Positions 1-32,537 of a DNA stretch of 32,537 nt are shown in pieces. The notes under the pieces were generated by a model. That model had not been told where the DNA came from. It did not search any database and saw only the letters and a program-made list of their open reading frames with translations. This stretch comes from a candidate division KSB1 bacterium (GTDB taxonomy: Bacteria > Zhuqueibacterota > JdFR-76 > DREG01). A program made the position numbers and the translations under genes. Location of the stretch: positions 1 to 32,537 of the forward strand of contig JADFJB010000047.1 of assembly GCA_022566355.1 (NCBI GenBank). The letters run 5' to 3'. Numbering within the stretch: position 1 is the stretch's first letter; each line of letters starts with the position of its first letter.

Positions 1-394
1 GCCAATTCCCTGTGCCCATTTATTCGATTACAGAAATCCGTTTAATCTGATTTTTGGTCTGAAATCGCGTGAAACCAATCATTTCACCCCGAAGGGGTTC
101 GGCACTGTGAGGAGGCTTGATGGCTATAAATATTTCACTCCTGTCGGAGTTAACCCGGTTGTCACGGGCACTATCTTAATATGAGCCATTTGTAATTTAT
201 GAAAGTTATCATCCATCCGGATTTTCCTGATACCTATGTCTCTTGTCATACCTGCAGATGAGCTGTGTCTCATCCCGATATTTGTGCCATATGGCACAAA
301 TATCGGGATGTCATGTTTATAGCCAATTGGGTTCAAAAAACATGCTAACCCCATCGGGGTGATATTGCATTTTTATTTCAGCACGAAAATCATC
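1..394. repeat. Intergenic block of short palindromic repeats
   Basis: No convincing gene is visible here. The stretch contains several short GC-rich palindromes in AT-rich DNA: CCCCGAAGGGG near 86–96, ACTCCTGTCGGAGT near 137–150 and ACCCCATCGGGGT near 348–360. A TATAGCCA/TGGCTATA pair lies on either side of the 40-bp palindrome at 271–310. These look like REP-type extragenic elements. The 3' end of the block abuts the broken end of the PIN toxin gene, so the repeats may mark the deletion junction. Confidence 0.5.
271..310. repeat. Perfect 40-bp palindrome
   Basis: Positions 271–290 (starting CATCCCGATATTTG) and 291–310 (ending CAAATATCGGGATG) are exact reverse complements with no loop, centred on CATATG. 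Pairing stops at 270/311. It could be a cruciform-forming element, a dimeric operator or the relic of a small mobile element. No gene lies close enough to decide. Confidence 0.85.
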
Positions 395-583
395 CTATGT
401 GAGAGATGTTGAAAACGAAGTGAGAAATGTCATTTCTTCATATTCTAAGAGCATCTCGTTGCTTATATACAGATCATAAACCTCTTTCAAAAGTCTTTGG
501 AAAATCCAGTGATGTTTAGATCGAGAAGAAATTGAAACCAAAAGTACATTCGTATCAAGAACAATCTTTAGTCTATCCTTCAT
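395..583 (-). pseudogene. PIN-domain toxin, truncated at the 3' end
   Basis: The 62-residue reading frame begins with MKDRLKIVLDTNVLL, the first beta strand and first catalytic Asp (the D of LDTNVLL) of PIN-domain ribonucleases of the 'putative toxin, PIN family' type. It continues with LYISNEMLLEYEE, including the second acidic residue. Such toxins run to roughly 130–140 residues. Here the similarity stops after about 50 residues and the frame ends in an unrelated tail next to palindromic repeats. The C-terminal acidic residues (the NDxxF region) are missing, so the nuclease should be inactive. The start overlaps the antitoxin end by 11 nt, which is the normal arrangement of an antitoxin–toxin operon. 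Confidence 0.8.
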
Positions 584-773
584 TCAGCCAAGCTGCCATA
601 TCTTTGTTACTAAGCTTCTTCTGTTCCCAAATTTGATCGGCTGTCTGAATAGCGCGTTCTGCGTAGAATTTTGCCAATAAGTTTTTAAGCGCGGTTAAAT
701 CCTTTTCACTTAAGTCTGTTGAATATAACTTCAAAAGTTCTAACTGCACATTAGATAGTTGTGTATGGCTCAT
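573..773 (-). CDS. Small antitoxin partner of the PIN toxin
   Basis: The 66-residue protein begins MSHTQLSNVQLELLKLYS and ends NKDMAAWLNEG. This pattern fits the short helical antitoxins encoded directly upstream of PIN-family toxins in FCB bacteria and cyanobacteria. GAGGA lies about nine bases before the ATG and works as a ribosome binding site. Translation is coupled to the toxin by an 11-nt overlap. Because the toxin is truncated, this antitoxin is probably an orphan that is still intact. Family assignment is from recall of similar sequences and from the operon layout. Confidence 0.7.
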   Translation of the reverse strand: MSHTQLSNVQLELLKLYSTDLSEKDLTALKNLLAKFYAERAIQTADQIWEQKKLSNKDMAAWLNEG

Positions 774-893
774 ACTTGTTTTTCCTCATACTAGTCAAAC
801 TAAGTTACAGAATTAAATAAAGTGATGCAAAATAATCCTAGCATTGCCAATTTTTCTGAAGTCGAGTAGCATAAAATTTGTTGGAAGTCAGAC

Positions 894-1128
894 TTAGGCA
901 TACATCGGTTCCAATTCTAGCGTCACGAGGATGGTCGGATTGGAGACCAGGCCAAGCTCTGCAACATCCTCTCCTTCCAGATGAAGTTGAACAGCCTCCT
1001 GAAGATTGTGCGTGACTTCATCAAAGAGTAGCCCCTTGAGTGACGACAGAAATTTCCATACATTCGGCTACATATCCCGACTGTTCACCTGGTCGGATAA
1101 CGGCTTTGATGGTGCGTTGTAATTTCAT
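894..1128 (-). pseudogene. HicB-like antitoxin with a one-base frameshift
   Basis: The minus strand from the ATG at 1128 reads MKLQRTIKAVIRPGEQSGYV, then AECMEISVVTQGATL, then hits TGA. In the next frame it continues DEVTHNLQEAVQLHLEGED and ends in LVTLELEPMYA. The join is the HicB-family antitoxin fold: a beta strand start, a 'V.E......QG.T..E...N..EA' core and a C-terminal strand. The run CTTTGATGAAG carries one T too many; CTTGATGAAG would restore the frame. A HicA-like start overlaps the end (ATGCCTAAG), but what follows does not resemble HicA. The pair is therefore dead, unless the extra T is an assembly error. Confidence 0.75.
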
Positions 1129-1367
1129 GTTCCAATACCTTCCTCAAAAATTGATGTCAAGCCTCTAAGTAATGCAAGAAAGTAAAACAAAATCTAGGAA
1201 TAAACAACCTAATGTTAGGTAAGATTATTTAAAAAAGTGCTTAGTCCTTTGCAGAAGTGTCTGTTTATTTTTGCATGAATTATAAATAAAAGATAGTAGC
1301 AAGAAACCTATGCTAAAGAGAAGATTCATCCTCAAACTTCTTACTAAAACAATGTGTCCTAAACCCA

Positions 1368-3002
1368 TTATTCCTCAATCTCAAAATATTTAAACACAGG
1401 ATAGACGACTTTCGCCGTTTTAACATTCTTACTTAATAAGTATTCATCAAAATAATTCCAGGCCACCAGACCATCATCGGATTCCGGTTCCAGCAAGTAA
1501 AAAATAAGATTGGCCAGGGGTTGGGCCAAGTCTACTTTATACGAACCCGGGGGAAATTCCCTGGTTTTATCTGAATATGTGCCCGAAATTGTGGCCATAT
1601 TATGACCCTCGAATTTTCTGGAATTTTGGTCGAATTGTTCGACTGTAAATTCTTCACCAACAGCTCTTACAGCCTTTTGCAATCTTTCAACTTTTACGCC
1701 ATGTCGGCGTAATATTTCTGCAATAGGCTCATTCGATGAAGAAAATAAATATCCTCTTGGCAGCGTGCTTTCCTTTTCGGCTTCAAATTTACTGAAATTT
1801 TGTACGCCTGGCACATCGACAATTTCACCTTTACGCAGATAGTTGATTTCACCATTGCTGTTTGTAAAGGGCTCATATTTATAGGCTCGCAGCGTAAATG
1901 TTTGGTCCATTGCAACCATTTTAAATCGAACCCCTTTCCTGGTTTTTCCGGCATCGTTTAATACTGCTTGAATGGTCGCTTTTTCCGCCTCCTTATTAAT
2001 TTTCATCATGTCGTGACCATATTCGTTTGTGTATTCGATAATCCCCAAAGCAAAAGCATAGACCGAATGGATTCTTTTATAAAATGGATCGTGGGCAAAA
2101 GTTTCGGAAAGGATCGCCATTTTATTTCGTAATCCGAACTGGTTAACCAGGTAGCGGGGATGATGATTGTAGGTTCGCCAGGTTTTTGGCGGCCAACCTT
2201 GTCTTATGCGAAAACCACCATACAAGTACATATCCAGGTTGAACTTGTTTTTGATTTGCTTTGTGATTTCCGGCAGCATTGTATTCATTGTATAGTCCGA
2301 AGTGGATGGAAAACCGGCGCTATGATAACTTGGCGCATAGGTTAATGAATAACCATGCCAGCTGCCGTTTGTGGTGTGCAGATCGACGAAGAGTTCCGGA
2401 TCCCATTTTAGGATGACGTTTTTCATGAGCCCCTGGGTCTCGAGAGCCTCGAGCTTCATGCCATCGCGGTTTAGATCAAAACCCTGGCCGTTAGCCCGGC
2501 TGCCTGCCAACTTTGGACTGCCCGCTTGTGAGCGGCGGTTGCCCTCAGCCATTTTATCATTACCATCCGAATTATAAATGGGTGTTATCAATAAAATTTG
2601 ATTGGATAACAAATCTTTCTTGTCGCCAAACAGGATTTCCCGCATGAGAATCATCAGCGCTTCTTTGCCTTCAACCTCACCGCCATGGATATTACCCTGG
2701 AGATAGATAACCGGTTTGCCGGATGCATCGGCTTCTGCCGGTGAAGTTATTTTAGGATTTGCTAAAACCAGCATTGGCACGGCTCGTCCTTCCAAACTCG
2801 TAGCGATTGTTTCCACATGCACCAGGGGGCTTTTTGTTTTTGCAGCATTCACAAATTTCATCACATCTTTATGAGTAGATGTTTGAGTATAATTTGTCTT
2901 TTCCGGGATGGTTATGAATTCCTCACTCCATTGGAAAGCATAAACATTGGAAAATAGGTTTGAGATTGTTAACATCAAAATAAAGTTTTTCATAACTCGC
3001 AT
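1368..3002 (-). CDS. Secreted M14-family zinc carboxypeptidase
   Basis: The 544-residue protein is likely exported and cleaves C-terminal or related amide bonds in peptides, using one zinc ion. Residues 1–22 form a signal peptide ending SNVYA. The zinc ligands are H106 and E109 in NIHGGEVEG and H209 in DLHTTNG. DLNRDG at about 176–181 is the substrate-carboxylate-binding motif, and E300 in LSETFAHD is the expected catalytic glutamate. The C-terminal ~200 residues are not recognised but are typical of the larger M14 enzymes in this group. GAGGGT upstream of the ATG supports the start at 3002; a Met at codon 4 is an alternative. It is a single gene on the minus strand with no obvious operon partner. 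Substrate unknown. Confidence 0.9.
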   Translation of the reverse strand: MRVMKNFILMLTISNLFSNVYAFQWSEEFITIPEKTNYTQTSTHKDVMKFVNAAKTKSPLVHVETIATSLEGRAVPMLVLANPKITSPAEADASGKPVIYLQGNIHGGEVEGKEALMILMREILFGDKKDLLSNQILLITPIYNSDGNDKMAEGNRRSQAGSPKLAGSRANGQGFDLNRDGMKLEALETQGLMKNVILKWDPELFVDLHTTNGSWHGYSLTYAPSYHSAGFPSTSDYTMNTMLPEITKQIKNKFNLDMYLYGGFRIRQGWPPKTWRTYNHHPRYLVNQFGLRNKMAILSETFAHDPFYKRIHSVYAFALGIIEYTNEYGHDMMKINKEAEKATIQAVLNDAGKTRKGVRFKMVAMDQTFTLRAYKYEPFTNSNGEINYLRKGEIVDVPGVQNFSKFEAEKESTLPRGYLFSSSNEPIAEILRRHGVKVERLQKAVRAVGEEFTVEQFDQNSRKFEGHNMATISGTYSDKTREFPPGSYKVDLAQPLANLIFYLLEPESDDGLVAWNYFDEYLLSKNVKTAKVVYPVFKYFEIEE

Positions 3003-3258
3003 AATGTACCCTCGTTATTAGAATTTCAATGTGTATTAATTTCGATGATCTATTCATAGCGCAAGCTTAATGCTGCCAAACAAAATTTAAAACTTTGGTA
3101 AAAAAACAGAGTTTTTAGAAGAAAGCGAAAACGGTGTATTTTATTAAAATAGGTTTGTTAAAGATAAATGTATACTTATTTCTAAAATCGTTTTTCGGCC
3201 TGGTGGTTAAAATTGAAGAATACCAAATAATTTAAAGGATTAGCAGAACTTCAGTTAA

Positions 3259-3424
3259 CAGTCCCAGTAGGGACAAAATATTTATAGCAGCCATTCTACA
3301 AGAAAAATAGCATAGTCCCGTAGGGACGGAATAATAAACACTTGGCATCTTATATCTCGTCCTTACAGGACTTTAACGGGACCAAAGGAATAGAATTGTT
3401 ACAAATATAGTATCCCTACGGGAT
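3259..3424. repeat. Cluster of four imperfect palindromes (TCCC..GGGA type)
   Basis: Four small palindromes occur in 166 bases: GTCCCAGTAGGGAC (3261–3274), GTCCCGTAGGGAC (3315–3327), GTCCTTACAGGAC (3359–3371) and ATCCCTACGGGAT (3412–3424). They sit in AT-rich non-coding DNA within the 639-base gap 3003–3641, where no gene is visible. They resemble REP-like extragenic repeats. Confidence 0.7.
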
Positions 3425-3571
3425 TGAAATCGAGATAAAATATTTTAAGAATTAAAACAACGATATGCTACGCATTATTAGGATGAACCATTTTTATACT
3501 ACTTGAAATTTATTAGTTAAACCTGATCTATTCATGAATTATAGAATTAAGCTTGAAGTTTCAAAAGTGTC

Positions 3572-3591
3572 ATCCCGTCGCACAACGGGAT
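3572..3591. repeat. Small hairpin upstream of the 3642 gene
   Basis: ATCCCGT (3572–3578) pairs with ACGGGAT (3585–3591) around a six-base loop, about 50 bases upstream of the next start codon. It may be one more member of the nearby palindromic repeat family, or a terminator or leader hairpin for the 3642 gene. Confidence 0.4.
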
Positions 3592-3641
3592 CTATTTTAT
3601 TTCGTTTTCTTTAATCTATTGGAGATATTAGAAGGAAAAAA

Positions 3642-3905
3642 ATGCATATCGTTACTAGCAAAGAAGTTGCTCAAAAATTGTCAGATTACTTACATCATAA
3701 GATTAAACTTAATGAGCTAGTGGATTGGGCTGAAAATATGATTCAGGAAAATGATTTCGAAAAAGAGAATTTCAACAATATACGTGATATTTTGGCTAAG
3801 TTAGGTTTTGCCGATGTTCGGGCTTTTGGTTTAAACTGGGAAGACTGCGAACGTTTTCTCAACCAACTAGGCTATAAGCTTAAGCTGGAGGTAGTCGAAA
3901 ATTAA
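3642..3905 (+). CDS. Small conserved-type protein of unknown function
   Basis: The protein has 87 residues, starting MHIVTSKEVAQKLSDYLHHK and containing a DVRAFGLNWEDCERFLNQLGY core. It is predicted all-helical, acidic and soluble, with no signal peptide or membrane segment. AGAAGG is placed a few bases before the ATG. Small proteins of this look often lie beside toxin genes, and similar genes in related genomes may be antitoxin-like, but no partner toxin is next to it here. The downstream gene is convergent, with stops ten bases apart. I do not assign a function. Confidence 0.65.
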   Translation: MHIVTSKEVAQKLSDYLHHKIKLNELVDWAENMIQENDFEKENFNNIRDILAKLGFADVRAFGLNWEDCERFLNQLGYKLKLEVVEN

Positions 3906-3914
3906 TTTGCTGTT

Positions 3915-5501
3915 CTAATCCTCTCGATTTATTCTTCTCCTCCTCCGAATCGCCTCAAGCCTCATCCAATCTTTAGCATTGTCATTCCGATCAACGGTAT
4001 CCTGGTCGATTGAATGATCTGTACCACCACTGTGGCGAATCACTTCGTAAATGGGTGTCCAAACCCGCCCGATTCGATAATTCTCGCTGATCTTCAAAAC
4101 CATTTCATAATCCTCGCCATAGTTGCGGGAATATGGAATGTCATTCACACTAAACCAGCCCATTTCTTTTAGGACCTTAATATGAGCAGCCCTGGGCGCT
4201 CCGGCGCCATTTATCCGCAGTAAGTTATTTCGGCCGTTTTCTTCTGTCCACTCGTCATGTGTAACAACCGGGATATCCTCGCGTCTGAAAAATCGGCCGT
4301 CATCCTCTTTTTGCCAGACTTCGTATGAACCGATGACCATGCCAATGTGCGGATCAGAGTCGAAGATTTCTATCAACTTCTCGATCGCATCAGGTTTCAG
4401 GCGATCATCAGAATCCAGCTGCACATAATATTTTCCTTTTGCCGCATTCAGTCCGCTGTTCAAACATAAGCCGATGTTATTTATGTCATGAACAATCAGT
4501 CTAACCGGTTGTAAATCCGGATTAAAATTCTCACCACCCGACTGGTAGGATTTCACAACTTCGATGGTCGGGTCTTGCTCTCCGCCATTTACGACAATGA
4601 TGGTTTCAACATTCCGCACGCTTTGCTGCTGCACGCTTTCGATCGCTGTTCCAATAAATTCGGGCCGGTTGTTAACCGGGATAATCACACTGGCGATACA
4701 GTTTTGAAATTCCAATTCTTCAGCAGAAGTATATTCCACTATTTTATAGAACTCACCCGGTGGCAGGTAAGAATGAATTCTTTTGAGATGGTCGGTGACG
4801 ATCTGCTCCATCTCAAGCTGAATTTCTTTTCCACTCAATAAGTAATCGAAAACGTTGTGCTCTTTTGCCATTTCTTCGACAGTATAAAGAGAGCCATTGG
4901 TTCGATTACTGATTAAAACCAACTCAGCTTGCGAAGATATTTTCAGTCGTAAATCATACAGGAATCCGTGTTTATATTTTTGTGAAAGTCCATCGGTGTT
5001 TTCGAATACTTCTTTCGAAATGAAGAAAACCCGGCCAAAATCCATGTTGTCCCGGACTCTTCCCTCGTGAAAAGGGAGTAAATGCTGTTCTTTCTGGTCG
5101 CCGTTTGGAGAAATGACATCGTAATCCCCATAAAACAACCCCGCATTGGGCTGTCGTTCAGCTGACCATTTAAATTGTGCCAGTGAACTTTTCCGCAAAA
5201 AAACAGGCGCTGTTTCATTTTTAATGTATAGGAAATACCGGGTTTTGATTTGAGATATGGCCGAAGCCAGGTTTTGATTGAAATCCTTATTTGTGTGAAT
5301 CTGGCATGGAATTCCTGAGGTTTTCGCCATTTGTTCCAGTTCGTTTGCAATCAACTTATCGGAGCAACAATTGATCAAAATAATTTCGTCCGGTAGATCG
5401 CTTTGGAGAAGGATACTTTTAAAACTTTCTAAGAGCTTTTTTTTTGAATAGAGTAATGGATCAGGGATCGGGAATAGAACAGCAGCTTCAACTTTTGTCA
5501 T
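3915..5501 (-). CDS. GT2 family glycosyltransferase with two GT-A-like halves
   Basis: The protein transfers a sugar from a nucleotide-sugar donor to an unknown acceptor, probably in polysaccharide or glycoprotein synthesis. The C-terminal half (about 275–500) is a canonical GT2 domain: SVIIPVNNRPEFIGTAIESV, then YYVQLDSDDRLKPDAIE, whose DSD is the metal/UDP-binding DxD. The ED of NYGEDYEMVL is a likely catalytic-base position. The N-terminal half (about 5–220) also looks like a GT-A fold ('LLESFKSILLQSDLPDEIIL'), but its DxD is not obvious, so it may be degenerate. An ATG at 5516 would add five residues. GGAG at 5508–5511 is placed correctly for the ATG at 5501, so I use that start. No other glycan genes are nearby. 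Soluble, no membrane segment seen. Confidence 0.85.
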   Translation of the reverse strand: MTKVEAAVLFPIPDPLLYSKKKLLESFKSILLQSDLPDEIILINCCSDKLIANELEQMAKTSGIPCQIHTNKDFNQNLASAISQIKTRYFLYIKNETAPVFLRKSSLAQFKWSAERQPNAGLFYGDYDVISPNGDQKEQHLLPFHEGRVRDNMDFGRVFFISKEVFENTDGLSQKYKHGFLYDLRLKISSQAELVLISNRTNGSLYTVEEMAKEHNVFDYLLSGKEIQLEMEQIVTDHLKRIHSYLPPGEFYKIVEYTSAEELEFQNCIASVIIPVNNRPEFIGTAIESVQQQSVRNVETIIVVNGGEQDPTIEVVKSYQSGGENFNPDLQPVRLIVHDINNIGLCLNSGLNAAKGKYYVQLDSDDRLKPDAIEKLIEIFDSDPHIGMVIGSYEVWQKEDDGRFFRREDIPVVTHDEWTEENGRNNLLRINGAGAPRAAHIKVLKEMGWFSVNDIPYSRNYGEDYEMVLKISENYRIGRVWTPIYEVIRHSGGTDHSIDQDTVDRNDNAKDWMRLEAIRRRRRINRED

Positions 5502-5718
5502 GCAAAACTCCGTCATTTTTTGAAGTAAACACTATTCGGTAAAGTAAAGATATTTTTTTAACGGAGCAAATATATGGCTAGGTAATCTGACTAGCAAACA
5601 AAATTTAAATTGTTTTTTATCTTTACTTATCATAAGGCCGAGAGACTTGTTTTTGTGAAATTAATGAGTTAAATTTTTTACCTCAAACTTTTTATTAAAC
5701 AATTGTTCCGGAGGATTG

Positions 5719-7182
5719 ATGTCGGTTAATATACTGGAATTTAACCCATTATACTTATGGAAACATTTTGACGAGATCAGAAAAATACCCCGCCCTTCGA
5801 AAAAAGAAAAAGCAATTGGAGATTATGTTGTTTCCATTGCTAAAGCGTATGGCTACGAATACGATCGTGATGAAATAGGTACGATCGTTATTCGAGTTCC
5901 GGCTTCCCCGGGATGCGAATCTGCGAATATTGTCATTTTGCAAAGTCATCTGGATATGGTATGTGAGAAAAACAGCGATGTAGAATTTGATTTTGACAAT
6001 GATGCCATCCAATTAAGACAAGAGGGCGATTGGTTATATGCCCAGGGAACTACACTGGGATCCGATAACGGTATCGGGGTAGCTGCATTGTTGGCTGCAA
6101 TGGATGATCCCAAATTGGTCCATGGTCCGTTAGAATTATTATTTACAATAGATGAAGAAACAGGTCTCACCGGGGCGGCGGAACTTCGAACAGATTTTCT
6201 CAAGGGTAAAACCCTGATCAATCTTGATTCCGAAGAAGAAGGAAACTTTTCCATAGGATGTGCCGGTGGCGCAGATACAAGAATCAGGCTTACTTTGAGC
6301 CAGGTCACACCCAAGCCAGGCCGGTTTATACGAGTGCTGTTAAGTGGTTTCAAAGGTGGACATTCGGGTATTGATATTAATAAAAATCGCGCCAATACTA
6401 TAAAATTACTTGCCAGAATTTTATGGGAAACCAGCCGGAAAGTTGATTTTCGTCTTGCAAACTTTCATGGTGGAAATGCTCACAATGCGATTCCCCGGGA
6501 GGCATTAGCAGACCTATGGGTTTCGAAAGACGACAACTCGAATTTGCGGGAAAATTTAGAAGAATCCTTTAAACAGATCAACCTGGAATACAAATCAGTG
6601 GAAAGCGCTGGTGGCATTACAATCAAAGATATTGAAGAGCCTCATGAAAAAGTGTTGGATGAACAAACTCAAAAAACTGTGCTGAATTTTTTATATGCTT
6701 TACCGCATGGTGTGCAAAAAATGTCGGCGGATATTCCCGGTTTGGTAGAAACCTCGGTCAATCTTGCTACCATTCGTTTGCAAGAAGGTACAATCAATAT
6801 TCTGATGAGCGCGCGCAGTTCGGTAACCCCGGCTTTAAAAGCCACCGGTGACCGGCTGGAAGCTTTTGCGGATTTGGCTGGAGCGGAAGTCGAGCGTGAA
6901 CCTGGCTACCCTGGCTGGACGCCTAACCTGGATTCCTATGTATTACAAGTGGCTAAAACCTGCTATAAAAATCTAGCCGGTAAAGAACCTGTTGTGGAAG
7001 CCATCCATGCAGGATTGGAATGCGGCATCATCGGTGAGAAATTTCCCGGAATGGATATGATTTCTATTGGCCCGCAAATAGAACATCCGCACTCTCCCGA
7101 TGAGCGGGTTCACATTTCTTCCGTGGAGCGTTTTTGGGATTTACTAAAATCGATGTTGGAAAATTTGGTAAGTCAAAAATAG
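5719..7182 (+). CDS. pepD: Aminoacyl-histidine dipeptidase (M20 family)
   Basis: This is a cytosolic di-zinc dipeptidase that hydrolyses Xaa-His and other dipeptides. It has 487 residues, the usual PepD length. The M20 metal site is complete: H77 and D79 in SHLDM, D116 in GSDNGIG, E146/E147 in DEETGL, D170 in NLDSEEEG, and the C-terminal His in QIEHPHSPDE. The middle portion is the dimerisation lid with GGHSG and HGGNAHNAIPREA. GGAGG at 5710–5714 fits the ATG at 5719; a TTG three bases earlier is too close to that site. It is a single gene. No defects seen. Confidence 0.93.
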   Translation: MSVNILEFNPLYLWKHFDEIRKIPRPSKKEKAIGDYVVSIAKAYGYEYDRDEIGTIVIRVPASPGCESANIVILQSHLDMVCEKNSDVEFDFDNDAIQLRQEGDWLYAQGTTLGSDNGIGVAALLAAMDDPKLVHGPLELLFTIDEETGLTGAAELRTDFLKGKTLINLDSEEEGNFSIGCAGGADTRIRLTLSQVTPKPGRFIRVLLSGFKGGHSGIDINKNRANTIKLLARILWETSRKVDFRLANFHGGNAHNAIPREALADLWVSKDDNSNLRENLEESFKQINLEYKSVESAGGITIKDIEEPHEKVLDEQTQKTVLNFLYALPHGVQKMSADIPGLVETSVNLATIRLQEGTINILMSARSSVTPALKATGDRLEAFADLAGAEVEREPGYPGWTPNLDSYVLQVAKTCYKNLAGKEPVVEAIHAGLECGIIGEKFPGMDMISIGPQIEHPHSPDERVHISSVERFWDLLKSMLENLVSQK

Positions 7183-7402
7183 TAGCCTGATTTTTTGATC
7201 TCTCCGGAAAAAAGAGGGCTCTGGCAAAAACCAACCTTACTTTAAGGCATGGAAAAATTCCGGTCGTTAATCAATTTGTAACCTCCAAATAAATTTTTTT
7301 ATTTATACTTGGGGAATCCGCTTGTCTTGCACAAAGACCACAAATTATCAATTAAAAACCAATTCGAATATAAATAAATCTTTTGCAACTTATGACGATT
7401 TA

Positions 7403-7426
7403 TTGTACAATAACCACGTACAATAA
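7403..7426 (+). promoter_or_regulatory. Operator-like site of the YefM/YoeB-type operon
   Basis: TTGTACAA (7403–7410) is palindromic. GTACAATAA occurs twice in direct orientation (7405–7413 and 7418–7426), 13 bases apart, just before the antitoxin start at 7440. In Escherichia coli the YefM–YoeB complex represses its own operon at adjacent palindromes with a TGTACA core, so the same autoregulation is inferred here. Confidence 0.6.
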
Positions 7427-7439
7427 TTACGAGGCAGAC

Positions 7440-7727
7440 ATGGCTATAAATACAACATATTCCAAGGCTCGGGCAAATCTATCAGAGCTTTGTAACAAGG
7501 TATCTGAAAATAAAGAGATTGTCTTAATCAATCGCCGCAACGCCGAAGATGTAGCTCTTATAGCAGCATCCGAACTATCAAGCCTAATGGAAACCGCTCA
7601 TCTTTTACGTTCACCAAGGAATGCACAGCGGCTTTTAACTGCGTTGAATCGGGCGCTTGATCGAACCGAATCGCCAAAATCTATAAATGAGCTCATGAAA
7701 GAAATCGGCCTTGACAAGAAAGATTAA
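7440..7727 (+). CDS. YefM/Phd-family antitoxin
   Basis: The antitoxin neutralises the YoeB-type toxin encoded downstream and, with it, represses the operon. The 95-residue protein begins MAINTTYSKARANLSELCNK and continues IVLINRRNAEDVALIAASEL. This is the N-terminal dimerisation and DNA-binding fold of Phd/YefM, whose usual length is about 80–95. The C-terminal tail (LNRALDRTESPKSINELMKE) is the flexible toxin-binding part. An upstream TTG at 7383 would add 19 residues and would run through the operator, so the ATG at 7440 preceded by GAGG is preferred. Its end overlaps the toxin start by 17 nt. Confidence 0.88.
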   Translation: MAINTTYSKARANLSELCNKVSENKEIVLINRRNAEDVALIAASELSSLMETAHLLRSPRNAQRLLTALNRALDRTESPKSINELMKEIGLDKKD

Positions 7728-8010
7728 GCAGGATGTCAAAGGATCAAAGCAAGCACGAGATGCTGTTTTTCATTCAGAATTTAGAGAAGATTTATTATAT
7801 TGGGTTAAAGCGGATCGCAAAATCGTTTTGCGAGTATTTACTTTAATTGAAGCGATCATGAGGGATCCGTTCAAGGGTATTGGCAAACCCGAACCATTAA
7901 AATACATGGTTTCAGGAACATGGTCGAGAAGACTAACACAAGAGCATAGACTCGTTTGTTTTGTTAGTGAAGATAGAATTGATTTCCTGCAAACAAGATA
8001 TCATTATTAA
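7711..8010 (+). CDS. YoeB/Txe-family mRNA-interferase toxin
   Basis: This is a ribosome-dependent endoribonuclease toxin. The sequence matches E. coli YoeB closely in the C-terminal 84 residues: DPFKGIGKPEPLKY, then GTWSRRLTQEHRLV, ending RYHY. The catalytic residues of YoeB correspond to E61, R80, H98 and Y99 here, so the toxin looks intact. There is no in-frame ATG. The TTG at 7711 overlaps the antitoxin end and adds about 15 N-terminal residues compared with E. coli YoeB. Coupled translation from the antitoxin would keep toxin output low. Confidence 0.9.
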   Translation: MTRKIKQDVKGSKQARDAVFHSEFREDLLYWVKADRKIVLRVFTLIEAIMRDPFKGIGKPEPLKYMVSGTWSRRLTQEHRLVCFVSEDRIDFLQTRYHY

Positions 8011-8060
8011 GATTTAAGAGGAATTTTCTGAATCAGTATTTGAATGAACGACCAGTTGAT

Positions 8061-9332
8061 ATGCTAAAATTAATTTACAAACCTACCCTAAAACAAATCC
8101 TCCTAATACTTTTTATATTCACTCTTCATTCGGAACTATTGTCTCAAAATAAGAAGGGGTCTTCAATTTCATTTGTTGATAAATGCGGTTACTGTAACCC
8201 AATACTGGCCAAACAACAACTGGCAATGTTAGGAGATCATTGGGGCTATGGTTACGACAGTCTCCTGGTTGATCTCGATCGCTGGGCTCAAAGTCCTTTT
8301 GTGAGGATAGATTCCCTGGGTGCAAGTGTGCAGAACCGGCCGATATGGCAGTTAACCATCACATCTGATAATCAACCGAATGATTCACGGCAGATAGTCT
8401 TTATTCATGCCCGCACCCACCCTGGTGAAGTCCAGGGATGGTGGGTTACAAATGAAGTAATAACCCTGCTTCTTTCCGAAGATGATTTCGCCCGGTTTGT
8501 CCGTGCAAATTGTATTTTTTACATCATTCCAATGTACAATCCGGATGGCGTCGAGCTGGAATTCCCGCGGGAAAATGCAAATGGAATCGACATTGAAAGC
8601 AACTGGGATAAAAATCCTGTTGAAGCGGAAGTGGCTGTTTTGCGGGAACGGTTTACGGAATTGATGTTCTCGGGATCTCCCATAGAGGCTGCATTAAATA
8701 TGCACTCGGCAGTCGCATGTCAGCGTTTTTTTGTGTATCATGATGCTGCTGGTACATCGTCAACTTTTACATTACTGGAACAGAATTTCATTGGCGGCGT
8801 GCGGTCTTATTTTGAAGAAGGCATCCAACCCTGGTATTATTTTATAAGCTGGAAAAACGGCACACCGCCCTACTACCCGGAAAGTTGGTTTTGGAACTAT
8901 TTTGGTGAACAGGTCATGGCCTTAACTTACGAAGACATGAATTGTACTGCTGCGGGAGATTATCATCAAACCGCATTTGCGTTATTACACGGAGTACTAG
9001 ATTATTTAGGCCTGGTAACCACGGTAGCTTTTGGAGAATATTCCGGGGTAGAGAGTTATACGCTTCGACAAAATTATCCCAATCCTCTCCGTTTAACACA
9101 AAACTCGCAACGATCAACCATTATCCAATATGAATTGGGAACTTCGCAAAATATAAAGCTTTCGCTGTACGATATATTGGGCCGCCAGGTTAAGATTTTA
9201 GATGAAGGATTTCGTTCGGCAAATGTTCATCGCGTGTATTTTGATGCCACCCATCTTTCGAACGGGACCTATTTCTACCGGTTAGAAACAAAGCAGGGAA
9301 CACAGATAAAGCGACTGACAGTAATGAAATAA
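8061..9332 (+). CDS. Secreted M14-type zinc peptidase with C-terminal sorting domain
   Basis: Residues 1–29 (from the ATG at 8061) are a signal peptide with a long hydrophobic stretch ending ELLSQ. The M14 zinc ligands are H120 and E123 in RTHPGEVQG and H215 in LNMHSAVAC. E in TYEDMNC is the likely catalytic glutamate. The usual DLNRN motif is altered to IESNWDKN. The last ~85 residues, from SYTLRQNYPNPLR through YDILGRQV to FYRLETKQGTQIKRLTVMK, are a type-A Por/type IX secretion sorting domain, so the enzyme is probably exported across the outer membrane and surface-attached or released. A TTG at 8040 could add seven residues. It is not closely similar to the M14 enzyme at 1368–3002, which has no sorting tail. 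Confidence 0.88.
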   Translation: MLKLIYKPTLKQILLILFIFTLHSELLSQNKKGSSISFVDKCGYCNPILAKQQLAMLGDHWGYGYDSLLVDLDRWAQSPFVRIDSLGASVQNRPIWQLTITSDNQPNDSRQIVFIHARTHPGEVQGWWVTNEVITLLLSEDDFARFVRANCIFYIIPMYNPDGVELEFPRENANGIDIESNWDKNPVEAEVAVLRERFTELMFSGSPIEAALNMHSAVACQRFFVYHDAAGTSSTFTLLEQNFIGGVRSYFEEGIQPWYYFISWKNGTPPYYPESWFWNYFGEQVMALTYEDMNCTAAGDYHQTAFALLHGVLDYLGLVTTVAFGEYSGVESYTLRQNYPNPLRLTQNSQRSTIIQYELGTSQNIKLSLYDILGRQVKILDEGFRSANVHRVYFDATHLSNGTYFYRLETKQGTQIKRLTVMK

Positions 9333-9550
9333 GTAGGGTTTAAAAAGAGAATTTGACGGGTTGTGTATTCGGAGGAGAATAGATTAAACATCGAATTGTT
9401 TCTTTCTTACCCAGGTATTCGCTGCTTATTAGGTCGAATTCTTTATTCTAGAGATAATTCTTGGTACCCTCTAACGGTGAATATTAACAGGATTTAAACG
9501 TTGTTAAATGTTCAAACCCTGAAAATCGTCCTCCGCGTTTAAATTTCTAG

Positions 9551-10433
9551 TTAAGTATTTATTATACGAAAAACGATAAAATACCTAATTTCAACCTCCA
9601 TTTTTTTAAAGTAATCCAAAGCCCAATCTGGAGTTTTAAATTTTTTTATTCTTGTCCATATTGTCGAAACACTTTTTGTTTCTTCATCAATATTTAAATT
9701 TTTAATATCTGGTATTTCTTTTCCATATCTTTCGAGCCACCAATGACCTTTAAGTTTATTTTTATCAATAAACTTATAAATTGCATAACCCTTTAAATTA
9801 TAATTAAACCATTTAAATCGCATGGAGCCAATTATCACCAACTTTTTGCCAATCGTAATATACAGCATTTAGTTGACTATTTGAACCATAGCTATAAGGT
9901 GCAATTATTTTATTATTAATTATTTTTATATAAATGTGGCTTTGACTTTCTTTATTTAGCCAAGCACCTTCTAAGTTAGAAATATCAAGATCCAATCTTC
10001 TTCCATTAACATCCTGTGTTTTAATACCTGAATTTTTGAAAGTTGTTATTATTTGTTGTTACATTTCATTTGTATTCAATAGAGTTTTGTTAATTTCTAA
10101 AATATCAGTCTCTTTTTTTCTAAGATTTTTTTCTGGCTTTTTCTTTATTTCTATTTCTATTTGTTCACTTGTTTTCTCTAGGAAAGCATTAAAGGCAGGC
10201 CAACATTTTTCAAACCTTTGATTAATTATTTCACCTGTAGAAGGATATTCGAGATTGATATTAATTGATTTTACAAGTTTTAATGTATCAATCTTGTTTG
10301 ATGATAAAGACTGGAATTGTGATAATGGACCATCTAAATGTGATTTTTCGATTCCAGATAAATATGGTATAACTTGACTTGTTTTTGTGTTCTTAGATAG
10401 GGCTCCTGCTTCAAAAAGTAACCATGAAGAATT
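9551..10433 (-). pseudogene. Remnant of a TIR-domain effector, truncated and broken
   Basis: Read on the minus strand from 10433, the frame begins SSWLLFEAGALSKNTKTS, then VIPYLSGIEKS and LDGPLSQFQSL, then ends a first block in RFEKCWPAFNAFLEKTSE. That is the C-terminal half of the bacterial TIR-like fold ('W..FEAGALSK ... LxGPLxQFQ ... W'). The N-terminal half is missing. An in-frame TAA lies at 10059–10061. The frame then resumes with LDISNLEGAWLNKESQSHI and NAVYYDWQKVGDNWL. A frameshift near 9820–9840 moves it to RFKWFNYNLKGYAIY and KLKGHWWLERYG, ending at 9551. The last part looks like a beta-rich accessory domain. Three independent lesions make this a dead gene. TIR proteins of this kind are often NAD-consuming antiphage effectors; that role for the ancestor is inference. 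Confidence 0.75.
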
Positions 10434-10437
10434 TTAA

Positions 10438-10521
10438 TTAAATGGAGTAATAACTAAAAATCTAACAGGTGGAATCGAGGCATGGGCAAACAAAATTGAT
10501 AAAAACATGCCAAGTTATTGA
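10438..10521 (+). pseudogene. C-terminal fragment of a rhodanese domain
   Basis: The + strand reads NLTGGIEAWANKIDKNMPSY followed by TGA at 10519–10521. 'N..GGI.AW....D..MP.Y-stop' is the characteristic end of rhodanese domains, particularly those at the C-terminus of MoeB/ThiF-type adenylyltransferases. A stop codon at 10435–10437 closes the frame upstream, so only about 27 codons remain. It abuts the broken 5' end of the TIR remnant, marking a deletion or insertion junction near 10434. Confidence 0.65.
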
Positions 10522-10781
10522 ATGCCTAAATTGTTTTTTTCAAATGAATTAGCAAAACCCTAAATCCTAATTACTTATTTTAAATGTTCGTCTTCAGTCT
10601 ATAGCCTTAGAGACTGTGTGGAAGCGTTAGCAAAATGGCTTAACACGGTTATTGCTGAATCTCCTAAAGCCAGAGTACGTCATTCATGAGATGCTTCGGA
10701 ATGAAGTCAATTGGATGTATTGTATTTCCAACAAAATTTGAGTTAGCATACATCTGTTTTCTTGATGTCAAAATTAAATTA
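10522..10781. other. Non-coding stretch, nothing recognised
   Basis: About 260 bases between the rhodanese fragment and the promoter of the phosphatase gene. Neither strand gives a convincing frame or repeat. It may be more decayed coding sequence, but I cannot place it. Confidence 0.4.
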
Positions 10782-10810
10782 TTGACATAATAATGTGGTC
10801 CATATATATT
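10782..10810 (+). promoter_or_regulatory. Housekeeping-type promoter of the first SpoIIE phosphatase
   Basis: A consensus TTGACA (10782–10787) is followed by a 17-base spacer and TATATT (10805–10810). Transcription would begin near 10817, 35 bases before the ATG at 10852. A GTG at 10795 lies inside the spacer, which excludes it as the start codon for this promoter. Confidence 0.65.
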
Positions 10811-10851
10811 ACCAACTTAAGGTAAGTTATTTCCCAATACGAATTCTAATT

Positions 10852-12135
10852 ATGTCAGACGAAGATCAACATATCCTGGAAGAAAACCGACGGCTTAGGA
10901 GAGCCGTCGAGGAACTTACAACGCTTAACGAATTAACCAGTGCAATTGCAGCTCTCCAGGATCCCCAGGAGATCATGGATACAATTATTCGCCTGTCTCT
11001 TAAATCCATTCATGCGCAGCAAGGGGTGATTACCCTAATTGATTTCACAGAAAAGCAGGAGATGAAAACTCTCATAAGAGCAAATGTTAGCTCTGGTATG
11101 CAGGATAAATTTCACCTGGATCAGAATCTGCTTGGCTGGATGCATATTAATAGAAAACCGCTTATGATGAATGATCCATCAAAAGATGAAAGGTTTAAAG
11201 GTGTAAAATGGGATGAGTCCATTCATTCGTTGCTTTGTGTGCCAATGCAGGTTAAAGCGGAGCTAATCGGGGTACTTACAATTTACAATAAGAAGGGAGA
11301 TCAGGATTTTATTGAGGGAGATCAACGGTTACTTGCAATCATCGCGGGACAGTCTGCGCAGGTTGTCGAGAATGCGAGACTTTACGAGGAAGAAAAAGAA
11401 TATTTTAAGATGCAGGATGAAGTAAAGGTCGCCTCTCAAATCCAAAATGGCCTGCTGCCTAAATTCGCTCCTCAAATTGAAGGATATGATTTAGCCGGAA
11501 TAAGCATTCCAGCTCAAGCCGTTGGCGGTGATTATTTTGATTTTATCGAAATTGAAGGCAATAAATTAGGTGTTTGTCTTGGAGATGTAACCGGAAAAGG
11601 AATGCCTGCAGCGTTGCTAATGGCTAACCTCCAGGCTACAATTCGAGGTTTTGCTCTAACAACGTCTTCCGCAAATGACTGTGTATATCGTGCCAATAAG
11701 CTTTTGGTAAAAAGCACGGATCTGGGTAAATTTGTCACATTATTCTATGGTAATTTGGATTTAAGAACTCACCTGTTTAGTTTTTCAAATGCAGGACATG
11801 ATAGCCCTTTTCTGGTTTCGAAAAGTGAAGGAGTTTCTCGTCTAAATACCGGTGGAACAGTCTTAGGATTTATGGCGGAATCGCAATACCTGGAAGAAAC
11901 CGTTACTTTCAAACCAGGTGATAGTCTTGTCATTTATTCCGATGGTATTACCGAAGCGTTGAACTCTTTTGAAGAAGAATTTGGCGAGGATAGAGTATTA
12001 CAAATAGTACAAAATAACAGGGATAAATCGGCAACTGAACTGATCGAGAAAATTCTCGCGGCAGTAAATGGATTTTCTGAAGGAGCGCCACGAATGGATG
12101 ATATGACTTTAGTGGTAGTGAAGCGAAAGGACTAA
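10852..12135 (+). CDS. GAF–SpoIIE (PP2C-type) phosphatase, RsbU/RsbP-like
   Basis: This regulatory phosphatase would dephosphorylate a STAS-domain anti-anti-sigma protein. From the ATG at 10852 it has 427 residues: a short coiled coil (EENRRLRRAVEELTTLNE), a GAF sensor domain (about 30–180), a linker helix, and a SpoIIE/PP2C catalytic domain (about 200–427). The Mn-binding acidic motifs are present: GGDYFDF, GDVTGKGMPAALL, YSDGITEAL and MDDMTLVVV. No membrane segment, so the signal is cytosolic. The start is fixed by the promoter at 10782–10810. It is separated by 250 bases from the next gene, which has its own promoter. It shares its whole architecture with the gene at 12759, consistent with duplication followed by different GAF inputs. 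Confidence 0.9.
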   Translation: MSDEDQHILEENRRLRRAVEELTTLNELTSAIAALQDPQEIMDTIIRLSLKSIHAQQGVITLIDFTEKQEMKTLIRANVSSGMQDKFHLDQNLLGWMHINRKPLMMNDPSKDERFKGVKWDESIHSLLCVPMQVKAELIGVLTIYNKKGDQDFIEGDQRLLAIIAGQSAQVVENARLYEEEKEYFKMQDEVKVASQIQNGLLPKFAPQIEGYDLAGISIPAQAVGGDYFDFIEIEGNKLGVCLGDVTGKGMPAALLMANLQATIRGFALTTSSANDCVYRANKLLVKSTDLGKFVTLFYGNLDLRTHLFSFSNAGHDSPFLVSKSEGVSRLNTGGTVLGFMAESQYLEETVTFKPGDSLVIYSDGITEALNSFEEEFGEDRVLQIVQNNRDKSATELIEKILAAVNGFSEGAPRMDDMTLVVVKRKD

Positions 12136-12254
12136 ATATTCTATTTACAATTTCAAATAGATCTAATTGTTAAATTAAGAATTCCATTTTTTAAAAAAAC
12201 CTCAATATTTATTGGTTTTAAATTTTCATTTTGTACTTAAACGACAAGAAACTC

Positions 12255-12282
12255 TTGACATTTTGGTTGGTTATGTTATTCT
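12255..12282 (+). promoter_or_regulatory. Putative promoter of the STAS–phosphatase–kinase operon
   Basis: TTGACA (12255–12260), a 16-base spacer and TATTCT (12277–12282) lie about 100 bases before the STAS gene start at 12387. Its presence suggests the downstream four genes can be expressed separately from the first phosphatase. Confidence 0.5.
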
Positions 12283-12386
12283 GTAACCCATTAGAGATTT
12301 GCAATCAAATTACCATTCAATGCATAATTTAGCAACTTAATCAATCGATTAATGTATTTAAAAGAAACTAATGATTTGGAGGAAAT

Positions 12387-12725
12387 ATGAAATTCAAAAC
12401 GGAAATGAGAGGGGACATTGCGATTATCAAAATAAGTGGCGATCTTCTTGGCGGACCACCCACATCTGAGGTTTTACCCGCCGAAACCAAAAAACTCATT
12501 GAAGAGGGAATTAAAAAAGTTATCGTAGATTTGGAAAATGTTAAGCGTATGAACAGCACCGGGTTAGGAGTTCTAATTAGGTGCTACACTTCCATTAAAA
12601 GCAATGATGGGGAATTTAAGCTTGTTTGCCTGAATGAAACAATTCGTGGTATTTTGGTCATGACTAAACTGGAATCGGTTTTTGACACTTATCGAACTCT
12701 TGAAGGTGCGGTTCGTAATTTCTAA
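12387..12725 (+). CDS. STAS-domain anti-anti-sigma factor (SpoIIAA/RsbV-like)
   Basis: The protein is the phosphorylatable switch that binds and sequesters an anti-sigma kinase when unphosphorylated. It is a 112-residue single STAS domain: MKFKTEMRGDIAIIKISGDL, then KKVIVDLENVKRMNSTGLGV. The residue at the SpoIIAA Ser58 position is T58 in NSTGLG, a phosphorylatable threonine as in some RsbR-type proteins. GGAGG is well placed before the ATG. It is the first gene of a run with a GAF–SpoIIE phosphatase (33 bases downstream), an RsbW-like ATPase and a second STAS protein. Confidence 0.92.
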   Translation: MKFKTEMRGDIAIIKISGDLLGGPPTSEVLPAETKKLIEEGIKKVIVDLENVKRMNSTGLGVLIRCYTSIKSNDGEFKLVCLNETIRGILVMTKLESVFDTYRTLEGAVRNF

Positions 12726-12758
12726 ATAATATAGTTCAGTTAATCAAGCAGTATTAGG

Positions 12759-14060
12759 ATGGTCAATAATTCCGGAAATGATCCAAGGGTAGCTCAACTT
12801 GAAAATGAGGTCGAACGCTTAAAGTCTGCCATTCAAGAATTAACGGTTCTTAATGATTTAGCAATAACAGCCAGCAGTTCATTAGAAGTAAACCAGGTAC
12901 TGGATATCATTGTTGAAAAATCAATTAAAGCAACCAAGGGGGAACAAGGATCGATTCTTCTCTTAACCGAGCAAGAGGACTCGCCTTTAAAGACATTAAT
13001 TCGCCAACAGGATCGCAGTCGTCTATTGACCTATAAAATCGGCACCAACATTACAGGTTGGGTCCTAAAACATCAGCAGCCTCTCATTATCGATGATTTG
13101 TCCACCGATGAAAGGTTTAATACTACTGAACAAGAACGCCAGGAAATTCGATCGGTATTATGTGTACCCATTCGTTTTCGAGCCAAGTTACTTGGCATTA
13201 TCATGGTCACAAATAAAAAAACATTCGAGCCTTTTAGTAAGGGAGATTTGAGATTGATTTCCATCATTGCGGCTCAATCCGGGCAATTGATTCGAAATTC
13301 TCAGCTGCAGCAAGAAACTCTCGAGAAAAAACGGATGGAGCAAGAGCTCGTAATGGCTCGCAACATTCAAAAGGGGTTGTTGCCATTTAAACAACCTGAA
13401 CTCGATGGCCTTGAGATCGCCAGCCATTTCATTGCTGCTGACGAGGTAAGCGGAGATTATTTCGATTATTTTGACCTGGGCGAAAATAGAATTGGAATTG
13501 TTATGGCTGATGTTTCGGGGCATGGAGCATCTTCGGCATTGGTAATGACAATGATTAAAGGAATTCTACAGGCGCTTAAGCGAAGTTATGTCTCAACCGA
13601 TGGCGTCCTGCATGAGTTGAATTTGATTTTGGATCAAACCATTCCAAAAGATATGTTTGTGACGATGATGTATTTGGATTTCGACTCCAATAAAAAAATA
13701 ATGCGTTATTCAAACGCAGGCCATAATCCATTCATACTATACAAAAGTGATTCCAAGAGTTGTGAATTAGTTCAATTTCGATCTCCGGCACTAAGCTTAT
13801 CAAAAGTGGCGGTTTACGAGGAAAAGGAAATTTCTCTCAATCCTGGCGATGTTATTGTCGTATACACGGATGGTGTTACCGAAGCATTTAATGAAAACAA
13901 AGAGATGTTTGAAGAAACCAGACTAGTCCAGGCTATAGAAGAAGTCGCTCAAGAAAAGGCGGGAGCCATTATTGAAAACTTAAAGAAAAGGTTGCAAGAA
14001 TTTATCGGGAATGCCAAGCAAAGTGATGATATTGCCATCATTACGATCAAAGTTAATTGA
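12759..14060 (+). CDS. Second GAF–SpoIIE (PP2C-type) phosphatase
   Basis: A 433-residue paralogue of the protein at 10852. Order: N-terminal coiled coil (VAQLENEVERLKSAIQELTV), GAF domain (about 40–190), helical linker with MARNIQKGLLPF, and SpoIIE catalytic domain (about 215–433). The metal-binding motifs are SGDYFDY, ADVSGHGASSAL, YTDGVTEAF and SDDIAIITI. It is cytosolic. The probable substrates are the STAS proteins encoded on each side. Its stop overlaps the ATPase start (TTGA), indicating translational coupling and a tight functional link with the kinase it opposes. Confidence 0.92.
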   Translation: MVNNSGNDPRVAQLENEVERLKSAIQELTVLNDLAITASSSLEVNQVLDIIVEKSIKATKGEQGSILLLTEQEDSPLKTLIRQQDRSRLLTYKIGTNITGWVLKHQQPLIIDDLSTDERFNTTEQERQEIRSVLCVPIRFRAKLLGIIMVTNKKTFEPFSKGDLRLISIIAAQSGQLIRNSQLQQETLEKKRMEQELVMARNIQKGLLPFKQPELDGLEIASHFIAADEVSGDYFDYFDLGENRIGIVMADVSGHGASSALVMTMIKGILQALKRSYVSTDGVLHELNLILDQTIPKDMFVTMMYLDFDSNKKIMRYSNAGHNPFILYKSDSKSCELVQFRSPALSLSKVAVYEEKEISLNPGDVIVVYTDGVTEAFNENKEMFEETRLVQAIEEVAQEKAGAIIENLKKRLQEFIGNAKQSDDIAIITIKVN

Positions 14061-14506
14061 ACAAACAAGATCGGGCCAAATACCCTGTATTCATGAAAAA
14101 AAGATTTAAAAGACAATTTGCGTCTTTGAATAAAGTTTTTGATTTTGTTAATATATTTATTCAGAAAAATAGCATTGACAAATCGGTTTCATTTACTCTT
14201 AATCTTGCCATTGAAGAATTATTTACAAATATGGTAAAATATAGCAGAGAAAGTATAAGCGATATTTCTATTGATCTTGCCAAAAAAAATAGTACCCTCA
14301 TAGTAACATTAATTGATTTTGATGTCGAACCATTTGATTTGACCAAGTCCAAAGAAGTGGATATCAAAGCTCATTTGAAAGATCGCAGGGTTGGTGGATT
14401 GGGGATTCACCTGGTAAAGAAAATGGTTGACAAAATTGATTATGAGTATAAAAACAGGGAAAGTAAAATCACATTTATAATGAGTTTGGAGAATAACATT
14501 GTTTGA
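14057..14506 (+). CDS. RsbW/SpoIIAB-like anti-sigma kinase (HATPase_c)
   Basis: This protein would bind a sigma factor or other partner and phosphorylate the STAS proteins. It has 149 residues with a GHKL ATPase fold. The N box is AIEELFTNMVKYS (E53, N58), followed by an acidic strand LIDFDVEPFDL and a glycine-rich lid RRVGGLGIHLVKKM (about 110–122). Start: TTG at 14057 overlaps the phosphatase stop by four bases; an ATG at 14093 would remove 12 residues. It overlaps the next STAS gene by eight bases. No classical sigma-B-type gene is adjacent, so its target is unknown. Confidence 0.9.
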   Translation: MNKQDRAKYPVFMKKRFKRQFASLNKVFDFVNIFIQKNSIDKSVSFTLNLAIEELFTNMVKYSRESISDISIDLAKKNSTLIVTLIDFDVEPFDLTKSKEVDIKAHLKDRRVGGLGIHLVKKMVDKIDYEYKNRESKITFIMSLENNIV

Positions 14507-14783
14507 AGCGGAAAAGAGTGATTCAGGTGAGATTCTTCTTGTAGGAAGATTCGATGCCTCTCAAGTAGAAGGAGCCATCAAAGTATTCGATACAATTATG
14601 GAATCTTGTAACATTAACTTTAGCGACTTAGACTATATTTCCAGTGCTGGACTGGGCATTTTACTCAAAACACAAAAACGATTAAGTGAATCCGGTGAAA
14701 AACTAAAATTGACCCATATGAATAAACACATTAAAGATGTCTTTCAGTACGCCGGATTCGATACGATTTTCGAAATTGAATAA
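14499..14783 (+). CDS. Second STAS-domain anti-anti-sigma factor
   Basis: A 94-residue STAS domain with the switch loop DLDYISSAGLGILLKTQ; S48 or S49 is the likely phosphorylation site. It ends in FQYAGFDTIFEIE, typical of the family. The TTG start at 14499 overlaps the kinase gene by eight bases, so the two are almost certainly co-translated. It differs in sequence and in switch residue from the STAS protein at 12387, which suggests that each phosphatase has its own STAS partner converging on one kinase. Confidence 0.9.
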   Translation: MFEAEKSDSGEILLVGRFDASQVEGAIKVFDTIMESCNINFSDLDYISSAGLGILLKTQKRLSESGEKLKLTHMNKHIKDVFQYAGFDTIFEIE

Positions 14784-14918
14784 GAAGAATCTTAGTTTTC
14801 GTTCAGGCACTAGTTATTTTCACCTATAAATATATTTCCCAAATATTTTTTTTATTGCTTTTTCTTTCCTTATTCCTTACAATAGTGGAATAATTTTCAG
14901 TAAAATTTCAAACTCAAC

Positions 14919-14946
14919 CAACTTTTTTTTATTTCAATTGTAATTC
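14919..14946 (+). promoter_or_regulatory. ECF-type promoter, copy A (sigma factor gene)
   Basis: CAACTTTTTTTT from 14919, with the core AAC at 14920–14922, is followed after 16 bases by TGTA inside AATTGTAATTC (14936–14946). The same two boxes at identical spacing precede the genes at 16377 and 17341. AAC–16 nt–xGTA is the geometry known for ECF promoters such as Bacillus sigma-W (TGAAAC, 16 nt, CGTA). The predicted start of transcription is at or within a few bases of the ATG at 14950. Confidence 0.7.
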
Positions 14947-14949
14947 ACT

Positions 14950-15492
14950 ATGAAAGAACTAGATGATGCGACTCTCATAAGGCAAACACTAGAGGGTCAG
15001 GAGAAACCTTTTGAGATCTTGATTGATCGCTATCAGAAGGTGATTTACAATGTGGCTTTACGAATGCTGAATGATGTCCAGGATGCAGAGGATATAGCCC
15101 AGACGGTTTTTATCAAAGTGTATCAGAATTTGAGAACCTTTGATTTTAAACATAAATTTTTTAACTGGATTTACAGAATGGCAATCAATGAATCATTAAA
15201 TCTTGGAGAGCAACGCAGACGATTTGAAGGGTTGGAAGTCGATTATGCGTCAGAAGACCATTCGCCTGAAAAGAATTATGAAAGCCTTGAATTGTCCAAC
15301 CAGGTTGGATCTTCTTTGATGGGCATTGAACCGGAATATCGAATACTCATTATTCTTAAACATTTGCAAGAGTTGTCCTATGGCGAGATCAGTTATATTC
15401 TTGAAATGTCCGAGAAAAAGGTAAAATCGAGACTATTTACTGCCAGGCATTTGTTAAAAGATGTTTTGGTTAAGCAAGGAATTAAAAAATGA
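14950..15492 (+). CDS. ECF-family RNA polymerase sigma factor
   Basis: A 180-residue sigma factor with two domains. Region 2 (about 15–90) includes IDRYQKVIYNVALRML, the polymerase-binding DAEDIAQTVFIKVYQ and FFNWIYRMAINESLN. Region 4 (about 125–175) includes EYRILIILKHLQELSYGEIS and a helix-turn-helix with MSEKKVKSRLFTARHLL. Length and layout are normal for RpoE-like ECF factors. The ATG lies only three bases after the promoter-like AATTGTAATTC and lacks a Shine–Dalgarno site, so the message may be leaderless. Its stop overlaps the anti-sigma start by four bases. It probably transcribes its own gene and the two membrane-anchored protein genes downstream. Confidence 0.93.
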   Translation: MKELDDATLIRQTLEGQEKPFEILIDRYQKVIYNVALRMLNDVQDAEDIAQTVFIKVYQNLRTFDFKHKFFNWIYRMAINESLNLGEQRRRFEGLEVDYASEDHSPEKNYESLELSNQVGSSLMGIEPEYRILIILKHLQELSYGEISYILEMSEKKVKSRLFTARHLLKDVLVKQGIKK

Positions 15493-16271
15493 TAGATGAT
15501 AAATATCTTCAGCTTATTCATCAGGAAATTGATGGCGAAAATTCTTCGGAAGAAAGTGAAGCCGTGCAGAAATACATGTTGAAAAATGAAGAAGCTAAAA
15601 CGCTCTATTCGGATTTAAACGGTCTTTCTAATTTGCTTAATCAAGTCGATGCAAAAGATCCTTCACCCAATCTTAAGAAAAATATCTTAAATTCAATTCA
15701 ACCTTATAAGAGTTCATCTAGAGAAAAAACGCCAGTAATTGGAGGGCTTATTCAAAACATTAAATCAGTTTTTCAGATCAAATATGGATTTGCTTTTGCC
15801 TCCGGTTTGGCAGCGGGTCTCATTTTGTTTGTATTATTCGGAAATCAAAATCTACAAACTCCAGTAAATGAGATTTCCAATTTTTACGGCACGATGATCC
15901 CAAAAGAGGCGGATAACAATTTACAGTCCGCCTCTTTTTTTGAAATCAACCTGGACCAGGTTACCGGTAGCGTGCATGTAAAAAATGGCAAAGATGTTGT
16001 ATTACTTGAACTACAACTTAATTCATCTCAGAATATTGATGTCTATTTAGGATTTAATAAAGATGAACTTGAATTTAGTGGGTTGTCCAAAGGAGATCAT
16101 CCATCCCGGGGAGCTATTGAATATGATGCTAACCAGGTTAACCTTACAACAAAGGCTGAAAGTAGCACTTTAATCTTGTTTAAACGATTGGCTTCCGATG
16201 CAAAAATAAATTTTAGGCTTTCACAAAACGGCAATACATTGCTTGAGGAAGTAATGACAACTGGAAATTAA
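15489..16271 (+). CDS. Membrane anti-sigma factor of the ECF sigma
   Basis: A 260-residue single-pass membrane protein. The N-terminal cytoplasmic region (1–98) has the helical anti-sigma layout: YLQLIHQEIDGENSSEESEA, then LNGLSNLLNQ. It lacks the HxxxCxxC zinc motif, so it is a zinc-free type. The membrane segment is about 99–118 (YGFAFASGLAAGLILFVLFG). The C-terminal domain (about 120–260) is extracytoplasmic and beta-rich. No enzyme motif is seen there; it may sense the envelope signal. Overlap with the sigma gene (ATGA) gives stoichiometric synthesis. Assignment is from position, topology and N-terminal pattern. Confidence 0.82.
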   Translation: MIDDKYLQLIHQEIDGENSSEESEAVQKYMLKNEEAKTLYSDLNGLSNLLNQVDAKDPSPNLKKNILNSIQPYKSSSREKTPVIGGLIQNIKSVFQIKYGFAFASGLAAGLILFVLFGNQNLQTPVNEISNFYGTMIPKEADNNLQSASFFEINLDQVTGSVHVKNGKDVVLLELQLNSSQNIDVYLGFNKDELEFSGLSKGDHPSRGAIEYDANQVNLTTKAESSTLILFKRLASDAKINFRLSQNGNTLLEEVMTTGN

Positions 16272-16293
16272 AAGTAAAAAAAATGAAACCAGC

Positions 16294-16321
16294 CAACTTT
16301 TTAAAATATGAATTGTAATTC
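16294..16321 (+). promoter_or_regulatory. ECF-type promoter, copy B
   Basis: CAACTTTTT (core AAC at 16295–16297), 16 bases, then TGTA inside AATTGTAATTC (16311–16321). TGAAACC lies just upstream at 16284–16290. Spacing between the boxes is identical to the copies at 14919 and 17267. Transcription should start near 16325, giving a leader of about 50 bases before the gene at 16377. Confidence 0.7.
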
Positions 16322-16324
16322 GCA

Positions 16325-16357
16325 ATGAAAGAGTCACTTTCAAATTTAAGTCTCTAA
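16325..16357 (+). CDS. Possible 10-codon leader peptide
   Basis: Directly after promoter copy B an ATG opens a tiny frame, MKESLSNLSL-stop, ending 19 bases before the next ATG with AGGAGG between them. Its first codons (ATGAAAGA) repeat those of the sigma gene, which sits at the same distance from promoter copy A. It may be only the conserved start region of a duplicated promoter. There is no evidence of translation. Confidence 0.25.
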   Translation: MKESLSNLSL

Positions 16358-16376
16358 TAATAACTAGGAGGTTATC

Positions 16377-17022
16377 ATGAGACGAAGAATTTTATTTATA
16401 ATTGCCGGCGTAGTTTTAGCCCTGATTGTTATTGTTTCTTATTCAGGCTCTCCGGGTAAAGAAGGAGCAACCGGAACGTTTTCTTGTTCATCCCCTGTTG
16501 GACCGGGAGATCCGGAGAAAAAAGAATATTCGCCTGCCACAGCTGATTCTCCAATAAAGGGCGATCGAATCCAGGTTCAATTACTAGTAGGAAATGTCGG
16601 TTATGACGAAGAAGTTGGCGGTTCAGGCTGGCGAGCAACGTTTGAAGTTAAGGTTTTTCTGCCCACTGAAGAAAATATCGCCAACCAAAGTGATATTGAT
16701 TTTTATTCAATAAAAAAAGCAACAAGGCCGTTGTCAGATGACAGTGGTTGGGCTCCTATTGTAGATGCAGAAAGTAATCTATCTGGGTTAACATCTATCG
16801 GTGGAACCTGGTTTTGATAGTCCGGAATCATCGGGTGAGTGGCCAATATGGGTAAAAGCTCGTGTTATAAATAATTATTACCATTTGGACTTTGATATAG
16901 TCGGAAAAACCGAATTCCGTGAAGACGAAGAGAAGCCTACTGCAAGGTGGATTCGAGACCAGGATTATTCTTATGGTGGAGGTAACCGCGTCCTAAGTTC
17001 GGAAGAGTTCATAGTACACTAA
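16377..17022 (+). pseudogene. Membrane-anchored protein of the ECF regulon, split by a frameshift
   Basis: The gene starts at an ATG after AGGAGG and reads MRRRILFIIAGVVLALIVIV, then SYSGSPGKEGATGT. This is one N-terminal hydrophobic anchor followed by an extracytoplasmic domain. The first frame runs 146 residues and stops at 16817. The second frame continues from about 16801 with EPGFDSPESSGEWPIWVKAR, through NNYYHLDFDIVGKTEF, and ends in SSEEFIVH at 17022. Removing one base from GGTGGAACC near 16799–16806 would give one continuous protein of about 215 residues. The lesion is either a real mutation, a sequencing error or, less likely, programmed +1 shifting. I do not recognise the folded domain. 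The N-terminus resembles that of the repeat protein at 17341, and both have the same promoter element. Confidence 0.6.
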
Positions 17023-17076
17023 TACTTACTAGACCAAGATAGGCGTAATAAACAAAAGCTATTAGTTTGAAATATT

Positions 17077-17222
17077 CATAAATTTTCACCGCGAAGGTGC
17101 TAAGACGCAAAGAGTTAGACTAAAAAATGTTTTGGAAACTAGGCAACTATAATTCAGATGATAAATACTTAAAAATTGTTACTTTTCCTCTTGGCGGTCT
17201 TTGCGTCTTTGCGGTTCATGAA
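17077..17222. repeat. Inverted intergenic repeat of the GACGCAAAG type
   Basis: TTCACCGCGAAGG and GACGCAAAG (17104–17112) on the left face CTTTGCGTC (17199–17207) and TTTGCGGTTCATGAAT on the right. The ends are imperfect reverse complements over about 35 bases with an AT-rich centre. Elements of this look are widespread between genes in environmental bacteria. It separates the two anchored-protein genes and leaves promoter copy C intact downstream. Confidence 0.6.
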
Positions 17223-17266
17223 TTATCCAGGTTAACAATTATTTTTTAAAAATATGAAACCTAAAC

Positions 17267-17294
17267 AAACTTTTTTATTTACCAATTGTAATTC
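17267..17294 (+). promoter_or_regulatory. ECF-type promoter, copy C (nonapeptide-repeat gene)
   Basis: AAACTTTTTT (core AAC at 17268–17270), 16 bases, then TGTA inside AATTGTAATTC (17284–17294). TGAAACC is found just upstream (17255–17261). Box sequence and spacing match copies A and B. The leader that follows ends in GGAAGGTTATCATGA, nearly the same as GGAGGTTATCATGA before the gene at 16377. Confidence 0.7.
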
Positions 17295-17340
17295 ATTTAA
17301 GTGTTCATAAAAACCCTAATTAAAAGAAAGGAAGGTTATC

Positions 17341-18384
17341 ATGAACCGTAAAGCTTTATTTGCTGGGGCAGCTCTGGTGTTAATTCTTGTGGGGTATTTT
17401 ATTTATTCCGGTTTTCCCCCGGGCGGCGAAGGGGCTGAAGGCACGATTGGCGGTGTAAAGAAGGCGCAAAAATACCGTGTTGGCCAAATAAGTGCCAATG
17501 ATGTTATCCTGACAGATACCGAAATCCAGAAATTGTTGCAAAATGACAAAATTCAGGAATTGCTCAATGACGATAGCTTTCGTAAGGTCCTGGCAAATGC
17601 GAGCTTTCAAGAGGTGCTGGCGAATGTCAGTCTTCAGGAGGCTTTGGCCAATGTCAGTTTCCGAGAGGCACTAGCAAATGTCAGCTTTCGTGAGGTCCTG
17701 GCGAATGCAAGTCTTCAGGAGGCCTTAGCAAATGCCAGTTTTCGAGAAGCCCTAGCAAATGCCAACATTCGAGAAGTCCTGGCAAATGCCAGCTTTCGTG
17801 AGGTCCTGGCGAATGCCAGTCTTCGGGAGGCCTTTGCAAATGCCAGCTTTCGAGAAGTTCTGGCAAATGCCAGCTTTCGAGAGGTCTTAGCAAACGCCAG
17901 CTTTCAAGAGGCTTTAGCGAATGTTAGCTTTCGAGAGGCCCTGGCCAATGCCAGCTTCCGAGATGCTTTAGTAGATGCGAGCCTGAGAGAGGCATTAGTA
18001 GACGCGACTCTGAGAGAAGCTCTAGAAAATGCCAGCTTTCGAGAGGCCCTGACCAGTGCCAGCTTCCGAGATGCTTTAGCAAATGCTAGCTTTAGAGAAG
18101 CCCTGGCCAATGCCAGCTTCCGAGAGGCTTTAGCAAACGCTGGCTTTCGAGAGGCCCTGGCCAATGCCAGCTTCCGAGATGCTTTAGCAAATGCTAGCTT
18201 TCGAGAGGCCTTGGCCAATGCCAGCTTCCGAGATGCTTTAGCAAATGCTAGCTTTCGAGAGGCCCTGGCCAATGCCAGCTTCCGAGAAGCTCTAGCAAAT
18301 GCTAGTTTCCGAGAGGCCTTAACCAACGCTAGCTTCCGGGAGGCACTGGTAAATGCAAGCCTTCGTGAGGCAATCACAAAATAG
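17341..18384 (+). CDS. Membrane-anchored protein of 30 tandem nonapeptide repeats
   Basis: The protein has 347 residues. Residues 1–22 are a hydrophobic N-terminal anchor or uncleaved signal. IYSGFPPGGEGAEGTIGG (21–38) is a motif shared with the upstream protein. A short acidic linker (39–75) follows. Residues 76–345 are exactly 30 nine-residue repeats with no insertions, consensus ANASFREAL, and the protein ends in TK. Within the repeat, S-F-R-E fits a helix-capping box (Ser N-cap, Glu three on) and F, A/V and L are hydrophobic. A chain of short capped helices is therefore possible. This is not the pentapeptide-repeat pattern. Repeats 16–19 are more divergent. GGAAGG precedes the ATG. Promoter copy C and the neighbours place it in the ECF regulon. 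Function unknown; a structural or interaction scaffold at the envelope is a guess. Confidence 0.85.
   Translation: MNRKALFAGAALVLILVGYFIYSGFPPGGEGAEGTIGGVKKAQKYRVGQISANDVILTDTEIQKLLQNDKIQELLNDDSFRKVLANASFQEVLANVSLQEALANVSFREALANVSFREVLANASLQEALANASFREALANANIREVLANASFREVLANASLREAFANASFREVLANASFREVLANASFQEALANVSFREALANASFRDALVDASLREALVDATLREALENASFREALTSASFRDALANASFREALANASFREALANAGFREALANASFRDALANASFREALANASFRDALANASFREALANASFREALANASFREALTNASFREALVNASLREAITK
17566..18375 (+). repeat. 27-bp coding tandem repeat array (30 units)
   Basis: The DNA repeats with a 27-base period, typical unit GCAAATGCCAGCTTTCGAGAGGCC plus CTG. Toward the 3' end a higher-order 54-base period appears: GCCAATGCCAGCTTCCGAGA starts at 18106, 18160, 18214 and 18268. 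This indicates recent duplication of two-unit blocks. Because the period is a multiple of three, stop-free shadow frames also appear on the opposite strand. Confidence 0.9.
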
Positions 18385-18464
18385 GATTCCAAAATAGGAT
18401 TCAATTTTGGAACAAGGATTTAAAAATTGAATCTCTACTCTAATCCTTTAAGTTCGTTTTACGT

Positions 18465-18503
18465 AAAGGAGATACCGTAAGCTTAACCTCGGTATCTCCT
18501 TTT
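18465..18503 (+). terminator. Rho-independent terminator of the repeat-protein gene
   Basis: AAAGGAGATACCG (18465–18477) pairs perfectly with CGGTATCTCCTTT (18490–18502) around a 12-base loop and runs into T residues. It lies about 80 bases after the repeat gene and closes the ECF cluster. The rest of 18504–18727 shows no gene. Confidence 0.8.
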
Positions 18504-18727
18504 ACTCATTTTCAGAAGCTTACACTTTAAATATAAAACTTAATTCTCCAATCGCTTATTAAGTTTTTACGGTTTAGCAATAAAGCAAATGCAAGTCAAA
18601 GCATCCCCTTTAAGATTTGCCTTGATGAGAGATTGCTTTTGTTGCATTGTAGTGACAGTCCACTTTTAGTGATCACTTTTATAACAAACTTAAGTTATGA
18701 ACATAAAAAAATAAAAGAAATTATCTT

Positions 18728-21697
18728 ATGAAAACCAAATCAAAAATTCCTCTATTTCCGCTTTTCATTCTACTTTTGTTTGCCAATTTTGAACTTCCTG
18801 CACAATTACATTCACTACAAACAAAGAATTTACAGTTAATTTATTTAGGTAAAACACATGAATATATTGTATCTCATTTAGCGCGTTGTTTTGAGAATTC
18901 GTTGAGGTTCCATCGTCATCTTTTTAAGTATACTCCAAGTGAAAAATTCACAGTGTTTTTGCAAGACTTCAGTGATTATCATAATGCAGGAGCCACGTCT
19001 GTGCCACGTAATTTCATCAAGATGGATCTCGCACCCGCCAATTATGTTTTTGAAACTATACCAGCTAATGAAAGAATGAACTGGACGATGAGTCATGAAT
19101 TAGTCCATATTGTTACAACCGATCAAACTAGCGGCAGTGACAAGTTTTTTCGTTCACTTTTTTTCGGCAAGGTGTGGCCGTCTGAAGATAATCCGGCTTC
19201 AATATTCTATTCTTATCTCACAAGTCCGCGCAACCTTTCTCCACGCTGGTATCATGAAGGCTTAGCTGTTTTTTGGGAGACCTGGATGGCGGGTGGTTTG
19301 GGACGGGTGCTCGGCGCTTATGATGAAATGGTGTTCAGGTCCATGGTTCGTGATGGAAGCTATATATATGACGTAGTGGGTTTAGAGTCGGAAGGCACAA
19401 CCATCGATTTTCAGGTAGCGGCAAACTCCTATCTTTACGGAACCCGGTTCATCAGTTATCTTGCCTATCAGTATGGCCCTGAGAGAGTATTAGAATGGGC
19501 TTCTCGAAAAAAAGGCAGCAAGGCCTATTTTGCTTCTCAGTTCAAAAAAGTCTATGGAGTAGGGCTTAACGATGAATGGACTCGCTGGATTAAATGGGAG
19601 CGTGAATGGCAGCAAGTCAATCTCGATTCAATCCGCTTAAACCCCACAACGCACTTTCGTCCAATCTCTAAAAGGGCTCTTGGTTCTATTTCGCGTACGT
19701 TTTATGATTCAAGCAGCCGAAATCTCTTTGCTGCTGTACGATATCCAGGGCAAGTTGCCCACATCGCTGCTATTGATATCCAAACTGGCGCAATTGATAA
19801 AATATGCGATGTAAAAGGTCCTGCTTTATATTATACTTCTTCCCTGGCTTACGATCGAACCGAAGGTTTAATCTTTTATACTACGGATAACAATAGCTGG
19901 CGGGATTTGAATGTGGTTGATATCAAAACGGGTAAATCGAAGAGACTTATGCAAGATGTTAGAACCGGCGACTTGACCTTCAATCTGGTGGATAAGTCAA
20001 TCTGGGGTGTTCGCCACTATAATGGCATATCAACCTTAGTCAGAATCCCGCATCCGTATAAAGAGTGGAACCAGATCTATTCCTTTCCTTATGGAAAAGA
20101 TATTTTTGATATAGATATTTCACCCGATGGCTCAACGGTTACTGCTGCGCTTGTTGAAATTACTGGCAAGCAAAAGTTGATTAAGATGGATGCCGCTAAA
20201 TTGATGGGTGGTGAAACAACGTATGAAGTTCTGTTTGATTTCGAGAACAGCTTGCCTGCGAACTTTGTTTTTTCGCCGGATGGCAGGTATCTCTACGGAT
20301 CGTCTTATTACTCTGGTGTTTCAAATATCTACCGATTTGATTTCGAAGAAGAGGATATGGATATCCTCAGCAATTGTGAATCAGGCTTTTTCAGGCCTGT
20401 ACCTGTTTCCGAGGATTCGTTAATTGTTATGCGTTATACAGGAGACGGATTTGTCCCGGTTATGATTGCCATCGAGCCACTTGAAAATGTGAGCGCCATT
20501 AACTTCTTAGGAAACGAGATTGTGAAAAAGCATCCGATTGTCAAAGACTGGCTTCTCGATCCTCCATCATCAATAAATATTGATTCTTTAACTACATACC
20601 ACGGCAAGTATAATTCTTTTAGTAATATAGGTCTTACTTCAGCGTACCCCATCGTTGAAGGGTACAAGGATTTTACGGCAATGGGCATGCACTTCAATTA
20701 TTCGGATTTACTTGGAATTACTGGTTTCGAAATTACTTCATCTTACTCATCAAGTCAAAATTTGCCTAATAACGAAAGGTTACATTTAGGTGTTAAATTT
20801 CATCACTTCAATTGGCAATTTAACGCGACCTACAATGGCGCTGATTTCTATGATTTGGCAGGACCAACTAAAACCAGCCGTAAGGGGTATTCTTTGGGTT
20901 TACAATATAACAAGAATCTACTATATGACAAGCCCAAGACTTTGGATTTGAGTATTGGTTTAACCAGATATAGCGGTTTAGAAAGACTGCCTGACTTTCA
21001 GAACGTAACCGCGACATTTAACAAGCTGTTGTTAGGAAGAGCAAGTTTAGATTACAGCTATGTGCGTAAATCACTTGGCGCTGTAGACGATGAAAAAGGG
21101 TTCAAATGGCAGCTTATCTCCCAGGGAAATTATGTTAATTCGGAGATATTTCCTCGAGTTCATATGAACTTAGATTTGGGGTTGCCACTTCCTGTTGGTC
21201 ATTCTTCTATCTGGTTCAGAAGTTCAATAGGTCACTCTTTTGGAAATGAGGATAATCCATTTGCAAATTACTTTTTCGGTGGTTTCGGTAACAACTGGGT
21301 GGATTATTTAACAGAAAAACGGTATAGGGAATATTATAGTTTTCCGGGAGTGGGCCTCAACGAATTTGGCGGAAAAAATTACGCAAAATTTATGATGGAA
21401 TGGAACTTACCTCCGATAAGATTTCGCCGAGTCGGTTTTACCAGTTTTTATTTAAGGTGGGCGCGCATCGCTCTTTTTTCTTCAGCAATCAGAACAAATC
21501 TTGATGGCGTTAAAGCAGGTGACCCCCCACCTCAATTTGGCGCTCAAAGAAGCCTATTAAATTTAGGTGGCCAATTAGATTTTCGCATTGTCATGTTCTC
21601 GCGTCTAAAATCCACATTTTCTATTGGATACGCTGCGGCTTTTGAAAAAGACCAGAGTTTGTCCGATGAATTCATGATTTCGCTGAAGATATTGTAA
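18728..21697 (+). CDS. HEXXH peptidase–propeller–outer-membrane-barrel fusion protein
   Basis: A 989-residue envelope protein. A signal peptide (about 1–25, ending LPAQ) is followed by a gluzincin-like peptidase domain with HELVH (H123, E124, H127) and a third ligand E177 in WYHEGLAVFWE. Residues about 310–610 form a TolB-like beta-propeller, shown by repeated 'SPDGSTVTAAL', 'FSPDGRYLYGSS' and DI/D-type blades. From about 640 to the C-terminus there are alternating strands ending in FMISLKIL, like a surface-antigen or Omp85-type beta-barrel. The metal site is intact, so proteolysis at the cell surface or in the periplasm is expected. Substrate unknown. It is a single gene with its own terminator. 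Confidence 0.82.
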   Translation: MKTKSKIPLFPLFILLLFANFELPAQLHSLQTKNLQLIYLGKTHEYIVSHLARCFENSLRFHRHLFKYTPSEKFTVFLQDFSDYHNAGATSVPRNFIKMDLAPANYVFETIPANERMNWTMSHELVHIVTTDQTSGSDKFFRSLFFGKVWPSEDNPASIFYSYLTSPRNLSPRWYHEGLAVFWETWMAGGLGRVLGAYDEMVFRSMVRDGSYIYDVVGLESEGTTIDFQVAANSYLYGTRFISYLAYQYGPERVLEWASRKKGSKAYFASQFKKVYGVGLNDEWTRWIKWEREWQQVNLDSIRLNPTTHFRPISKRALGSISRTFYDSSSRNLFAAVRYPGQVAHIAAIDIQTGAIDKICDVKGPALYYTSSLAYDRTEGLIFYTTDNNSWRDLNVVDIKTGKSKRLMQDVRTGDLTFNLVDKSIWGVRHYNGISTLVRIPHPYKEWNQIYSFPYGKDIFDIDISPDGSTVTAALVEITGKQKLIKMDAAKLMGGETTYEVLFDFENSLPANFVFSPDGRYLYGSSYYSGVSNIYRFDFEEEDMDILSNCESGFFRPVPVSEDSLIVMRYTGDGFVPVMIAIEPLENVSAINFLGNEIVKKHPIVKDWLLDPPSSINIDSLTTYHGKYNSFSNIGLTSAYPIVEGYKDFTAMGMHFNYSDLLGITGFEITSSYSSSQNLPNNERLHLGVKFHHFNWQFNATYNGADFYDLAGPTKTSRKGYSLGLQYNKNLLYDKPKTLDLSIGLTRYSGLERLPDFQNVTATFNKLLLGRASLDYSYVRKSLGAVDDEKGFKWQLISQGNYVNSEIFPRVHMNLDLGLPLPVGHSSIWFRSSIGHSFGNEDNPFANYFFGGFGNNWVDYLTEKRYREYYSFPGVGLNEFGGKNYAKFMMEWNLPPIRFRRVGFTSFYLRWARIALFSSAIRTNLDGVKAGDPPPQFGAQRSLLNLGGQLDFRIVMFSRLKSTFSIGYAAAFEKDQSLSDEFMISLKIL

Positions 21698-21705
21698 CCT
21701 AACTT

Positions 21706-21743
21706 AAAACCTCTCTGGTTTTGTAAACCTGAGAGGTTTTTCT
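21706..21743 (+). terminator. Rho-independent terminator of the peptidase–barrel gene
   Basis: AAAACCTCTC (21706–21715) pairs with GAGAGGTTTT (21731–21740), and T residues follow. It lies nine bases after the stop codon at 21697. Confidence 0.85.
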
Positions 21744-21839
21744 CTTGCCTCCTTTGCTCTAACTCATTACATTACAACCTATGGGCCTATGCGCCCATGT
21801 CTAAATGATTAACAATTAACCGGCTAATTTGTTTAACAA

Positions 21840-22865
21840 TTGAACACTCCAATTCAAGATCTACTCCGTATCTCTTTTAGCCTGCTTCCGGTTTTTTTCT
21901 TCCTTCTTGGGTTGATTTTAATCGATAGTTATAAACTAGTTAAACTACAAGCTGTTTTAATTTCTATAATCGCAGGCTGTGGCGCTGCCTTGGGCTCATT
22001 TCTCATAAACAGTTCTATGCTGGATTTTCTAGCAATAGAATTCAAAACCTATAGCCGCTATTGCGCTCCGATCGTAGAAGAATCCTTAAAAGCTGCATTC
22101 CTGATTTATTTGATCCGAAAAAATAAGATGGGCTTTACGGTTGACACCGCCATTCATGGTTTCGCCATTGGCGCGGGATTTGCATTTTTGGAAAATATCT
22201 ATTACCTGCGGGCGATGTCTGATGCAACACTCATGACCTGGATTATTCGAGGTTTTGGCACTGCGATTATGCATGGCGGAGTAACTGCAATATTCGGCAT
22301 CATTGCCAAAAGCTTTCACGATCAACAATCTTCAATAAAATATTTTGCGATTTTACCCGCATTCGTTTTAGCAATCGGTATTCATTCACTCTTTAATCAT
22401 TTCTTTTTAACGCCTTTGCAATCGACGTTATTATTATTATTCGTTTTCCCAATAATAATCAGCTTGGTCTATTCCCAAAGCGAAAAATCAACCCAAAACT
22501 GGCTCGGTGTTGGATTCGATACCGACCAGGAATTGCTGGAGTTGATTACTTCTGGGAATCTATCCGAAACGAAAATCGGCCGTTATTTACATTCTTTGCG
22601 GGACAAATTCCCGGGTGAAATTGTGGTGGATATGCTGTGTTTTTTACGTATCCATTTGGAATTATCGATACGGGCAAAAGGTATTTTAATGATGCAAGAA
22701 TCGGGATTCAAACCAGCGCCAGATCCAGAAATAAAAGCAAAGTTCAAAGAATTAAAATATTTGGAAAAAAGTATTGGCCCAATAGGACATCTGGCAATCT
22801 TACCATTTATGCATACGAGTAATCGCAATCTCTGGCAGTTACATATGTTGGGAGGTAACAAGTAA
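21840..22865 (+). CDS. PrsW-family intramembrane metalloprotease
   Basis: A 341-residue polytopic membrane protein. The N-terminal two-thirds contains several hydrophobic helices. The family motifs are EESLK (E80, E81), H106 in DTAIHGFAIGAGF, E118–N119 in FLENIYYL, and H145 in TAIMHGG. In Bacillus PrsW cleaves an anti-sigma factor. A similar role in releasing an ECF sigma here is possible because the ECF pair lies 6 kb away, but it is unproved. The last ~110 residues form a cytosolic tail. The start is the TTG at 21840; no clear ribosome site is seen, but a later start would cut into the first membrane helix. Confidence 0.85.
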   Translation: MNTPIQDLLRISFSLLPVFFFLLGLILIDSYKLVKLQAVLISIIAGCGAALGSFLINSSMLDFLAIEFKTYSRYCAPIVEESLKAAFLIYLIRKNKMGFTVDTAIHGFAIGAGFAFLENIYYLRAMSDATLMTWIIRGFGTAIMHGGVTAIFGIIAKSFHDQQSSIKYFAILPAFVLAIGIHSLFNHFFLTPLQSTLLLLFVFPIIISLVYSQSEKSTQNWLGVGFDTDQELLELITSGNLSETKIGRYLHSLRDKFPGEIVVDMLCFLRIHLELSIRAKGILMMQESGFKPAPDPEIKAKFKELKYLEKSIGPIGHLAILPFMHTSNRNLWQLHMLGGNK

Positions 22866-23222
22866 TTCAAGAATAGGCGGGACAAGACCACGACTCTCGG
22901 TCATTCTCATAACGAACTAAGTCGAGCCAAGTAATAATCCCATAGATTTTTTTACATTTAAGTGATTCTTTTGTGTTACCAATCCCTATATCAGCTTTAA
23001 ATTAGAAAACAATTTGTCACTGTATAGTTTATCATGAAGCTTTATGCATCTGCCTGCGGATTTAGTCCAGAATCCGGGGTATTCTATTATGAATTTCGAA
23101 ACTTTAAGGACGTATGGCAAATTGCCCAAAAGCGTGCGGGCCTCGAATCATAACATTTTGTATTTGCGTTTTAGTCATTAAAATTTGTTTGAAATTAGGG
23201 TTCGGATTTTGAATTTCAAAAA
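22866..23222. other. Intergenic stretch between convergent genes, nothing recognised
   Basis: The 357 bases separate the PrsW-like gene (+) from the kinase gene (–). I see no gene, strong hairpin or repeat in it. Confidence 0.4.
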
Positions 23223-25724
23223 TCAAGACAACGGTTTTCGATTCTTCAATTTTTTGACTATTTTTTGGTATTCAGCTTTTCTCCGAACTGAATCAAAACT
23301 TTCATCTGCTTCCAAAAAAAGGACATCACCCCAGCTGCAGTCGACTGCTTTACGCAAATACTTGATGGCCTCCTCATAACGATTCGTCAAGGCATTATAG
23401 CTGGCAATGTCGTAATAGGCCTGCGCATCACTTCCTTCCCAAATCCAATTGAAGTCAAATCCTTTTTTATCACTAATAAGTTTAAGGGCCTCTTCAGACC
23501 ACTCTTTGGCCTCACGTTTCATTCCAAGTTTCCAAAAAGCTTTTGCCATTCCCAAATGGCCGCGAACAAAACAGTACCCCATGCCGATTGCCTTGGGGTT
23601 TTTGTCAATCAGCCCACAAGCACTTTTATAGTTTTGCAGGGCTTTATCATGGGCTCTGAGATTTAAGTGAATATCTCCGATGCCGCAATAGGTCCACACG
23701 ACAAATTGATGCTTGTAAAGATGATTCACTTTTTCTAGAATCTCAAGCGCGCGTTCATAACAATCTACAGCCTCATCCAATTGTTGTTGGCGGAAATGAA
23801 GATTGCCCATCATCGTTAAAGCACCGATAAATTTTACATCCTCCGATTTGCCCGATTCTTCAATTTCTATTGCTTTTTCCAGGTGCTTATGTGCCTTTGG
23901 ATATTGTCCATGCAGGATATAAATCCAAGCAAGACTCATATATGGCGGTTGAAAATTTGGCTGTAGTTCATTGTTTCTCTTGTAATGTTGTACTGCTTTG
24001 CTATAGCGATTATCCTTATATTCCATGGCTCCTTGAAGTTGGTAAGAACTACCCATAAAATAATGAGCCAAAGGGTTGTCTGGTTCCAACTGCAACGCTT
24101 TTTGCCCCGACTGAACCGCTTCCTCCAGACGCTGTTTACGCATGTAGGCGTAGGTCAACCAGAGATAGGTGTCAGCCAGGTCGGGGTCGTATTTTATCGC
24201 CTTTTGCAAATGCGATAGGCCGATGTCTAAATCAGTTGGGTCTGTTTTTTCGATAAATCTAAAAATGTGAATGCTGCCCAAACCAGAATAAGCCAAAGCA
24301 TATTTGGGATCGATTTCGACGGCTTTTTCAAAATACTCTGTTGCCTGCTCAAAACTTTCTTTACCGAATTGAATAAAGAGCTGCTTTCCCTTAGCATAAT
24401 ATTCATATGCTTCCAATTCTATTGTTTCTGGGGTCTCCATTTTATTAACTTCGGAATCAGATACTTCGACTTGCAAGGTCTCCATCAGGTTGGTGATAAT
24501 CTGATCCTGCAGTTTGAAAATGTCTTCAAGGGTACCGTCAGCTTTTGTCGAACCAATTACATCACCAATCGAAATCTCTGTAAAATGGGCAGTGATGCGA
24601 ATCTTATTGCCTAATTTTTGGTAACCACCCGATATAATCCATCGCACTTGCAGCTTTTTACCAAGATCTATTATCTTTTCCTGAGTAATCTTTTCCTCAG
24701 TAATGGAATTGAGCACCCTTAATAGCTTTTCGCGGCTCACCACTTTTAGTGCAGAGACTTTCTTTAAATCGACCGTAACCGTTTCGGCAATTCCGCTTGA
24801 TAACCAATCGACGGAGGCATCTTCGGTAATATTGGTAAAATCAACCACGGCGATAGATTTTTCTTCCTGATCAGAGGCGACCATTGGTGTAGGTCCAGCA
24901 GCAGGAATTGTGCCCGTTTTCAGGCTTTCTAAATCAGCAATAAGCTCTGCCGCGGTTTGATACCGCTGCTCTAACCTTTTTGCCAGAGCTTTGTTGACAA
25001 TATTCACCATGACCGGGGAGACGTCTTCCCTAAGGTCAGTCATTGGTTGTGGTTCCTCATTCATAATGGAATATACCACAGCCTGGTCGTAGTGTCCTTT
25101 AAAGGGTAATTCTCCCGTCAGCATTTCATAGTATATCACACCCAATGACCATATATCTGAACGATGGTCCAGTTCCGCGCCATGCGTCTGTTCAGGGGAC
25201 ATATAAGCAATGGTGCCCAGCGTAATACCCTCCTTAGTGAGCATGGTTTGGCCTGCTGCTTTGGCCAGGCCGAAATCAACGATTTTAGCCACATCTTTAT
25301 TGGTTAACATGACATTGGCAGGCTTGATATCCCTGTGAATAATGTCTGCCTCGTGCGCCGCCGCTAAACCCTGCGCAATTTGGATGGCAAGATCAATCAC
25401 CTCATCAATCTTCAGCGCCCCCTGTTCAATCTTCTTCTTCAACGTCTCGCCATCGTAATAGGCCATGGCGATAAACAATTGAGCCTCATCGGTCTCTCCG
25501 ATTTCATAAACAGTGCAGATATTGGCATGATCCAACGCCGAGGCTGCTTGCGCTTCATGAATGAAGCGCTGTTTGGCGTCTTCGTCGCGGGTTAATTCGG
25601 GTGGCAGAAATTTTAACGCGACAGCTCGTTTAAGCTTGATGTCCTCAGCTTTGTAAACGACACCCATGCCGCCGCCACCTAGTTTTTCGAGAATTTTATA
25701 ATGTGATATGGTTGTGCCAATCAT
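23223..25724 (-). CDS. Ser/Thr protein kinase with TolB-like region and TPRs
   Basis: An 833-residue Hanks-type kinase. The glycine loop is LGGGGMGVVYKAED (15–28), the lysine is K38, the catalytic loop is HRDIKPANV (D132), DFG starts at D150, and SPEQ replaces APE. The kinase domain ends near 270. There is no membrane segment after it, unlike PknB-type kinases. Residues about 285–400 (SIAVVDFTNITEDASVDWLS) resemble the TolB/FlgO-like domain found in bacterial adenylate-cyclase–TPR proteins. From about 435 to 825 there are about nine TPR units, e.g. PKYALAYSGLGSIHIF and PDLADTYLWLTYAYM. It is a cytosolic signalling protein with partners unknown. It stands alone on the minus strand. Confidence 0.92.
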   Translation of the reverse strand: MIGTTISHYKILEKLGGGGMGVVYKAEDIKLKRAVALKFLPPELTRDEDAKQRFIHEAQAASALDHANICTVYEIGETDEAQLFIAMAYYDGETLKKKIEQGALKIDEVIDLAIQIAQGLAAAHEADIIHRDIKPANVMLTNKDVAKIVDFGLAKAAGQTMLTKEGITLGTIAYMSPEQTHGAELDHRSDIWSLGVIYYEMLTGELPFKGHYDQAVVYSIMNEEPQPMTDLREDVSPVMVNIVNKALAKRLEQRYQTAAELIADLESLKTGTIPAAGPTPMVASDQEEKSIAVVDFTNITEDASVDWLSSGIAETVTVDLKKVSALKVVSREKLLRVLNSITEEKITQEKIIDLGKKLQVRWIISGGYQKLGNKIRITAHFTEISIGDVIGSTKADGTLEDIFKLQDQIITNLMETLQVEVSDSEVNKMETPETIELEAYEYYAKGKQLFIQFGKESFEQATEYFEKAVEIDPKYALAYSGLGSIHIFRFIEKTDPTDLDIGLSHLQKAIKYDPDLADTYLWLTYAYMRKQRLEEAVQSGQKALQLEPDNPLAHYFMGSSYQLQGAMEYKDNRYSKAVQHYKRNNELQPNFQPPYMSLAWIYILHGQYPKAHKHLEKAIEIEESGKSEDVKFIGALTMMGNLHFRQQQLDEAVDCYERALEILEKVNHLYKHQFVVWTYCGIGDIHLNLRAHDKALQNYKSACGLIDKNPKAIGMGYCFVRGHLGMAKAFWKLGMKREAKEWSEEALKLISDKKGFDFNWIWEGSDAQAYYDIASYNALTNRYEEAIKYLRKAVDCSWGDVLFLEADESFDSVRRKAEYQKIVKKLKNRKPLS

Positions 25725-26129
25725 GTCGAGGTTATCTCAAGATAGTTTTTGAGTTTAGCCAGGAGATATTTCCGGTTCTACGATATTAAATTTTACAAAT
25801 TCATAAGTCCAAAATCAATGAATTTCTTGATTTTGTTAAGATATTTGGATGGATAGATAATTCTTCAGATTGTGGACATAGTTTCAAATGTGGCCGGATA
25901 ATAATTGTTAATAAAAAGTGTAAGTAGAATCGTGTGCACTAAATGTCCCAATATGTCCACATTTACCCCTCTTCCTAATAAAAAAGGCTCGTTATATGAC
26001 GGACTATGAGTCCAACGGACAACCTGCGAACTGCGTATTCGATCCAATGATCAATTAAGAAGAAATTGGCTTATAAAATTATTCCCACCTTCATATCCTT
26101 ACCTCGCTCCTTTATCATAAAGAAAACGC
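25725..26129. other. Intergenic stretch with one inverted repeat
   Basis: No credible gene is visible. TGTGGACATA (25871–25880) and TATGTCCACA (25952–25961) are exact reverse complements about 70 bases apart and may be the ends of a small relic element or a regulator site between the divergent kinase and lipoprotein genes. Confidence 0.45.
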
Positions 26130-26157
26130 TTGACATTTATTATCGTTTGATTATGAA
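26130..26157 (+). promoter_or_regulatory. Putative promoter of the TPR lipoprotein gene
   Basis: TTGACA (26130–26135), 16 bases, TATGAA (26152–26157). It lies about 95 bases before the start codon at 26253. The –10 box is weak. Confidence 0.4.
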
Positions 26158-26252
26158 ATAAAGTATCTATATAATATGACCCAAGACATTCTGATTGGAA
26201 GCCGGCTAAAGGTATAGAAAAGGGTAACTATAATAATTAGAAAGGTAGTTCA

Positions 26253-27179
26253 TTGAAAAAAAACAGCTTGTTTTGCACTTTTTACTTTTTACTTTTTTCC
26301 TTTATCTTTATAACCTGTCAAAAACAAAATGAGCCGGAAGCAATTTCACTTTCGGGACAACCGCTTTTTCCAATCGAATTAGCAGCCGAAACAGAGGAAA
26401 AAAATGAGGGGAATTTAGCAAAGGCGAAGGCGGATTTCGACAAAGATCCGGATAAACAAGAAAATATTATCTGGCTTGGCAGGCGAACCGCTTACCTGTG
26501 GCGCTATCGTGACGCAATAAAGATTTATTCCGATGGCATCAAAAAATACCCGGAGAACTACAATCTATACCGTCACCGGGGACATCGCTATATCAGTATT
26601 AGAGAATTTGACAAAGCCATTGAAGATTTGGAGAAAGCGAGCCAACTTATCGAAGGTGTTCCGGATGAAATCGAACAAGATGGTCAGCCGAATAAATACG
26701 ACATTCCAACCAGCACCTCCCATTCCAATATTTGGTATCACCTGGGTTTGGCGTACTATCTCAAGGGTGACTTCGAAAATGCTTTGCACGCTTACCTTGA
26801 ATGTATGAAATTTTCCAATAATAATGATATGCTTTGTGCGACCAGTGATTGGTTGTATATGACTTACCGTAGGCTTGGAATGGAAAATGAAGCCAAAGAT
26901 GTTTTGCAGGCGATAACTTCTGAAATGGAAATATTGGAAAATCATTCATACCACAAACGGCTGCTGATGTATAAAGGGATTATCCCGCCGGATTCTGTGC
27001 TTAGCACAAAAGACGCTGAGGATCTGGATATCGCAACCCAGGGTTATGGGGTAGGGAATTGGTATTTCTATAACGGAGAAACCGAAGAAGCGATGGATAT
27101 CTTTAAGAAAGTGGTTGAAGGGACATATTGGGCTGCGTTTGGATATATTGCTGCGGAAGCTGAACTTGCCAGGAAATAG
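26253..27179 (+). CDS. TPR-containing lipoprotein
   Basis: A 308-residue protein. The N-terminus is a lipoprotein signal (hydrophobic stretch followed by FIFITCQK; Cys ~22). After it come TPR-like helical repeats, e.g. YRDAIKIYSDGIKKYPENY, NLYRHRGHRYISIREFDKA and NIWYHLGLAYYLKGDFENA. It ends in a further repeat (EEAMDIFKKVVEG). The start is the TTG at 26253 with AAAGG upstream; no ATG gives a full signal peptide. It is likely an envelope-attached protein-interaction factor. Specific role unknown. Confidence 0.85.
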   Translation: MKKNSLFCTFYFLLFSFIFITCQKQNEPEAISLSGQPLFPIELAAETEEKNEGNLAKAKADFDKDPDKQENIIWLGRRTAYLWRYRDAIKIYSDGIKKYPENYNLYRHRGHRYISIREFDKAIEDLEKASQLIEGVPDEIEQDGQPNKYDIPTSTSHSNIWYHLGLAYYLKGDFENALHAYLECMKFSNNNDMLCATSDWLYMTYRRLGMENEAKDVLQAITSEMEILENHSYHKRLLMYKGIIPPDSVLSTKDAEDLDIATQGYGVGNWYFYNGETEEAMDIFKKVVEGTYWAAFGYIAAEAELARK

Positions 27180-27202
27180 TGCCTGAAATTCTTTAGAACT
27201 TA

Positions 27203-27476
27203 ATTAGTGTCTGAACGAAAACAACCTTCTTTCATTCTCACACGTTGTCAGGCTATCCGAGAACCGGTATTGTCACTCTTGCATACTGCCCACTAAAAGC
27301 ATGCGGGCACAAGTTTAAGTAGGAGTCCATTTTGTGGATGATAAAGTAAAAAGACCCCCGATAAAAACATTCGGGGGTGACATTTTGGGGGTTCTCGGAT
27401 AGCCTGTTTTTAAACGGGAATCTCCAGCCTGAAATAACGAGATTCCGGATGAGCAGGTTTTCGGTTAGACACTAAT
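27203..27476. mobile_element. Candidate MITE-like element with nested inverted repeats
   Basis: The outer ends ATTAGTGTCT (27203–27212) and AGACACTAAT (27467–27476) are exact reverse complements; GAAAAC/GTTTTC just inside extends the match imperfectly. Inside, CAGGCTATCCGAGAACC (27249–27265) and its exact complement (27390–27406) form a second pair. In between, ACCCCCGA/TCGGGGGT (27354–27361 / 27371–27378) makes a small hairpin. No coding frame is present. The structure suggests a non-autonomous transposable element of about 274 bases. Confidence 0.5.
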
Positions 27477-27481
27477 ACTAT

Positions 27482-28483
27482 TCATTCCCTATCCGAGGCA
27501 AAAAAGTTCAGACTAAACCGTTCATTAGCATCAAGCCATCTTTCTTTTGTGAGCAGTCCAGCCGATTGAGCAAGCTCATCAATATCTTGCAAGGAATATT
27601 TGTAAGAATTTTCGGTATGTATTGTTTCTCCTTCTTTAAAAGGCACATCCAAATTTATATCTGAAATGTGAACGGTTTGATCGATTTTACTAACCAAATG
27701 CATTTCGATGCGGCCTATATTTTCGTTATAGATGGCAAGGTGTTTAAATTCATTTAAATCGAATTCTCCACCTAGTTCCCGATTGATCCGTTCCAGGAGG
27801 TTTAGGTTAAACTTAGCCGTAACCCCCAAAGAATCATTATATGCCGCTTCCAATTCCTTTTTGTCTTTCTTTAGATCAATCCCGGCAAGCAACCTGTCTG
27901 TTGGATGCATCAATTCTTGAATGCAATGCAAGAAATTTTCCGCATCATGCCTTTGAAAATTACCGATATTAGATCCCAGGAATAAAATGAGCCTGGGTGG
28001 TTTTGAGATGGAATGGAGTTTCCGCAAGCCCTTTTGATAAGTGGCATTTATGGCCTGAATATCAAGCCCTGGAAAATCAGCCAATAAATTCAAAGAGCTT
28101 TCTTCCAATATGGAAAGTGAAATATCTATAGGAATGTAAAACAGATTTCCGAACCTTTTCAGGAAGGCTTTTATAAGTAAACGGGTTTTTTCCGAGCTGC
28201 CACTTCCTAATTCAACCATTGAAATTCTATCAGAAAAAAGAGTGGATATTTCCCCGGATTTTGATTCCAGAATCTCACGCTCGGTTCTGGTGAGATAATA
28301 TTCATCGAGATCACTGATCTGCTCGAATAATTGAGAGCCTTTCTCATCATAGAAATATTTGCTCAACAGGAATTTTTCTTCGGAAGTCAGTCCCTTTTTC
28401 ACATCGCTAGCAAAATTGTCGACCTTAATTTCCTCATTAGTGGAAATTAACTGAAATCGATCTTGTTTGGTGATTACTTCCAT
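27482..28483 (-). CDS. egtD: EgtD-like L-histidine N-alpha-methyltransferase
   Basis: The enzyme would trimethylate histidine with SAM to make hercynine (histidine betaine), the first step to ergothioneine. It has 333 residues, near the usual 320. Family signatures in order: YFYDEKGSQLFEQIS, LDEYYLTRTEREIL, the SAM loop VELGSGSSEKT, YIPIDIS, FLGSNIGNF, LLAGIDLKKD, and the C-terminal SYKYSLQDIDELAQSAGL. GGGAG precedes the ATG. The gene lies 19 bases after the binding-protein/permease gene and is the last of a three-gene operon. No EgtB sulfoxide synthase or EgtE is seen here. The related DUF2260 proteins could use another substrate, so specificity is inferred. Confidence 0.85.
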   Translation of the reverse strand: MEVITKQDRFQLISTNEEIKVDNFASDVKKGLTSEEKFLLSKYFYDEKGSQLFEQISDLDEYYLTRTEREILESKSGEISTLFSDRISMVELGSGSSEKTRLLIKAFLKRFGNLFYIPIDISLSILEESSLNLLADFPGLDIQAINATYQKGLRKLHSISKPPRLILFLGSNIGNFQRHDAENFLHCIQELMHPTDRLLAGIDLKKDKKELEAAYNDSLGVTAKFNLNLLERINRELGGEFDLNEFKHLAIYNENIGRIEMHLVSKIDQTVHISDINLDVPFKEGETIHTENSYKYSLQDIDELAQSAGLLTKERWLDANERFSLNFFASDRE

Positions 28484-28502
28484 ATAAACTCCCTATTGGT
28501 CA

Positions 28503-30032
28503 TTATTTTACTGTGCTTTCAATTCTGAGACCTTTGGGAACCAACCACCGTTCTGCCAATTCAAACAAACCCTGGACAATTAAAGAAAGAATGGCAGCCG
28601 GTAGCGCTCCTTGTAATATCAAACCTGTATCAGCCAGGCGAATACCCGTGAGAATCGGTTGGCCATAGCCGGGTGCCCCGATTAAAGCTCCCAACGTTAC
28701 AAAACCTACTATCATCACAGCTGAAGTTTTAACACCGGCCAGGATTGCACGAGACGCCATGGGCAGCTCAACAAGCCATAGCCTGCTGCGAGATGGTAAA
28801 CCCAACGCAATTGCCGACTCATTAATATGCAGCGGGATGTCTTTCAAGCCGGTATAGGTATTGCGTACAATTGGCAATAAACCGTAGAGAACCGAAGCTG
28901 CGATTGTCGGCGCTGCTCCAATGCCAAGGTCTTTCCTGATTGCAGCTAAAATCGGTATCATAAATACAAGCAGTGCCAGCGCCGGAATAGTTTGAATGAT
29001 GCCAACATTACCAAGAATAAATTGGCCCAATTTGCGATGACGAGCTGAATAAATCCCCAGGGGTATCGAGATTAAAATAGCAACCGTTAGTGCCAGCAGG
29101 ACTAAAAGGATATGTGATTTTGTGTTTTGCCAAAATTGATCCCAACGTGTTTGGATTTGTGTGTCGATTTGCAGACCATATGTTTTTTCTAAAAATTCGA
29201 CTGCGATTTGTTGTTCTGCAATCCGCTCAAGCTTTGCTTTTGCATTCATCCTGACCATTTCAGATTCCAGGATTTTCCCTTCCAGCTTTAAGATTGCATC
29301 AATTACTTCCGGCGCTTTTTCAGATAAATCATCACGGTAAAGTAATACGGCATTGTAATTTGGAAACAGGTGCAAATCATCTTGAAGGATTCTTAGGTTA
29401 TAGTACTTAATGTCTGCATCGGTAGAATAGAGATCGGTGACATGTATGGATTCACTATCCAAAGCACGATAAGCGAGATCATGATCGAGCCCGCGAACAT
29501 CCTGGTGCTGCAATTGATATCTCAGCTGCAAACTTGGCCATCCATCTTCCCGATCCATAAACTCGTTGGTAAAGCCAAATTTCAGATCGAGATGATTTTT
29601 CAAATCGGAAATCTTTTGTATATTCCTTTCCGAAGCGATCTGCTCTTTCATGCCCAAAGCGTATGTGTTGTTAAAACCAAGCGACTTGCTCATTCGGATA
29701 CCTTGCTCGATTAATGCCAGCCGGATTTCTTCTTCGTTTTTCAATTCCTTACCAGCAAGGATTTCCTGGCTAATTGTACCGGTATATTCCGGGTAAATAT
29801 CGATTGTTCCCCGGAGAAGAGCATTCCATAGGATTCTCGTCCCGCCAAGTTCCTGGCGATGTATGACAGAAGCGCCGGTATCTATAACCAGACATTTAAT
29901 AATTTCACCTAAGATTACGGATTCGGTAAATTTCTTAGAGCCGACTTGGATTTTAACGGATTGACTGTACAAGAAATTGTGTGGCAGAAAAATAAAAAAA
30001 ATAAGAATGGCAATTGGCTTGATGAATTTCAA
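28503..30032 (-). CDS. Betaine-type ABC transporter: binding protein fused to permease (OpuC/EgtU-like)
   Basis: A 509-residue fusion. Signal peptide about 1–23. The binding domain of the glycine betaine/choline type spans about 25–290, with VGSKKFTESVILGEI, ELGGTRILWNALLRG and DIYPEYTGT. A ProW/OpuCB-type permease of about five to six helices spans about 300–500, with ALTVAILISIPLGIYSARHR, IIQTIPALALLVFM and MASRAILAGVKTSAVM. In known EgtU and similar fusions the permease comes first; here the order is reversed. Start: TTG at 30032, which overlaps the ATPase stop (TTGA) and follows AGGAGGG. The neighbouring methyltransferase suggests a histidine betaine as ligand. Confidence 0.85.
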   Translation of the reverse strand: MKFIKPIAILIFFIFLPHNFLYSQSVKIQVGSKKFTESVILGEIIKCLVIDTGASVIHRQELGGTRILWNALLRGTIDIYPEYTGTISQEILAGKELKNEEEIRLALIEQGIRMSKSLGFNNTYALGMKEQIASERNIQKISDLKNHLDLKFGFTNEFMDREDGWPSLQLRYQLQHQDVRGLDHDLAYRALDSESIHVTDLYSTDADIKYYNLRILQDDLHLFPNYNAVLLYRDDLSEKAPEVIDAILKLEGKILESEMVRMNAKAKLERIAEQQIAVEFLEKTYGLQIDTQIQTRWDQFWQNTKSHILLVLLALTVAILISIPLGIYSARHRKLGQFILGNVGIIQTIPALALLVFMIPILAAIRKDLGIGAAPTIAASVLYGLLPIVRNTYTGLKDIPLHINESAIALGLPSRSRLWLVELPMASRAILAGVKTSAVMIVGFVTLGALIGAPGYGQPILTGIRLADTGLILQGALPAAILSLIVQGLFELAERWLVPKGLRIESTVK

Positions 30033-30781
30033 GAAGTCCCTCCTGCTAGTGCATCAATCGGACTTCGTTGAGCATTGATGAAACGCGTAACAAATTCGTC
30101 CGCCGGTGATTGGATCATTTCAGAAAGCGTTCCTCGCTGGATAATGTGGCCTTCTCGCATGAGCATAATCTTATCTCCGAAAAATCCAGCTTCGCCGATA
30201 TCATGGGTAACCATAACCACTGTTTTGCTTAAAGTCTTAAAGATCTCTCGAAGTTCATTTTGTAATTCTATTCGAGTGATTGGATCCAATGAACCCAGTG
30301 GTTCATCCATGAGTAATAAATCCGGGTTGAGCATTAACGCTCGCATCAGGCTAATCCGTTGCTGCTGTCCACCGGAAAGCTCAGTGGGGTAGCGGTGTAT
30401 AGCAGCTTTGGGAAATTGGGTTAAGCCGAGTAAATCGTCCAGTCTGTTCTTTACTTTTTCATCGGGCCAACCCAGGTAATGGGCCATTATGGTAATATTT
30501 TTTTCGGCAGTTAAATGTGGAAACAAACCACCATCCTGGATTACATAGCCCATTTTTTTTCTTAGACCCGGGGCGCTTTCCGGAGTAAGTTTTGTCTTTT
30601 CGATATGAACTGTTCCGGTATCTGGCTGGACCAATCCATTCATAATTCGCAACAGCGTAGATTTCCCGCAGCCGCTGGGGCCAATTAATACGGTCGTTTT
30701 GTTAGCTTGAATCGAAAGGTTGATTGATTCCAGGGCTGTAACGCCATTATAGGTTTTGCGAATATTGACTAATGAAAGCAT
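30029..30781 (-). CDS. Betaine-type ABC transporter ATP-binding protein (OpuCA/EgtV-like)
   Basis: A 250-residue ATPase that powers the fused permease. Walker A is GPSGCGKST (34–42), the signature is LSGGQQQRISL, Walker B is LLLMDEP, the D-loop is GSLD and the switch is VTHD. It lacks the C-terminal CBS domains of OpuCA from Gram-positive bacteria. It is the first gene of the operon and overlaps the permease gene by four bases. No clear ribosome site precedes the ATG. Confidence 0.92.
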   Translation of the reverse strand: MLSLVNIRKTYNGVTALESINLSIQANKTTVLIGPSGCGKSTLLRIMNGLVQPDTGTVHIEKTKLTPESAPGLRKKMGYVIQDGGLFPHLTAEKNITIMAHYLGWPDEKVKNRLDDLLGLTQFPKAAIHRYPTELSGGQQQRISLMRALMLNPDLLLMDEPLGSLDPITRIELQNELREIFKTLSKTVVMVTHDIGEAGFFGDKIMLMREGHIIQRGTLSEMIQSPADEFVTRFINAQRSPIDALAGGTS

Positions 30782-30850
30782 GTAATAATGAATTGATCAG
30801 AGGTGATAAATGAAGTTATTACGGTATGTCGAATTTATTTAATTGTTCTA

Positions 30851-30879
30851 AACTTATTGAAATATTAGACGAATGTCAA
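30851..30879 (-). promoter_or_regulatory. Putative promoter of the transporter–egtD operon
   Basis: On the minus strand TTGACA (30879–30874) is followed by 17 bases and TAAGTT (30856–30851). Transcription would begin about 60 bases before the ATPase start. The –10 matches consensus at its key T, A and T positions only. Confidence 0.45.
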
Positions 30880-30891
30880 GATGAGAATAAA

Positions 30892-30921
30892 AAAAAGAAG
30901 CCTGAAATCAGGCTTCTTTTT
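30892..30921 (-). terminator. Bidirectional terminator hairpin
   Basis: AAAAAGAAGCCTGA (30892–30905) pairs with TCAGGCTTCTTTTT (30908–30921) around a very small loop. T-runs on both strands allow termination either way. It lies just after the end of the small membrane-protein gene and upstream of the transporter promoter. Confidence 0.85.
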
Positions 30922-30952
30922 GATCAATGAAATATGTGTTTATCAATAAAAA

Positions 30953-31192
30953 TTATTCTGTTTTTGCGGCCTCAGCTTGCTGAACTTCCGTCGTGGGTTC
31001 TTTGCTTTTTTTACTTCCTTTGGCACTAAAAATTATTTTCAAACCAACAGCAATTAGAATTAGGGGCCAATAATCACTGATAATTTCATCAAAATAGACA
31101 ATACCAAGGTTATCCAATAAAAATAAGATACCAATACCAATCAATAAAACTCCCCAGAATAAACTTCCAATCTTTTTGGAATTGTTACTCAT
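30953..31192 (-). CDS. Small LiaF/DUF5668-like membrane protein
   Basis: A 79-residue protein with two hydrophobic segments: LFWGVLLIGIGILFLLDNLG (about 11–30) and DYWPLILIAVGLKIIF (about 40–55). A charged tail follows. The 'GxxxIxIGxxFLLxNxG ... WPLxLIxxGxxxI' pattern is that of the LiaI/LiaF transmembrane region and DUF5668, linked in Firmicutes to cell-envelope stress. GGGAGA precedes the ATG. It is a single gene closed by the hairpin at 30892–30921. Confidence 0.8.
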   Translation of the reverse strand: MSNNSKKIGSLFWGVLLIGIGILFLLDNLGIVYFDEIISDYWPLILIAVGLKIIFSAKGSKKSKEPTTEVQQAEAAKTE

Positions 31193-31369
31193 ATTTTTTC
31201 TCCCAATTGAGTGTAAGTTAAAAATAAAATAATGACTTTATATCAGACAGCTAATATTAAAAAATGTTTACGTTATATTTTTAAAGATGATTCACCATTA
31301 AAGTGTTAAATTAACATATTTTTAATCGATTACCAAATGGTTTGTATATCCTCAAACGAGGTTATATAA

Positions 31370-31397
31370 AAAAGCCCCGGTTTTTGCCAGGGCTTTT
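31370..31397 (-). terminator. Terminator of the lamin-tail-domain gene
   Basis: AAAAGCCCCGG (31370–31380) pairs with CCAGGGCTTTT (31387–31397) with one mismatch and a six-base loop. It lies about 30 bases after the stop codon of the minus-strand gene. T residues follow on the minus strand. Confidence 0.75.
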
Positions 31398-31426
31398 GAT
31401 AACCATTAATTTTGAAATTTCATTGT

Positions 31427-32536
31427 TTATTTTAGCAGAGTCATCTTACCTGTTTTGATTTCCGTTTTCTCCTTTAACTTGGCTATTAGTTGATAAAAAT
31501 AAAGTCCGGAGCTCAATTCCGAGGCGTTGATTTCAATAGTAAGGGCGCTACCGGCTGACACATTATTATTTTCGATAGTAAGTACTTGCCGGCCTAATAT
31601 ATCAAAAATAACAATTCGAACATCCGCATTCGTGGGCAAATCATAACGAATGGTTGTGGAAGGATTAAATGGATTCGGATAATTGCCATGAAGAACAAAG
31701 CGATCCGGGATGACAATTGACAAATCTTCTACTCCAACGATTTGTCCCGGGGCATTAGGTGAGGGTGTACTGTTGTCCGTGAAAGTGTTGTTTAAATCCT
31801 CGCTAGTTTCGTCTGCACCGGTTACACCATTACCACCGGTTGGAGTTTGATTACCTTCAGTGTAGTCAATACGGTGTGTGGAAAAACCATCAGCAGTATT
31901 GTTGATTGGAGCCGGTACCTGGTTGGCAATAGGCGTATCCGGTAAATACATAGTCGAATCTGTACCAGGATCGGGACCATCAATGCTTACGCCAGTCTTA
32001 TCAACTTGCTCATTGATGCCTCCGTCTCCTTCATCATATATTACGTAATCAATATCAACAACTAAATCACTTAAACCATCCCAGTAAAAAAGAATGGCAT
32101 CCTCATCACCATTTGAGAATCCACCCTGACCGGCAATGCTTCCAGGAACAGCCTCACGCATATCAGGAACATCATTGCCGAAATTGGTGCCGTCTTCATA
32201 TAATTCATAGGTAGGCAATACACCATAAACGGCAAAGAACAATGAATCACCGCTTATAGCTATCGTCTGATACTCACCCGGTTGAATCATGGCACCATCA
32301 GGAAATCGAGCATTAAAATCCGCAAATGTTCCGCCGCCACCACCGCCTTCAACCAGCTGGTAGTAATAGGTATTGCCAAACTGGAAAGTACTATTGGCAA
32401 GGTAATAATAACTCAAATCAACCGCTTCAGAACCGGGATTGTAGATTTCTACAAATTCCCCAGCTGTGGGTCGGGCAACAATTTCTGAGATTAGCAGCTT
32501 CTTCGGGGGGGGTGGCGGTTTCTTCCATTGCGCATT
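31427..32536 (-). CDS. Lamin-tail-domain protein with C-terminal sorting domain (5' partial)
   Basis: The frame is open to the window edge, so the N-terminus is missing. From the edge it reads a proline/lysine linker, then LLISEIVARPTAGEFVEIYN and PGSEAVDLSYYYLANS. This is the beta-sandwich lamin-tail domain found in secreted, cell-surface and nuclease-associated bacterial proteins. A polyglycine run (GGGGGG), an acidic Asp-rich central region and a low-complexity linker (NQTPTGGNGVTGADETSED) follow. The last ~85 residues (FVLHGNYPNPFNPSTTIRYD, FDILGRQV, SGLYFYQLIAKLK) are a type-A sorting domain for export across the outer membrane. The Asp-rich stretches may bind calcium. No enzyme motif is seen in the visible part. 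Confidence 0.85.
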   Translation of the reverse strand, partial: NAQWKKPPPPPKKLLISEIVARPTAGEFVEIYNPGSEAVDLSYYYLANSTFQFGNTYYYQLVEGGGGGGTFADFNARFPDGAMIQPGEYQTIAISGDSLFFAVYGVLPTYELYEDGTNFGNDVPDMREAVPGSIAGQGGFSNGDEDAILFYWDGLSDLVVDIDYVIYDEGDGGINEQVDKTGVSIDGPDPGTDSTMYLPDTPIANQVPAPINNTADGFSTHRIDYTEGNQTPTGGNGVTGADETSEDLNNTFTDNSTPSPNAPGQIVGVEDLSIVIPDRFVLHGNYPNPFNPSTTIRYDLPTNADVRIVIFDILGRQVLTIENNNVSAGSALTIEINASELSSGLYFYQLIAKLKEKTEIKTGKMTLLK

Positions 32537-32537
32537 T

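Follow-up and report, generated by a model that had tools for sequence, protein, structure and literature searches.

The window, by which we mean the whole 32,537-nucleotide stretch of DNA analysed here from a candidate division KSB1 bacterium, encodes a SigW-like ECF sigma factor of 180 amino acids (14950..15492) on the forward (+) strand, as are all of the window's genes and sites described below. The protein consists of regions 2 and 4 only, as is typical of ECF factors (Pfam Sigma70_r2, 1.4e-15; r4_2, 6.3e-9; TIGR02937, 92.8 bits against a cut-off of 42.9), and the profile of its orthologues identified SigW (5wuq_A) as the nearest among the solved structures (1.9e-40). It scored 113.6 bits with the NCBIfam SigW equivalog, whose curated cut-off is 209, and judged by these comparisons it is a relative of SigW and not a SigW orthologue. 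The next gene overlaps the sigma stop codon and encodes a putative membrane anti-sigma factor of 260 amino acids (15489..16271), with a profile match to RsiW (5wuq_C, 1.6e-6). In an AlphaFold2 model (mean pLDDT 75), this protein has a four-helix N-terminal part, a transmembrane (TM) segment at about residues 98-120 and a beta-sandwich C-terminal domain. The gene overlap, the RsiW match and the modelled helical N-terminal domain with its TM segment mark it as the predicted partner of the sigma factor. A fold comparison was uninformative, as the matches were all to generic beta-sandwiches and had low TM-scores, and Pfam searches with members of the anti-sigma family gave nothing convincing.

Two genes for membrane-anchored proteins follow, which we refer to as targets 1 and 2. 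Target 1 is a TM-anchored protein (16377..16817) whose reading frame is broken near 16800; it seems to be frameshifted there, as the frame stops at 16817 and a different one could plausibly carry the protein on to about 17022, and a partial paralogue is present at G000:C166 (L203). Target 2 (17341..18384) is a single-TM protein with a conserved GTIGGVKKA..YR motif and nonapeptide repeats. The YSG...EGA.GT N-terminus that the initial annotation had noticed in both proteins is real. Further downstream are an MA-type peptidase with propeller-like repeats (18728..21697; weak matches to both Peptidase_MA_2 and PD40) and a PrsW intramembrane protease (21840..22865). The latter was assigned to the PrsW family by PF13367 (9.7e-22) and its EExxK and FAxxEN motifs, and scored 30.8 against the cut-off of 225 for the NCBIfam PrsW equivalog. 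Upstream, in the same gene run, we found a GAF-SpoIIE phosphatase (12759..14060; PF07228, 4.9e-51), an RsbW-like HATPase (14093..14506, with a likely ATG at 14093; PF13581, 4.3e-15) and a STAS protein resembling RsbV and SpoIIAA (14499..14783; PF13466, 2.5e-8; TIGR00377, 1.2e-12, below the cut-off). The window thus encodes together a kinase, a STAS antagonist and a PP2C phosphatase, the gene set of partner switching.

We then examined the bipartite element that the initial annotation had described upstream of the sigma gene and both targets. It was indeed present at 14920..14946, 16295..16321 and 17268..17294, and reads AACTTTTT-N8-AATTGTAATTC, or AAC-N17-GTA (the same as AAC-N16-TGTA), with the spacing and the 11-mer AATTGTAATTC identical in all three sites. 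At the first site, the -35 AAC(TTTTT) and the -10 GTA are separated by N17, and the sigma ATG lies 7 nt past GTA. The second precedes a leader of about 50 nt with AGGAGG, and the third shows a pyrimidine-purine step at +8/+9. In the target promoters of G000 (two), G001, G046 and G035, a GAAAC was also seen about 10-12 bases upstream of AAC, which is mostly missing from the sigma promoters.

The search pattern of the initial annotation carried an N11 gap between the two blocks, and patterns with N9-13 found no match, as the true gap is N8. With N8, the genome scan that it had proposed gave three exact matches in the 4,622,658-base genome, all of them inside 2.4 kb of the window, in support of the compact regulon that it had suggested, while a reversed control element gave none in the same genome. 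When up to three mismatches were allowed, only the same three sites were found in the window; shuffled windows contained 0.06 such sites on average, and no shuffle had three. The 11-mer alone with one mismatch was unexceptional (3 found, 2.5 expected), and the significance thus rests on the bipartite element at its fixed spacing. Genome-wide, up to three mismatches gave 22 sites against 12 for the reversed control, most of which are attributable to chance. A site with two mismatches on C14 was rejected, as it lies about 390 bases from the nearest same-strand gene start and has no AAC. Scans for sigma-70 promoters and terminators gave no excess over shuffles.

The first bases downstream of the site at 16295..16321 (ATGAAAGA) are similar to the start of the sigma gene. 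Since this target site also has bases in common with the beginning of the sigma coding sequence (AATTGTAATTCGCAATGAAAGA), it may have been copied from there, and the repeated elements could represent a recent, functionless duplication of the sigma upstream region. However, the blocks and their spacing have been kept despite divergence of the spacer and flanks, both in this genome and across phyla, and this cross-phylum conservation already contradicts such an origin, to which we give practically no credence. Within-locus similarity between the sigma and target sequences 3' of the promoter was not significant.

Thirteen genomes of the same phylum, including that of the window, have a sigma orthologue with AAC-N17-GTA just 5' of its start codon. 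Most of these genomes carry another copy ahead of the next gene; where that gene closely follows the anti-sigma gene, the copy is missing. The 15-base consensus CCAACTTTT-N10-ATTGTA had 12 exact matches in 59 genomes: 10 at the loci of the sigma factor, one before a decayed sigma copy (G053) and one inside an unrelated gene (G005). The G053 site (G053:C1:53961-53985) is followed by a decayed second sigma copy, ALVRQW*EGNQEYFGAL (cf. TLVRQCLEGQRDAYGAL in G057). In the rearranged module of G016, the second site precedes a run of response regulator, PrsW, kinase and STAS genes and not the repeat gene, indicating that the element tracks the sigma factor and not one particular target. At three sigma/anti-sigma loci of the phylum that are less closely related, no N17 site was found; one of them has the elements at N19.

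A scan of species genomes widened the comparison to 80 sigma relatives, six of which lie on contigs already included in the phylum set. The 80 belong, among other groups, to Ignavibacteriota, Bacteroidota, Zixibacteria, Eisenbacteria, Latescibacterota, Krumholzibacteriota, Aminicenantes, Calditrichota and Pseudomonadota. AAC-N17-GTA (score of at least 7) was detected upstream of 73 of the 80 sigma genes and 28 of the 69 next, repeat-protein genes, as against 1 of 504 other genes of the same loci; these relatives are mostly metagenome assemblies and phylogenetically related, and the counts are not independent events. The survey of related genomes advocated in the initial annotation thus speaks for the promoter reading, with consensus hits almost exclusively at loci of this sigma factor. 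No other spacing between 12 and 22 occurred at more than two loci, except for N21 at the sigma genes (11), which we attribute to an artefact of GTATGTA overlaps. The search demanded AAC and GTA, whose 100% conservation is thus by construction; the conservation of the flanking CC, TTTT and T does not stem from the search. The spacer is fixed in length and not conserved in sequence. Among orthologous loci held out and found later with an anti-sigma profile, all four sigma genes (L234, L235, L236 and L239) carry the site with a 3-nt gap to the start codon, and four target genes (L234, L235, L236 and L241) have it as well.

AAC at -35, GT at -10 and rigid spacing are the features of an ECF promoter, and the fixed AAC-N17-GTA across the sigma relatives and the held-out loci strongly favours the promoter reading of the initial annotation. 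Beside the direct observations of the sequence, its fixed spacing, its restriction to the locus genome-wide and its conservation with the sigma family across phyla, we infer that the three elements very probably serve as ECF -35/-10 promoters read by the SigW-like sigma factor of 14950. With 18 sigma-like matches in the genome, cross-recognition could occur in principle, and the element might instead be bound as an operator by some other DNA-binding regulator or be a promoter for another ECF sigma factor. The element nevertheless tracks this sigma family across phyla, its exact consensus is missing from nearly all genomes without that sigma factor, and AAC/GTA with their spacing agree with ECF geometry; we thus regard recognition by another regulator or another sigma factor as highly unlikely.

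To locate the transcription start, we analysed the bases that follow GTA. A pyrimidine-purine step at +8/+9 was found in 25 of the 34 target sites (0.74, against 0.25 expected and 0.41 at the next highest position) and in 8 of the 10 sigma sites with a gap of at least 13 nt to the start codon. As an independent signature, the step points to a start 9 nt past GTA, and transcription is thus likely to begin 8-9 nt past GTA, in line with the SigH promoter, whose GTT -10 element has its master base at -9 (PMC6411747). The start codon of the sigma gene lies exactly 3 nt past GTA in 53 of the 71 classed relatives, from many phyla, and the sigma tree requires eight changes of gap class. With this gap, transcription is predicted to start about 5 nt downstream of the start codon. 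A Shine-Dalgarno sequence was not above random at these genes (0.17 against 0.24), whereas it was frequent at those of the repeat proteins (0.75) and STAS proteins (0.69).

An element so close to a start codon that lacks a Shine-Dalgarno sequence might work as RNA in the leader, for example by controlling translation of the adjoining sigma gene. At the targets, however, it mostly lies about 50-80 nt 5' of the start codon, where a normal Shine-Dalgarno sequence is found, and its two short blocks around an unconserved spacer of fixed length, as well as the start-site signature downstream, have the look of an ECF promoter; a role in RNA accordingly appears very improbable to us. With the element taken as a promoter, the 3-nt gap and the missing Shine-Dalgarno sequence imply either a leaderless mRNA that starts unusually near the -10 element, or a transcript of the anti-sigma and downstream genes that lacks the sigma start codon. 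In the latter case, the promoter of these relatives would fire inside codon 2-3 of the sigma gene and raise the mRNA of the anti-sigma factor and target but not that of the sigma factor itself. We put this self-excluding arrangement, which would be widely conserved and give negative instead of positive feedback, forward as a tentative and rather doubtful possibility, under which the sigma factor would be supplied by read-through from the kinase and STAS genes. The leaderless mRNA would have to begin just 4 nt past the -10 triplet, which is equally unusual. The gap is 7 nt in the window, 6 nt in a sister genome and 13 nt in one KSB1 family, and a leaderless or short-leader sigma mRNA is possible in these cases. 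The autoregulation claimed in the initial annotation thus holds up for the anti-sigma factor and the targets. The sigma start codon, however, lies at the predicted transcription start or, in most relatives, upstream of it; in the latter, the sigma factor itself may not be made from this promoter, and simple positive autoregulation is hard to reconcile with the position of the codon. The fixed distance from the -10 element to the start codon raises the question of whether an autoregulated sigma factor makes more of itself.

In Streptomyces, the ECF sigma factor SigR amplifies its response through two isoforms, SigR and the unstable SigR' (PMC4921905). The present family would differ in that the start codon itself falls outside the transcript in most relatives, and no convincing second start codon was seen.

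On the promoter reading, the sigma-anti-sigma complex would reside at the membrane until a disturbance of the envelope causes the site-1 protease PrsW (21840), possibly along with the MA peptidase, to cut the anti-sigma factor. The freed sigma factor would then transcribe the sigma/anti-sigma genes and those of the two membrane-anchored proteins, one of which is the hypervariable-repeat protein. With a start 8-9 nt past GTA, the sigma AUG of the window would be at the very 5' end of a leaderless mRNA, while the two target mRNAs would have leaders of about 50 nt with a Shine-Dalgarno sequence. The RsbW-like kinase, STAS protein and SpoIIE phosphatase encoded upstream probably add a phosphorylation-dependent input.

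The Bacillus sigma-W promoter is TGAAAC-N16-CGTA, and the AAC-N16-NGTA geometry cited for it in the initial annotation is shared here. The likeness to the Bacillus subtilis SigW-RsiW-PrsW system extends to the best solved matches of the sigma factor and of the anti-sigma profile, SigW and RsiW, and to the PrsW of the module. In contrast to that system, the genes are clustered here with those of RsbW-like kinase, STAS and SpoIIE proteins, the anti-sigma factor has an outside beta-sandwich, the promoter is CCAACTTTT...TTGTA, and the regulon found is the locus itself only. E. coli RpoE-RseA is likewise an autoregulated ECF sigma factor with a membrane anti-sigma factor destroyed by proteolysis and the same AAC class of -35 element, but it has a large regulon, other proteases (DegS and RseP) and a different -10 element, which is of the GTC type. 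As in the RsbW/RsbV/RsbU partner switching of SigB, the HATPase, STAS and SpoIIE phosphatase genes are adjacent and conserved, whereas the sigma factor here belongs to the ECF type and has a membrane anti-sigma factor of its own. AAC/CGT elements, a co-transcribed anti-sigma factor and autoregulation are known hallmarks of ECF systems (PMC8103513); the novelty here lies in the module's breadth and in where the start codon is placed.

The initial annotation had missed this larger module with its kinase, STAS protein, peptidase and PrsW. Most of the 80 relatives share it, with genes for an RsbW-like kinase, a STAS protein, a SigW-like sigma factor, an RsiW-like anti-sigma factor, an anchored hypervariable-repeat ('TN') protein, an MA-type peptidase and PrsW; kinase and STAS protein are conserved, and fused in one relative (L156). 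In the literature searched, with the main ECF classification and most subscription papers outside our reach, no description of the combined module was found. The module offers a testable promoter specificity for a sigma family of many uncultured phyla and Gammaproteobacteria, and it would tie a surface-repeat protein that varies rapidly to two signalling logics at the envelope, membrane anti-sigma proteolysis and RsbW/STAS phosphorylation.

The TN proteins combine a single TM segment and a conserved GTIGG..KYR motif with repeats particular to each lineage. A G[TA]-hydrophobic motif shortly past the TM segment is common to both anti-sigma and TN proteins: it lies within 45 residues in 65 of 78 and 58 of 59 proteins, respectively (shuffles, 0.18), mostly at 10-20 residues in the former and 5-15 in the latter. 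In three distant lineages, an anti-sigma domain and a TN match are encoded in one reading frame (L148:6534-8048, L199:5213-6025 and, oriented, L239 1582-2640), which suggests that the two parts work together. Together with the G[TA] motif, these cases may point to a protease site common to both proteins and to the repeat protein acting as a sensor, as one possible reading.

While the TM segment and GTIGG..KYR are kept, the tandem repeat differs in nearly every lineage (DADGGKR, NLDAKTVDAVK, REALANASF and others), as seen in L124-L201 (for example, L132:3651-4445 and L171:2192-2878) and in the window at 17341-18384. The same genome also contains a second pair of repeat protein and MA peptidase, without the promoter element, at G000:C30:31421-32362 (L064/L081), where the match includes one TAG.
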